Shown here: positions 1-58,335 of the stretch, one piece after another | Numbering within the stretch: the first letter of the stretch is position 1 | Layout of the letters: every line of letters starts with the position of its first letter | From: Nitrosomonas sp. | GTDB taxonomy: Bacteria > Pseudomonadota > Gammaproteobacteria > Burkholderiales > Nitrosomonadaceae | Direction: 5' to 3' | DNA: 58,335 nucleotides | NCBI GenBank assembly: GCA_017879645.1 | Contig: JAAEXZ010000007.1 | Span: 1-58,335, forward strand | Made by a program: the position numbers and the translations under genes | Notes under the pieces: model-generated | What the model was told of the DNA's origin: nothing | Seen by the model: the letters and a program-made list of their open reading frames with translations, nothing else | Databases searched by the model: none

Positions 1-1
1 T

Positions 2-475
2 CTGGCTCTGGTGAAAAATGGTCTGGCGATCGTCAGCATCATTCCCCCCAACTTACGCTATACCGATGAGCTCGTACAAGCTCAGCAGCAAGCCGAACGC
101 CAGCAACTCGGGATATGGTCGATGAAACAATACCGCTCTCACCCCATTTCCCAGATTGCCGACCACACCAAAGGGTGGCAACGCTTTACCGGAACACCGA
201 AGGCACTGACCAAAGCTAAAAAATATACGCGGCTGATATTCAATGACAAAACGGATATTCGCATTGCCAATACTCACCTACACCTGTTTCCAGACCTACA
301 GACCTATTTGAATCAACCTCTGGAAGTCCGTGGTTGGGTATCACGCAGCAAGGATCGCTATTCCATCCCGGTTCAGCATCCCAGCGCGCTGATTCTGCAA
401 GACCATTCAAAGCATTCCGGATTGCCTCCGCTGGCGCGCATCAGAAGCTGTCGTACCGGGAATGTCTGCGCTTAG
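2..475 (+). CDS. Thermonuclease-family protein, 3' part
   Basis: This is the C-terminal part of a longer protein, since the frame is open to the left window edge. The first 35 residues have the staphylococcal-nuclease (SNase) look: a NGLA segment, then an alternating helix rich in Gln, Ala and Glu ending in LGIW. About 100 further residues follow, containing a beta-rich stretch (PLEVRGWVSR, residues about 105-115) that resembles an OB-type extension seen in some proteobacterial SNase-like proteins. The catalytic Arg/Glu residues of the fold would lie upstream and cannot be checked. The last 35 bases overlap the end of the convergent SH3-domain gene. The family call is inferred from the motif and general form only. 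Confidence 0.6.
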   Translation: MALVKNGLAIVSIIPPNLRYTDELVQAQQQAERQQLGIWSMKQYRSHPISQIADHTKGWQRFTGTPKALTKAKKYTRLIFNDKTDIRIANTHLHLFPDLQTYLNQPLEVRGWVSRSKDRYSIPVQHPSALILQDHSKHSGLPPLARIRSCRTGNVCA

Positions 476-1121
476 CAAAGCGCGGCAATATCAATCCCAG
501 TACGATTCCACCCAGCAACACCAGCGCCCCGGCAACAAACCAGTCCCTTTGCTTGCGGTCCCCCAGTTCGTTATTTTCCGTTTGCAAATTGAGAAAACTC
601 TCCTCAGTCACGATCAGTTTCTGCTGCAGCTTCTTGTTCTCCTTATCGATCGACAGCACATTTGCCGAAGTTTTCCTGATGCTGTCGAGCTCGCCCTCGA
701 GGCGCTTGTTGGTACTTTCCAGCGCTGCGATGCGCTTCCTCGCGGTATCGTATTCTTCCTTGATTGCATTCAGTTGCGCACGAACCGATCCGTCCAGATC
801 CGCAGAGGTATTGATCTGCTTGGCAAATTTCTCTACCTGCGAACGCGCATCCGGCTCCGCCATCAAATAGCGACTTAGCAACCAGCCCTCGACACCACTG
901 GATGTCTTGACCCGGGTGTAACCACTTTTCGGATCTTCTTCCAGGATTTCGAGTGCCACGCCGGCCCGCAGCATGCGCTGCACTGCATGCCCTAGACTAG
1001 GTCCAGTACGCAGCGTAGCCTCGATCTGATCTGAAACATAGCGTGTTTCAGCCAGTGACAAGATTGAAAAAAGCATGCAATACAGCCAGAAAACCAAAAG
1101 TGCGATATTTTTATTCATCAT
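441..1121 (-). CDS. SH3-domain, coiled-coil membrane protein (TIGR04211/YgiM-like)
   Basis: The 226-residue protein has a signal-like hydrophobic N-terminus (residues 5-24, ending SLA before ETRYVS). A bacterial SH3 domain follows (about 27-90, with LRTGPS and GWLLSRYLM), then a long Lys/Glu/Gln-rich coiled coil (about 95-190). A transmembrane helix (about 195-213) and a short basic tail (RFAKRRHSR) complete it. This domain order is that of the TIGR04211/YgiM family of inner-membrane proteins facing the periplasm, whose exact role is poorly defined. It lies 84 bp after sdhA on the same strand and could be co-transcribed with the sdh genes. Its 3' end overlaps the convergent thermonuclease gene by 35 bp. 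Confidence 0.8.
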   Translation of the reverse strand: MMNKNIALLVFWLYCMLFSILSLAETRYVSDQIEATLRTGPSLGHAVQRMLRAGVALEILEEDPKSGYTRVKTSSGVEGWLLSRYLMAEPDARSQVEKFAKQINTSADLDGSVRAQLNAIKEEYDTARKRIAALESTNKRLEGELDSIRKTSANVLSIDKENKKLQQKLIVTEESFLNLQTENNELGDRKQRDWFVAGALVLLGGIVLGLILPRFAKRRHSRYDSF

Positions 1122-1205
1122 CGATATGCGAAACCTGAGCGTTGAAAATCACAGCAGCCACTCCACAGTGCCTGCCAACAGCGGGTTTTGTCCCGGAAAA
1201 CTCTC

Positions 1206-2969
1206 CTAGTAGGTTCGGGCTTTGGGTGGAAAGGATTCCACGGTTAGCGGTTTGAGTCGCACCGGCTTGTAATCCAGCCGGTTAGCTTCACTGAAATACA
1301 GGGTATGTCTCAACCATTTGTTATCATCGCGCTGGGGATAGTCATCCCGGGCATGCGCACCCCGGCTTTCGCGTCGGGCTTCTGCCGAAATCATCGTGGC
1401 CGTGGCTACTTCTTTCAGATTATCCAGTTCCAGTGCCTCGATTCTTGCTGTATTGAATACCAAGCTCTTGTCGGTAATCTCGGTCGCAGCCACGCGCTGT
1501 CCCACTTCCAGAATTTTTTCCACGCCTTGAAGCAACATATCCTCGAAACGGAAAACACCGCAATAAGTCTGCATGGTTTTGGCCAAAGCAGCATTCACCT
1601 GCGCCACATTTTCGCCATCTTTCTGGTTCTCCAGACGATCCAGTCGCGCCAGTGTCTTGTCCGCCGCATTATCGGGCAAAGGTTTGTGATGCGGATGATG
1701 TTTCAGATCTTCGATAATCTGGTTGGCTGCTGCTCGTCCAAACACCACCAGATCCAGCAATGAATTGGTCCCCAGGCGATTGGCGCCATGTACGGAAACA
1801 CAGGCGCATTCTCCCACCGCATAAAACCCGGAAACAATTTCTTCTGGCCCTGTTTTGTAGGGCGCCACGACTTGTCCGAAGTAATTGGTCGGAATGCCGC
1901 CCATCATATAATGCGCCGTTGGCACCACTGGAATCGGTTCAATAATGGGATCGACATGGGCGAACTTCATCGCCAGTTCCCGGATGCCGGGCAAACGGCT
2001 CTTGATGATTTCAGCACCGAGGTGATCGAGCTTCAGCATCAGGTGATCCTTTTCTTCACCACATCCATGCCCTTCCTTGACTTCGGTGGTCATGGCGCGC
2101 GCCACCACATCCCGGCTGGCCAGATCCTTGGCATTGGGTGCATAACGCTCCATAAAACGTTCGCCTTCTCGGTTCAGCAGATACCCCCCTTCACCACGCA
2201 CTGCCTCGCTGATCAGTACACCGACCCCATAAACCCCGGTCGGGTGGAATTGCCAGAACTCCATGTCCTCGAGCGGAATGCCGGCACGCGCCGCCATACC
2301 CAAACCATCTCCGGTATTGATCAGTGCATTCGTACTGGCCTGGAATATTCGCCCTGCTCCGCCAGTGGCGAACATCGTGGCGCGCGCCTGCAGGATGGAA
2401 ATCTCGCCCGTTTCCATCTCCAGCGCTGTAACCCCCAGCACGTCGCCTTGCTCGTCCCGAATCAGATCAAGCGCCATCCACTCGACAAAAAATTGTGTAT
2501 TGGCACTCACGTTACGCTGATACAGGGTGTGTAGCAGCGCATGTCCGGTACGATCAGCTGCTGCGCACGAACGCGTGGCCTGAGCGCCACCAAAATGCTG
2601 TGACTGTCCACCGAAAGGACGTTGATAGATTTTGCCATTTTCCAGCCGGTCAAACGGCATGCCAAAATGCTCCAGCTCATACACGACTTCGTTGGCATGG
2701 CGGCACATAAACTCGATCGCATCCTGGTCACCCAGATAATCCGAACCTTTTACCGTGTCGTACATATGCCAGTGCCAGTTGTCCTCGGTCACATTACCCA
2801 ACGATGCAGCAATTCCACCCTGTGCCGACACAGTATGCGAGCGCGTTGGAAACACTTTGGACAATACGGCAACTTTCAACCCAGCTTCGGATAACTGTAA
2901 TGCGGCACGCATGCCAGCACCACCGGCACCGACGATAACCACATCGAATTTTCTTTTGATCAGTGCCAC
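1206..2969 (-). CDS. sdhA: Succinate dehydrogenase flavoprotein subunit
   Basis: SdhA oxidises succinate to fumarate and passes electrons through FAD to the iron-sulfur subunit of complex II. The N-terminus has the FAD-binding glycine motif VGAGGAG and the covalent-flavin histidine region [10 protein letters not shown]. The active-site region HPTGVYG and a C-terminus ending in FPPKARTY are typical of the family. I start it at the GTG ending at base 2969, giving 587 residues, which is the normal family length. A GGAG ribosome site precedes this GTG, and it sits 1 bp after the sdhD stop. A longer in-frame start would add an uncharacteristic leader overlapping sdhD. The usual next gene, sdhB, does not follow. 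Confidence 0.96.
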
Positions 2970-2970
2970 A

Positions 2971-3327
2971 TCAACTCCACAAAATTTCAGCCGTCCACAC
3001 TGCATAGAACAGCAGCGAAGCGATCACGGCAATTTGCACGGTCAATCGGATGCCCAGCGAATGAACATAATCCATCAGGATATTGCGCATGCCAATCCAG
3101 GCATGCCAGAACAGACATAAAAAGAAGATAAACGTAGCAATTCGCAACCATTGATGCTGAAAAATATTTTTCCAGGCGGCGTAATCCTGCGGCATCTGCA
3201 TACCGATAACCCCTGCCAACACCACGAGGTAGATCAGCATGAATACGGCCGTCACACGTTGTGCCAGCCAATCTCGTGCACCATAATGCGCTCCCGTGAC
3301 GGCAAGTTTTCTGGACGGTTTCACCAT
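2971..3327 (-). CDS. sdhD: Succinate dehydrogenase membrane anchor subunit
   Basis: This 118-residue protein has three predicted transmembrane helices (about 24-46, 62-82 and 92-115). The segment from H75 to Y87, containing WHAWIGMRN and MDYV, resembles the heme- and quinone-site region of SdhD anchors. With SdhC it binds heme b, reduces ubiquinone and holds SdhAB on the inner membrane. I chose the ATG at base 3327. It overlaps the sdhC stop by 7 bp (ATGGTGA), a normal coupling arrangement, and a longer in-frame start would run far into sdhC. The identification also rests on position between sdhC and sdhA. Confidence 0.9.
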
Positions 3328-3710
3328 AGCAGCACTCCGCTTGCGACGGTCAGAATAAAACCGATGATCAACACCCACCGGCTGCTGGCGCGAGCTTGTG
3401 TCAACGCCAATCCAATTTGCAAATCCAGTAACAAATGGCGAATCCCGGCACAGAGGTGATGCAGAAAAAACCACAGCGGCAATAACAGGCCCAGTTTGAT
3501 CAGTGGTTCACGCAACCCTTTCAGAATGCCGTCAAAACTATCCGGGGATTGCAGTAGCTGCTGCAAACCGCACAGCAGCAATGGAATACCTGGAAAAAAC
3601 AACAGAGCACCACTGATCCGATGCAGAATGGATACAACTGCCGGCAAGGGTTGCTTGATTTTGAATAGATTCAGGTGCTTCGGACGTTTGCTGTGCAATT
3701 TCGCTTCCAT
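3321..3710 (-). CDS. sdhC: Succinate dehydrogenase cytochrome b556 subunit
   Basis: The 129-residue protein carries the SdhC signature SILHRISG (27-34), with the Ser and Arg that line the quinone site. A second motif, HHLCAGIRHLLLD (84-96), contains the heme-ligand histidine. Three transmembrane helices fit the family. It is the first gene of sdhCDA, and its promoter should lie in the 150 bp upstream, between it and the DoxX terminator. No clear -35/-10 pair stands out there. Confidence 0.95.
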   Translation of the reverse strand: MEAKLHSKRPKHLNLFKIKQPLPAVVSILHRISGALLFFPGIPLLLCGLQQLLQSPDSFDGILKGLREPLIKLGLLLPLWFFLHHLCAGIRHLLLDLQIGLALTQARASSRWVLIIGFILTVASGVLLW

Positions 3711-3811
3711 CTGAGAAACTCTGTTGAAGAAAATTCTGCCGGAATGCTTAAAGTGGAAATTAGTTTAGTCGGTTATGGCACATCAGACAAGCCGCAACTT
3801 GAAGATACAAA

Positions 3812-3839
3812 AAAACCCGACCATACCGCACCGGGTTTT
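3812..3839 (-). terminator. Intrinsic terminator of the pirin-DoxX operon
   Basis: An 8-bp stem (AAAACCCG / CGGGTTTT) with a 12-base loop lies 22 bp beyond the DoxX stop codon. Read on the minus strand it is followed by a run of T, the arrangement of a Rho-independent terminator. It separates the pirin-DoxX operon from sdhCDA. Confidence 0.75.
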
Positions 3840-3861
3840 AATGACAGATCACCGCATGAAA

Positions 3862-4239
3862 TTACCTGCGTCGCCGGTTATCCAGACTGAGTCCTTCGGC
3901 ACCATGCACTACCAGCAATAGCAGGCCCCCGGTGATGGCCAGATTTTTCATGAACATGATCTGTTGCATCTGATCGGCAAAATTGTGATGGAAGATGACT
4001 GCGGCGACAAGCGTCAATACCGCCAGTGCAGCCGCATTCCAGCGCGTTTTCCATCCCAGCATGATGGCCAGTCCACTTCCCACTTCCAGCGCAATGACCA
4101 GTGGCAACATGGCGCCAGGTATGCCCATGGCTTCCATATAACCCTGTGTCGCGGCGTAACCGGTGATCTTGAAAATCCCTGACAACAAAAAAATCTGCCC
4201 TATTAAAATCCGTGCTGACAACTGTCCCAATTTTTCCAT
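3862..4239 (-). CDS. DoxX family membrane protein
   Basis: A 125-residue protein with four hydrophobic segments and the DoxX pattern: ARILIGQIFLLSGIFKI near the N-terminus, a GY.EA.G.P loop, then GSGLAIMLGWKTRW. DoxX proteins are small inner-membrane proteins, some linked to thiol or oxidative-stress handling; the reaction here is unknown. It lies 33 bp behind the pirin gene on the same strand, so the two should be one operon ending at the terminator at 3812-3839. Pirin, DoxX and a divergent LysR regulator together suggest an inducible stress-response or detoxification unit, but that is inference. Confidence 0.85.
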   Translation of the reverse strand: MEKLGQLSARILIGQIFLLSGIFKITGYAATQGYMEAMGIPGAMLPLVIALEVGSGLAIMLGWKTRWNAAALAVLTLVAAVIFHHNFADQMQQIMFMKNLAITGGLLLLVVHGAEGLSLDNRRRR

Positions 4240-4272
4240 GATGTATCTTCTCCTTGATGATTGATTGACAAA

Positions 4273-5136
4273 TTAACTGCGTCTGATCCATGCCCGTTCG
4301 CGCACAAACTGGCTGGTTTGAAAATCCTTCAGAGCCTGATCGATCTGCTCCCGGGTGTTCATGACGAACGGGCCATATTGCACGACAGGTTCCAGAATCG
4401 GTTTTCCGCTGACCACCAGCATGCGCACTCCATCCTTACCGGCAACGAAATCGATGGTACTGTCCAGCGCACCCAATGCCACAATCGAGTGCTGTGAAAC
4501 CGGATGTTCATTGCAACGTCCGCTGCCTTCGAATACATACAGAAAACTATGATTACCAGGGGGCAACGCATGCCGAAAATGTTTACCGGGTTGCACCTTG
4601 ACATCCCAATAGGAAACTTCCGTAATGGAATCAATAATCGGTGATTGTGCTCCGGCAAACTGCCCTATCAACACTTTGACTGCATAGTCCGGCGTGTCCA
4701 CCACTGGAAAGGCCTGTGCCGAAAACTCCTGATATTCCGGATGATCCATCTTGTGACTGCCCGGCAAATTGATCCATAGCTGGAATCCACGCAACAAACC
4801 ATTCTTCTGCGTTGGCATTTCCGAGTGAATCACACCACTCGCAGCCTTCATCCATTGCGCTCCACCCGGCTCCAGATCACCACTATTGCCCATGCTGTCC
4901 TGGTGAGCCATGTGGCCGTCGATCATGTAAGTAAAAGTAGTGAAGCCACGATGCGGATGTGATGGAAATCCGGCGATATAATCGCCAGGATCGTCACTAC
5001 TGATATGATCCAGCAATAAAAACGGATCAAAGTTACGTAGCGTTGGCATACCGATCGTGCGATTAACCGTCACTCCGGCACCTTCTGGCACAGCTACTGC
5101 GGGTATCACCCGTGTCGTTTGCGTTACTGCATCCAT
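4273..5136 (-). CDS. Pirin family protein (bicupin)
   Basis: The 287-residue protein has two cupin halves. The metal-binding residues of pirins are visible as H60 and H62 in SHPHRGFTT and H104 and E106 in GVIHSEMP, consistent with an Fe(II) or similar site. Bacterial pirins include quercetinase-like YhaK relatives and proteins that modulate enzymes by direct contact, so the substrate cannot be named. It is the first gene of a two-gene operon with DoxX and is divergent from a LysR regulator across a 122-bp intergenic region holding a palindrome. Confidence 0.92.
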   Translation of the reverse strand: MDAVTQTTRVIPAVAVPEGAGVTVNRTIGMPTLRNFDPFLLLDHISSDDPGDYIAGFPSHPHRGFTTFTYMIDGHMAHQDSMGNSGDLEPGGAQWMKAASGVIHSEMPTQKNGLLRGFQLWINLPGSHKMDHPEYQEFSAQAFPVVDTPDYAVKVLIGQFAGAQSPIIDSITEVSYWDVKVQPGKHFRHALPPGNHSFLYVFEGSGRCNEHPVSQHSIVALGALDSTIDFVAGKDGVRMLVVSGKPILEPVVQYGPFVMNTREQIDQALKDFQTSQFVRERAWIRRS

Positions 5137-5221
5137 TTTTCATACTCCTTCTGATGAATTGATTGATTGCACTGCACTTGACGAACGTATTATCATCGTT
5201 GCTTTAAAAACAATAAACACA

Positions 5222-5244
5222 GAGAACAAGAAAATATTGTTCTC
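5222..5244. promoter_or_regulatory. Palindromic operator candidate between pirin and LysR genes
   Basis: A perfect inverted repeat, GAGAACAA - 7 bp - TTGTTCTC, lies 14 bp before the lysR start codon and about 86 bp from the pirin start. LysR-type regulators bind dyads of this size with an interrupted AT-rich centre. The position would suit autorepression of lysR and activation of the divergent operon. The dyad is seen directly; the binding protein is inferred. Confidence 0.6.
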
Positions 5245-5258
5245 AAAAACACAACAAT

Positions 5259-6176
5259 ATGGATCGTATTGAAAATATGAATGCGTTTGTGCGTGTTGTG
5301 GAAGCCGGCAGCATCAGTGCCGCAGCCGATCGCATGGACTTGGCCAAATCGGTAGTCAGTCGACGGCTCAAGGAACTGGAGCAGCACCTGGGCGCAGAAT
5401 TGTTTCATCGCACCACACGTCAAATGAATCTGACCGATACCGGACGCACCTTCTATCATCAGTCGGTGCGCATTCTCGAAGATATTCTGGAAGCCGAGCG
5501 CGCAGCTTCACAAGACCACTGCGCCCTGAAAGGCAGCCTGAAAGTCGCCATACCCCACAGCTTCGGCCTGATGCATCTGGGCCCTGCCATCACAGAATTT
5601 CTGCAAATCCATCCCGATATGGAATTCGATCTGGATTTCAATGACCGGCAAATCGATCTACTGGCGGAAGGCTTTGACCTTGCCATTCGCATCGCCAATC
5701 TGCCGGATTCCAGTCTGATAGCGCGCAGACTTGCCCCCGTTCGCGCTATCTTATGCGCCAGCCCGGCCTATCTTGAGCGTTGTGGCAGTCCACAGACCCC
5801 TGCCGAACTGGCTCAACATCGTTGTCTGGTCTACAATCTGATCAATAACCATGAAACCTGGGATTTTCATGATCCGCAAGATCAACTGACACGCGTGAAG
5901 ATCGTGCCATATCTAAAAGCCAGCAATGGAGAATATCTTCGCGATGCCGCCGTGGATGGACTGGGCATTATCCTGACACCCACTTTTATCGTCTACCAGG
6001 AAATACTGTCGGGAAACCTGGTACCGCTATTGCCTCAATATCGCTTGTGGGAACTCGCCGCCTATGCCATTTACCCGCAAACCCGCTACCTCTCTCAGCG
6101 CGTCAGGGCATTTGTAGATTTTCTCGTTCACCGATTCAGTGGATCGCCATACTGGGACACGCTTCACAAATCATGA
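5259..6176 (+). CDS. LysR-family transcriptional regulator
   Basis: The 305-residue protein has a winged helix-turn-helix at residues 1-60 (NAFVRVVEAGSISAAADR, then SVVSRRLKELEQHLGAELF). A substrate-binding-like effector domain occupies about 90-295 (GSLKVAIPHSFG onward). It resembles the subgroup that controls adjacent pirin or quinone-detoxification genes. It is transcribed away from the pirin-DoxX operon, the usual arrangement of a LysR regulator and its target, with a perfect dyad at 5222-5244. The inducer is unknown. Confidence 0.93.
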   Translation: MDRIENMNAFVRVVEAGSISAAADRMDLAKSVVSRRLKELEQHLGAELFHRTTRQMNLTDTGRTFYHQSVRILEDILEAERAASQDHCALKGSLKVAIPHSFGLMHLGPAITEFLQIHPDMEFDLDFNDRQIDLLAEGFDLAIRIANLPDSSLIARRLAPVRAILCASPAYLERCGSPQTPAELAQHRCLVYNLINNHETWDFHDPQDQLTRVKIVPYLKASNGEYLRDAAVDGLGIILTPTFIVYQEILSGNLVPLLPQYRLWELAAYAIYPQTRYLSQRVRAFVDFLVHRFSGSPYWDTLHKS

Positions 6177-6336
6177 TCGATTGGTAAAAACGGGTATCGC
6201 AAGGCTTTAGGTCGCTCCAGTTTTCCATCAAGTACAAATTTTTCATGATATCAATCACCCGCATGATAAAATTTGCCCCTTTCTAGACCGTCTACTTTTC
6301 TTACCTGATTGTTCCAAGTGAACATTCAACGAAACC

Positions 6337-6540
6337 ATGATACAGCTCACCATAAATGGACAACCGCAACAATTTGAATCCCCCATCAACTTGACCCAGC
6401 TGGTAGAACACCTTGCGCTGCAAGGCAAACGCATTGCGATCGAGCGCAATGGCGAAATCATTGCACGTAGTCAGTTTGCCGCTCAAATGCTGGAACATGG
6501 CGATCAACTTGAAATTGTGGTTGCTGTGGGTGGAGGGTAA
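6337..6540 (+). CDS. thiS: Sulfur carrier protein ThiS
   Basis: A 67-residue ubiquitin-like protein beginning MIQLTINGQ and ending in the diagnostic Gly-Gly tail (VAVGGG). ThiF adenylates the C-terminal glycine, which then carries sulfur as a thiocarboxylate to ThiG for the thiazole moiety of thiamine. It lies 40 bp before thiG, the normal order. No thiamine riboswitch was recognised in the 160 bp upstream. Confidence 0.96.
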
Positions 6541-6580
6541 AACCGTGCCGACAACCAATCGATCTCATTTACAGGAAAGC

Positions 6581-7396
6581 ATGGATAATTTAGTTATTGC
6601 GGGTAAAGCCTATACTTCGCGCTTGCTGGTGGGTACTGGCAAATACAAGGATTTCAACGAAACGCGTATGGCCATCGAAGCCAGTGGCGCTGAAATCATT
6701 ACGGTGGCGATACGGCGCACCAATATTGGGCAAAATGCCAACGAACCCAATTTACTCGATGTTTTGCCCCCCTCGCACTATACGCTGCTGCCGAATACGG
6801 CGGGATGTTATACCGTCGACGATGCGGTGCGCACCTTGCGACTAGCACGTGAATTACTGGACGGACACAGCCTGGTCAAACTGGAGGTACTGGGAGACCC
6901 CAAAACGCTGTACCCCAATATGGTAGAAACGCTGAAAGCAGCTGAAATCCTGATCAAGGAAGATTTTCAGGTGATGGTCTACACCTCTGACGACCCGATC
7001 ATCGCCAAGCAACTGGAGGAAATGGGATGCGTAGCAGTCATGCCTCTGGCATCACTGATCGGTTCGGGTATGGGTATCCTGAATCCCTGGAACTTACAGA
7101 TCATCATTGATAATGCCAGGATTCCGGTACTGGTCGACGCTGGGGTCGGTACGGCATCCGATGCCACAATTGCAATGGAGCTGGGTTGTGACGGCGTATT
7201 GATGAATACCGCCATTGCAGCGGCGACCCATCCTGTACTCATGGCATCGGCGATGAAAAAAGCCGTTGAATCCGGGCGTGAGGCTTATCAGGCCGGGCGC
7301 ATGCCCAAAAAATTGTATAGCGCCAGTCCCAGTTCACCCGTTGACGGTGTGATCGCCCCTGCCGACAGCACTGTCACACGCAAAACAGCGCAATAG
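6581..7396 (+). CDS. thiG: Thiazole synthase ThiG
   Basis: ThiG condenses 1-deoxy-xylulose-5-phosphate, dehydroglycine and ThiS thiocarboxylate into the thiazole phosphate of thiamine. The protein is a TIM barrel with the conserved VGTGKY start, TVAIRR, the Schiff-base lysine K100 in [15 protein letters not shown], and [15 protein letters not shown] chose the ATG at 6581 (271 residues, [11 protein letters not shown]), which has an AGGA site 6 bp upstream. A GTG at 6545 would add 12 residues. Longer starts overlapping thiS are not plausible. Confidence 0.96.
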
Positions 7397-7438
7397 TCCA
7401 ATGCGTGATCCATTCATCTTGCTATTTGTCTAGAAATC

Positions 7439-8107
7439 ATGCACCAGCACGGTATTCGCAGCTATGTGCTGCGCCAGGGACGGATATCCAATGCACAACG
7501 TCGCGCATGTGAACAGCTCATGCCGCGCTATGGCATCCCATTCAGCGAACACAGACTGGATCTGGAACAAATTTTCAATCGCCAGGCTCCCAAAATCCTG
7601 GAGATTGGTTTTGGCATGGGTGAAACCACGGCGACCATTGCCCGTTCCAATCCCGGCAGTGACTATCTTGGACTTGAAGTACATACACCGGGAGTTGGCA
7701 GTTTGCTCAATCAGATCGAGCAATTCGAACTAACCAATCTGCGCATCATTCAACACGATGCCGTTGCCGTGCTGCATCACATGATTCCAGCCCAATCTCT
7801 TGATGGCGTGCATATATTTTTCCCCGATCCCTGGCCCAAGGCACGGCATCACAAGCGCAGACTCATTCAAGCAGAACTGGTCGCAAGCCTGTGTGATCGA
7901 CTCGGAAATGGAGGCTATATCCACATCGCTACCGACTGGGAAGAATATGCGATACAGATCTTGCAGATACTTCAGCAAGAATCACAACTGCACAATACAG
8001 TGAATGACTTTGCACCCCGCCCATCTTATCGCCCGTTGACCAAGTTTGAACAACGTGGACTCAAACTTGGTCATGGCGTCTGGGATCTGATATTCACCAA
8101 AATCTAA
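7439..8107 (+). CDS. trmB: tRNA (guanine-N7-)-methyltransferase
   Basis: TrmB makes m7G at position 46 of tRNA using S-adenosylmethionine. The 222-residue protein has the SAM-binding motif [10 protein letters not shown] (53-62), the family signature [16 protein letters not shown] (127-142) and the ATDWEEYA region near the C-terminus. It follows thiG by 42 bp in the thiSG-trmB order common in betaproteobacteria. No strong ribosome site is visible before the ATG. Confidence 0.96.
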
Positions 8108-8169
8108 ATTCAACAAAATTTATACCGTTGCATATATCCAAAATAATATATGTGTATTGCTTAATACTA

Positions 8170-8199
8170 TTTAAACAATTTTTGAAAAACGGTTATAGT
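8170..8199 (+). promoter_or_regulatory. Candidate sigma70 promoter of the TauE/SafE gene
   Basis: TTTAAA and TATAGT are separated by 18 bp in the AT-rich 135-bp gap before the transporter gene. The -10 matches consensus at most positions but the -35 is weak, so this is only a candidate. Confidence 0.35.
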
Positions 8200-8242
8200 G
8201 CGGCACGACCCAAGGTGCGCATCACTTAAATAAATTAAACTT

Positions 8243-9226
8243 ATGAAACTCCGCAATCTCGATCTCAGCAGTAACACCGTCAACGAAGAACATCAGCAAC
8301 TTGGCATCCCTCCCGTCGAAGATACTGTCTCTCATCTGGAAGCCCACCCCTTTCTGAAGGCAGCCGTCTGGTTTGCTGTCATCGTATTGATACTACTGAT
8401 TGTTTTTCTAGTTGGTCGTTTCTTCCTTGCGCAGGATTGGGGTGATAGCGTACAAATCATCAATGACACGATCGAGAGTAAAACTTTCTGGAGTGCAGTT
8501 GCAGTAGGCTTTCTGGCCCAGGTAGTCGATGGTGCACTCGGTATGGCTTATGGCGTAACCGCTACGACATTCCTGCTCATGTCCGGCGCAACCCCAGCAG
8601 CGGCCAGCGCCAGTGTGCACATAGCCGAGATTTTTACCACCGGGGTTTCGGGCATTGCTCATGCCAAATTCGGTAATGTTGATAAACAACTGTTCACCCG
8701 TTTGCTGGTGCCCGGAATGCTGGGCGGCATACTGGGAGCGGTGCTGGTCACACATATCGATAGCGCAATGTTTAAGCCTTTTATATCCGGCTATCTGATT
8801 CTGCTGGGCATTTACATTCTGAGCAAGGCATTCCGTCAGCTTCAGATTCGCCGTGATGCACCCAAACATGTTGGTAAACTGGCCTGTTTTGGCGGCTTCA
8901 TGGACGCAGCAGGCGGCGGTGGATGGGGACCAATCGTTACCACGACGCTTGTTGGCACAGGTAACGATCCTCGCACCACCATTGGTTCAGTCAATTTCGC
9001 AGAATTCTTTTTGACTTTGACCAGTGCAGCTGTTTTTGCATTGCTAATGGAGACCGATACCTGGCCACTGATCATCGGTCTGGTATTCGGAGGACTTTTC
9101 GCGGCTCCCTTCGCCGCCTATCTATGCAAAAAATTCCATGCACGCACCTTATTAATCCTGGTTGGTGTCTTGATCACTGGTATCAGCTGCTTTAATTTGT
9201 ACAAAGCACTCAGCCCATTTCTTTAA
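8243..9226 (+). CDS. TauE/SafE-type sulfite exporter family permease
   Basis: A 327-residue inner-membrane protein with about eight hydrophobic helices. The two-fold repeat of the TauE/SafE family is visible: VGFLAQVVDGALGMAYGVT in the first half and CFGGFMDAAGGGGWGPIVT in the second. Members export sulfite, sulfoacetate or other small organosulfur anions; the substrate here is unknown. The N-terminal 38 residues form a soluble extension. It stands alone, with non-coding DNA on both sides. Confidence 0.9.
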   Translation: MKLRNLDLSSNTVNEEHQQLGIPPVEDTVSHLEAHPFLKAAVWFAVIVLILLIVFLVGRFFLAQDWGDSVQIINDTIESKTFWSAVAVGFLAQVVDGALGMAYGVTATTFLLMSGATPAAASASVHIAEIFTTGVSGIAHAKFGNVDKQLFTRLLVPGMLGGILGAVLVTHIDSAMFKPFISGYLILLGIYILSKAFRQLQIRRDAPKHVGKLACFGGFMDAAGGGGWGPIVTTTLVGTGNDPRTTIGSVNFAEFFLTLTSAAVFALLMETDTWPLIIGLVFGGLFAAPFAAYLCKKFHARTLLILVGVLITGISCFNLYKALSPFL

Positions 9227-9359
9227 AATCGAGATTCTTTGAAATCACATATTAGATAAGGAGAGAATTCGTTTCTTCCCGATTCTGAAAGCACGCATAG
9301 ATTCGACTATTCCAATTAACTAGCTTATCCCTGCAATAGTGAAGTGGTGACTAAAATTC

Positions 9360-9881
9360 ATGCAAAAAATGCTCGTCTCAGTCGTAGCCAGCTTATTCAT
9401 GTTCTCAACGGCTCACGCTCAACAGTCTACCCGTCCCGGACTGTGGGAAGTTACCACAAGATCGGATTTGCTGGCACTTGTGCCGCATATTCCTTCCGAA
9501 CATATGCAGCAGCTCACTTTGTTAGCCAAACGCTATGGACTGAAACTACCCGAGGTCGATAATGGCGCTGCTACATCACACCTCTGCATTACTCCAGAAA
9601 TGGCACAGCAGGATATTCCCACTTATTTTTACGAAAATCGTTCGGGCTGTACCATTCAGAATGCAACCCGCAACGGCAATCAGTATTCCTTTGATCTGAG
9701 TTGTGCCAACCAATACTTTCAAGGCAACGGCTCTGCGCAAGGTACATTGACGAGCAACGAGAGCTTTGCGGGCCATATCGACTTCGATAGCACCGTAGGT
9801 GGAAACTCTATTCCGGCATCGGCAGAAACATCAGCACGTTGGATTGCCGAACGCTGCGTCGCGATCAATCCCTTACAATAG
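9360..9881 (+). CDS. Exported DUF3617-like protein
   Basis: The 173-residue protein has a clear signal peptide (cleavage likely after residue 20, AHA-QQ). The mature start RPGLWEVTTRSD is the hallmark of DUF3617 proteins, small periplasmic proteins of unknown function. Four cysteines in the mature part (within HLCIT, SGCTI, LSCAN and ERCVA) could form two disulfides. No partner gene is evident. The call rests on the GLWEV start and overall form. Confidence 0.7.
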   Translation: MQKMLVSVVASLFMFSTAHAQQSTRPGLWEVTTRSDLLALVPHIPSEHMQQLTLLAKRYGLKLPEVDNGAATSHLCITPEMAQQDIPTYFYENRSGCTIQNATRNGNQYSFDLSCANQYFQGNGSAQGTLTSNESFAGHIDFDSTVGGNSIPASAETSARWIAERCVAINPLQ

Positions 9882-10016
9882 TTGCGACTGTTACTTATCT
9901 TGGAAACATACCCAGCCGCTCAAGTTTGCCATACCCTCTTAAATATGCTATACGTTCTGCCGGATAGGTAAAGCTACGCGGTAGTACTTTCTTGAACCGT
10001 AAAAAAGGAGACTTAT

Positions 10017-10295
10017 ATGACTCAAAGTAAAAAATCAGCATTAGCAGTCATCATTTTAAGCAGTACCATGCTCGCTAGTAATGCAATGGCTTTCGATCGA
10101 TCTTTCCATCCTAACCATAAATTTGTCGAAATGGAAAGCATCGGACCGGAACTCAAATCTGGTTATGTTCTTGATCAAGAAAAAGCAGCTAAGGAAAAAA
10201 GCTCGGAACAGAATCTTCAGATTCCTTCTGGCATCAATCCACATAACCCTACGGGATCCAATCCTAATATTAAAGTTGGTGCCGATCGCAAGTAA
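10017..10295 (+). CDS. Small exported protein of unknown function
   Basis: A 92-residue protein with a strong ribosome site (AAGGAG, 7 bp before ATG) and a signal peptide cleaved probably after NAMA-FD, at residue 25. The mature part is about 67 residues, hydrophilic, Lys/Ser/Asn-rich and without cysteine, ending in a Pro/Asn/Gly stretch (HNPTGSNPNIK). No family recognised. It has its own intergenic regions and a terminator behind it, so it is probably monocistronic. Confidence 0.75.
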   Translation: MTQSKKSALAVIILSSTMLASNAMAFDRSFHPNHKFVEMESIGPELKSGYVLDQEKAAKEKSSEQNLQIPSGINPHNPTGSNPNIKVGADRK

Positions 10296-10331
10296 TATTT
10301 GATCAAAACAGCTTTTACCGTCACCAACCCA

Positions 10332-10364
10332 CAATAAAGTCAGAAAGTAACTCTGGCTTTATTG
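10332..10364. terminator. Hairpin between convergent genes
   Basis: A 13-bp stem with one mismatch (left arm CAATAAAGTCAGA, right arm TCTGGCTTTATTG) and a 7-base loop lies 36 bp after the small exported gene and 17 bp beyond the convergent acyltransferase stop. It may terminate transcription from both sides, although the T-tract is weak. Confidence 0.6.
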
Positions 10365-10381
10365 TTGTCTGATTCTCTTCC

Positions 10382-11533
10382 TTAAATATCTGCGGATGTC
10401 TTACGATAATCCTGGTTTCTCAGTTTGTCGGTCAGTCTATTCAAAGTATTTTTCATTGATCTTGCTATCGGTTTCTCGATAGCAACATGAATCAAGAATG
10501 ACAGCAGTATCATACCGATGATCAGGCTCCAGAATAAAATATATGGATTGATTCTGGTATATAAAGCGTTATAAATCATAAAACCAAGGCCCTGATGCAA
10601 TAGATACAGTGGATACGTTATGGCACCCAGCCATATCCAGTTTATTCGACTGATCACACCGGTTTGCCTGCATGCAATCAGGCCCATGATCACAAAAAAT
10701 GTACTGACAATGATAGCGATGACATAAGGACTCAGGTCATTCCGGATGCGAATCTCAAACTCATGCACATCGATTGTCGATTGATACAAAGCGCAACACC
10801 AGGCCAAAACGACTACCAAACAGCGAATCCAAGTCACCCCCTTGGACCACATGAAGAAAAATGCTGCGCCGGCTATGAAATTGGCGGAATAACCATCCAG
10901 AAGTACAATCTGAAAGCGCCAAACTGGATAAATAATTAATGTAATGGTAATCGCCAACCAGACCATGAATACCGTTTCGATTTGCTGGAACCTGCCCAAT
11001 AGCAGGACAATTGCCACCAAGGTATAGAACTTAAGCTCTGTAAACAGGGACCAATAAACGCTATCAATCGATTCCGTTCCTATAAAACCACTCAACATCG
11101 TCATATTGATAAGGTACTGACCGAAAGTTGCCGAGTATTCCGATGATCCCATTGTCAGAATGGCCACAAATGTAATGGTACAGCACGCCCAGAACGCAGG
11201 GTAAAGACGAGTCAGCCGGGATAGAACAAAATGCCTCAAGTCTTCGTTGGCGGCTGTCATCAGAATGACGAATCCACTGATCATGAAAAACAGATCGACG
11301 CCCAAATAACCGTATCTGAATAGGGAAGTTAGTAATGGATAAGGTGTGATGGTCTGGAAATTCACCGCGAAGCCATTCAGTGAATAATGATGAAAAACGA
11401 CTGACAATGCAGCGATAAATCTTAGCAAATCCAACTCGTTAACCCTGCTATGGCCGATACCACGCGCTATCACTTTAATCCACCCTGTCTGGTTTTGCGT
11501 TGATGCTGACCATGATGTTCCAGAATACAGCAT
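10382..11533 (-). CDS. Acyltransferase 3 family membrane protein
   Basis: The 383-residue integral membrane protein has about ten transmembrane helices. The acyltransferase-3 start is ELDLLRFIAALSVVFHHYS with the conserved histidine pair, followed by GYLGVDLFFMISGFVI and RLTRLYPAFW. The family moves acyl groups onto extracytoplasmic sugars such as O-antigen, exopolysaccharide or peptidoglycan. No glycan gene cluster is next to it, so the acceptor is unknown. The ATG at 11533 has a GAGG site upstream. The gene is isolated and convergent with the small exported gene. Confidence 0.88.
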   Translation of the reverse strand: MLYSGTSWSASTQNQTGWIKVIARGIGHSRVNELDLLRFIAALSVVFHHYSLNGFAVNFQTITPYPLLTSLFRYGYLGVDLFFMISGFVILMTAANEDLRHFVLSRLTRLYPAFWACCTITFVAILTMGSSEYSATFGQYLINMTMLSGFIGTESIDSVYWSLFTELKFYTLVAIVLLLGRFQQIETVFMVWLAITITLIIYPVWRFQIVLLDGYSANFIAGAAFFFMWSKGVTWIRCLVVVLAWCCALYQSTIDVHEFEIRIRNDLSPYVIAIIVSTFFVIMGLIACRQTGVISRINWIWLGAITYPLYLLHQGLGFMIYNALYTRINPYILFWSLIIGMILLSFLIHVAIEKPIARSMKNTLNRLTDKLRNQDYRKTSADI

Positions 11534-11584
11534 CGGTCAAATCCTCATAACCGGGAATTCTAAATTACTATTCATGATATAGCT

Positions 11585-11602
11585 CCTGTCCTTCAGGACA
11601 GG
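11585..11602. repeat. Short perfect hairpin, possible remnant of an IS200/IS605-type end
   Basis: CCTGTCC-TTCA-GGACAGG forms a perfect 7-bp stem with a 4-base loop in the gap between the divergent acyltransferase and DUF2726 genes. Its form resembles the subterminal hairpins of IS200/IS605 elements, but no transposase or TnpB gene is nearby. A plain regulatory hairpin is equally possible. Confidence 0.35.
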
Positions 11603-11723
11603 TTTGAAAGAAAAGAACTTCCTGGCTTTGTCCGCCCTTTGCGAAACTCCGGGTTAACAAAATTCAAAGTTCGATTCCAGGTGCCGATACCTACCTATAT
11701 TTTTACTCTGGAAGCAAGTCTTC

Positions 11724-12215
11724 ATGAAACTCAGTGGAATTTTTACCAAGACGATCACGTTGCTCAAATCGGACAAAAGAAACAAAAACTACCGCTATCA
11801 ATCCATGGAAGAGATGCTTTCCCATTCGGAACACAGTTTTCTCAGAATACTCAACGAATCACTTCCCCGAGGTTATGAGATTATTGCCAAAGTACGCATT
11901 ACCGATGTGCTCACACCCGGTGAAATCTTTGAGCTGCAAAACTGCAGTGCTGCGTTGCACAGACATTCGCCGAAGCATTTTGACTATATATTGTGTGAAA
12001 AACACTCACTTGCGATCGTTGCCGTAATCGAACTGGATGATCGCAATCATATTCAACGCGAAGCCCGCGCAAGGGACAAGTTTATTGAGAAGGCATGCAA
12101 AACGGCTGGATTCAAACTGCTCCGGTTTCCTTATCGATCCAGTTACCATGTGCACATCGTCAGAGAAATCATCACTCATTCGCTAAATTCTCCTAATCTG
12201 GCACAAAGTCTGTAA
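11724..12215 (+). CDS. DUF2726-domain protein
   Basis: The 163-residue cytoplasmic protein shows the DUF2726 pattern: LSHSEHSFLRILNESLP, IIAKVRITDVL, FDYILCEK, VAVIELDD, then a basic helix with ARDKFIEKACKTAGFKLLRFP. The acidic/basic layout resembles restriction-endonuclease-like folds, and DUF2726 domains occur with DNA-processing proteins, but activity cannot be shown here. The ATG at 11724 is preceded by GGAAG. No partner gene is adjacent. Confidence 0.75.
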   Translation: MKLSGIFTKTITLLKSDKRNKNYRYQSMEEMLSHSEHSFLRILNESLPRGYEIIAKVRITDVLTPGEIFELQNCSAALHRHSPKHFDYILCEKHSLAIVAVIELDDRNHIQREARARDKFIEKACKTAGFKLLRFPYRSSYHVHIVREIITHSLNSPNLAQSL

Positions 12216-12300
12216 CATACAGACAGCAGCATGGATCCCTCAATCAAAACAAACCGTGAGCATGCGCATTCGATCACTCGTTACCCAACAGGACATACAT

Positions 12301-12384
12301 ATGAACGATCTTTTCGACATCACCATTTATTCTGTCATTGCACTGATTTCCGGTTTCATCATCGCGCAGAAGTTCCGTAAATAA
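12301..12384 (+). CDS. Putative 27-residue single-helix membrane peptide
   Basis: The reading frame MNDLFDITIYSVIALISG... encodes 27 residues with one hydrophobic helix (about 7-22) and a basic end (QKFRK). An AGGA ribosome site sits 7 bp before the ATG. The layout of acidic N-terminus, one helix and positive C-terminal tail is that of many bacterial membrane microproteins. No homologue is recognised. It lies between the DUF2726 gene and the terminator of the oxidase operon. Translation is unproven. Confidence 0.45.
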   Translation: MNDLFDITIYSVIALISGFIIAQKFRK

Positions 12385-12535
12385 CAATCTTGTTTTCTCA
12401 GGTAGTGAAATGATTTGAGGTTTTTTCTCTCCGTCTCATTGGACAAGACAAACTATTCACTTAATTGAAAATATTTTACTGAACCACCACAAGCAGTACA
12501 ATCGGTGTTCAATAAGTGGCTACCACAAAAAAAAA

Positions 12536-12560
12536 CGGCTACCAGTAAAACTGGTAGCCG
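12536..12560 (-). terminator. Intrinsic terminator of the multicopper oxidase operon
   Basis: A perfect 11-bp stem (CGGCTACCAGT / ACTGGTAGCCG) with a 3-base loop lies 42 bp beyond the large-subunit stop codon. On the minus strand it is followed by a run of about nine T residues, a strong Rho-independent terminator. Confidence 0.9.
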
Positions 12561-12602
12561 AACACCTCGGAACTACACTTCCGTTACTTAAAAATCAATT
12601 GA

Positions 12603-15365
12603 CTACTGTATTGGGCTTCTTTGTTTATCGGTAAGCGCCCAGGTTGCAGGAACATTCTGTACCCAGCCGTTATACACGTTAGGAACAGCCAGAACACCCT
12701 GACCACCGAATCCAGGCAAACCGCTAACGGTATCATCCTTGGCCGTATTGATATCATCGACCAGAGAGATATAACCTGCAATTTCTGCATCATTAATTTT
12801 GCCATTACCATCTGGATCGACATCAACCACAGTCAATCTGTTACCAAATTTCGTCGTGACATAGGCGTAATACCCGCCACCAGCTTTTGCACCCCAGTTG
12901 GCACCATGACAGCCTGGGTCGCAAGGCAGCATCTTGACGATTTCATCTGTTTCAGTATCAATAATGACAATCTGACCACCCATCGCGGCAATGACGACTG
13001 CCTTACCATCCGGTGAAACCGGTGACTGAATCGGCAGCACCCCTATAGCTTTTTCTCCATTACCATCATTGTCTTTTACTTCACCCGTGATCGGATTGTA
13101 ATCGGCAATCAGATTAATGGTTTTCAATAGTGCACCATTATTTCCATTCAGAACGGTCATGGAATGATGCAACAGATTCGCCGCATAAATTTTGCTGGAA
13201 TCCGGCATCATACCAATTGCAATCGGATGCGCACCCGGAACATCGTTTCCGGTCGGCGTGCGTGCCTGGATACCGCCGTTGGCGCCATAGATACCGACAT
13301 CATTGGTATTGATGTTTGGTGTCACAATTTTCGAACCATCGGCACTGATCCAGTGACCATGCGGATTGGCCGAAATATGGCCTTGTGCCTGGGTTGGCAT
13401 CATCTTGGTGACATTGGTCGTTCCTGCCGGAATGACCATGACACCATTCTCACCATTGACAGCGATGGTAATGTCATCATTGGTTGGCAATGTCACCACA
13501 TGCGAAGGCGAATAACCCACGGTAATATTCTTGATCAGCGCGCCCGTTTCACGGTCGATCATCGAGAATTTGTTATCAAACCACTGGGTCTGGTAAATCA
13601 CCGACTGGTCGCGGCTTGACCACATATTGTGCGGGTTATTGTTGTTGATTTGCGGCAACGCAACCTTGCGTTTGACTTTCCATGTGGCAGTATCCACAAC
13701 AGTCGAAGTTCCGGGCTTGTATTTATGGGCGGTTTTTTCAAACTGGGTATTGACCCATACTTCACCTACACCCGGTTTTGCTGGCACATTTCCAACCGCC
13801 AAAGCTTCATTGTTAACATTCAGAATAGACAGTTGTAATGGATATCCGCCATCTTGAACATTTCCGAATGGTGCACCGGAAATCCTTACCGGCAGGGTCG
13901 GGAATCTGACATTCCATAATCCCGAAGAATAATCCTTCCAGTTATCTGGCGCTGTGGCAATAAAGAATGTTTTCAGCAAAGTCACTGCCAAGTCACTGCT
14001 GGTTGGCAAATCTTTTAGTCCAGTAACCAGATCGATGGTGAAGTTCTTGGCTGGATTGCCCAGATCAAGACCTTCCGTATTAGGATCGTCCACAATCACA
14101 GCACCAAACATGAACGGATGAACCTTGCAGGTAAAGACATACAGACCGGGTGTATGCAATGTGACAAAACCACCACCACGATAAGCACTGCTTTGATTAT
14201 AAGGCATATGCTCGGCTCCGCTCGGCCATAATAGTGAACTGATGGTATGCACCGCATTGGTATCCGACATGATGAAATTCACGCTGCTGCCGGGAACAAT
14301 CACTTCCAGAGACTTGGTCTTGATGTCTGCACCTTGGAGCGGTGAACCGCTAGCGCTGGGCTTGCTCAGCTCCACGATGGCATCGCCGCGTGCGCTTCTG
14401 AACCAGCTTGCAGGTTCGTCACTGACTTCAAAGGTTACCACACCTGGTTCATCTTTCGGACCCAGTAAAATCCTGCCGTAAGGCGATGCACCCACGACAC
14501 TGGTTCCATCTCCGCTTCCAACGGCATCCACTTTGAAGTTACCATGCATGCCGGCTTCCATGTGCGCAATCAAATGACAATGATACTGCCACGCACCTGC
14601 ACCGACACCCGTTCCAGCTTTGATTGTAAAGGAATGGGTATCCGTGCCTTCAGCCAGCAACTTGGTATCGATCGCTTCCTGCGTATCTTTTTTCAACCAA
14701 CGATGAGCGTGCAAGTGGAAGGTATGTCCGGGACCGATCGACAGAATATGGAAACGCACGATGTCGTTTTCGACAGCACCGGGATGAGGATTGGCCCACA
14801 GCGGCTTTTGCGAACCGTCTGCAGCGATTTCCGTACCCCAGAAAGTCGATCCGACCATGAACAGGACAAACTGTTTATCGATAGCATTTCTGTGCACCGG
14901 AACGATATTGCCATTGGCTTCCATATAGCGATCCACGGGACCCGTAGCTTTGTCCACCACCAGCGCACCAAACAGTCCCAGCAATTCCTTGCCATTCATA
15001 TCGCCGTGGTAAACATAGGTTCCAGCCTTCTTGGCCTGCACCGTATAATTTTTGGTTTGACCTGGTTTTACCCTAGCAGAATTCGGTGCCGATAGACCCG
15101 GTACCTTGAAACTAACCACGGAGCTGGTATCGTTCTTCAGCGATACTTTGAGCGTGTCCCCTTCCTTCACAAACAGCGCCGGTCCTGGAATAACGGCCTC
15201 ATTCGCTCCCAACGCATAAGCCAGTTGACCATTCGGCAGAATCTTGGCCGTCAGATTAAAACTATGAACCGCAGCAAAAGCCATTGCCGAGGTCAAAAAT
15301 GCAGCAACAAAAAACAGGATCATCAGCGCCTGTTTTCTGATACCCGATGAATTCTTGTTGTTCAT
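12603..15365 (-). CDS. Multicopper oxidase large subunit: cupredoxin domains plus beta-propeller
   Basis: A 920-residue exported protein. I chose the ATG at 15365, which has AAGGA 8 bp upstream; an upstream ATG would add 16 residues. Signal peptide 1-31. Cupredoxin domain 1 (about 32-140) lacks the usual HxH motifs: SFKVPG stands where HVHG is expected, and YHGD where YHDH is expected. Domain 2 (about 160-280) has intact ligands: HTFHLHAHRW (H214, H217, H219) and YHCHLIAHMEAGM (H262, C263, H264, H268, M273). A third cupredoxin (about 350-427) has H373 and CKVHPFM (C413, H416, M419), the spacing of amicyanin. Residues about 530-900 form a YVTN-type beta-propeller with repeated His at blade starts (H579, H622, H669, H713, H820) and a perfect EF-hand loop (D850-E861). 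It follows the small subunit by 37 bp. The substrate is unknown. Confidence 0.88.
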   Translation of the reverse strand: MNNKNSSGIRKQALMILFFVAAFLTSAMAFAAVHSFNLTAKILPNGQLAYALGANEAVIPGPALFVKEGDTLKVSLKNDTSSVVSFKVPGLSAPNSARVKPGQTKNYTVQAKKAGTYVYHGDMNGKELLGLFGALVVDKATGPVDRYMEANGNIVPVHRNAIDKQFVLFMVGSTFWGTEIAADGSQKPLWANPHPGAVENDIVRFHILSIGPGHTFHLHAHRWLKKDTQEAIDTKLLAEGTDTHSFTIKAGTGVGAGAWQYHCHLIAHMEAGMHGNFKVDAVGSGDGTSVVGASPYGRILLGPKDEPGVVTFEVSDEPASWFRSARGDAIVELSKPSASGSPLQGADIKTKSLEVIVPGSSVNFIMSDTNAVHTISSLLWPSGAEHMPYNQSSAYRGGGFVTLHTPGLYVFTCKVHPFMFGAVIVDDPNTEGLDLGNPAKNFTIDLVTGLKDLPTSSDLAVTLLKTFFIATAPDNWKDYSSGLWNVRFPTLPVRISGAPFGNVQDGGYPLQLSILNVNNEALAVGNVPAKPGVGEVWVNTQFEKTAHKYKPGTSTVVDTATWKVKRKVALPQINNNNPHNMWSSRDQSVIYQTQWFDNKFSMIDRETGALIKNITVGYSPSHVVTLPTNDDITIAVNGENGVMVIPAGTTNVTKMMPTQAQGHISANPHGHWISADGSKIVTPNINTNDVGIYGANGGIQARTPTGNDVPGAHPIAIGMMPDSSKIYAANLLHHSMTVLNGNNGALLKTINLIADYNPITGEVKDNDGNGEKAIGVLPIQSPVSPDGKAVVIAAMGGQIVIIDTETDEIVKMLPCDPGCHGANWGAKAGGGYYAYVTTKFGNRLTVVDVDPDGNGKINDAEIAGYISLVDDINTAKDDTVSGLPGFGGQGVLAVPNVYNGWVQNVPATWALTDKQRSPIQ

Positions 15366-15402
15366 TGCACTATCCTTATCATTTAGGTGCTTGTTCTCTA
15401 TT

Positions 15403-16404
15403 TTATTGAACATCGAATTTACCCCTCATGCCCAGCAGCCTGTTTGTCAGGTTTGTGTCCACATACTGCGCATCTTGCTGTGCCTTCACGCTAAATACAT
15501 GCTTCTCGATCGGACCAATCGCAACCTGACTGATAAGATTGTTTGTACCTGGATCAAACCATTGATAGCCATTCAGTTTGAATGTGTGAATGTCGGTACC
15601 CAAGGCAATCAGATGAAAACGAACCCGGGTTCCCGCTTTGGCAGACAAGGTAGGATTAGGCCCATGTTTGGATTGTTTCTTGGTATGACCAACGATTTCC
15701 ATTCCCCAGAATGCATCGTCACCCAGATACAGTACATACTCCCTGGCAAAAGTAGGACCACCAACGGGGTTGACAATAATGGCACCAAACAGACCCTTGT
15801 GTTCCGAACCATTATGAGTTTCGAAATTGTGATCATGATAGGCCCATGTACCAGCCGTTCCGTGTGCCACATCCCATTCATATTCATATATGGAATAGGT
15901 TTGCACCAGACCGGCCCCCGCACCTTCGTCATCGACTTGGTTGATCACTTTCAGCGTACCATCACTCAAAATATTGTAGTGAACACCATGCACGTGAATA
16001 CTCACCTGTTTGCTGATACCGGCTACCGCAACATTATTATTCGGTATCGCGTTCATAATGGATATTTTGACTTTGTCGCCTTCAGTCAGCTCGATCGTCG
16101 GACCCGGAATCGTTGCGTCTGGGCTATAACGATCGGTTACATCCTGACCATTGATTGTATGGCTCAACATTTTGTAAGCCAATAATTTGTTACCAAAACC
16201 ATCATCACGCGTCTCTTCCGCAGTCAGTGAAATGACGTGTTGAGCGGCGAAACAGTTTTGAATCAACAGGAAAGACACCATCGCTCCCATTCCCAACTTC
16301 AGCAGCTTTTGCTTCAGCGAAGGCTGTTGCGGTACAGTTCGCACAGTGCTAGAACTTTCTTCGTGTTCTAGTTCACCAGGCAACTGGTTTGATTGAAACA
16401 GCAT
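15403..16404 (-). CDS. Multicopper oxidase small subunit with only domain-1 copper motifs
   Basis: A 333-residue protein; the ATG at 16404 follows a strong GGAGGGG site at 16413-16419. A 30-residue polar leader precedes the hydrophobic signal segment (about 38-54, ending CFAA), so the signal is unusually far in. Domain 1 has both type 2/3 copper motifs of two-domain oxidases: SIHVHGVHY (H137, H139) and WAYHDHNFETH (H190, H192). Domain 2 has lost its ligands: HTFKLNGYQW keeps H273 but has K276 and N278 in place of His. The HCHxxxH motif is replaced by V315-D316-T317 with N321, although the axial-type M326 remains. Alone it could not bind a complete trinuclear site. It is the partner of the large subunit encoded next. 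Confidence 0.88.
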   Translation of the reverse strand: MLFQSNQLPGELEHEESSSTVRTVPQQPSLKQKLLKLGMGAMVSFLLIQNCFAAQHVISLTAEETRDDGFGNKLLAYKMLSHTINGQDVTDRYSPDATIPGPTIELTEGDKVKISIMNAIPNNNVAVAGISKQVSIHVHGVHYNILSDGTLKVINQVDDEGAGAGLVQTYSIYEYEWDVAHGTAGTWAYHDHNFETHNGSEHKGLFGAIIVNPVGGPTFAREYVLYLGDDAFWGMEIVGHTKKQSKHGPNPTLSAKAGTRVRFHLIALGTDIHTFKLNGYQWFDPGTNNLISQVAIGPIEKHVFSVKAQQDAQYVDTNLTNRLLGMRGKFDVQ

Positions 16405-16579
16405 TTTTAACACCCCTCCATAAATGTAATGAAACATAGCCGGTGGAATGCGGGAAACATTCGAAACCCTCCTCGACAATCATCAGTAACTGTCATTCCG
16501 AAATCCGCGATTCGCACCAGCGCGACAATAAAACGCAGCCATGCAACTCATCGCTATCTACTTCAATTAGCGATGAAAT

Positions 16580-16623
16580 ATTTTATCAAAGGGGTATAGG
16601 GGGAAATAGATGTCATTTGTCCC
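16580..16623 (-). promoter_or_regulatory. Predicted activator-dependent promoter of the oxidase operon
   Basis: Read on the minus strand there is a 19-bp box, GGGACAAATGACATCTATT (bases 16623-16605), then 19 bp, then TAAAAT (16585-16580) preceded by TTTGA. No good -35 hexamer is present; the box covers the -35 region, as expected for a class II activator. The same layout occurs before the regulator gene at 17522-17565. The box has a partial dyad, ACAAATG-N-CATCTAT. The transcript leader to the small-subunit start would be about 170 bases. Confidence 0.6.
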
Positions 16624-16633
16624 CGGAGTGAAG

Positions 16634-17365
16634 CTATTTTTCAGGATCTTCCGGGTTAAACATCCCGGTATTGTAGGAATCCCTGAAGTAGTTATAGAGC
16701 GGCGCTTTCAAACACAATTCAATCTGCTTCTTTACACCAATTTTTTTATAAATTACAGACAACTGATTTCTGACCGTCTTTTCCGTTACAAATAATTGGG
16801 TACTGATTTGCTTGGCGGAAAGCCCTCTGCAGGCCAAAAAAGCGATATGGCGTTCACTATCACTTAATTTGGGTTGCGGTATGGTTTGCGCGTTAGGTGA
16901 CGCTTCAACCTGGGGGGGGGAGTGATGATCAAATTGGGCTTGCCACAACAGCTTGGTGATATGCCGGTCATACCATACTTGACCGGCATGAATGGCATAG
17001 ATGGCTTTCAACAACAATTCGGAAGAATGATGCTTGCTGATGATGCCTACTGCACCGGCACGAAAAGTTTGCAGATAAATAGTTTCATTATTCTGGTGTG
17101 AAAAAGCCAGAACTTTACTTTGCGGGCAAGCATTCAGCAATTTGGAGATATGGTCAATACAATTGCCATTGTTCAATAGCAGATCGACCAGAATCACATC
17201 CGGTTTGTGTTGCAGTGTCAGATTGATCAGCTCATCAATACAACTGGTATCGGCAACAAGCCGGATCGAGGCATGGTTTTCAAACAAGGAACGTAGTCCG
17301 ATACGAACCAGTTCGAAGCTTTCTGCAACCAAAATACGAATTTTGTTTTGAGATCGTTCAACCAT
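16634..17365 (-). CDS. NarL/LuxR-type response regulator with atypical receiver
   Basis: The 243-residue protein has a receiver-like domain (about 9-125) and a LuxR helix-turn-helix (about 168-228, LSAKQISTQLFVTEKTVRNQLSVIYKK as the core). The phosphoacceptor D61 is in place (VILVDLL) and the lysine of GIISK is kept. The usual acidic pair is VAESF, with one acid replaced by serine, so normal Mg-dependent phosphorylation is doubtful. A tract of nine G/C pairs at 16912-16920 falls in the interdomain linker. It is a close paralogue of the next gene upstream (17619-18296). It lies directly before the oxidase genes on the same strand and is the natural candidate regulator of them. Confidence 0.9.
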   Translation of the reverse strand: MVERSQNKIRILVAESFELVRIGLRSLFENHASIRLVADTSCIDELINLTLQHKPDVILVDLLLNNGNCIDHISKLLNACPQSKVLAFSHQNNETIYLQTFRAGAVGIISKHHSSELLLKAIYAIHAGQVWYDRHITKLLWQAQFDHHSPPQVEASPNAQTIPQPKLSDSERHIAFLACRGLSAKQISTQLFVTEKTVRNQLSVIYKKIGVKKQIELCLKAPLYNYFRDSYNTGMFNPEDPEK

Positions 17366-17521
17366 ATTTGGGCAATGGACACAGTCCTATGGCCGAGATC
17401 AGGAGACTTGGAGCAAGCGCTTGAGCCTTCATCTAGCCGTTGTTATTCTTATTTCTAAAGACTCGCAGCAACACCAAAGAAACCAGAGTCGCTACTATCT
17501 ATCTAATTTATTTGGCTTTTG

Positions 17522-17565
17522 ATTCTATCAAATTGTAATTTGATAGAATAGATGGCATTTGTCCC
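17522..17565 (-). promoter_or_regulatory. Predicted promoter of the second NarL-like regulator, with 28-bp palindrome
   Basis: On the minus strand the box GGGACAAATGCCATCTATT (17565-17547) is followed by 19 bp and TAGAAT (17527-17522) preceded by TTTGA. Box sequence, spacing and -10 region match the oxidase promoter at 16580-16623. Bases 17522-17549 form a perfect 13-bp inverted repeat around GT (arm ATTCTATCAAATT), which covers the -10 and the box edge and could be an operator or a transcript hairpin. Confidence 0.6.
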
Positions 17566-17618
17566 AGCATTGCAGTCTTTTTAAGACTTTTTCCGACAAA
17601 ATATCCCGAATTTGTTCT

Positions 17619-18296
17619 TCACTGAAAATATTTATATTCATGTGCTTTCAGGCATAGTTCAACTTGTTTTTTAACACCCATTTTTTTATATATAACAGAC
17701 AATTGGTTGCGCACCGTCTTTTCGGATATCAACAGTCTTGCGCCAATCTCCTTCGCCGATAGCCCCTGACTCGCCAAGCCAGCGACCCGACGTTCACAGT
17801 TACTCAATTTTGAAGAATCAATTAACACATCATTATTTTGTGTGCCAACCAATTTATTGTGGATGCCATTCGGTACTTTTGTCGATCGAACCGGACGATC
17901 AAACCAACCTTTATCCGATGCAATGGCATGAATCGCCTTGAGTATCATTTTGCAGGAATGACCTTTACTAATGATTCCAGCAGCCCCAGAATGCAATGCC
18001 TGCAAATAAGCACTTTCAGAATTATTCTGTGAGAAAGCAAGCACCCTGCTGTTGGGACTTGCATACATCAGCCGAGCAATTGATTCCGCAACATTGTTGT
18101 TTTCGCTCAACTGCAAATCCAAGATAACGACATCCGGTTTATGCAATTTGACCAACTCAAGTAACTCCTTCATATGAGTCGTTTCAGCAACTAAATGAAA
18201 CGATGCATGATCACTGAATAGCGACCGCAAACCGATACGAACCAACTCTATACTTTCAGCCACCAGAATATTTATTTTCGTATTGTTTGATTTCAT
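17619..18296 (-). CDS. NarL/LuxR-type response regulator with atypical receiver (paralogue)
   Basis: The 225-residue protein has a receiver-like domain (about 8-122) with D60 in VVILDLQ and a lysine in GIISKG. The acidic pocket is VAESI, the same one-acid variant as its neighbour at 16634-17365. A LuxR helix-turn-helix follows (about 162-220). The two proteins share long identical blocks, including ELVRIGLRSLF, EKTVRNQLSVIYKK and the KK(Q)xELCLKA end, so they arose by tandem duplication. A GGAGG site precedes the ATG. It may act with its paralogue, perhaps as a heterodimer; this is inference. Confidence 0.9.
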   Translation of the reverse strand: MKSNNTKINILVAESIELVRIGLRSLFSDHASFHLVAETTHMKELLELVKLHKPDVVILDLQLSENNNVAESIARLMYASPNSRVLAFSQNNSESAYLQALHSGAAGIISKGHSCKMILKAIHAIASDKGWFDRPVRSTKVPNGIHNKLVGTQNNDVLIDSSKLSNCERRVAGLASQGLSAKEIGARLLISEKTVRNQLSVIYKKMGVKKQVELCLKAHEYKYFQ

Positions 18297-18712
18297 TTTG
18301 TGCCCTCCTCAAATTTTGACCCTTCATCTAACGACAACAAACACAGGGTCATGAATTCTGGCAACTGTTTCAGCGTAGCGACGGCCCCTTCCATAAAAAT
18401 GGACTGGCATGGAATCTCTGGACACCCTATACCAATCTGCTTTTTTCATAACTTGCCGATTCTCAAACCCCATCGATAGTCAACTCACCTTTTGTTCGGT
18501 AGCACTCAAATACAAATTTAAAAAATTGCCATACATTGTTCTCATCTTCTCAGCCCAAAACTTAAAAAAATACTGCTTCAGCACATAAATTCAACATGTT
18601 GAAAACAATTCACACAAGCATATTTGTCATGATTACATGATCTATACCCGCAGAACATCATCTATATGAGTGAGATGCATTTTGACTACTTTATTGCTCC
18701 CATATTACAAAA
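18297..18712. other. Intergenic region before the tandem regulators
   Basis: These 416 bp are AT-rich and hold no convincing gene. A short dyad, TCATG-ATTA-CATGA, lies near 18627-18640. The box-plus-TTTGATARAAT promoter seen twice downstream is not repeated here. The promoter of the 17619-18296 gene must lie here but could not be assigned. Confidence 0.5.
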
Positions 18713-19852
18713 TTAAAAATCAGTCGAGGGATGCGATCGACAAAAATTGACCAGATCCCGCTGATTCTTGGTGCGCGTTTTTGCAAACAATGCTTTGAGG
18801 TGAGAACGTAATGTATTGATACTAATATTTAATATACTGGCGATTTCGCGAGTACCCTGTTGTCGCAACAAATGCTCAAGAACTCGCATCTCTGCATTCG
18901 TCAGTCCGTACAATCCGGCAAAAGTCACGAGCGCGTTATTCTTGCACTGACTGACTTCGGTAATGATCACCATGACTCTGGCCAACATATCTGATCGCTC
19001 TCCTGGTATGGCTTTAATAGGTGAAAATAACGCGATTCGAGTGGCAAAGGAGGAAAGGTGATCAAATTTCTGCACGCCTCCCATACCTTCCATCGCGTTG
19101 CGCAAGGCGATCCTAAGTGCACTATTTTCAGCCGAATCATGACTGTACAACTGATTTTGCTTGATAGTCAGATTACCCTGGCAAAGCATCGATTCGGCTT
19201 TCCGATTGGCAAACACTACCCTGGATGTCTCATCCAGGAAAATAATGGCATCCCCACTCTGATCGAAAGCTTGTTCCATCAACTGACACCTCTGCTTTTC
19301 CTCGATCATTTTGCGGCGAATCAACAGCGAGCGCTGAAAATGCGGCATCAAATGCCGGATCAAGTCTTCATCCTGTTGATTGAACGGTTCAGCCGAAAAT
19401 GATTTATAAAAACTAAGCACAACCGGATTGGGGTGTTGCTGCGCAGATTCTTCGATAATCGAGGTCAGAACGACCCCGGTTCCATTCATCATGGGTTTAA
19501 AAAAATCGCAATAGATCTCGGTATCCTTGAATGAACGTCGATCAATGAACTGGTCACCGTGAAAAATCGCGCCACTATAAGCCAATTGATGCTGGGTGGC
19601 GCCAGCCCGCCAAATATCATGCTTCCAGTGATAGGCTTCATAAGCTTTTGCGGCATCAATACCGGCATGAAGCAATGGGGACAGCACAATCATCTGATTA
19701 TTGGTACTTTCCGGCGAACCAAACAATATGCTGTCTTCGGCCTTGAGAAGTCGTGCAAGTCGCTGTACAACGACAGGCCATTGCGTGTCATCCAAGGCAG
19801 CATCATAAATTTGAGCGATGAGTGCATTTACTTTTTCTAAATCATATTGCAT
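18713..19852 (-). CDS. LuxR-family regulator with PAS-like sensor domain
   Basis: A 379-residue protein (ATG at 19852; a TTG start would add five residues). The N-terminal 170 residues are of no recognised family. A PAS-like segment follows (about 195-310, with AFDQSGDAIIFLDETSRVVFANRKAE). The C-terminus is a LuxR helix-turn-helix (about 315-375, GLTNAEMRVLEHLL ... EIASILNISINTLRSHLKALFAKT). There is no receiver domain, so it probably senses a small ligand or redox state directly. It is the most upstream gene of the same-strand series leading to the oxidase operon and may control the tandem regulators. Confidence 0.85.
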   Translation of the reverse strand: MQYDLEKVNALIAQIYDAALDDTQWPVVVQRLARLLKAEDSILFGSPESTNNQMIVLSPLLHAGIDAAKAYEAYHWKHDIWRAGATQHQLAYSGAIFHGDQFIDRRSFKDTEIYCDFFKPMMNGTGVVLTSIIEESAQQHPNPVVLSFYKSFSAEPFNQQDEDLIRHLMPHFQRSLLIRRKMIEEKQRCQLMEQAFDQSGDAIIFLDETSRVVFANRKAESMLCQGNLTIKQNQLYSHDSAENSALRIALRNAMEGMGGVQKFDHLSSFATRIALFSPIKAIPGERSDMLARVMVIITEVSQCKNNALVTFAGLYGLTNAEMRVLEHLLRQQGTREIASILNISINTLRSHLKALFAKTRTKNQRDLVNFCRSHPSTDF

Positions 19853-20276
19853 GGTAAAAGCTCGCAAAAATCCAAACTGTTATTGATTTACCCTGAATAA
19901 CCTGTTTTTCATACGTCGCACATCGGATAGCTAGTTCTCTCAGAAAATGAGTGTCTCGCCTCCACAATGCTAAGCTTGACTCGTGACGTTCCATTATCAG
20001 CACATGCACTTGGCTTTGCTGTGACAATTGCCACCGACAAAACGGCCAACTTAATTTTTAAGTGGGTGTACCACTGGAGATATATTACGAAGTGATGGAT
20101 TCAGTATGTTGATCGAACGCAACATCCTAACGGATAGCGGCTATGGAAGAAGCTATGGGAATAGGGAACGAAAAAAAGATGATACACCTGGCATTTTGGG
20201 TCCTCCCTTATCGCAGTCAAAGATTAACTGGATAAGAAATGCGACCTCGTTTTATTCAGTTCAGAAAACCGGTCAA
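19853..20276. other. Intergenic region between gatB and the LuxR-type gene
   Basis: These 424 bp contain no supported gene. A hairpin with 8 of 9 pairs (CCAACTTAA / TTAAGTGGG, loop TTT) lies at 20046-20066, some 210 bp beyond gatB. It lacks a T-tract, so its role is unclear. A frame at 20106-20366 runs into gatB and looks spurious. Confidence 0.5.
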
Positions 20277-21716
20277 TCAGGCTTCCAGCTTTCTTTTGAG
20301 CATGGCATTTACTTGTGCAGGATTCGCCTTACCCTGCGTGGCTTTCATAATCTGACCAATGAGTGAGTTGAAAGCCTTCTCCTTGCCACCACGAAAATCG
20401 GCAACCTGCTGGGGATTGGCCGTCAGTACCTGATCAATCAGTGTTTCAAGTGCACCATCGTCGGAGATCTGTTTCAGCCCTTTTTCGGCAATAATGGTAT
20501 CGACATCCTGTCCAAACTCACCTTTCCACAGGCTGTCAAATACCGTTTTGGCCGCCTTGCCAGAAATGGTTTTGTCGACAATCCTTGCCAGCAGGGTCGC
20601 AAGCCGGTCCGGACTGATCGGGCAGGAACCGATCTCGATACCATCCTTGTTCAATTGCCCGCTGATTTCCCCCATGATCCAGTTGGCACACAGTTTTCCC
20701 TGGCCTGGCAAATGTCCGACCGTCGCTTCAAAAAAATCGGCGGTTTCCCGCGAAGCGGTCAGTACCGACGCATCGTACTGCGACAGTGCAAATTCGGTCA
20801 TATAACGCTCCTGGCGTACACGAGGTAATTCCGGTAGCGCTCGTCCAATCTGTTCGATCCATGCGGGAGAAATTTCCAGAGGCAGCAGATCGGGATCAGG
20901 GAAATAGCGGTAATCGTTGGCATCTTCCTTGGTTCGCATGGTGCGCGTCTCGTCCCGGTTGGCGTCGTACAAACGGGTTTCCTGACGAATCACCCCACCA
21001 TCTTCCAGAATCTCGATTTGCCGACCGACCTCGAAATCAATGGCTTTCTCCAGAAAACGGAAGGAATTGAGATTCTTGATTTCGCATCGTGTGCCGAGTT
21101 TTTCCGTACCTTTGGGGCGCACCGAAACATTGGCATCACAGCGAAACGATCCTTCCTGCATGTTGCCATCACAAATGCCAATCCAGCGTACCAACGCATG
21201 CAATGTCTTGGCATAAGCCACTGCTTCGGCACTGCTACGTATATCAGGTTCGGACACAATTTCAAGCAGCGGTGTCCCTGCACGATTCAGATCGATACCG
21301 CTCATGCCATGGAAATCCTCATGCAACGATTTGCCGGCATCTTCTTCCAAGTGTGCGCGCGTCAATCGGATTACTTTCTCACCACTTTCTGTTTGAATCC
21401 GGATGGTTCCACCCTGCACCACCGGCAACTCATACTGACTGATCTGATAACCTTTTGGTAAATCCGGATAAAAATAATTCTTGCGCGCAAAAATAGATGG
21501 CGAATTGATGGCTGCCCCAACCGACAAACCAAACCGGATGGCGCGTTCAACCGCTCCTTTGTTCAATACCGGCAACACGCCGGGCAATGCCAGATCGATA
21601 GCGCATGCCTGGGTATTGGGTGGTGCGCCATAGGCTGTTGAAGCACCTGAAAAAATTTTGGACCGCGTTGAAAGTTGAGCATGCACTTCCAGACCAATGA
21701 CGATTTCCCACTGCAT
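20277..21716 (-). CDS. gatB: Aspartyl/glutamyl-tRNA amidotransferase subunit B
   Basis: GatB binds misacylated Glu-tRNA(Gln) or Asp-tRNA(Asn), and activates it for amidation by ammonia from GatA. The N-terminus [15 protein letters not shown] and the block [15 protein letters not shown] are family signatures, and the C-terminal YqeY-like tail ends [16 protein letters not shown] start at the ATG at 21716 (479 residues), the standard family start. The upstream extension is uncharacteristic. It is the last gene of gatC-gatA-gatB. Confidence 0.97.
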
Positions 21717-21762
21717 GATTTGATTTCCGGCTAAAAATTGGGTTTCACGATAACGGACGAAC

Positions 21763-23211
21763 TCAGACGGGTGATTGCACATGCCAGTCAGTGACCTGCT
21801 GATACTGATGGGCAATATTCAGTAACTGTGCTTCCCTGAAATAATTACCGATGAGATGCAGACCGATAGGTCGCCTTTTCTCACCGAATCCCACCGGAAT
21901 CGACATCGCCGGCATTCCGGTCAGATTGGCTGCACTGGTGTAGATATCCGACAGATACATCTGGATCGGATCGCCACTCTTTTCTCCCAGATTGAATGCC
22001 ACGGTGGGTGTCGTGGGTCCCATGATGACATCGCACTGTTGATAGGCATCGGCAAAATCCTGTGCGATCAGTCGCCGCAGTTTCTGCGCCTTGATGTAAT
22101 ACGCATCATAGTAACCATGGGACAACACGTAAGTTCCGATCAGGATTCGGCGCTTGACCTCGGCACCAAAACCTTGCGCCCGGGATTTACGGTACATATC
22201 CGCCAGATCGGTATACGATTCGGCACGATAGCCATAGCGCACGCCGTCGAAACGCGACAAGTTACTCGAGGCTTCCGCCGGCGCCAGCACATAATAAACG
22301 GGAATCGACAAGGGCACATTCGGCAGCGATATTTCGACCGTCTGTGCACCCAGTTTGCGAAATTCTTCCAAGGCATGGGTCACTGCCAGTTCAACCTCGC
22401 TGCTCATGCCGGCGGCGAAGTATTCCTTCGGCAAGCCGATACGCAAACCATGCAACGGCTTCTGCAGTTCGCCAGCATAGTCTTCCACATCTCGCTGCAG
22501 GCTCGTGGAATCACGTGCATCGAAACCTACCATGACATTCAGCAGCAAAGCCAGGTCTTCAGCCGATTTGGCCATCGGCCCACCCTGATCCAGACTGGAC
22601 GCAAAAGCAATCATGCCGTATCGCGATACCAGACCGTAAGTGGGTTTGATTCCTGAAATCCCGCACAATGCAGCAGGTTGCCGGATGGAACCGCCAGTGT
22701 CGGTACCGGTGGCGGCCGGCGCCAATCGGGCTGCAACGGCGCAAGCCGCGCCACCTGAACTGCCCCCCGGTACGGCAGTAACATCCCAAGGATTCCTGAC
22801 GAAACCATAATGCGAGGTCTCATTGCTCGAACCCATGGCGAACTCATCCATGTTGGTCTTGCCGATATTGACTGCTCCCGCCGCATTGAAGCGTTCGATG
22901 ACGCCTGCATCGTAGGGGGACACAAAATTCGACAACATTTTTGATCCACAGGTCGTCAACCAGCCTTTGGCACAAAAAATATCCTTCTGCGCCACCGGAA
23001 TGCCTGTCAACGGACCGGACCGGCCAGAAGCGATTAGGGCATCTGCTGTTTGTGCTTGCGCCAGACTCATTTCCTCGTTTACCGTGATGAAGGCATTGTA
23101 CTCGGGGTTCAGGCGCTTGATGCGATCGAGGCATTCTGTCGTCAGCTCGACACTGGAAATTTTTTTCTGGGCAAGTTGACCGGACAACTGCTTGAGGCTG
23201 GCATTTAGCAT
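21763..23211 (-). CDS. gatA: Aspartyl/glutamyl-tRNA amidotransferase subunit A
   Basis: GatA is the glutaminase subunit that releases ammonia for transamidation of Glu-tRNA(Gln)/Asp-tRNA(Asn). The 482-residue protein carries the amidase signature with the Ser-cisSer-Lys triad visible as K76 (VAQKDIF), S151 (GGSSGG) and S175 (DTGGSIRQP). It lies 91 bp after gatC and 46 bp before gatB. Presence of GatCAB implies that at least one of Gln-tRNA or Asn-tRNA is made indirectly. Confidence 0.97.
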
Positions 23212-23302
23212 GATTTATGAAAAAGGATAGAATTCGCTTAAAACAGGGTTTAACAGATCAGGTGCTCGGATAAACAGTAGCGTTCTGATTATCCACGACC
23301 AT

Positions 23303-23590
23303 TCATTCGATGACTTTGGGAACCAGATATAACCCGGCCTCTACGTCGGGTGCAATGGATTGAAACAATTCACGCTGATCCATTTCGGTGACTGTATCCT
23401 CGCGCAAGCGCTGCGTCACGCTTTGGGCATGTGACATGGGTTCAACATTTGATGCATCAACGGCCTGCATGGATTCGATAAGACCGAAGATCCCCGAAAG
23501 CTGGGTCAGGGCAGCATTGGCCTCATCTTCATTAATTTCAATGTATGCGAGATCAGCAATACGTTTTACATCATCGACAGTCAGAGTCAT
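23303..23590 (-). CDS. gatC: Aspartyl/glutamyl-tRNA amidotransferase subunit C
   Basis: A 95-residue protein with the GatC pattern: [17 protein letters not shown] at the start, then LRED and ending [16 protein letters not shown]. GatC wraps around and stabilises the GatA-GatB complex. It is the first gene of gatCAB and is divergent from mreB across 135 bp, the usual betaproteobacterial arrangement. Confidence 0.96.
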
Positions 23591-23674
23591 GTTAAATTGG
23601 CAGCCTTATATTTGAATGCGTATTAGGGTATTATGCCCGATTTCAACCGGCGTATTATTTTTTGGTGGTTCTAA

Positions 23675-24784
<1,110 letters not shown>

Positions 24785-24852
24785 GTAAATCCGGCAGTTC
24801 ACTTTTCAAATCCTTGAATGACGGACTGCCAGCATAATCAATACTGGAAGTC

Positions 24853-25743
24853 ATGACAGCTGATCCTCAGTTTTTCAGGCATGGACCAGGTCCATTTGCG
24901 CGACTGTTCGTATTCGCACTGCTCGCTTGCATTCTTATTGCCGAAGACTTGCGATTCAAGCAGTTCCCGGAATTACGCCAAGCTGTCGGCATAGTCGTTT
25001 TTCCTCTGCAAAAAATTGCCTATATCCCGACCAACATTTATGACCAGATTGAAAAACTGATCGCCAGTTTCTATCTCGTTGAAGAAAATCAGTGGTTGAA
25101 ACAGCAATACCAGGAAGATCGCGAGAAATTACTGAAATTACAGTCACTGGAAGCGGAAAATGTGCAATTACGCAAGCTGCTGGGCGCCATGCAAGGTATC
25201 GAGACCGATACACATACTCAAGCTGTCATGGCAGAAATCCTGTACACACCCCGCGATCCGTTCAATCATAAAATTACGCTCAACAAGGGTAGCCAGCACG
25301 ACATCAAACTGGGACAGGCCGTCATTGACGATCAGGGTATCGTCGGACAGATTACGCGTATTTATCCTTGGTCTTCGGAAGTCACATTACTGATTGACAA
25401 GAATCATTCGGTTCCGGTACAAGTAGTTCGCAACGGACTACGCTCCGTCATTTCCGGTACGGGAAAACAGGATGCCCTGCTGTTGCGCTATTTGTCCGTC
25501 AACACGGACATCATTCCCGGCGATCTGTTAGTCACATCGGGAATCGGTGGCATCTACCCTCCGGGTATCCCAGTTGCAACGGTTGATAAAATTGAGCGGG
25601 ATCCTGTGGATGATTTTGCGCACATCATCGGTACACCGATCGCTGGCGTCGATCGTAATCGCCAGGTCCTGATTCTATCGTTAACACCGCCTCCTGCGGA
25701 CGAACTTGCAGAGACAGTCAAAATTGAATCGCAAAGTAAATAA
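24853..25743 (+). CDS. mreC: Rod-shape-determining protein MreC
   Basis: The 296-residue protein has one N-terminal membrane helix (about 14-30), a periplasmic coiled coil (about 70-110) and the beta-barrel MreC core (ILYTPRDPFNHKITLNKG, then GVDRNRQ near the end). MreC activates PBP2-RodA in the elongasome. The 3' end overlaps the mreD frame. Confidence 0.96.
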   Translation: MTADPQFFRHGPGPFARLFVFALLACILIAEDLRFKQFPELRQAVGIVVFPLQKIAYIPTNIYDQIEKLIASFYLVEENQWLKQQYQEDREKLLKLQSLEAENVQLRKLLGAMQGIETDTHTQAVMAEILYTPRDPFNHKITLNKGSQHDIKLGQAVIDDQGIVGQITRIYPWSSEVTLLIDKNHSVPVQVVRNGLRSVISGTGKQDALLLRYLSVNTDIIPGDLLVTSGIGGIYPPGIPVATVDKIERDPVDDFAHIIGTPIAGVDRNRQVLILSLTPPPADELAETVKIESQSK

Positions 25744-26275
25744 CGACAATCACTCTGATGCAGAGGGTTATTTTCGAGAAGAAATCTACTTGCCGGCCAG
25801 TACGGGCTATATTCTGCTCAGCCTGATCATTGCGCTCACTCTGAATCTATTGCCGCTGCAACAGGAATTCCTGATCTATCGTCCCGATTTCGTCGCCATC
25901 ACACTGATTTACTGGTGCGTCAACGAGTCGCACAAAATGGGCATGAGCATTGCATTTCTCATGGGATTGATGATGGATGCCGGCAATACCAGCATATTCG
26001 GCCAGCACGCACTGGCTTATTGCATTGCCGTCTACCTCGCGTTGATTCTCGGGCGCCGGTTGCGCATCTTCAGTCTGATGCAGCAGGCTCCGCAAGTCGG
26101 TTTAATCTTGTTTGTCATGCAAGCCATCATCGTTCTGGTTGCCATCGCCGGCGGTTCCAACTTTCCCGGATGGCAGTATTTCTCGGCCACCCTCTCCGGT
26201 ATCCTGCTTTGGGCACCCATTGCGGTTCTGATCAGCATACCGCTGAAACAAAAACCTGATCCCGATGCGCTATGA
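25706..26275 (+). CDS. mreD: Rod-shape-determining protein MreD
   Basis: A membrane protein of up to 189 residues with about five helices (LPASTGYILLSLIIALTLNLLP at the start of the first). It belongs to the elongasome with MreC. No ATG or GTG exists at the expected start: the frame opens at TTG 25706, and a second TTG at 25724 is possible. Both lie inside the mreC end, so translation is probably coupled to mreC. The stop overlaps the mrdA ATG by 4 bp (ATGA). Confidence 0.88.
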   Translation: MQRQSKLNRKVNNDNHSDAEGYFREEIYLPASTGYILLSLIIALTLNLLPLQQEFLIYRPDFVAITLIYWCVNESHKMGMSIAFLMGLMMDAGNTSIFGQHALAYCIAVYLALILGRRLRIFSLMQQAPQVGLILFVMQAIIVLVAIAGGSNFPGWQYFSATLSGILLWAPIAVLISIPLKQKPDPDAL

Positions 26276-28185
26276 ATCACAAGGTCGAACTACGAAATCA
26301 TCCTGAAGAACTGCGTAAATTTCGCATTCGCCTGGCAGTCAGTAGCGGATTCGTCATCCTGTTCTTTTCGATTCTGTATGTCCGATTCTATTATCTGCAG
26401 GTCACCCAGCAAGACCATTACCATACCTTGGCAGAAGCCAACCGGATTTCCATATTGCCACTGGTTCCGAATCGCGGCCTGATCTTTGATCGGCACGGCA
26501 AGACACTGGCGCAAAATTATTCCGCGTATACATTGGAAGTCATTCCCAGCAAGGTGCCGAATCTCGATGCTACACTCGATGAACTGGCAACATTGATCGA
26601 GATCACTCCCACCGATCGCCAGCGTTTCAAGAAATTGCTCAGGGAAAGCAAGCGCTTCAAGAGCTTGCCTATTCGCAGCCGGTTGACCGACTTGGAAATC
26701 GCCAGTTTTGCCGTTAACCGCTACCGTTTCCCCGGTATCGAGATCAAGGCCCGCGTGTTTCGCCAGTATCCGGAAAAAGAGCGGGTATCGCATGTTGTCG
26801 GCTATATCAGCCGTATCAACGATCAGGATCTGGAACAACTCGAATCCAGCGGGGAACTGAATAACTATCGCGGTTCACAACATATCGGCAAAATCGGCAT
26901 AGAGCAAAGCTACGAAAGACAGTTGCACGGTATTGCCGGTTTTGAGGAAGTGGAAACGGATGCAGCAGGTCGCTCCATCCGGGTCTTGTCGCGCACTCCC
27001 CCGACCCCAGGTAACAATCTGATCCTGACATTGGATCTGGGATTACAGGAAGCAGCCGAGAAAGCTTTTGGTGAATTTCGTGGTGCTCTCGTAGCCCTGG
27101 ATCCGAATAACGGCGAAATTCTCGCTTTTGTCAGCAAACCGGGCTATGACAATAACCTGTTCATTGGCGGCATCGATCAGGAAAACTGGAATCTGCTCAA
27201 CCATTCCATCGATCGTCCCCTGAACAACCGTGCACTGCGCGGCGTCTATCCCCCGGGTTCCACATTCAAGCCATTCATGGCACTAGCTGCGTTGGAGCTG
27301 GGAAAACGCACGCCCGAATACACCATGAGCGATCCGGGATTCTTTTCTTTACCCGGCGTGGATCGCCGTTATCGCGACTGGAAGCCCGGAGGTCATGGAC
27401 GTGTCAATCTGCACCGCTCCCTGGTAGTTTCCTGTGACACTTATTACTACAGCCTGGCCAATGATCTGGGCATCGACAACATTCACAATTTCATTGGCCA
27501 GTTCGGGTTGGGTAAAAAAACAGGTATTGATATCGAGGGAGAAGTATCCGGACTCCTGCCCTCGGCAGCCTGGAAAATGAAGCAGTACAAACAAAAATGG
27601 TATGCCGGAGACACCATCTCGGTCGCCATCGGACAGGGATACAATCTGACCACGCCACTGCAGCTTGCTTTCGCGACCATGATCATCGCCAACAATGGCA
27701 AAGCTTATCTGCCCCATCTGGTCAAGCAGGTTCAAAACAGCAAAACGGGCAATACCGAGGAGGTGCCCGCCAAATTGCTCTACCAGGTCAACATGAAACC
27801 CAGTCATCTGGAAATCGTCAAGAATGCACTCGTCGATGTCACCCGCCCTGGCGGCACGGCTGCAAAAGCCGGTATCAATGCCGGTTACTCGTTTGCCGGA
27901 AAAACAGGCACGTCACAAGTGATCGGTATTAAACAGGGCGAGCGATACAATGAAAAATCGATCAATGAGCGACATCGGGACCATGCCATGTTCATCGCCT
28001 ACGCCCCTGCGGACGATCCCAAGATTGCACTGGCTGTGCTGGTCGAAAATAGCGGTACGGGGGGTTCGACCGCAGCACCGATTGCCCGCAAGGTTTTTGA
28101 TTATTACCTGCTCGGACAGCACCCCGAACCCACAATTGCACAGTTATCCGAACCTGCCGATGAGCATCAGCATGACCATCTGTAA
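26272..28185 (+). CDS. mrdA: Penicillin-binding protein 2 (peptidoglycan DD-transpeptidase)
   Basis: The 637-residue protein crosslinks peptidoglycan for cell elongation. It has an N-terminal membrane anchor (about 22-44), a dimerisation/pedestal domain and a transpeptidase domain. The transpeptidase motifs are S330-T-F-K333 (catalytic serine), S387-C-D389 (the PBP2 form of SxN) and K544-T-G546. It overlaps mreD by 4 bp and is followed after 39 bp by rodA, its glycosyltransferase partner. Confidence 0.97.
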   Translation: MNHKVELRNHPEELRKFRIRLAVSSGFVILFFSILYVRFYYLQVTQQDHYHTLAEANRISILPLVPNRGLIFDRHGKTLAQNYSAYTLEVIPSKVPNLDATLDELATLIEITPTDRQRFKKLLRESKRFKSLPIRSRLTDLEIASFAVNRYRFPGIEIKARVFRQYPEKERVSHVVGYISRINDQDLEQLESSGELNNYRGSQHIGKIGIEQSYERQLHGIAGFEEVETDAAGRSIRVLSRTPPTPGNNLILTLDLGLQEAAEKAFGEFRGALVALDPNNGEILAFVSKPGYDNNLFIGGIDQENWNLLNHSIDRPLNNRALRGVYPPGSTFKPFMALAALELGKRTPEYTMSDPGFFSLPGVDRRYRDWKPGGHGRVNLHRSLVVSCDTYYYSLANDLGIDNIHNFIGQFGLGKKTGIDIEGEVSGLLPSAAWKMKQYKQKWYAGDTISVAIGQGYNLTTPLQLAFATMIIANNGKAYLPHLVKQVQNSKTGNTEEVPAKLLYQVNMKPSHLEIVKNALVDVTRPGGTAAKAGINAGYSFAGKTGTSQVIGIKQGERYNEKSINERHRDHAMFIAYAPADDPKIALAVLVENSGTGGSTAAPIARKVFDYYLLGQHPEPTIAQLSEPADEHQHDHL

Positions 28186-28224
28186 TCGGCCGAAATTACA
28201 GCGCGCATTCATGCCAGCAACATC

Positions 28225-29325
28225 ATGATCGACATTCGTAAAATCTGGTACTACCTGACGCGCTATATCGATGGATTGCTGCTTGCCGGTATCCTGGCCC
28301 TGATGCTGGTCGGTTTGATTGTGCTGTATAGCGCAACCGGCGCCAATATCAACAAGGTCAGTCATCAAATGGTCAATATGGTTATTGCCTTGGTCATCAT
28401 GTGGCTGGTAGCCAATATTCCATTGCAACAAATCAAGCGGCTGGCTTTACCGATGTATGTTCTAGGCTTTGCATTACTGATTGCTGTGGCCCTGTTCGGC
28501 GAGATCAGCAATGGCGCACGACGCTGGCTTGACATCTGGGTCACCAAAATCCAGCCTTCGGAATTGATGAAAATCGCTATCCCGCTGATGATGGCCTGGT
28601 ATTTCGACAAGCATGAAATCACGCTGCGTCTGCGCGATTATCTGGGAGCCGTGATCGTACTGATGTTGCCCGTCGCACTGATACTCAAACAACCCGACCT
28701 CGGAACGGCCATCCTGATAGCCGCCAGCGGCTTTTATGTCCTGTTTCTTGCAGGCCTGTCCTGGCGCATCATCGCCGGTTTGATCGTGACTGCAGCTGCA
28801 AGCTTTCCACTGATGTGGTCATTTATGCATGATTACCAGCGGCAACGCATTATGACCCTGCTCGACCCGTCACAGGACCCACTCGGCTCCGGATATCACA
28901 CCATCCAATCTTCAATTGCCATTGGATCCGGTGGTCTTATTGGCAAAGGATGGCAAAATGGTACGCAGACTCAACTGGATTTTTTACCTGAGCAAAGCAC
29001 GGATTTTATCTTTGCAGTCTTTTCCGAGGAATTCGGATTGATCGGTAATACGCTGCTATTACTGTTGTATCTGGGGGTTATCGGACGCTGCATGGTCATT
29101 ACCGCCAATGCATCCACGCAATTCACCCGTTTGATTGCTGGATCAATTACACTGACTTTTTTCACTTATATCTTCGTTAACATGGGCATGGTTAGTGGTA
29201 TCCTACCCGTTGTCGGCGTGCCGCTGCCCTTGATCAGCTATGGTGGGACATCGATGGTGACAATGTTGCTCGGTTTTGGTATTTTGATGAGTATTCAAAC
29301 ACATCCCAAACTCATAAAAACATGA
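28225..29325 (+). CDS. rodA: Peptidoglycan glycosyltransferase RodA
   Basis: A 366-residue SEDS-family membrane protein with about ten helices, polymerising lipid II with PBP2. The family patterns NGARRWLDI, QPSELMKIA, KQPDLGTA and the C-terminal GVPLPLISYGGTSM are all present. It overlaps the rlpA start by 4 bp (ATGA), so the two are translationally coupled. Confidence 0.97.
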   Translation: MIDIRKIWYYLTRYIDGLLLAGILALMLVGLIVLYSATGANINKVSHQMVNMVIALVIMWLVANIPLQQIKRLALPMYVLGFALLIAVALFGEISNGARRWLDIWVTKIQPSELMKIAIPLMMAWYFDKHEITLRLRDYLGAVIVLMLPVALILKQPDLGTAILIAASGFYVLFLAGLSWRIIAGLIVTAAASFPLMWSFMHDYQRQRIMTLLDPSQDPLGSGYHTIQSSIAIGSGGLIGKGWQNGTQTQLDFLPEQSTDFIFAVFSEEFGLIGNTLLLLLYLGVIGRCMVITANASTQFTRLIAGSITLTFFTYIFVNMGMVSGILPVVGVPLPLISYGGTSMVTMLLGFGILMSIQTHPKLIKT

Positions 29326-30296
29326 CAGATACGGATTCGGTTTTATATCATGATTTCAAAAGGCGCTTGAGAATTGTTGCCGGCGTTTCGCTCTCGACCA
29401 TGATTCTATTGTCCGCTTGCAGTAGTCCACCCCAATACGGTCACCAACACAAATCCAAATCAAAATCTTCATCTAGCCTTGCCAAAGGGGAAACATCCTC
29501 TCACACCGGCCGATCAGGTGGAAAAGGAGGCGGTTATTATCTTGACGACGGACCGGGTGACAATCCGCCACCCAATTTACATTTGACCCCGGATGCCGTT
29601 CCCAGAAGCGAACCGCTACGGGCGGCAAATATGCAGCCTTATGTTGCCATGGGCAAATTGTTCAGACCGATGACCGAACTCAACGCTTACAGGGAACGTG
29701 GCATTGCTTCCTGGTACGGTCGCCGATATCACGGCAACAATACTGCCACGGGTGAAATTTACGATATGTATGCCATGACGGCCGCACACCCTACCCTGCC
29801 CCTGCCAAGTTATGCACGCGTTACCAATCTGACCAACGGAAAATCCATCGTGGTGCGTTTGAATGATCGTGGACCCTTCCTGTCTGATCGCCTGATTGAT
29901 TTATCTTATACCGCCGCACTTAAACTGGGTATTCTGGACGGCGGCAGCGGACAGGTTGAAGTCGAAAGTATCCTGCTGGACAATGACCGCACACGCCTAG
30001 CCAGGAAGTCCTTGGACACGCCCATTCCGATAACACAGAATACGGGTAGCAATCCCTCTGCAGCGAATACGGTTTACCTGCAGTTAGGTGCTTTTGGTTC
30101 GCAGGACAATGCACATCATTTTCTGTCACAGGCCCGCAAGAAACTACCGTGGCTCGATACCACCCTCAACGTAACCAAGAACAACGGATTATACAGGGTC
30201 CATGCAGGTCCATATTCCGACACCATTCTGGCCAAACAGGCCGCAAACACCATTTCTCAGCATCTTGCCATCACCCCGGTCGTTGTGATCGACTAA
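29322..30296 (+). CDS. rlpA: RlpA-type septal lipoprotein (double-psi barrel plus SPOR)
   Basis: The 324-residue lipoprotein has a lipobox (LLSAC, C33) after an unusually long charged start. A Ser/Lys/Gly-rich linker follows (about 45-85), then the double-psi beta-barrel domain (about 125-225, with RGIASWYGRRYHG and RLNDRGPF) and a SPOR domain (about 245-324) that binds denuded septal glycans. RlpA proteins of some species are lytic transglycosylases cutting naked glycan. It ends the mre-mrd-rlpA operon. Confidence 0.95.
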   Translation: MTDTDSVLYHDFKRRLRIVAGVSLSTMILLSACSSPPQYGHQHKSKSKSSSSLAKGETSSHTGRSGGKGGGYYLDDGPGDNPPPNLHLTPDAVPRSEPLRAANMQPYVAMGKLFRPMTELNAYRERGIASWYGRRYHGNNTATGEIYDMYAMTAAHPTLPLPSYARVTNLTNGKSIVVRLNDRGPFLSDRLIDLSYTAALKLGILDGGSGQVEVESILLDNDRTRLARKSLDTPIPITQNTGSNPSAANTVYLQLGAFGSQDNAHHFLSQARKKLPWLDTTLNVTKNNGLYRVHAGPYSDTILAKQAANTISQHLAITPVVVID

Positions 30297-30300
30297 AAAA

Positions 30301-30326
30301 AATCCCTATTGCAAGCAATAGGGATT
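30301..30326. terminator. Hairpin after rlpA
   Basis: A perfect 11-bp stem (AATCCCTATTG / CAATAGGGATT) with a CAAG loop lies 4 bp after the rlpA stop. The upstream A-run gives a T-tract only on the minus strand. On the plus strand it may still stop or stabilise the long mre-rlpA transcript. Confidence 0.65.
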
Positions 30327-30835
30327 AAAGGGCCTCGTCAAAATCATTAATCAAAACTTGGATTGCATACCGGACATCTACCTCAGCAAGGTGTTACAGC
30401 GCATCTCATTTCATCCTTACGCTGCATTACGATATCTGAGTGAAAGTGTAATGCCGGTCAGTTGTTTGCAAAGCTGAAAACAGATAGGGAATATACCCTC
30501 ATATTCCGGTTTTGACGGTGACATTTCCCACACTCATACTGATACTTAATGGTACCGCGGCATGATGTCATATGAATTCAGACTATCCATCCGAATCCGG
30601 ATCGTGTTACCCCCCAGACTCATTCTCCCCAAGATTGAATATTTCGCTAGATTCACTGAAGCAACTTTGGTTCTGGTTTGCGATTCACCCAATTTATGAT
30701 GCTATACTCACAAGCGAAAGGATTGCACGATGTCACGCGACCATGCATTGCATGTTTCATACAATAACGCGATCGAGCAGTCATAACGGTATTTGTATTT
30801 CGGATTGATAGAAATCTCGGGTAATTAGAACAAAA
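30327..30835. other. Intergenic region before ubiJ
   Basis: About 510 bp without a long gene. A TATACT -10-like element near 30701-30706 precedes a short frame with a good ribosome site (30730-30786). Frames of 78 residues on the plus strand (30572-30808) and 115 on the minus strand (30653-31000) look spurious. Confidence 0.5.
30730..30786 (+). CDS. Possible 18-residue leader peptide
   Basis: The frame MSRDHALHVSYNNAIEQS is preceded by AAAGGA 8 bp before its ATG and by a TATACT element about 25 bp upstream. It ends 49 bp before the ubiJ start. It could be a short upstream frame affecting ubiJ expression. Length and lack of comparison make this tentative. Confidence 0.25.
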   Translation: MSRDHALHVSYNNAIEQS

Positions 30836-31414
30836 ATGTTGATATCCAGCGTCACACCGATCAATCATATTTTGCGCAATGAGCAATGGGCCTCCAAAAG
30901 ACTGCAATCTTTTTCCGGAATGACGATTGGTATTCGCATCTTTCCGCTGCCGATTCATCACATGCGCATCGACGAATCGGGAACAATGCAACCCATGCAA
31001 GATGACACCGATCCCGATGTCACACTGACGCTATCACCGACAATTCTGCCCCGTTTGCTGACAAAAGAGGTAAGTGCTTTTGAGCAGATCTCCATTGCCG
31101 GCAATCGATCTCTGGGTGACACCCTGATCAGCATTGCCAAATCACTCGATCTTGGGATACTTCTGGAATCGGATCTGAGCAAAATCCTTGGTGACATTCC
31201 TGCCCATCGTCTTGCCCAATCCGGCATGCGCCTTCTGCATTGGCACACCGAAAGCATGGCGCTTTTGTGCCAATCCTGGACAGAATATTGTACGGAAGAA
31301 CAGCCTATACTGGCCAAGGCCACTGCTCTCACACATTTTGCTGCCGAAATCGAAGTCTTGCAGTTGCAAGCGGATCAACTGGAGCAACGACTCGATCAAC
31401 TGTCACTGCGATAA
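30836..31414 (+). CDS. ubiJ: Ubiquinone biosynthesis accessory factor UbiJ
   Basis: A 192-residue protein with an SCP2-like lipid-binding fold (about 10-110, with PDVTLTLSPTILPRLL and ISIAGNRSLGDTL) and a C-terminal coiled coil (EIEVLQLQADQLEQRLDQL). UbiJ binds the octaprenyl intermediate and scaffolds the cytosolic Ubi complex. It lies 69 bp before ubiB. In many genomes ubiE precedes ubiJ; here it does not. Confidence 0.88.
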   Translation: MLISSVTPINHILRNEQWASKRLQSFSGMTIGIRIFPLPIHHMRIDESGTMQPMQDDTDPDVTLTLSPTILPRLLTKEVSAFEQISIAGNRSLGDTLISIAKSLDLGILLESDLSKILGDIPAHRLAQSGMRLLHWHTESMALLCQSWTEYCTEEQPILAKATALTHFAAEIEVLQLQADQLEQRLDQLSLR

Positions 31415-31483
31415 ATCGTTACGCTCACAAGGATCAGCAAATGTCATCAGGATTTCCCTCTCCATCCCAGAATTGACCTACCC

Positions 31484-32998
31484 ATGCGCCTATTCCGCTT
31501 TCTAAAAATACTCTATGTTGCATTCCGGTTTGGGTTGGACGAGTTCGTGCTGAGCCACAGTCGGTTGAGGTTCTTACGTCCCATTATCCGGACTCTGACA
31601 TTCTGGCGAAACCTCGACAGACCCCGCGGAGAAAGATTACGCCTGGCACTGGAAGCATTGGGACCGATTTTTGTCAAATTTGGACAAATGCTTTCAACCC
31701 GGCGCGACATCCTGCCTCAGGACATCGCTGATGAACTGGCCAAATTGCAGGATCAGGTTCCCCCTTTTCCCTATGAATTGGTTCTATCGACACTGGAAAA
31801 GGAATATGGACAAAAAACAGAGCAGGTTTTTTTCAAATTCTATTCCACACCGATTGCCAGTGCTTCCGTAGCGCAGGTTCATCTTGCTGAATTGCACGAT
31901 GGTACCGAAGTGGCGGTAAAGATTTTACGCCCCAATCTGGCTCCCATCATCATGCATGACATTGCGTTGATGGATACCGGTGCATGGTTGGCGGAATCCG
32001 TCTGGTCAGACGGCAAACGGCTGAAATTACGTCAGGTTGTCTCGGAATTTGCACGTCATCTGGACGATGAACTCGATTTGATGCGAGAAGCCGCAAACTG
32101 CAGCCAGTTACGGCGCAATTTCCTCAATTCACCGTTACTGTTTGTACCCGAAGTGCATTGGGATTACTGCCGCAGCAGTGTCATGGTCATGGAACGCGTC
32201 AAGGGTATTCCGATCAGTCATGTCGATACTTTACGGGAACACGGCATCGACATACCGCAGCTGGCGCGTTCCGGAGTGGAGATATTTTTCACCCAGGTAT
32301 TCCGGGACGGGTACTTCCATGCGGATATGCACCCTGGGAACATTTTTGTTGGAGAAAATGGGCGTTATATCGCAGTCGATTTCGGCATCATGGGTACATT
32401 AAGCGACGAAGACAAAAACTATCTGGCGCAAAACTTCCTTGCTTTCTTCCGGCGCGATTATGGACGTGTTGCGCAAGCCCACGTTGAAGCTGGTTGGGCC
32501 CCCAAGGAGACACGCGTCGATGATTTTGAAGCAGCCATACGCGCCGTTTGCGAACCCATTTTCGATAAACCATTGAAAGAAATTTCCTTTGGCCGCGTGC
32601 TGCTGCAACTATTTCAAGCTTCACGGCAATTCAACGTCGAGATCCAGCCACAACTGGTATTACTGCAAAAAACATTGTTGAACATCGAAGGACTGGGGCG
32701 CGATCTCGACCCCGATCTCGACCTATGGAAAACAGCCAAGCCTTTCCTGGAACGCTGGATGGCGGAACAAATTGGCTGGCGTGGTTTTGCCAGCCGGGTC
32801 GAGAAAGAAGCCCCGAATTGGGCTGTGATCCTGCCGGAATTTCCCCGTCTGGTGCATCAGGCACTGGCAGAAAACCGTAATCATGAACTGGAAAAGCGCA
32901 TGGCAGATCTGGTAGCCGAGGAAAAGCGCCAGAATCGATTACTGGCGCTCATAGCGATTCTATTGACCGCCATGCTGATGTGGCAAGTTTTACAATAG
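31484..32998 (+). CDS. ubiB: Ubiquinone biosynthesis regulatory kinase-like protein UbiB
   Basis: The 504-residue ADCK/UbiB ATPase has the KxGQ motif ([16 protein letters not shown]), the Ala-rich loop ASASVAQVH, the lysine in EVAVKIL and catalytic-type HADMHPGN and VDFGIMG. The C-terminus has a hydrophobic helix ([15 protein letters not shown]) that anchors it to the membrane. UbiB-family ATPases help extract or present coenzyme Q intermediates. It forms a pair with ubiJ. Confidence 0.96.
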
Positions 32999-33091
32999 CT
33001 TTTGCAAGTAATCTGCCGGTGCCGATCAGCAAACGCATCTTCCAGTACTTCGTTCGATTGATCAACGATCCACCTTCTTTGGTGCGCGATC

Positions 33092-34177
33092 ATGTCACTC
33101 ATCGAAATTCGCAATGTAACCAAGCGCTTCGGCAGATTTGCTGCCGTTGATGACGTCAGTCTCAAGATCGAGACGGGTGAATTCTTTACCCTGCTCGGCC
33201 CCTCCGGATGCGGAAAAACCACATTACTGCGCATGATTGCCGGTTTTGATGCGCCGGATACCGGTCAAATCCTGCTGGATAATGAAGATATCATTTCGGT
33301 CCCTCCAGAAAAGCGTCCTTTTCATACCGTGTTCCAGAGTTACGCCTTGTTTCCACATATGACCGTTGCCGGCAATATCGGATTTCCATTGAAAATGGCG
33401 GGAAAATCATCTGAGGAGATCGAACAGCGTGTAACCCGAACACTGGCAGAAGTCGAGCTCTCCCAATTTTCGGATCGTTATCCGCATGAATTATCGGGAG
33501 GACAAAGGCAACGTGTTGCTTTTGCGCGCGGGCTGATCAACGAACCGCGCCTGCTGCTGCTTGATGAGCCACTGGGCGCACTTGACGAGAAACTGCGTGA
33601 AAACATGCAGAGAGAATTGATCAATCTTCAGGCCGACGCTGGTGTCACTTTCATTTATGTGACACACGCACAAAACGAGGCGCTGGCGCTATCACACCGC
33701 ATCGCGGTCATGAATCGTGGCCGGATCGAGCAGGTGGATACTTCCGCTACGATCTATAATTTCCCGGTCAATCGTTTCGTAGCAGATTTCATTGGCAAGA
33801 TTAACCTGCTGGATGCACAGGTGATGGCCATCTCTACTCAGCATCTGACGTTGAATGTCAACCATCTCGGAAAAATCAGGGTACCGCTCAAAGCATCTGT
33901 CAATGTCAATGACAAGGGTGTCATGGCCATCCGTCCGGAACAGATCAACATCACTGCACTCGATCCGAACGCTCAGAATGACGGTAAACGGGTGGGACGT
34001 ATCCGGGATTTTCTGTATATTGGCGATGTCACCACCTATATCATCGAACTCGCTGATCAAGTCCATATCGAGGCTCTTTTGGCCAATTCTGTACCCGGTC
34101 AGGCCCAGCGCTTTGAAATTGGTGACCAGGTTGCTATAAACTGGCAGGAAAATGCAGCACATTTCTTTCCGGATTAA
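33092..34177 (+). CDS. potA: Spermidine/putrescine-type ABC transporter ATPase
   Basis: A 361-residue ABC ATPase with Walker A (GPSGCGKTTLL), Q-loop (FQSYALFPHM), signature LSGGQRQRVAFAR, Walker B (LLLLDEPLGALD) and the switch His (VTHAQ). A C-terminal TOBE/MOI-like domain (about 240-361) fits PotA. It starts the potABCD operon. The name reflects family; the exact polyamine is not shown. Confidence 0.93.
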   Translation: MSLIEIRNVTKRFGRFAAVDDVSLKIETGEFFTLLGPSGCGKTTLLRMIAGFDAPDTGQILLDNEDIISVPPEKRPFHTVFQSYALFPHMTVAGNIGFPLKMAGKSSEEIEQRVTRTLAEVELSQFSDRYPHELSGGQRQRVAFARGLINEPRLLLLDEPLGALDEKLRENMQRELINLQADAGVTFIYVTHAQNEALALSHRIAVMNRGRIEQVDTSATIYNFPVNRFVADFIGKINLLDAQVMAISTQHLTLNVNHLGKIRVPLKASVNVNDKGVMAIRPEQINITALDPNAQNDGKRVGRIRDFLYIGDVTTYIIELADQVHIEALLANSVPGQAQRFEIGDQVAINWQENAAHFFPD

Positions 34178-34201
34178 TTGAATGCGCGTACTCGATTAAC
34201 C

Positions 34202-35098
34202 ATGCAATTATCAAACCGTCTGATCAAATGGCTCATCAGTGGACCACCACTCGTGTTTCTACTGATCTTCTTCGTGGCGCCCAGCCTGATCATGATCGTC
34301 ACATCGTTCCGCCTGCCCGGAGAATTCGGCGGTCTTGTCCCTCTCAATATTTTCGCGGAGCGCTCCGGCATTGATTCGGGCCTAACCCTAGAGACCTATC
34401 AGTTCTTTCTGAGCGACTGGATTTACCTGGAAATTTTTCTCAAATCATTCGTCATTGCCACCCTGACCACGATTATCTGCATCGCTATGGCCTATCCACT
34501 GGCACTGCTGATCGCCAATAGCCCCAGGAAATTTCGTAACCTGATGATCATGTTGGTTGTCCTGCCTTTTGCCAGCAATTTTCTGATTCGTGTCTATGCC
34601 TGGATGATCATACTTGGCCCAGAATCCACGCTCAGTCACGTGATCAATCACATTTTGGGGGTTCTGGATTTTGAACCGATAACACTGCTGTTCTCTCCAT
34701 TTGCGGTCTTGATCGGCATGGTTTATGTGCACCTGCCTTTCATGATTCTCCCGTTGTACACCAACCTCGAAAAACATGACCCGATTCTGCTTGATGCCGC
34801 TCAGGATCTGGGTGCAAATCGCTGGCAGCGCTTCTGGTCCGTCACCTGGCCATTGTCACTGCCTGGCATTTTCTCCGGATCGGCGCTGGTATTCATCCCG
34901 GTTCTTGGCATGTTTGCCATTCCCGATATTTTGGGTGGAACCGGAGACATCATGATCGGCAATCTCATCAAGGATCAGTTTCTGGGCACCCGGGATTGGC
35001 CTTTCGGTTCAACACTCTCCATCATGCTGACCATTGCCGTGCTGGGCGTGACCGTTTTTTTTACCTGGCTTGCCCGGTCCGTCATGCGGTCCCCTTGA
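34202..35098 (+). CDS. potB: Polyamine-type ABC transporter permease PotB
   Basis: A 298-residue membrane protein with six helices and the permease motif LDAAQDLGANRWQRFWSVTWPLSLPG that docks the ATPase. I chose the ATG at 34202. A TTG at 34178 directly after the potA stop would add eight residues, and neither start has a good ribosome site, so coupling to potA is likely. Confidence 0.92.
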   Translation: MQLSNRLIKWLISGPPLVFLLIFFVAPSLIMIVTSFRLPGEFGGLVPLNIFAERSGIDSGLTLETYQFFLSDWIYLEIFLKSFVIATLTTIICIAMAYPLALLIANSPRKFRNLMIMLVVLPFASNFLIRVYAWMIILGPESTLSHVINHILGVLDFEPITLLFSPFAVLIGMVYVHLPFMILPLYTNLEKHDPILLDAAQDLGANRWQRFWSVTWPLSLPGIFSGSALVFIPVLGMFAIPDILGGTGDIMIGNLIKDQFLGTRDWPFGSTLSIMLTIAVLGVTVFFTWLARSVMRSP

Positions 35099-35128
35099 AC
35101 AGAATTGCCGATATTCCAGGAAAATACC

Positions 35129-35911
35129 ATGCGCCGTTCCTCCCCTCTACTCCGACTGATCGCAATGCTGGTTTATGCTTTCCTGTATATCCCCTTGTGC
35201 ATCGTCGTTGTGTTTTCCTTCAATGACTCCAAGCTCAATGCCGAATGGGTGGGATTCACACTGTACTGGTACCAGACTTTATGGAACGATCACGAAATGC
35301 TGCTTGCTGTGCGCAACTCCCTGTTCATTGCCTGCTGCGCCAGCCTGTCCGCCACCATCCTGGGCACCATGGCTGGTCTGGCGATTCACCGTTACAGGCT
35401 GAAAGTGTTACCCATTCTGGCCTTTACACCGTTGGCCATGCCGGAAATTCTACTGGGTGTTTCGCTGCTGCTTTTCTATTTGCAGGTGCTTAACCTGACG
35501 CTGGGTCTGATATCCATCATCCTCGCCCATACGACCTTTTGTATCGGCTTTGTCGCCATCATCGTGCGGGCACGCCTGCAGGGCATGGATGAGTCGATTT
35601 TTGAAGCTGCGCGAGATCTGGGTGCCACACCCTGGCAGGCCTTCTATCACGTGACCCTGCCATTGATCAAACCAGCCATCATCGCGGGTGCGCTCATGTC
35701 GTTCACACTATCGATCGACGATTTCGTCATCACATTCTTTACCAAAGGTATCGGTGAACCCATTCTGCCGATTCAGATCTACACCATGATCAAAGTGGCG
35801 GTCACGCCGGAAATCAATGCCATCTCCACGTTGCTAATGCTATTGACGCTCACGCTGATCACCTTGGCGAACCGATTTGGCAGCAGCATGCTGCGCGATC
35901 CGTCCCATTAA
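35129..35911 (+). CDS. potC: Polyamine-type ABC transporter permease PotC
   Basis: A 260-residue permease with six helices and the docking motif FEAARDLGATPWQAFYHVTLPLIKPA. The ATG at 35129 is preceded by AGGA and follows potB by 30 bp. The VFSFNDSKL and SIDDFVITFF segments are typical of PotC. It forms the channel with PotB. Confidence 0.93.
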   Translation: MRRSSPLLRLIAMLVYAFLYIPLCIVVVFSFNDSKLNAEWVGFTLYWYQTLWNDHEMLLAVRNSLFIACCASLSATILGTMAGLAIHRYRLKVLPILAFTPLAMPEILLGVSLLLFYLQVLNLTLGLISIILAHTTFCIGFVAIIVRARLQGMDESIFEAARDLGATPWQAFYHVTLPLIKPAIIAGALMSFTLSIDDFVITFFTKGIGEPILPIQIYTMIKVAVTPEINAISTLLMLLTLTLITLANRFGSSMLRDPSH

Positions 35912-35926
35912 GCCAGACTCCCTGAC

Positions 35927-37027
35927 ATGTTAGGTCTGCTAATACGCTATCTGGCACTGGTTCTGGCGGCATGGCTGAGCGGATGCTCCGGTATGGACTC
36001 CATGACTTCCGACAAAACGGATACCCGCATCCTGCAATTATTTAACTGGAACAATTATATTGCCCCGGAAACCATTCAACACTTTGAAAAAACGTGCAAT
36101 TGCCAGGTCAAGCAGGACTATTTTTCCGATAACGAGGAAATGCTGGCCAAGCTGGCAGCAGGTGCAACGGGTTACGATCTGATCGTACCGACCGGTAACG
36201 CCTTGCATACTCTGATCCAGCAACAGGCTTTGTCACCTTTGGATAAAACGCAACTGCCTAACCTGAAGAATATCGAGTCCGCTTATCTGAACACGCGGTT
36301 TGATCCGGCCAATCAGTTTTCCGTTCCTTATGCCTACACTCTGACCCTGCTCGGCTACAACAGGAATAAAATTCAGGAATTGGGCTTGCCAACCAACACC
36401 TGGGCCCTCATCTTTGAACCGGAATATCTGCAAAAAATCAAACACCGCGTCACGGTTCTGGATAGTCCGCGTGAACTGATGGCCGCTGCGCTACTGTACC
36501 TGGGTTATTCAGCCAACGATCAGGATGAAACGCACTGGAATCAAGCCAAGGCACTGATCATCCGCGCCAAGCCTTACTGGGCCGCATTCAGTAATACCAG
36601 CTATATCCGCGAGCTTGCCATTGGCGATTTGTGGGTTGTCCAGGGCTATTCCAATGATCTGTTTCAGGCAGCCCTGGATGCACACAAGACCGGTCGCTCA
36701 TTTGCAATTGATTACACCATACCGAAACAGGGAGCCGTCATGTCGCTGGATAGCATGGTTATCCACCGTAGTGGCCAGCATCCAGACCTGGCTCATCAAT
36801 TCATCAATTTCATGATGGATGGAAAAAATTCGGCTGAATTGACCAATCTGATCGGTTCCGGCAATCCTAACCGGGCTGCAACACCATTCATTCGCCCCGA
36901 ATTGACACGCCACCCTGTCATTTTCCCCGATCCATCGACGCTTTCGCACCTTGAAATGCTTACTGATTTGAATCACAAACAACGGCGCACCCTCAGCCGC
37001 ATTTGGACAGAAATCAAATTGCGTTAA
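35927..37027 (+). CDS. potD: Polyamine-type ABC transporter substrate-binding lipoprotein
   Basis: A 366-residue extracytoplasmic binding protein. The N-terminus has a lipobox (WLSGC, C20), so the mature protein is probably membrane-anchored. E. coli PotD is a soluble periplasmic protein. Family blocks include LFNWNNYIAPETI, GYDLIVPTG and VPYAYTLTLLGYN. The acidic and aromatic residues of such sites (DE, W, Y) are present but the substrate cannot be read off. Last gene of potABCD, 15 bp behind potC. Confidence 0.92.
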   Translation: MLGLLIRYLALVLAAWLSGCSGMDSMTSDKTDTRILQLFNWNNYIAPETIQHFEKTCNCQVKQDYFSDNEEMLAKLAAGATGYDLIVPTGNALHTLIQQQALSPLDKTQLPNLKNIESAYLNTRFDPANQFSVPYAYTLTLLGYNRNKIQELGLPTNTWALIFEPEYLQKIKHRVTVLDSPRELMAAALLYLGYSANDQDETHWNQAKALIIRAKPYWAAFSNTSYIRELAIGDLWVVQGYSNDLFQAALDAHKTGRSFAIDYTIPKQGAVMSLDSMVIHRSGQHPDLAHQFINFMMDGKNSAELTNLIGSGNPNRAATPFIRPELTRHPVIFPDPSTLSHLEMLTDLNHKQRRTLSRIWTEIKLR

Positions 37028-37063
37028 ACTAGCCATTTCCACCTTAATTCTTATCCGTTCATT

Positions 37064-37372
37064 ATGAGTTATTATCGACACCATGTTTTTTTCTGCACCA
37101 ACCAGCGTGAAGGCAACGCCAAATGTTGCAATAATTTCAATGCGCAGGAATTGCGTGATTACGCTAAACAGCGTATCAAATCCCTGAAACTCAGTGGCAA
37201 AAGCAAGATTCGCATCAATAATGCCGGTTGTCTGGATCGCTGTAACGAAGGTCCGATCATTGTCATTTACCCCGATGAAACCTGGTATACCTATATCGAT
37301 CAGGAAGATATCGATGAAATCATCGATGAACATCTGATCAAAGGCAAGATTGTCGAACGACTGAAGATCTGA
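37064..37372 (+). CDS. Thioredoxin-like [2Fe-2S] ferredoxin
   Basis: A 102-residue protein starting HHVFFCTNQREG and carrying five cysteines (C11, C21, C22, C56, C60). The pattern matches the thioredoxin-like ferredoxin family (C-x9-10-C ... CLDRC), which binds one [2Fe-2S] cluster. The C-terminus is acidic (EDIDEIIDEH). It follows potD by 36 bp and precedes a hydrolase by 32 bp, so it may be co-transcribed with either, without an obvious functional link. Confidence 0.88.
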   Translation: MSYYRHHVFFCTNQREGNAKCCNNFNAQELRDYAKQRIKSLKLSGKSKIRINNAGCLDRCNEGPIIVIYPDETWYTYIDQEDIDEIIDEHLIKGKIVERLKI

Positions 37373-37404
37373 TTGGTTCTATACAGGCGAGGCATTGTTT
37401 AATC

Positions 37405-38061
37405 ATGCAGAACCAGTTGCGCAAAATGATGATCGATGGCCCTGCTGGAAAGCTCGAAGCACTCCTGGGTTTACCTGTATCGGCACCGAAGGGAATGGCC
37501 ATAGTAGCCCACCCTCACCCCCTACACGGCGGCACCATGAACAACAAGGTCGTGCAAACGATCTTCACCACCCTGCTGCAACTTGGTTTTCTGAGTGTCA
37601 AATTCAATTTTCGGGGTGTCAACCAGAGTCAGGGAAGTTTTGATCATGGGATCGGCGAATCCGCCGACGTGATTGCCGTCACTCAAACCATCCGTGATCA
37701 GTATCTTGCGCTTTCACCCCGGTTACCGTTAGTGCTGGCTGGTTTTTCATTTGGTGGTGCAGTGCAGTTACATGCCGCACAGACGCTTAATCCACAGTAC
37801 CTGATCTTGGTTGCACCCTCGGTTGTGCATTTGCGAGCCCCGCCTGTACCCGAATTTACCACCTATGCCTTGATCATTCAGGGCGACAAGGACGATATCG
37901 TCCCACCCGAAGCAGTACTGAACTGGGCTGCCCCCACGTCACAGCCAATTGTGTTCATTCCGGGGGCAGAGCACTTTTTTCATGGCAAATTGCTCATACT
38001 CAAGCAATTGATTACACAATCATTTGGTCATCCAATCATTCAACCAGCCGATGCTGAATAG
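37405..38061 (+). CDS. Alpha/beta hydrolase (dienelactone-hydrolase-like)
   Basis: A 218-residue hydrolase with the nucleophile elbow GFSFGG (about 111-116), preceded by HPHPLHGGTMNNKVV near the oxyanion hole. A catalytic Asp in QGDKDDIVPP and a His in GAEHFFHG complete a Ser-Asp-His triad. This is the small family related to YcjY/dienelactone hydrolases of unknown substrate. Its last 26 bp overlap the end of the convergent NarL-type regulator. Confidence 0.88.
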   Translation: MQNQLRKMMIDGPAGKLEALLGLPVSAPKGMAIVAHPHPLHGGTMNNKVVQTIFTTLLQLGFLSVKFNFRGVNQSQGSFDHGIGESADVIAVTQTIRDQYLALSPRLPLVLAGFSFGGAVQLHAAQTLNPQYLILVAPSVVHLRAPPVPEFTTYALIIQGDKDDIVPPEAVLNWAAPTSQPIVFIPGAEHFFHGKLLILKQLITQSFGHPIIQPADAE

Positions 38062-38668
38062 CATACCGGACCAGCTGTGCGTTATTGCGCATATTCATCT
38101 TTTCTAGAATTCTTGAGCGATAGGTGCTAACCGTTTTCACGCTCAGTGACAGCTTGTTGGCAATCGCAGTCAACGATTCACCAGCAACAATCAGCTTGAA
38201 AACATGCAGTTCCCGATCTGAGAAAGTGGTATGTGTCAGCATCCCTGAATCCAGGACTGGATTAAACAGCAACTTTTCAGCAAGCTCGGGATTGACATAT
38301 TTTCCGCCTTTGGCCAAGCGGCGAATAACATTGATCAGCTGATCCGTCGGACTGTCTTTGGTCAAATAACCCGATGCACCCGAACGAATGGCTCGGATGG
38401 CGTACTCCTCTTCGGGGTACATGCTGAGCACCAGTATCCGTGCAGCGGGATGCGCTGACAATACCCTTTTCAGGATATCCAGACCATTCATATCCGGCAA
38501 ATTGATATCCAGCAACAAAACATCCCATTCGGTCTCCCGGGTTTTCTTGAGAATATCCTTGCCATCGATTGCCTCTGCAACAACCTGAATATCATCCGTT
38601 TCACTAAAGATGCGTCTCAGTCCATCGCGAAACAGGGCATGATCATCAGCAACAAGAACTCTAGTCAT
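38036..38668 (-). CDS. NarL-type response regulator
   Basis: A 210-residue regulator with a full receiver (VADDH acidic pocket, phosphoacceptor D54 in LLLDINLPDMNG, K in YLTKDS) and a LuxR-type helix-turn-helix (about 145-205, FSDREL ... LSLSVKTVSTYRSRILEKMN). It overlaps the upstream sensor kinase gene by 8 bp, so the two form a coupled pair. Its receiver is normal, unlike the tandem regulators near 17 kb. Confidence 0.94.
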   Translation of the reverse strand: MTRVLVADDHALFRDGLRRIFSETDDIQVVAEAIDGKDILKKTRETEWDVLLLDINLPDMNGLDILKRVLSAHPAARILVLSMYPEEEYAIRAIRSGASGYLTKDSPTDQLINVIRRLAKGGKYVNPELAEKLLFNPVLDSGMLTHTTFSDRELHVFKLIVAGESLTAIANKLSLSVKTVSTYRSRILEKMNMRNNAQLVRYAIQHRLVE

Positions 38669-40115
38669 TGATGGACTCCTCTACGGTTTCAATCGCTGAT
38701 CGCGGTATTTTAAGTGTTACCACGCTCCCTTGAGATGGAGAACCACAGATTTCCAATTTTCCACCTAACTGCTGTATTCGTTCATTCATTCCGATTATTC
38801 CAAAAGATCCGGGGTCAAGCAATTGCGATTCCGTTATACCAATACCATTATCTCTAATAATGATGGCAAGTCCTGCATCCTCTTCGAAAAGCTCCACTTC
38901 AACCTTTGTTGCATTGGCATGCAAAGTGATATTGATGAAAACTTCCTGGATTATCCTGAAAACATTCGTTTCATAATGTTCGTCCAAAAATGATAAGTGT
39001 GAAACAGAGGATTCCAGCACGCACTTGATGCTTGTTCGTTGTTCAAATTCGCGCACCAGCCATTCGATTGCTCCGCATAACCCCAGATTGTCCAGCACAT
39101 TGGGGCGTAAATTGACCGATACCCTGCGCGCCGTTTCAATGGCTTCCCCCGTTAATCGATATAGGGACATAACCCGCTCATGCAATGGTTCCTTGGTAAT
39201 TTTCTTGGACAACCAGTCCAGATCCATTTTCAATACAGTCAGTGTTCCACCCAGTACGTCATGGATCTCTCTACCTATCCGGGTTCGCTCCTCTTCTCTG
39301 ACATCTTGCAGGTGTGTCGTCAAATGCCGCAAGTTTTCGATCAAACGTTTCCGCTCAGTGACATCCTCGATCATGCACAAGTAGCACATCTCCGTATTAT
39401 CGATCAGTTCGAATGGCACAATAGACATTTCCAGCCAGATCACCGTATGGTCCGAGCGCACAATTCTTTTTATTATCTTGGAATCCGGTACCTGCTGATT
39501 TACGATCTGGCGAATTTCATTTTCATAATCCTGTATATCATCGGAGTGAATGATATCGGACTGATTGATTACTCGTAAGTCTTCGACACTCCTTCTGACT
39601 ATCTCTGCATATTTGGGGTTGACATCGTAGTATCGGCCCGTCTGCAAATTAACTAGCGCTATACCCAGCGGTGCTTTCTCGAAGATGGTCTGAAACCTTT
39701 GTTGCGCCTTTTTATTACTTTCTTCGATTCTCTTTCTTTCAATCGAATAACGGATGACGCGTGCCAAAACACCTTCTGTCAAACTGCCCTTGACCAGATA
39801 ATCCTGGGCACCCGCCTTGATCGCCGTGATCGCCAGCTTTTCGTCGTCACGAAAGGATAAAACTGCGATGGGAATACTTGCAGCATGCTCGCGCAAACGA
39901 TTGATGGTCGTCACTCCATCGCTATCGGGCAAGGTCAGATCCGACAAAATCAGATCAAACGATTGCTGTTTGATCAATTCCAGAGCCGAATTTAATCTTT
40001 CGGTATGTACCAGACTTAACTGATCCTTCATGGCTTGCTGCAAGTCACTCTGAACCAATATCGCATCCGTTTCGTTATCTTCGATCAATAAAATATGAAT
40101 GGGTGGCGCGGTCAT
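38661..40115 (-). CDS. REC-PAS-HisKA_3 sensor kinase (NarX/DesK-type)
   Basis: A 484-residue soluble protein. Residues 5-125 form a receiver with D59 (LILSDLTLPD) and the lysine of LVKGS. A PAS domain occupies about 138-256, and the HisKA_3 dimerisation helix contains H285 (GREIHDVLGG). The HATPase domain occupies about 370-475 (IIRDNGIGI and FGIIGMNERI). An N-terminal receiver on a kinase suggests that it takes a signal from another kinase. It partners with the NarL regulator it overlaps and follows the single-receiver gene by 6 bp. Confidence 0.93.
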   Translation of the reverse strand: MTAPPIHILLIEDNETDAILVQSDLQQAMKDQLSLVHTERLNSALELIKQQSFDLILSDLTLPDSDGVTTINRLREHAASIPIAVLSFRDDEKLAITAIKAGAQDYLVKGSLTEGVLARVIRYSIERKRIEESNKKAQQRFQTIFEKAPLGIALVNLQTGRYYDVNPKYAEIVRRSVEDLRVINQSDIIHSDDIQDYENEIRQIVNQQVPDSKIIKRIVRSDHTVIWLEMSIVPFELIDNTEMCYLCMIEDVTERKRLIENLRHLTTHLQDVREEERTRIGREIHDVLGGTLTVLKMDLDWLSKKITKEPLHERVMSLYRLTGEAIETARRVSVNLRPNVLDNLGLCGAIEWLVREFEQRTSIKCVLESSVSHLSFLDEHYETNVFRIIQEVFINITLHANATKVEVELFEEDAGLAIIIRDNGIGITESQLLDPGSFGIIGMNERIQQLGGKLEICGSPSQGSVVTLKIPRSAIETVEESIND

Positions 40116-40121
40116 GGTTGT

Positions 40122-40568
40122 TCAGGGCTCGTACAGGATTGACGCCGAAAACCAGAAATCCTTGATCGCTTTGGCCGTTTTGATACATTCATCGAAATCG
40201 ACAGATTTTCTGATATAGCCATTGGCATGATTGTTATAGGCCGTCTTAATATCCTCTTTTACTGTCGAAGAGGTATAAATCATGGTGGGTATACTTTTCA
40301 AATTCTTATCTGCTTTGATTTCCGTCAGGACTTCCAGGCCATTTTTGCGTGGCATATTCAAATCCAGCAAAATAATATCGGGGCGTGGCACATCAAGAAA
40401 TTGCCCTTTCTTTCGGAGAAATTCCATGGCAAAAACACCATCTTCAGCCACCTGTATCTCGAAATCTCCTTCACAAAATGCAAAAGCCTCCTTGATTAAT
40501 AATACATCTGTTGGGTTGTCATCAATCATCAGGATCACATTCAAGCGATTATTCTTATTATTGCGCAT
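40122..40568 (-). CDS. Single-domain response regulator (Rcp1-like)
   Basis: A 148-residue receiver without output domain. The acidic pair is MIDDNP, the phosphoacceptor D69 is in ILLDLNMPRKNG, and T/S and K are in YTSSTV and YIRKSV. The LNMPRKNG and DFW near the C-terminus are typical of Rcp1-type regulators that partner phytochrome-like kinases. It sits between two kinase genes with gaps of 6 and 11 bp and is a likely phosphoryl shuttle. Confidence 0.92.
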   Translation of the reverse strand: MRNNKNNRLNVILMIDDNPTDVLLIKEAFAFCEGDFEIQVAEDGVFAMEFLRKKGQFLDVPRPDIILLDLNMPRKNGLEVLTEIKADKNLKSIPTMIYTSSTVKEDIKTAYNNHANGYIRKSVDFDECIKTAKAIKDFWFSASILYEP

Positions 40569-40579
40569 GTCGTAGTCGA

Positions 40580-42178
40580 TTAATTAAGCTTCGGAATTGT
40601 AAAGTAAACAGTAGAGCCTACATTGGGTTGCGATTTGATCCATATACGCCCGCCGTGATGTTCGACCACTTTTTTACAAATCGCCAGTCCAATCCCCGTA
40701 CCGACATACTCTTTGCGACTATGCAACCGCTGGAACACCCTGAAAATCCGCTCCAGATACTGCTCCTCAATGCCTATGCCATTATCCCTGACAGAGAAAA
40801 TCCATTTATCCGAATTTTCCTCGACACTGATACAGATCCTGGGCGGCTGCTCGCGCTGAAATTTAAGCGCATTATTGATCAAGTTGGTAAATAGCTGTAT
40901 GAATTGGAACGGAATGCCTCTGATTACCGGCAATTTCTGGTGCTCAACTTCGGCTTGGCATTCGCCAATGATGACTGACAAATCAGTCAATACGTTGGTC
41001 AACAAGAGCTCACAATCGACATCCACCAATGTTTGGTTTGCATTAACCTGTGCATACGTTAACAAATCATCGATCAGCATCTGCATTCTTTGAGTACCTG
41101 CTACGGCATGTGCAATCAACTCATTGGCACGTGTATCCAGATGATCATCACAATACTTTTTCAATAACTGTACAAAACTATTAATTGCTCGGAGCGGTTC
41201 CTGCAAATCATGCGTCACAACGTAAGCGAATTGTTCGAGTTCATCGTTGGATCTGGCCAATTCCTTGACTTGCATTTCCATCTTTTGTTCCAGTTTTTTA
41301 TAGGCAGTAACATCAGTCCAGATTGACACATATTGCTTTGGCGCTCCAATACCGTCGAGAATGGGAATAACTGTCGCATCCACCCAGTAGAAAGTACCAT
41401 CCTTTGCGCGATTCTTGAATTCACCTTTCCATGTTCTGCCATTTTTCAGGGTATCCCAGAACGTCTGAATGAAGGCACTATCATGAAAACCGGAATTAAT
41501 GATACGAATATTCTGTCCCAGCAATTCTTCTGTGGAAAATTTGGAAATCAGACAGAAACTCTGATTGGCATATTTGATTCTTCCTTCTTGATCGGTAATG
41601 ATCACACTGCCATGTTCATGCACACCCTTTTCAATCATTCCGGTCTGATCGGAAATATCCTGTCCCCCCTCCGCAGACCGTTGTCTTTCAAGCCACAAGC
41701 CCAAATCTTCAGCCACATTTTTTAGCAACACAAAATCATTTTCATCTTCCCATTGAACGGGGCTACTTTCATCGTAGAAGAGACAAACTTGTCCGCAGAT
41801 CGTCCCATTCACCATGACTGGAATGCAAAATTTCTGCTTCGCAGCTTCAGTAAACCTACTGAATTTATAGCATCTATTATAGACTTCGATAAAAGGTAAA
41901 ACGCTATCACTTGAAGACCAGCCCTGTTTCAGCAAATTGACGATATGCTGGCACATTTCCTCTACGGGCTGATCCTTGAGCATCAAACGTGAAATGTCAT
42001 AACACGCCGCTTGTTTGGCGATTTTCTGCTTCATAGTCACTTCATCACGTTTACTTCCCAGACACTGCGCGCTACTCGATGATTTCCTGGGAGCAGTTTT
42101 TCTGTTCAATTTACCCGCATGCACCACCATCGATGGACTCATCCGATTAAGATTATGGGTTCGATTACGCACAGTCAT
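40580..42178 (-). CDS. GAF-PAS sensor histidine kinase (Cph1-like kinase core)
   Basis: A soluble kinase of up to 532 residues. GAF-like domain about 55-165, PAS domain with PAC about 185-295, HisKA with H323 (VTHDLQEPLRAINSFVQLL) and HATPase (NALKFQ, DNGIGI, GTGIGLAICKKVVEHHGG) to the end. The kinase core is of the type found in bacterial phytochromes. The GAF domain lacks an obvious bilin-binding cysteine context, so light sensing is not supported. An alternative ATG at 42034 (residue 49) is possible. First gene of the signalling operon. Confidence 0.9.
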   Translation of the reverse strand: MTVRNRTHNLNRMSPSMVVHAGKLNRKTAPRKSSSSAQCLGSKRDEVTMKQKIAKQAACYDISRLMLKDQPVEEMCQHIVNLLKQGWSSSDSVLPFIEVYNRCYKFSRFTEAAKQKFCIPVMVNGTICGQVCLFYDESSPVQWEDENDFVLLKNVAEDLGLWLERQRSAEGGQDISDQTGMIEKGVHEHGSVIITDQEGRIKYANQSFCLISKFSTEELLGQNIRIINSGFHDSAFIQTFWDTLKNGRTWKGEFKNRAKDGTFYWVDATVIPILDGIGAPKQYVSIWTDVTAYKKLEQKMEMQVKELARSNDELEQFAYVVTHDLQEPLRAINSFVQLLKKYCDDHLDTRANELIAHAVAGTQRMQMLIDDLLTYAQVNANQTLVDVDCELLLTNVLTDLSVIIGECQAEVEHQKLPVIRGIPFQFIQLFTNLINNALKFQREQPPRICISVEENSDKWIFSVRDNGIGIEEQYLERIFRVFQRLHSRKEYVGTGIGLAICKKVVEHHGGRIWIKSQPNVGSTVYFTIPKLN

Positions 42179-42662
42179 ATTGTTAAATTTTTTGTGACGA
42201 CTGCATCAAATTCTCCTCATTCCTGCAAACTCACAAAGTTACAGACACATTTTAGCAAAGGGTCCAATAGTATCTATCCATCAGATTAAAAACTATAGGA
42301 AATTTCTTACTATCTCATTGAATAGAAAAAGAACCATGAATTTCGTTAACCGTTTGCCCTGAGATTGGGCTATCGCCTACTTATTGTGCTCAAACCGAAT
42401 CTTGAATGGTTTAGAAATTGCATATCTAATTGGGAATGGCTTTCAGACAAGATTTCCTGTCATTAAAACATATAATGCGATTGTCAATTTGATCCGCATC
42501 AGAAATATAAATCAAAGTTTCATCAGTCAATTAAAATTGAGAGAATATTCTTACATTCAATATTCATAATTGACTAATTAATAATGAGAACCCCCCTACA
42601 CAACATATTTAATTGCAAACCGTTATTGCAACGATACTCCATCAGAACATCAAAGGAATGGC
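42179..42662. other. Divergent promoter region between kinase and chemoreceptor
   Basis: These 484 bp are strongly AT-rich with no supported gene. TTGCAA occurs twice close together near 42612-42633, just before the chemoreceptor. A 61-residue frame at 42384-42569 has no family features. Confidence 0.5.
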
Positions 42663-44291
42663 ATGAAAATAAATCTTCCTGTCACGGATAATGAATACAT
42701 TATCAAAGAAAACAGGTTATTAGTCTCCACCACCGATACCAAAGGCAGGATCACTCATGTCAACCAGGCCTTCATCGAAGCAAGTGGTTTCTCCGAAGTA
42801 GAGTTACTCGGTAAAGCACACAATATCATCCGTCACCCTGACATGCCTCCTGAAGCATTTGCTGACTTATGGAATACGTTAAAAAAAGGTCAACCCTGGA
42901 CAGGGCTGGTCAAAAACAGACGCAAGAATGGCGATTTTTATTGGGTCAATGCCAACGCCATACCCTTGCGGGAGAATGGAAAAGTCACTGGATACTTATC
43001 CGTACGCATCAAACCCTCACGCGATAGCATCGAAAAAGTCAGTCCCATTTACAAAAAATTCTCGGAAGGCAAAGCCGGCGACCTGAAAATTGAGTGCGGG
43101 CAAGTCATCAGAACAGATTTTGTCGGTAAACTCAGGACCCTACTGAATCTCACCATTGGCAAACGCATTGCTTTATGCATGACTATTCCAGCGTTATGTC
43201 TGCTCCTTGTAGGTGGCTTGAGCTGGTGGCATCTGTCCCAATTACCAGACTTCCGCACTCTAAGTAAGATTATTGCCGGTATGACATTGGCGAGTGCATC
43301 ACTCATGCTGTATTTTGCTTTCAATATGTCAAGAAATATCTTGTCACCGCTAAAGCAAATGATCGATATTGCCAACACACTTGCCACTGGTGACTTGACC
43401 CATCAAATCGAAACAAGTCGCAAGGATGAGTTTGGACAACTATCGAAGTCGATCAGTCAAATGAGCATCAATTTAAGAGCAACCGTACACGATATCCAGA
43501 GAAATGCAACCACAGTCCGCCGAGCCACATCCGAGATTTCCACGGGCAATCTGAATCTATCCCGCAGAACGGAACATCAGGCGTCGTCGCTGGCAAAAAC
43601 GGCATCGCGTATGGAAGCACTTACTGCAACCGTGCGACAAAACACCGACAACTCCATGAATGCCAACCGGCTTTCACAATCTGCGAGTGAAATCACTGCA
43701 AAAGGCGGCATCATGATGAAAGATGTGATTGCGACCATGTCGTCGATCAGTGAAAGCTCCAGCCGGATCGCACATATCATCAATGTCATCGACGGTATCG
43801 CATTTCAAACCAGTATCCTGGCGCTGAATGCAGCAGTTGAAGCCGCACGTGCGGGAGAACAGGGGAGAGGATTTGCCGTGGTGGCTACCGAAGTTCGTAA
43901 TCTGGCACAACGCAGCGCCAAGTCAGCTAAAGAAATTAAAACACTGATCGAGGATTCGGTCCACAAGGTAGACGAAGGTGCCACACTGGTCAATGGTGCG
44001 GGTCGAACCATGGATGAAATAGTCAGTTCAATCCAGCAAGTCACCGAAATCATGTCCGACATTACCACTACATCGAAGGAACAAAGCATCGGTATCGAGC
44101 AGATGCATCAAGCCATTTCGCAAATGGAGAAAGTGACACAGCAAAATGCCACGCTGGTCGAAGAGGCCTCCACGGCAACCTCTTCATTGCAGCAACAGGC
44201 CAATGAACTAGTCAATGCAGTCTCGATATTCAATGTTATCGATCATAGCCCTATCGCCCAAGAAACACTTCCTCGAGATCCTGCGACCTGA
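42663..44291 (+). CDS. Aer-like methyl-accepting chemotaxis protein
   Basis: A 542-residue receptor with a cytoplasmic PAS domain (about 15-125, [16 protein letters not shown] as in Aer). Two transmembrane helices (about 168-188 and 203-221) have only a very short external loop. A HAMP domain follows (about 222-275), then a signalling domain with the hairpin tip [21 protein letters not shown]. This is the aerotaxis/energy-taxis type, which senses redox through a PAS cofactor. No CheA/CheW genes are nearby. A ribosome site AAAGGAA precedes the ATG. Confidence 0.94.
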
Positions 44292-44409
44292 TCCCATTAT
44301 TGAGTCCTGCCACGAATCGGTACTGGATTTTACCCCACGTGGCAATTCATCTCGTACCTTACTGTTACTGAGGTGTATTACCCCAAAATTTCAAAGTGTG
44401 ATGATCATC

Positions 44410-45519
44410 TCACTCAGAAAAAAACTCTCGTGCTTTGTCCATCCATGATTTTGCCCGTGGACTGTGCCTGGGTCCATCCTTGAGGCTGATGTCCTCGAGC
44501 TCCTCAAGCAATTCCTTTTGTCGTGCTGTCAGTTTGACTGGCGTTTCCACTACGACATGACAAAGTAAATCGCCTTTATCATGACTGCGCACACCTTTAA
44601 TCCCTTTGCTGCGTAGCCTGAAAACCTTTCCTGTCTGCGTTTCTGCAGGAATCTTGATCTTGGCATGCCCTTCCAATGTCGGCACTTCAATTTCCCCACC
44701 CAGTGCGGCTACGGTGAAACTGATCGGAATCTCACAATGCAGGTGATCTCCTTCCCGACGAAACACGGAATGCGCCGCCAGATGAACGACGACATACAGA
44801 TCTCCGGGTGGTCCCCCATTTAATCCGGCTTCTCCCTCACCCGATACCCGGATACGATCGCCATCATCCACTCCCATCGGAATTTTCACATTCAGGGTCT
44901 TGTGCTGTTTAACCAGCCCCACACCATGACAGGTTGAGCAGGGATGGGCTATCACCTTGCCGCTGCCCTGACATTTTGGACAGGTCTGCTGAATGGAAAA
45001 GAAACCCTGCTGCATCCTAACCTGTCCATGACCATTACACGTTGTACAGGTTTTGGGAGAAGTACCCGGCTTTGCTCCGTCACCATGACAGGTTTCACAT
45101 TTCTCCATGGTTGGAATACGTATCTTGGTTTCCGTACCATGTGCCGCCTGTTCCAGAGTAATCTCCAGGTTATAGCGCAAGTCGGCTCCCCGATGCATAT
45201 TGGAGCGTGAATTCCTGGAGCCAAAAATATCTCCAAAAATGTCGCTGAACGCATCACTGAATCCTTGTGCTCCCCCTCCGCCTGCTGCACTGGCATTGAC
45301 ACCGGCATGTCCGAACTGATCATAGGCTGCCCGCTTGCTGCTATCCGTCAATACTTCGTAAGCTTCCTTGGCTTCCTTGAACATTTCCTCCGATTTGACG
45401 TCGCCAGCATTGCGGTCCGGATGATATTTCATCGCCAGTTTGCGATAGGCCTTCTTTATTGCAGCCTCATCGGCGTCCCGGGCCACACCGAGCACTTGAT
45501 AGTAATCGCGCTTACTCAT
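44410..45519 (-). CDS. dnaJ: Chaperone protein DnaJ
   Basis: The 369-residue co-chaperone has the J domain with YHPDRN (HPD motif), a Gly-rich linker (AAGGGGAQG) and four zinc-binding repeats ([32 protein letters not shown]). The C-terminal substrate-binding domains follow. It stimulates DnaK ATPase and delivers substrates. It is the last of grpE-dnaK-dnaJ on this strand, separated from dnaK by 133 bp with a large hairpin. Confidence 0.98.
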
Positions 45520-45583
45520 GTTTTTTCTCTGCTTCAGTTAAATTGTACTGTTGATAATGTGAACATTCTGGTTATAAATACCA

Positions 45584-45636
45584 AAACGCAGAGTACGCCC
45601 GAGGATTATCATCCTCATTTATGCGTCTCTGCGTTT
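45584..45636 (-). terminator. Compound hairpin between dnaK and dnaJ
   Basis: Outer arms AAACGCAGAG / CTCTGCGTTT (10 bp), then ACGC / GCGT, an internal loop, and an inner GAGGAT / ATCCTC stem with a TATC loop. It starts 17 bp beyond the dnaK stop. It has no T-tract, so partial termination or 3' end protection of dnaK mRNA is likelier than full termination. Confidence 0.55.
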
Positions 45637-45652
45637 ATAGACCTGTCGATAC

Positions 45653-47596
45653 TTATTTCTTGTTTTTCACTTCTTCAAATTCTGCATCGACCACTTCCCC
45701 TTCAACGGGTTTTTCTGCCTGATGCGAAGCCGTTGATCCCGGTCCGGGCTGTGCTTGCTGACCGCCTTCTTGTGCATCCTTCTGCTGATACATCTTTTCG
45801 GCAAGCTTATGCGCAGCTTCAGTCAAGGCTTGCGTCTTGGCATCAATATCTTCTTTCTTGTCTGTCTTGAGAACATCTTCAGCATCTTTCAATGCTGCCT
45901 CTATTTTCGACTTTTCAGCCCCATCCAGCTGATCGCCATATTCTTTCAGCGATTTTTTGACTGAGTGAATCATGGCATCACATTGATTCCGACTCGAAAT
46001 AAGCTCCAGCGATTTATGATCTTCTTCGGCATGCGCTTCAGCATCCTTGACCATACGATCGATCTCTTCGTCAGACAACCCCGAACTGGCTTGAATCTTG
46101 ATCTTGTTTTCCTTGCCCGTCGCCTTATCCTTGGCAGAAACATGCAAGATACCATTGGCATCGATATCGAATGTCACTTCGATTTGCGGCATGCCGCGCG
46201 GTGCAGGCGGAATATCCGTCAGATTGAACTGACCCAGGCTTTTGTTACCCGATGCCATTTCTCGCTCACCCTGCAATACATGAATAGTCACCGCCGTCTG
46301 ACTATCGTCGGCTGTTGAAAATACCTGCTGCGCCTTGGTAGGGATCGTGGTATTTTTCTGGATCAACTTGGTCATCACCCCACCCAGCGTTTCGATACCC
46401 AGTGACAACGGTGTCACATCAAGCAACAGCACATCTTTGACATCGCCCTGCAAAACCCCACCCTGAATGGCCGCACCGACAGCAACCGCTTCATCCGGAT
46501 TGACATCCTTGCGCGGCTCCTTGCCAAAAATCTCTTTTACTTTTTCCTGCACCTTGGGCATACGCGTCTGGCCACCGACCAGAATCACGTCATCGATATC
46601 CGAAGCTGTTAAACCGGCATCCTTGATCGCAGTTCTGCAAGGTCCAGCGGTGCGCTCGATCAGGTCCTCGACTAGGCTTTCCAGCTTGGCCCGTGTAATC
46701 TTCACAGCCAGGTGCTTGGGTCCCGACGCATCTGCCGTGATATAAGGCAAATTGACTTCGGTCTGCTGGCTGGACGACAACTCGATTTTTGTTTTCTCGG
46801 CAGCATCTTTCAAACGTTGCAAAGCCAGCATGTCCTTTTTCAGATCGATGCCCGTTTCTTTCTTGAATTCATCAACCAGATATTCGATAACGCGCGAATC
46901 AAAATCCTCACCCCCAAGGAAAGTGTCTCCATTGGTGGCCAGCACTTCGAATTGGTGTTCGCCCTCGACTTCGGCAATCTCAATGATCGAAATATCGAAC
47001 GTACCACCACCCAGGTCATAGACGGCAATCTTGCGGTCGCCCTCTTTTTTATCCAGACCAAAAGCCAATGCAGCGGCTGTGGGTTCATTGATGATCCGCT
47101 TCACTTCCAGACCGGCAATCCGACCCGCATCCTTGGTGGCCTGACGCTGCGAATCGTTAAAGTACGCCGGCACAGTAATGACAGCCTCTGATATGGTTTC
47201 ACCCAGATAATCCTCGGCCGTCTTTTTCATTTTCATCAATACCTGAGCCGATACTTCTGGCGGAGCAATTTTTTTGCCACGCACTTCCACCCATGCGTCA
47301 TTGTTGTCTGCCTTGACGATACCGTAAGGAACCATTTTGATATCCCGCTGCACCATATCTTCATCGAATCGACGTCCGATCAGCCGTTTGACTGCAAACA
47401 GGGTGTTTTGGGGATTGGTAATAGCCTGACGTTTAGCCGAAGCGCCGACCAGAATTTCATTATCCTCGGTATAAGCCACGATGGAAGGCGTTGTGCGCGT
47501 ACCCTCCGAGTTTTCCACGACTTTTGGATTGCCGCTTTCCATAACGGCGATACAGGAATTGGTCGTACCCAGATCGATACCGATAATTTTTGCCAT
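45653..47596 (-). CDS. dnaK: Chaperone protein DnaK (Hsp70)
   Basis: A 647-residue Hsp70 with the ATPase motifs [23 protein letters not shown] and VGGQTRMP, the interdomain linker [12 protein letters not shown], and a substrate-binding domain with a helical lid. The C-terminus ends [16 protein letters not shown], close to the EEVKDKK tail of enteric DnaK. It lies 64 bp after grpE, and a sigma32-like promoter precedes it. Confidence 0.99.
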
Positions 47597-47636
47597 GTTT
47601 TGATCCTTTTAAAGTGTAATTCTATTCAATGTGCAG

Positions 47637-47665
47637 ATAATGGGGTTAAGCAGAAAAAAATCAAG
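47637..47665 (-). promoter_or_regulatory. Sigma32-type heat-shock promoter of dnaK
   Basis: On the minus strand, CTTGAT (47665-47660), a spacer of about 14 bp and CCCCATTAT (47645-47637) match the sigma32 consensus (CTTGAA, CCCCATNT). The -35 element contains the grpE stop codon. dnaK can thus be induced separately from grpE. Confidence 0.75.
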
Positions 47666-48257
47666 TGCCTTGGGCTTTAGAAACCGAAACTAGAGCAGGT
47701 CGCATGATCCGGTCATGCAATTTATAGCCTTTTTGCATGACCTGTACCACGGTATTGGGTGCAAGATCGGAATCCACCGTACACATGGCCTGATGCTGAT
47801 GTGGATCGAATTTTTCTCCCTTGGGATCGATCATCGTGATTCCGAATTTTTCAAATGCACTGATCAGCTGCTTTTGCGTTAATTCCACACCACTCTTGTA
47901 GTTCTCAAGGCTTGCATTCTCGACCGCTAATGCCGCATCCAGACTATCCATGACCGTCAACAAGGCAGTGGAAAAATTTTCAATGGCAAATTTATGTGCA
48001 TTAGCCACATCGAGTTGAGCACGCTTACGGATATTATCCGCTTCTGCTTTGGCACGCATCCACGCATCATGATGCTCGGCTGCTTTTATCTCGGCTTCCT
48101 TGAGCAGATACTCCAGATTGGGCTGCGAATCAGATTCGGTATGGGTTTGAATGGTACTATCGCTGGATATGCCAGCTACCTTGGCATCGCCTTGCACCGC
48201 TTCTTTGTCGATTGTCTGGTTAGCTGACTGTGGCTGGGGATTTTCTGGTTTTTGCAT
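47661..48257 (-). CDS. grpE: Nucleotide exchange factor GrpE
   Basis: A 198-residue protein with a disordered N-terminal 45 residues, a long helix (LLKEAEIKAAEHHDAWMRAKAEADNIRKRAQ) and the GrpE beta domain with DPKGEKFDPHQHQAMC and the family signature VVQVMQKGYKLHDRIMRPALVSVSK. It releases ADP from DnaK. The ribosome site AGGAGGA is strong. First gene of the grpE-dnaK-dnaJ group. Confidence 0.98.
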   Translation of the reverse strand: MQKPENPQPQSANQTIDKEAVQGDAKVAGISSDSTIQTHTESDSQPNLEYLLKEAEIKAAEHHDAWMRAKAEADNIRKRAQLDVANAHKFAIENFSTALLTVMDSLDAALAVENASLENYKSGVELTQKQLISAFEKFGITMIDPKGEKFDPHQHQAMCTVDSDLAPNTVVQVMQKGYKLHDRIMRPALVSVSKAQGT

Positions 48258-48284
48258 CGTTCCTCCTGATAATTATTGGGACGA

Positions 48285-48312
48285 CAATTGGGACGAGTAG
48301 GCAAATTTCAAG
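48285..48312 (-). promoter_or_regulatory. Sigma32-type promoter of grpE
   Basis: On the minus strand CTTGAAA (48312-48306) is followed after about 13 bp by CCCAATTG (near 48292-48285). The -35 is a perfect match and the -10 is approximate to the heat-shock consensus. It lies about 30-55 bp before the grpE ATG. Confidence 0.65.
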
Positions 48313-48398
48313 CCCCTCATCCTCAAAAATGCAATCACCGCAACCAAGTCATTAATTAGAAACAAGAATAAATTCAATAATGGTAACAAGCAATCAAT

Positions 48399-49799
<1,401 letters not shown>

Positions 49800-49997
49800 C
49801 TATTTTACCATGGGAATTCTGCTGCGCATGGTGTGAGGGGTTTCGTTTTCTGCGGCCAAAGTCTTTCCGTGCTTTCCAGACTTTGCGCCTTACATTAAAT
49901 CCTGATTAGAATAGATCGTAATTTTGTGCCATCCCGTAAGACAGAAATATATAACTTGAACCTCCCCTTCTTAGTAACCCAATAATATCAATAAATC

Positions 49998-50996
49998 ATG
50001 CACGCCATTTCATACAATCAAGCTGGAACAACCGAAGTACTCACCTACACAAACTGGCCCACTCCGAGTGAATGTGGCGATGAACAAGTCATTGTTCAAT
50101 TGAAAGCGGCTGGAATCAATCCGATTGATATTAAAATTCGCACGACGCCTGAGCGCTTTCCTGTTTCACTTCCCGCCATCCCTGGATGTGATGGCGCTGG
50201 AATTATCTGTGCTCTTGGCAGCAAAGTAAAAAACTTCCACTTGGGTGACGAAGTATATTTTTCTCAACCTGGATTTAATGGTCGCCAAGGTACTTACGCA
50301 GAGTATGTCGTAGTTGAAGCTAGTTTATTGGCACTTAAACCGCGGTCTCTTTCCTTTATGGATGCTGCCGCGGCACCGCTTGTTTTTATAACAGCTTGGG
50401 AAGCCCTTCTTGATCGGGCTGGCATGACTAACGGAAAAACGGTATTAATTCATGCCGGAGCCGGTGGCGTTGGTCACGCAGCCATTCAACTGGCCAAGTT
50501 ATTCGATAATCGTGTGATCACGACCGTCAGTAATGACTCAAAAGCCGAATTTGCAAAAAGTATTGGAGCGGATAAAGTCATTGATTACAAAAAACAAGAT
50601 GTCATATCCGAAGTTCTGGAATGGACTCATGGTCAGGGCGTAGATATTGCTTTTGATACTGTCGGAACAACAGTACTACAAAGTTGCTTCAATTGCGTCA
50701 AACCCTATGGCGATGTTGTGACTATCTTACAACCCACAACTGAAACAAGCTGGAGTGAAGCACGTAAACGTAATGTACGCTTCAGTCTGGAATTAATGTT
50801 AAGTCCCGTGATGCTGGACTTGAAGTTCGCCCAAATACATCAGGGATATATTTTACAGCAATGTGCAACATTATTTGACCAACAGAAACTGCTTGTTTCA
50901 ATAGCGCAAAGTTTCAAACTGAATAAAGCCGCTGCGGCACAAGACTATCTTGAAACCAGAAGACCAATCGGAAAGGTAATGTTAACTGTGCCATAA
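49998..50996 (+). CDS. Quinone-oxidoreductase-like MDR family protein
   Basis: A 332-residue medium-chain dehydrogenase/reductase with a GroES-like start (AAGINPIDIKIRTTPE), the NAD(P)-binding motif HAGAGGVGHAAIQLAK, and CDGAG at the family position. The catalytic and structural zinc cysteines are absent, as in zeta-crystallin-type quinone oxidoreductases, so it is probably an NADPH-dependent quinone or enone reductase. Substrate unknown. It is monocistronic, followed by a terminator hairpin. Confidence 0.9.
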   Translation: MHAISYNQAGTTEVLTYTNWPTPSECGDEQVIVQLKAAGINPIDIKIRTTPERFPVSLPAIPGCDGAGIICALGSKVKNFHLGDEVYFSQPGFNGRQGTYAEYVVVEASLLALKPRSLSFMDAAAAPLVFITAWEALLDRAGMTNGKTVLIHAGAGGVGHAAIQLAKLFDNRVITTVSNDSKAEFAKSIGADKVIDYKKQDVISEVLEWTHGQGVDIAFDTVGTTVLQSCFNCVKPYGDVVTILQPTTETSWSEARKRNVRFSLELMLSPVMLDLKFAQIHQGYILQQCATLFDQQKLLVSIAQSFKLNKAAAAQDYLETRRPIGKVMLTVP

Positions 50997-51002
50997 AAAA
51001 AT

Positions 51003-51031
51003 GGCCAAGCTCACTATTTAGTGACTTGGCC
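51003..51031. terminator. Hairpin after the oxidoreductase gene
   Basis: GGCCAAG / CTTGGCC (7 bp) continues after a one-base bulge into TCACT / AGTGA with an ATTT loop. It lies 6 bp after the stop codon. A T-tract is present only for the minus strand (from the A-run upstream), so it is bidirectional or a weak terminator. Confidence 0.65.
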
Positions 51032-51728
51032 CTCTAACTGTGCTCTCAAACAGTTAGCAACGCTCCGAAAGGGAAATTTTAATACTGATATTTTGATGTT
51101 GGAAATTTATCAAATTAGTCATATTTATTTCTTTGCTTTAATTAAGTGAGTCAAAAAAACTACTCAAATCAATAAATCAACCATTCCGAAACAAAAGACT
51201 TTCTTGCTGTTACGATTGATTCAAGCATCAAAAAAGAATCACTAATCAGCTACCCAAACAACAAATAGCAAAAATTTTATGAAATCTGTATTTAGAATCG
51301 ATTAATGACTATAGAAACATATTCACAAAAATTTCACAATAATTTTATACTAAATTTACAAAATTACAAGATTAGTTTTTTATTTTTAAACCAAATCAAT
51401 TTAATACAACCATATCTAAATGATTCCACAGACAAATCATAAAAAAGGAGCTTACTACACAAACAAAGAAAATTTATAGCGCAAAGTTTACTCTCAAGAT
51501 AAGACAGTAAAGTGTTAAGTTAATCATGTCCAGGTGATGCGAAATAGAGCATACATCGCTGGTGAAATTCCGTCGGGTAAGCAGGGGGTAATTCAGCATC
51601 ATACCTCTTCTCTCTTAACAGAACGTAATGCATCCGGTCAAAGGTGACAATTTATCAAGCAGGAAACAAGTCAACAGTTAAAGCAACCAAGAATTGTCAA
51701 GCGCACATTCCACTGGGTAGCCCCAAAG
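51032..51728. other. AT-rich non-coding region
   Basis: Nearly 700 bp without a supported gene. Bases 51032-51520 are very AT-rich. Bases about 51525-51700 are noticeably richer in GC and include a plus-strand frame of about 46 codons with no start-site context (part reads RAYIAGEIPSGKQG), which may be a gene relic. No known riboswitch or small RNA was recognised. Confidence 0.5.
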
Positions 51729-51758
51729 GCTTCCTTACTTTTAAACAAGTAAGGAAGC
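51729..51758 (-). terminator. Hairpin after the beta-helix gene
   Basis: A perfect 12-bp stem (GCTTCCTTACTT / AAGTAAGGAAGC) with a 6-base loop lies 18 bp beyond the stop codon of the minus-strand gene. No T-tract follows, so it is a likely 3' end hairpin rather than a classic terminator. Confidence 0.65.
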
Positions 51759-51776
51759 TGGCTGTAACAGCAATGA

Positions 51777-53384
51777 TTAATTAACGTTGAAGGTCCATTC
51801 CTTGGTCCAGTCGCTGTTGGCGTCCTTGAACGCCCCTGCATAATCAACAGGAGTAAAGAACGGATCGCTTACCGCCGCCCCCCCCAGAGTCAGTGGCGAT
51901 CCAGAAGCAGGCAGATAACCGGTCAGCAGAGGATCTCCAGCCTTGTTGGTAGGCTCGGATGAAAACCAGCTTTCAACAGTAAAAGTGACACCTTCGCCAT
52001 CCTGGAAGTTGGTTGCACAATTGACGAAAGAGTTGCTAATCGTCAAGCTGTCAGGGCTTACATCCGCATTGGCATAGGTTGAAGGACTATCGATCATCAA
52101 ACAGACCGGCGAACCGGTAAAGACAGAATTCCAGATGTTCGCCCCCGTTCCACGGCGTAAAAGTACGCTTTGTGATGCTGAATCACCACTACGGCCCAAC
52201 ACGGTGATATTCGAAAGAATCGGTTGTGCACGCGGAATGCTGTCCTGGTTTTTCTCATTGTTATCCGCTTCAATGCCGCGATCGCCAATCACTGCCGATT
52301 GCTTCAACAACGCGAACTGCACACGCCCCTGCCAGCCGTTGGTCCAATCCAGCGAATCATCCTGGGCATTGGTTACCACCAAATGTTTCATCTGTACGGT
52401 ACCGCCGAATACTTCTATACCATCATCCAGACCTTCATGTACCTGCAAATAATCAATGAGAGTTCCTGAGCCCACACCATTGAGCGTAACGCCATTAAGC
52501 TCCTCATCCGGACGCACGGCAGTTCCAGCAAAACGAACTTGGGTGTATTTGATCACCCCACTGTTATCGGCTGGATTGTTTCCACCGTATGTCTCACTGA
52601 CAATCGCTTCAAATGGCACTTCACACAAGGGTGTGCCTTCGTTACAGCCGTTCACTGGCGCATTACCTGAAATGAGGAAACCACCCCACTCTCCTGCAGC
52701 CAGCTCACTCGGCCCCGTCATGACAATTGGGTTATCCGGCGTACCTTCTGCCATGATTTTTGAACCCCGTCTGATCCACAGATAAGCCGACTGGTCGCCC
52801 TGACCACCAACTCCGACAATTTTGGTACCGGGATTGATAGTCAATGTCGCACTCTGGGTATTATCACCACCGACATAAACCGGACCATTCAATACCCATT
52901 CGACATTTTTGGTCAGAGTGACATCGGATGTAATCGTACCGCTCAAAGCGCAAGAATTGGCAGTCGGTCCCGGTTGTGCAAAGCTCGGGCAACCCTGAAA
53001 TGCATTACTGACCAGTTGATCCACGGTAAAGCGCATGGGATTGGATCCAGGTACGAGTCTGAGTTTAGCGTAAAAATCGTCGGCACCAACGGTTACTGAT
53101 GCAACATGCACTGCACTGGTGTCCGAATCATAGATATTGCGTTGCCCTGAAACTGCTGCGATCGACTCGGCGGAAATCAGTTGTAATTCGTTTCCGTTGA
53201 GTTGTAATTGTGCTTTATAGAATGCTGATGAACTTCCGCCCAGCACTTCCACTACCGGAAGATCGACGATGCCGGTTGCAGGATCGAATGTAGCCGTAGC
53301 AGCATGAGCATTGAAAGCAATACTGCTGAATAAAACGGCCGATGTCGTGATGAATTGTTTTTTTAAATATTCCAGTTGATACAT
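51777..53384 (-). CDS. Exported right-handed beta-helix-like protein
   Basis: A 535-residue protein with a signal peptide (cleavage likely after AHA, residue 28). Short repeated beta stretches rich in Gly, Asn and Asp follow: LTINPGTKIVGVGG, GEWGGFLISGNAP, GLDDGIEVFGGTVQMKHL, DDSLDWTNGWQG and GIEADNNEKNQ. The acidic turns could bind calcium or another metal. Four cysteines form probable pairs (CPSF..C and CNEGTPLC). Such proteins are found beside TonB receptors of the type encoded at 54090-57317. A very strong AGGAGG ribosome site and a PHO-box-like array precede it. Enzymatic activity unknown. Confidence 0.75.
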   Translation of the reverse strand: MYQLEYLKKQFITTSAVLFSSIAFNAHAATATFDPATGIVDLPVVEVLGGSSSAFYKAQLQLNGNELQLISAESIAAVSGQRNIYDSDTSAVHVASVTVGADDFYAKLRLVPGSNPMRFTVDQLVSNAFQGCPSFAQPGPTANSCALSGTITSDVTLTKNVEWVLNGPVYVGGDNTQSATLTINPGTKIVGVGGQGDQSAYLWIRRGSKIMAEGTPDNPIVMTGPSELAAGEWGGFLISGNAPVNGCNEGTPLCEVPFEAIVSETYGGNNPADNSGVIKYTQVRFAGTAVRPDEELNGVTLNGVGSGTLIDYLQVHEGLDDGIEVFGGTVQMKHLVVTNAQDDSLDWTNGWQGRVQFALLKQSAVIGDRGIEADNNEKNQDSIPRAQPILSNITVLGRSGDSASQSVLLRRGTGANIWNSVFTGSPVCLMIDSPSTYANADVSPDSLTISNSFVNCATNFQDGEGVTFTVESWFSSEPTNKAGDPLLTGYLPASGSPLTLGGAAVSDPFFTPVDYAGAFKDANSDWTKEWTFNVN

Positions 53385-53435
53385 GATTTACCCACCTCCT
53401 ATGTATATAAGGGTGAGTCAATCTAACAGGCCGGT

Positions 53436-53464
53436 ATGACAGCAATATGACAAATTGGTGTCAA
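53436..53464 (-). promoter_or_regulatory. PHO-box-like array upstream of the beta-helix gene
   Basis: On the minus strand three 7-bp units are spaced by 4 bp: TTGACAC, TTGTCAT and CTGTCAT. The last two form an 18-bp unit close to the PhoB consensus (two CTGTCAT-type repeats 4 bp apart). Ten bp further is TAGATT (53425-53420), a -10-like hexamer at the spacing expected when PhoB replaces the -35. Confidence 0.7.
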
Positions 53465-53626
53465 TTCGGCTGCAACAAGATGAAATGTAGTGACCTTGAA
53501 ATCCCGGAATGATCTGAATCAGGAATACACAGCCAGAGGGCTATTCCAGATGCTTGATGTATCCAGCGATATTGGCAGCCGGTATCCGGCATTCTCAACA
53601 ATCATGACCGGACGAACACACTACAC

Positions 53627-53905
53627 TTAGAACCGTGTCCAGTGTTCATCAACGATTTGTCCATTTTGTATGACAAAACGATAGTTATAGTCATCGATGC
53701 GGTAAGTCCATATCTCCCGTTTGACGTACATCAGCCCACCAAATGCGCGCGTTTGTATCGTCCCCAGATCGGTTCGGATATGAGGTTGCCCCAGATTCAG
53801 CAGCAATTTATCCGACAATTCACCTTTGGAAATGATGTTACCGTTGGGTGCACGGAAACCACACAGCAACACAACGACAATGACAACACAGAGCAGCTTT
53901 TTCAT
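53627..53905 (-). CDS. Small exported DUF2845-like protein
   Basis: A 92-residue protein from the ATG at 53905, which has AAGGA 7-8 bp upstream; an earlier ATG would add seven residues. A hydrophobic signal segment (LLCVVIVVVLLCGF) may act as signal peptide or anchor. The mature part ends with the SmpA/DUF2845-like pattern: GELSDKLLLNLGQP, then REIWTYRIDDYNYRFVIQNGQIV. Such small proteins often sit at the envelope; function unknown. It lies between the TonB receptor and the beta-helix gene. Confidence 0.75.
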   Translation of the reverse strand: MKKLLCVVIVVVLLCGFRAPNGNIISKGELSDKLLLNLGQPHIRTDLGTIQTRAFGGLMYVKREIWTYRIDDYNYRFVIQNGQIVDEHWTRF

Positions 53906-54089
53906 GATCAGATCCTTTCTTAACATTCTAGGTAAATTTCACTTCACTGACGGTTAAGACTATAGGTCAAAGAACGTTAATGCAGGCTGAATAAAAGAAC
54001 AGATACGAACCCAGGCTAGTGCCACAACACAATAGTCCGCCGATTTGGATGACAGACTGGACATAAGAATTCTATCCGGTCGCCGGTTA

Positions 54090-57000
54090 TCAAAATGCCA
54101 GGCGCAGACTCAAATTGTAAAAACGTCCGCGACGATATCTTCGGGTCACTTCATCCCCCTGAGTAATGCGGATATCGTCGTCCAGCATATTCTGCACCGA
54201 AGCCTGCATCGACAGGCCTTTGTACAGATTCTGACTGAATACGAAATCCAGTTGATGCACGGGCTGTTCATACTTGTCCGGTGCCGTTTGCACTCCGGCC
54301 GCCATGATGCGCTTGCTCGACACGTTATACAGCAGTGTTGCCTGCGTTTTCCATTTGGGATTGTCGTAACCAAGCTGAAAATTCACGATATGTTCGGAAT
54401 GACCCTGCAGCGGCCTGTTGTTGGTGGTTTGTGCAATCAGATTCTGTGCTGTCAACTGCACATTGGAATGTGACCAGGTATAGTTGCCCCCCACATAAAA
54501 ATTCTGTAACTGTGGATGCACGAAATCGAGCTTCTTCAACACTTCCCACTCAAATCCGAACACATTGGCCTTATCTGCGTTCTGGTATGTGTTCAGAGCC
54601 CCCGTACCTGGTTGCGCCACCATCTCGATCGGATTGGTCAGATCTTTCCAGAAAAAACCGGCAAAAATGTTTTCCGTTGGAGACAAATAATATTCCCAGC
54701 GCAAATCCCAGTTGGTTATCGCAGTCTGTTTCAGTTCGGGGTTACCGACCGTTTCCTGATTGGTATTCATGTCAAAAAAGGGCGCTGATGACAGTTCCCT
54801 GAAATCGGGCCGCGATAAGGTCTGACTGAAGCCTGCACGCAGTTGTTGCTTGTCGGTCAGGTGCAGGGTTGCAACCACCGATGGCAGCATGTCCAACCGG
54901 TTCAGCCGGGCGGTTGTCGGCTGGCTTCGCAGAAACGTATGCACCTGCTGATCGTTATCTTCCCAGCGCAATCCACCGGTAATATTCAACCGGTCGTACA
55001 AGGTCCAGTCAATTTTTCCATAATAAGAAAACAGATCCTGAGTCGCCGTATATTGATCGCTTTTGCGCGTCACATCGCGCAACTGGAACCCATTGGTACC
55101 GATATACTGTGGCCGCAGGATGCTCTCCAACGATGGCTGCGAGGTAATAGCCGTATTCGATGCATCGGGACCAAAACGGTAGTAACTAAAACGCTGTGAA
55201 CTGGCATTGCGGCTCTTGCTCTGCGCAATGAGTCCACCACTGAGGGTCAGTTTGTGTTCTATTGTGGGCTGCAAGGGTAATTTGCCATCCACCCGCCAGC
55301 TCTGATCCTTGTCGACCAGATCAGAATACGAAATGACGTTACTGTCCACACGCTGCGAAAAAATGTACTGACCGGTCTGCTGGCTGACATCGTAACGGTA
55401 ATCCCGCGTCTTGGGTTCGTCGCGGTTGGCCGTGGCATCAGTGTAGAGCCAGTTGATGGAAAAGTCCTTCAGCCAATCAAATCGATGCTCTCCACCAAAC
55501 TGGTTCATCAGCAACTGATTGGAAAAAAAACGTAACCGGGATCTGCGGATATTAGTCGTCTCCGCATCGACAAAACCCTGTGAAATTCTGGCTTCATCAA
55601 TCGACTGACGCAAAAACATGGTTCTGGCAAATAACTTGTGGGTATCTTTGTATTCCAGTTCGGTTGCCGCATAACCCGTTATCGCCACCTCCTGCAACGA
55701 GCGCTGCACATCCAGATCCTGCGTATTGATCAGTTTTTCGGAGGCAAATTCGCGGTTCACTTCATTCTGCCTTCTGAATTCCCGTTTCCATCCGGCCGCA
55801 CCAATATAGCCCAACCTGAAATCACCCCAGGTGAAGCTATCACCCACCGATGCCTGAAAACCGGAGTCGGGCGGACGCGACTTGCGATTGACATCCCAGC
55901 CGCCTGATAAATCTTCACCCAGTTTCTCCAGTTGCCCAGGCGTAACGCCGTTAGGATTGAACGCCGACGCCGGTTGCAAGTTGCCATCTTGTGTGGCCTG
56001 GGCCAGTGCTCCCGGCATGTCGCGTGCACCGTCATCGTAGCTGGTAAAATCCGCGCCACCGCCCTTGTAGGTCAGCCCATCCTGAAAAGTCGTATTGTCA
56101 TTGGCGCCAACTTGCAGATTCAGATTAAAAAAGAAAGCATCGGGAATGCCCCGTGTACGCAGTTCCACCGTACCGCCAGCAAATTCCGCTGGACGTTCGG
56201 GAGAATAAGTTTTCTGCACCAGCACACTTTCCAGAATACTGGTTGGAAAAAGATCCATCGGCACAACGCGGCGCGTCGGATCTGGACTGGGAACAGCCGC
56301 ACCGTTCACCAGTGTGGTTGAAAACCGTTCACCCAATCCGCGAATGAAAATGTACTGTCCACCCACCAGTGTCAATCCCGATGCCCTGCGCAATGCACTG
56401 GCCGCATCGCTGTCCCCGGCCCGGCTGAACTGTTCCGCACCCAGCACAGTTGAGACCGATGTCGCTGTACGTTGCTCTTCGATGATTGAGGCCACGGTAC
56501 CTGCCAGATGCGGTTCCAACACCACATACTCGGCCAATTCCACACCAGCCGGCGTCAACTTGAAATTCAGTTCGGTCCGCTGCGCAGACTCAATCTTGAC
56601 CTCGTCCTGTGTCTGGCTGCTGAAGGCGCTATGTAACAATGAAACACTATAGCTGCCTGCCGGTACGGTTGCCGAGATCCGTCCTTGTTCGTCGGTACGC
56701 AGCTTGTGTTGGGTGCCGCTGAGAAAAACCTGGGCATCCCTGACCGGCTTTCCGGTCTCTGCCGACACGACCTGTACCGCCAGCGTCCCTTCCCCTAGTG
56801 TACGATCGTCGACTTTTGCGGTGCCGCTGGATCCGGCCTGCGTACCAGCCAGGGAACTTTCAATGTTGAGCAAGGGCTTTTTCTTGCTGGCATAGAAAGT
56901 CACCAGAACCTGTACATTTTCTGCCGAACGCAACGGCAAATCGAACGTAAAATCCTGCTGACTGGTTTTGAGAACAAATTGATACACTCCCGGAGGCAAT

Positions 57001-57317
57001 TTACCGGCAATGCTGCCATTGGAATTGGTTTTCAGAGGAGCATCGCCACCAGGTTTCCAGGAATAGGTCGATGGAATGGTTTCAAAAATCAGTTTCGCCG
57101 TTGTTTTTTCATACGACTCGCTGCGTATCGACAATTCAGCATCCGCAACCGGCAAGCCATTCTGGAACAAATGTAGCGAAAACTCAGCCTTGTCCGACTC
57201 CGCCCAGACTGATGTGTTGATCCACACCCCCATCCACAATAGTAACGCAACAATCAAGCGAATGGTCTTTATCTGCTGGTTGAAAAAATTCAAATTTCGA
57301 TTCAATTCTGTGTTCAT
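54090..57317 (-). CDS. TonB-dependent outer-membrane receptor with regulatory-like N-terminal domains
   Basis: A 1075-residue protein. Signal peptide to about 39 (VWA-ES). Two Ig-like/carboxypeptidase-regulatory-like domains follow (about 45-145 and 176-255, with VVSAETGKPVRDAQVFL), then the plug (about 280-395, FIRGLGERFSTTLVNGAAVPSPDP). The beta-barrel runs to the C-terminus, ending in Phe (YNLSLRLAF). It belongs to the group with CarboxypepD-like domains often encoded beside the beta-helix protein. The ligand is unknown; the nearby PHO-box-like site suggests a phosphorus compound. The ribosome site is weak, so it may be translated from a transcript begun in the TPR gene. Confidence 0.9.
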   Translation of the reverse strand: MNTELNRNLNFFNQQIKTIRLIVALLLWMGVWINTSVWAESDKAEFSLHLFQNGLPVADAELSIRSESYEKTTAKLIFETIPSTYSWKPGGDAPLKTNSNGSIAGKLPPGVYQFVLKTSQQDFTFDLPLRSAENVQVLVTFYASKKKPLLNIESSLAGTQAGSSGTAKVDDRTLGEGTLAVQVVSAETGKPVRDAQVFLSGTQHKLRTDEQGRISATVPAGSYSVSLLHSAFSSQTQDEVKIESAQRTELNFKLTPAGVELAEYVVLEPHLAGTVASIIEEQRTATSVSTVLGAEQFSRAGDSDAASALRRASGLTLVGGQYIFIRGLGERFSTTLVNGAAVPSPDPTRRVVPMDLFPTSILESVLVQKTYSPERPAEFAGGTVELRTRGIPDAFFFNLNLQVGANDNTTFQDGLTYKGGGADFTSYDDGARDMPGALAQATQDGNLQPASAFNPNGVTPGQLEKLGEDLSGGWDVNRKSRPPDSGFQASVGDSFTWGDFRLGYIGAAGWKREFRRQNEVNREFASEKLINTQDLDVQRSLQEVAITGYAATELEYKDTHKLFARTMFLRQSIDEARISQGFVDAETTNIRRSRLRFFSNQLLMNQFGGEHRFDWLKDFSINWLYTDATANRDEPKTRDYRYDVSQQTGQYIFSQRVDSNVISYSDLVDKDQSWRVDGKLPLQPTIEHKLTLSGGLIAQSKSRNASSQRFSYYRFGPDASNTAITSQPSLESILRPQYIGTNGFQLRDVTRKSDQYTATQDLFSYYGKIDWTLYDRLNITGGLRWEDNDQQVHTFLRSQPTTARLNRLDMLPSVVATLHLTDKQQLRAGFSQTLSRPDFRELSSAPFFDMNTNQETVGNPELKQTAITNWDLRWEYYLSPTENIFAGFFWKDLTNPIEMVAQPGTGALNTYQNADKANVFGFEWEVLKKLDFVHPQLQNFYVGGNYTWSHSNVQLTAQNLIAQTTNNRPLQGHSEHIVNFQLGYDNPKWKTQATLLYNVSSKRIMAAGVQTAPDKYEQPVHQLDFVFSQNLYKGLSMQASVQNMLDDDIRITQGDEVTRRYRRGRFYNLSLRLAF

Positions 57318-57477
57318 TTGGCGTATCAGGCCCCTTCTCCATCGCTGTCACGCCATGGAGTGATGAAATGTCTAAAAGTTGGAATGGTTCTAGGAAGGAA
57401 TAATCAGGGCGGCATCATGAAGAAAGTACCCATGCATGCCATACGATCAGAACACCCGGAAGTCCGGCAAAGCGGTA

Positions 57478-58335
57478 TCAGGTACATTGCCATGGTTCGT
57501 TTTTGCAGATTTCCATCAGTCGACGCAATTCAGTGCCTTTTCTGAACAGCTCGGCGTTTTTCAGATGATCGAGGTGCTTGTTGGCATCGGCAAAGCGTCG
57601 GCTGGAAAACAGTGCATAGGCCAGTGCATAGCGCACGTCCTGATCCTCCAGCAAACCGTTGCGGTACAGACTGGATTCCATATTGGCCGCGCGCTCGTAC
57701 TGTTTTAATGCCAGAAGAATGGATAACCGCTGTTTCAGCTTGACTTTCTGATCACCGATACTCTCGTTCAACGTCAGTGCCTTGTGAAACCGCCCTGCAC
57801 GCCGGTAGATCTCCGCCGCTTCCGCCTGCAGATTGGGATTCAGTAACGCCGCCTGCTCCAGAATGAACGCCGCCGAATTCAGCTTGCCTTGATCCAGATA
57901 GGTGTGCGCCAGCAATTTGGCCACTATCTCATCTTGCGGAAATTTCAGACGGGCGACTTCCAGAATATTCAGTGCTTCCTGATACTCGCGGCTCAACCGG
58001 AGTGCGTTGCCCAATGCCACATAATCCGCCGGATTGGCTTTGGACCGATGCAGATAGTCCCGGCCCAGCCTGACGGCTTCCTGGTACAAACCGAGTTCCA
58101 CAAAATAGAACACCGTACGTTTGCTAAATCGGAAATCGGCTGGAAATTTTTTCTGCGCCACAATCAGAGTTTCGATCGCTGCATCGGTTTGCTGCAAATG
58201 CCAGTGCGATTCCGCCTTGATACTGAGCGCCAGGGGATCTTTGTTCGCCAGATCACCCGCCTTATTCATCGCATCGAGCGTTTGCCGGTATTCCTTTAAA
58301 CCGAAATGTGCTTGTGCCAGATAAATGAAGATCGA
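57478..58335 (-). CDS. TPR-repeat protein, 3' part
   Basis: The frame is open to the right window edge, so the protein is cut. The visible 285 residues are almost entirely tetratricopeptide-like helices (for example ALGNALRLSREYQEALNILEVARLKFP and LAHTYLDQGKLNSAAFILEQAALLNP). It probably acts as a scaffold in the envelope. It lies 160 bp before the TonB-receptor gene on the same strand, and the set could be one operon. The protein's start and any signal peptide are outside the window. Confidence 0.85.
   Translation of the reverse strand, partial: SIFIYLAQAHFGLKEYRQTLDAMNKAGDLANKDPLALSIKAESHWHLQQTDAAIETLIVAQKKFPADFRFSKRTVFYFVELGLYQEAVRLGRDYLHRSKANPADYVALGNALRLSREYQEALNILEVARLKFPQDEIVAKLLAHTYLDQGKLNSAAFILEQAALLNPNLQAEAAEIYRRAGRFHKALTLNESIGDQKVKLKQRLSILLALKQYERAANMESSLYRNGLLEDQDVRYALAYALFSSRRFADANKHLDHLKNAELFRKGTELRRLMEICKNEPWQCT

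Follow-up and report, generated by a model that had tools for sequence, protein, structure and literature searches.

Two adjacent multicopper oxidase genes of Nitrosomonas carry complementary halves of a trinuclear copper site and probably encode a single hetero-oligomer

In many enzymes the active site sits between identical subunits. A window of 58,335 nucleotides from Nitrosomonas sp. (the whole stretch of DNA analysed here) raises the question of how such a site is to be understood when two neighbouring genes for related subunits each retain only half of it. The two genes, here called A and B, encode two-domain multicopper oxidases, and B continues into a third cupredoxin and a beta-propeller (Table 1). 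Each has half an active site and the halves are complementary, so that the two proteins very probably must join into one oxidase. Judged from sequence, the likely answer, to which we give a probability of about 0.85, is that A and B are paralogues serving as subunits of a single copper oxidase, probably exported, and that this enzyme is an obligate hetero-oligomer with its trinuclear copper site between domain 1 of A and domain 2 of B.

The open frame of A (P0002; 16479-15403, minus strand) comprises 358 aa and was read from M26 (base 16404; 333 residues), Met being present in 28 of the 28 alignment rows that have a residue there. The open frame of B (P0001; 15413-12603, minus strand) comprises 936 aa and was read from M17 (base 15365; 920 residues), with AAGGA 7 bases upstream of this start and a gap of 37 bases between the two genes. 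Residues are numbered here by the full open frames; the numbering used in the preliminary description is lower by 25 for A and by 16 for B.

Table 1. Features of the A/B locus in the window, with coordinates, strand and the evidence for each.
Feature	Position	Strand	Evidence or remark
Gene A, two-domain multicopper oxidase subunit, probably exported, with only the domain-1 trinuclear-site ligands	15403..16404	-	333 aa from M26
A domain-1 motif H162-V-H164, kept	15988..15996	-	HH in 69/70 rows; remaining row is a fragment without that part
A domain-1 motif H215-D-H217, kept	15829..15837	-	HH in 69/70 rows; remaining row is a fragment without that part
A domain-2 motif lost (HTFKLN), first His kept	15571..15588	-	full HHH in 0/69 rows with residues there
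A domain-2 motif lost (VDTNLTNRLLGM; VDTNLTN), Cys replaced by Asp, distal Met kept	15427..15462	-	full HCHHM in 0/70 rows
Gene B, two-domain multicopper oxidase with only the domain-2 ligands, fused to third cupredoxin and beta-propeller	12603..15365	-	920 aa from M17
B domain-1 motif lost (SFKVPG)	15096..15113	-	HH in 0/65 rows with residues there
B domain-1 motif lost (YHGD)	15000..15011	-	HH in 0/65 rows with residues there
B domain-2 motif H230xxH233xH235 kept, type-1 and trinuclear-site His	14703..14726	-	HHH in 64/68 rows; remaining 4 rows are pieces or come from truncated frames
B domain-2 motif H278-C279-H280...H284...M289 kept, type-1 and trinuclear ligands	14547..14582	-	HCHHM in 65/68 rows; other 3 are pieces
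B third cupredoxin, blue-copper (type-1) set H389, C429, H432, M435	14079..14456 (bounds approximate)	-	residue conservation
B beta-propeller, conserved H595, H638, H685, H687, H836	12606..13916 (bounds approximate)	-	conservation and regular strands in model
NarL-type response regulator gene, upstream of A	16634..17365	-	NarL model E 5.8e-25, below its cut-off
Terminator-like hairpin immediately downstream of B, with an 11-pair stem followed by a T tract	12536..12560	-	consensus match; scan found fewer hairpins than shuffles

The preliminary description had read the two domain-1 motifs of A (H162/H164 and H215/H217) as present and its domain 2 as HTFKLN and VDTNLTN, and B as the reverse, with H230/H233/H235 and H278-C279-H280, H284 and M289 in domain 2 and SFKVPG and YHGD in domain 1; both readings were confirmed. 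The proposal that the losses fall in opposite halves of the two proteins was then borne out across 66 loci of Nitrosomonas, Nitrosospira and related organisms. The ligand set of domain 1 of A is complete in all 69 rows that cover it and that of its domain 2 in none, and B is the mirror image save for five broken or cut pieces. In smaller alignments the four domain-1 ligands of A are invariant (31/31 rows), and each ligand of B is found either in every row (29/29 or 28/28) or in all but one (28/29), the exception being the initial piece of a frameshifted frame. In the larger set, by contrast, the lost motif of A is represented by 28 different triplets across 69 rows. Since the kept ligands are invariant while the lost motif has drifted, the split is not due to chance, and complementary ligand loss is confirmed as a fixed trait of the family. 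Two-domain oxidases of the same genus that served as controls have complete ligands in 6/6 cases.

The preliminary description had named a supply of the missing ligands from elsewhere in either chain as grounds against the pairing. No conserved His, Cys or Met was found to align with the lost positions, save for the type-1 His and Met of A. The former is H298, the first His of the domain-2 motif, which is His in 62/70 rows; the distal Met is retained in 66/70 rows, and the type-1 Cys position is occupied by Asp in 60/70 rows and by Cys in 0/70, D341 and M351 being invariant in a 24-row alignment. H81, H167, H289 and H298 are the other invariant or near-invariant His residues of A, and of these only H298 aligns with one of the lost-motif positions; H289 is retained also in B and in complete oxidases.

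Assignment of both proteins to the two-domain fold is supported by single-chain AlphaFold2 models (pLDDT 82.3 for A; pLDDT 90.4 and pTM 0.88 for B). The 50 Foldseek matches listed for A were all two-domain laccases (best E 1.3e-19), as were the matches listed for B (best E 2.2e-20); among the matches listed, TM-scores were moderate (0.66-0.75 to target) with rmsd of 3.8-6.8 A. Pfam family PF07732 was found in both proteins and PF07731 in B only. The nearest solved folds are those of the type-B two-domain multicopper oxidases (SLAC, Ssl1 and CjMCO), which share the two-cupredoxin fold and the motif positions. In these enzymes the type-1 copper set lies in domain 2, which is true of B but not of A. 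The known enzymes of this type are homotrimers with all ligands in each chain, whereas A and B have half each and B carries the cupredoxin-propeller extension; neither A nor B has all eight trinuclear-site His in one chain, but the pair together has them all.

The trinuclear site of two-domain laccases is described as lying between domain 1 of one monomer and domain 2 of the next (PMC13151041). If A and B assemble in this known manner, domain 1 of A would face domain 2 of B, and the shared site would be made up of H162, H164, H215 and H217 of A with H233, H235, H278 and H280 of B. A homomer of A alone or of B alone could not, as judged from the ligands present, make a trinuclear site. The type-1 copper of B (H230, C279, H284 and M289) would adjoin the shared site, so that electrons from a reductant may pass to it, perhaps via the extra cupredoxin (H389, C429, H432 and M435), before O2 is reduced at the shared site. 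A ring of three subunits cannot alternate A and B 1:1, so that the arrangements to consider are A2B and AB2, each with a single trinuclear site, and rings of another size. With three subunits there would be one working site, as in ceruloplasmin. Ceruloplasmin and hephaestin form a six-domain pseudo-threefold ring with a trinuclear site at only one of the three possible interfaces; they are each one fused chain as against the two genes here, and the comparison extends to the cupredoxin fold only.

The third cupredoxin and the propeller of B are themselves well conserved. H389, C429, H432 and M435 are each present in 62/62 fused proteins, in 11/11 proteins of the single-gene relatives described below (loci L126-L138) and in 3/3 stand-alone proteins. 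Of the propeller His residues, H595 is present in 61/62 fused rows and the other four in 62/62, and all five occur in 11/11 and 3/3 rows of the other two classes; these residues may constitute a further metal site. A propeller joined to a cupredoxin is also the arrangement of the nitrous-oxide reductases (NosZ, including clade III L-NosZ, NCBIfam NF052460), whose propeller holds a seven-His CuZ site. Against these seven, five propeller His are conserved in all three protein classes and H729 is found in 60/62 fused and 3/3 stand-alone but 0/11 L126-L138-type rows; unlike the nitrous-oxide reductases, B has a type-1 set in its cupredoxin. Identity of the propeller with nitrous-oxide reductase was rejected, because the NF052460 profile scores 25.4 bits for B and 56.8 bits for the L126 protein, far below the cut-off of 700 bits, and none of the 36 solved-structure matches (E up to 1) is a chain of that name.

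The preliminary description had also set against the pairing any wide occurrence of one gene without the other. This was not seen: in a survey of 37 genomes of the genus, A and B occur together in 27, A is never found without B, and A is absent from 10. One genome without A (G015, completeness 87%) has, at the start of a contig, a short match resembling the C-terminal part of B; the co-occurrence gives a Fisher p of 3e-9, or 8e-8 if this genome is counted as having B alone. In the wider set of loci A appears without B at two that end at a contig edge (L079 and L102) and in one metagenome-assembled genome (MAG) in which A is split over two places (L089/L118).

Among other accounts of the split, the one that survives best, although we consider it improbable, is that A and B associate without a full trinuclear site, A being a structural or regulatory pseudo-subunit and B an electron carrier working through two type-1 coppers. 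Paralogues that have lost ligands often turn into scaffolds, and B does retain two complete type-1 sets, but no complete row lacks any of the four domain-1 His of A or of the four trinuclear His of B, and it is hard to see why a scaffold should retain them at the 43-76% identity found between the A of the window and other A proteins. Less probable still is a supply of the missing halves by a third, complete two-domain oxidase of the cell, with which A and B would each pair instead of with one another. Complete oxidases of this kind do exist in the genus, and the genome of the window itself has one that is truncated by a contig end (L056); these control oxidases are, however, very distant (a branch of 4.29 either side of the root), whereas A and B are adjacent, A is not found without B and their trees are largely of the same order. 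Pseudogenisation, by which the ligand losses would mark decaying gene copies, was rejected, for although the B frames of a few loci are frameshifted, split or truncated (L074, L087, L088, L108 and L123), most loci have open frames, the ligands are kept in every complete row and the split is common to Nitrosomonas, Nitrosospira and Nitrosovibrio.

Homologues with full motif sets, which the preliminary description had set against the pairing, do exist, but as a single gene. These nearest relatives (L126-L138, mostly from methanotrophs) have one oxidase gene with a full ligand set in 13/13 loci, as would be expected of an ancestral homomer, and in 12/13 a separate cupredoxin-propeller gene follows it. 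The two genes are the nearest relatives of A, of B and of the fused part of B, and differ from the A/B pair in that all ligands lie in one gene that is not fused to the propeller; we know of no name for this system. With the ligand columns omitted, identity to the complete enzymes is 0.50 for domain 1 of A and 0.37 for domain 2, and 0.37 for domain 1 of B and 0.46 for domain 2. Domain 1 of A exceeds domain 2 in 56/56 loci and domain 2 of B exceeds domain 1 in 56/56 (55/56 with wider masks), although part of the bias in B is expected anyway because among the complete enzymes themselves domain 2 is more conserved (0.81) than domain 1 (0.75). A per-column entropy test separated the domains in B (p 0.0012) and did not separate those of A (p 0.44). 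Of the second-shell residues of A, D173 is present in 69/69 rows and Y168 in 68/69; in B the equivalent of D173 is deleted and that of Y168 is never Tyr. Retention of Y168 is weak evidence, since the position is Phe in 5/13 complete enzymes.

In a tree built without the ligand columns, A, B and the L126-L138 rows each form one clade (support 100/99, 98/95 and 85/99); the tool gave a long-branch warning and the tree has no secure root, so that the order of events is inferred. The A and B trees repeat much of the same order. Pairwise identities, ligand columns included, correlate most highly between domain 1 of A and domain 2 of B (0.77) and least between domain 2 of A and domain 1 of B (0.59), but as A and B share genome history such correlation need not mean contact. 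The sequences fit an origin by duplication, fusion to the cupredoxin-propeller and complementary decay, in which a stand-alone copy (A) and a copy fused to the cupredoxin-propeller (B) would have shed opposite halves of the trinuclear copper site.

The substrate can be discussed only tentatively. Which enzyme turns nitric oxide into nitrite in nitrifiers is still debated, and our best guess, although we consider it less likely than not, is that the composite enzyme uses O2 to convert nitric oxide, or something akin to it that arises from hydroxylamine oxidation, into nitrite, in detoxification or nitrification. The hosts include ammonia oxidisers and, for the single-gene type, some methanotrophs, and ceruloplasmin is a known NO oxidase. 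In one methanotroph family (151 genomes, sampled from a larger group) matches at full strength to the hydroxylamine-oxidoreductase family were found in 9/11 oxidase-bearing genomes and in 29 overall (Fisher 5e-6; 3e-5 with six weak matches added), and the association holds in 5/7 lineages by our own grouping (p 0.004). An Rrf2 regulator, nearest to NsrR, neighbours the oxidase in L126, and L127 has one closely related to it; NnrS (E 2e-102) and a COX1-family gene lie beside the Methylocystis locus L137. Against this, the NsrR match in L126 (142.8 bits) is below the cut-off of 182 and close to that of RirA (138.9), L126 and L127 are close kin, as are L137 and L138, and the COX1-family frame is preceded by an in-frame stop and has no NCBIfam match at 1e-5. 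The AMO/pMMO family (PF02461) was matched in 15/23 genomes tested, several drafts, Nitrosospira and Nitrosomonas records among them, being without a match, and the HAO family in 17/23, one match being weak. In the Chromatiales (L101), Pseudomonadales (L119) and Nitrospirae (L102) MAGs no AMO match was found in any, and no HAO match in two, that in the L102 genome being weak. As A is absent from 10/37 genomes of the genus, the pair is not essential for nitrification.

Nearly as probable is a role as a metal oxidase (of Cu(I), Fe(II) or Mn(II)) or in the handling of copper for the copper monooxygenase. Metal oxidation is common among multicopper oxidases, and the hosts depend on copper, as the AMO/pMMO matches attest. 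PmoD homologues of one class are described as often lying near multicopper oxidase genes (PMC6189053). However, no copper or iron transport genes were seen among the recurrent neighbours, mostly inspected without a family scan, and the oxidase occurs in only 11 of the 151 methanotroph genomes. A response-regulator-like cluster, its class judged from one example, lies upstream in 35/79 loci and in none of L126-L138. Two multicopper oxidase genes are described as co-induced in phage-infected N. europaea, and these may or may not be the A/B pair.

How a homomer with an inter-subunit site becomes a heteromer of individually non-working subunits is a classic question, and A and B offer a clear case. 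Living genomes show the single-gene form, both decayed copies and the fusion, and the partition is the same at the ligands and over whole domains. Annotation of each gene by itself would call it a multicopper oxidase, ordinary or degenerate, and in the titles and abstract openings of open-licence literature no heteromeric two-domain oxidase of this kind was recognised among the matches listed. It is unlikely, but would be of consequence, that an obligate hetero-oligomer derived from a homomer by mirror-image decay, with electron input through the cupredoxin-propeller, is the NO oxidase (NO to nitrite) of many ammonia oxidisers, with its homomeric forerunner in hydroxylamine-oxidising methanotrophs. 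Whatever its substrate, this would be a copper enzyme, undescribed as far as the literature was searched, in 27 of the 37 genomes examined of a key nitrifier genus.

The two genes, A (a two-domain multicopper oxidase paralogue that keeps the domain-1 copper ligands) and B (a paralogue that keeps the domain-2 ligands and carries a third cupredoxin and a beta-propeller), are arranged head to tail and 37 bases apart, with AAGGA preceding the start of B. Both proteins have hydrophobic N-terminal stretches that, judged by eye, are signal-like, which suggests that both are probably exported. The genome of which the window forms a contig (G000, genus Nitrosomonas) comprises 2.8 Mb in 186 contigs, and the nearest named locus to A of the window belongs to a Nitrosomonas MAG (92% match). 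Two similar response regulator genes stand in tandem upstream of A (window 16634-17365 and 17619-18296), and in 35 of 79 loci a look-alike cluster lies ahead of the A-B pair on its upstream side.

Features of the A-B gene pair in the window
Feature	Position	Strand	Basis
Gene A	16404-15403	minus	open frame, 333 residues
Gene B	15365-12603	minus	open frame, 920 residues
Five conserved propeller His of B	12906-13631	minus	alignment of three protein classes
Terminator-like hairpin 3' of B	12560-12536	minus	consensus match only

The preliminary description held that copper ligands had been lost from opposite halves of A and B, and this complementary pattern is real and fixed. In an alignment drawn from genus genomes (31 rows for A and 29 for B, numbered such that the 333-residue form of A starts at M26 and the 920-residue form of B at M17), H162, H164, H215 and H217 of A were invariant (31/31). 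In B, H230, H233, H235 and C279 were present in 29/29 rows, H278, H280 and H284 in 28/29 and M289 in 28/28, the sole deviating row being the leading piece of a frame broken by a frameshift. When the search was widened to 84,980 species, one genome each, 99 relatives of A turned up, of which the best 80 represent 79 loci; 66 of these loci (L060-L125) are of the A-B kind. Across the rows of these loci, which take in near-copies and second copies per genome and are not independent events, both domain-1 pairs of A (HH/HH) were found in 69/70 rows with the window included, the exception being a fragment without that part, and the full domain-2 set of A in 0/69 and 0/70 for the two motifs, while B showed its domain-2 motifs in 64/68 (HHH) and 65/68 (HCHHM) and the domain-1 pair in 0/65. 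The five B rows failing one or both domain-2 motifs (L074 twice, L087, L088 and L108) represent pieces of frameshifted frames, a piece at a contig edge or a truncated frame. In domain 2 of A (window 15427-15588) the type-1 His is kept in 62/70 rows and the distal Met in 66/70, with Asp at the type-1 Cys position in 60/70; what is left there may be a non-blue metal site or a remnant with a structural role.

The partition between A and B reaches beyond the ligands. Where both genes are complete (56 loci), their identity to the single complete oxidases of L126-L138, with ligand columns omitted, was 0.50 for domain 1 and 0.37 for domain 2 of A, and 0.37 and 0.46 respectively for B. Domain 1 exceeded domain 2 in A in 56/56 loci, and domain 2 exceeded domain 1 in B in 56/56, or 55/56 when 4 or 8 neighbouring columns were also masked. 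Among themselves the complete enzymes are more alike in domain 2 (0.81) than in domain 1 (0.75), so part of the bias of B is expected; A runs against that trend. Two near-site domain-1 residues, D173 (69/69) and Y168 (68/69), are kept in A and lost in B, the Y168 position being Phe in 5/13 complete enzymes; we take them to correspond to Asp113 and Tyr108 of small laccase. Pairwise identities, ligand columns included, correlate most highly for domain 1 of A with domain 2 of B (0.77) and least for the decayed domains with each other (0.59), values explained in large part by shared ancestry. Column entropy differed between the domains of B (p 0.0012), and no difference was found between those of A (p 0.44).

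The co-occurrence of the two genes was surveyed in 37 genomes of the genus, including G000, with A scored at E below 1e-69. Both genes were present in 27, either side by side or with each one at the edge of a contig, A was absent from 10, and A without B was found in none (Fisher 3e-9). Split or shortened copies of B occur in G008, G011 and G017, and G027 has a split A. Among the genomes lacking A, completeness is 75% for G004, 89% for G009 and 87% for G015. In G015, 115 residues at a contig start (G015:C170:5-349) match the C-terminal end of B (64%); they may belong to a B that has lost its neighbour in assembly, or to a stray copy, and Fisher becomes 8e-8 if they are counted as B alone. No strong match to A was found in 24 genomes from other genera within the order (best E 2e-4). 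Among the 66 A-B-kind loci, A stands without B only at contig ends (L079 and L102) or in one MAG chromosome (CP091134.1; L089 and L118). In the latter, about 840 kb separate two pieces of A, of which the one adjoining B abuts a run of N, and the split is probably a misassembly. Tandem double pairs were seen in two Nitrosomonas loci (L100 and L110), and two genomes (G002 and G036) have two pairs each at separate places. In a N. communis MAG (L108 7810-9876) B begins directly after A and has neither domain 1 nor the first of the domain-2 motifs, and G011 is a similar case.

The relatives in L126-L138 have a single two-domain oxidase with the complete ligand set (13/13). Ten of these 13 loci are named as methanotroph taxa; the AMO/pMMO family is present in the genomes of two others (L131 and L133), and none was found in that of L127 (Methyloversatilis). 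A separate homologue of the B C-terminal part follows the oxidase in 12/13 loci (the L130 copy ends at the contig end), the exception being L135 (Methylocystis silviterrae). There the oxidase is followed by a 201-residue frame (7851-8453) similar only at its N-terminal start, and a frame like it occurs in L137 at 3408-3977. In a sample of 151 genomes from one methanotroph family the oxidase was found in 11 and the cupredoxin-propeller protein in 12; each of the 11 oxidases has the propeller gene next to it, and the one remaining propeller is at a contig start. A tree of 72 rows with ligand columns removed recovers a single clade for A, for B and for the L126-L138 rows (support 100/99, 98/95 and 85/99, respectively), and the branching orders of A and B largely repeat each other; the root of this tree is not secure, and it carries a long-branch warning from the tool. 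The simplest history would be that an oxidase was duplicated, one copy was fused to the propeller gene and opposite halves were lost, in an order that is inferred.

The third cupredoxin of B has a blue-copper set (H389, C429, H432 and M435), kept in 62/62 fused (B-type), 11/11 L126-L138-type and 3/3 stand-alone proteins. The propeller His residues H595 (61/62 fused rows), H638, H685, H687 and H836 are likewise kept in all three classes; with the CxxxCH motif (C831, C835 and H836) seen in nearly all rows, they possibly form a further metal site. Family profiles and solved-structure matches place the C-terminal part of B outside the nitrous-oxide reductase families. A stand-alone paralogue, 52% identical, is present in G000 (G000:C26:52621-54294; L058 2616-4481, minus) and in many other genomes of the genus, including some without the A-B pair.

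AlphaFold2 modelled A with pLDDT 82.3 and B with pLDDT 90.4 and pTM 0.88, and the solved-structure matches listed, 50 for each, were two-domain laccases of the small-laccase kind. In such enzymes the trinuclear site lies between domain 1 of one monomer and domain 2 of the next (PMC13151041), and the eight His would be complete if domain 1 of A faced domain 2 of B. A three-subunit ring has three interfaces, so A and B cannot alternate in it; as a geometric argument, either an A2B or an AB2 ring would hold exactly one complete site.

Two-domain multicopper oxidases are already known; the open-licence literature, mostly titles and abstracts, gave no recognised description of such a split pair. 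The words multicopper and copper oxidase are absent from the main text of a proteomic study of three ammonia oxidizers (PMC5960693). In phage-infected N. europaea two genes for multicopper oxidases, which may or may not be the A-B pair, rise together (log2 changes 6.16 and 6.14; PMC13356812).

Apart from a few MAGs of uncertain kind, the genomes that carry these genes belong to ammonia oxidizers and methanotrophs. Within the sampled methanotroph family, the hydroxylamine-oxidoreductase family is matched at full strength in 9/11 oxidase-bearing genomes against 29/151 of all (Fisher 5e-6; 3e-5 with six weak matches added), and in 5/7 lineages as we grouped them (p 0.004). Divergent to the oxidase gene of L126 is an Rrf2-family regulator (6166-6615) closest to NsrR (142.8 bits, below the cut-off of 182) and nearly as close to RirA, with a close relative in L127 (6088-6591); SufR-like regulators, also below cut-off, neighbour the oxidase in L129 and L130. 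In Methylocystis L137 (11180-15016) the oxidase-propeller pair is followed by a COX1-family gene, which looks like a quinol NO reductase, and an NnrS gene, and the L138 neighbourhood looks the same; an in-frame stop sets off the first part of the L137 COX1-family gene. Together the co-occurrence and the neighbouring genes hint at nitric oxide, against which stand the lack of A in 10/37 genus genomes and the few loci on which each neighbour-gene link rests. Our tentative first choice, at a probability of roughly one in four, is that the enzyme oxidizes nitric oxide, and metal oxidation follows close behind.
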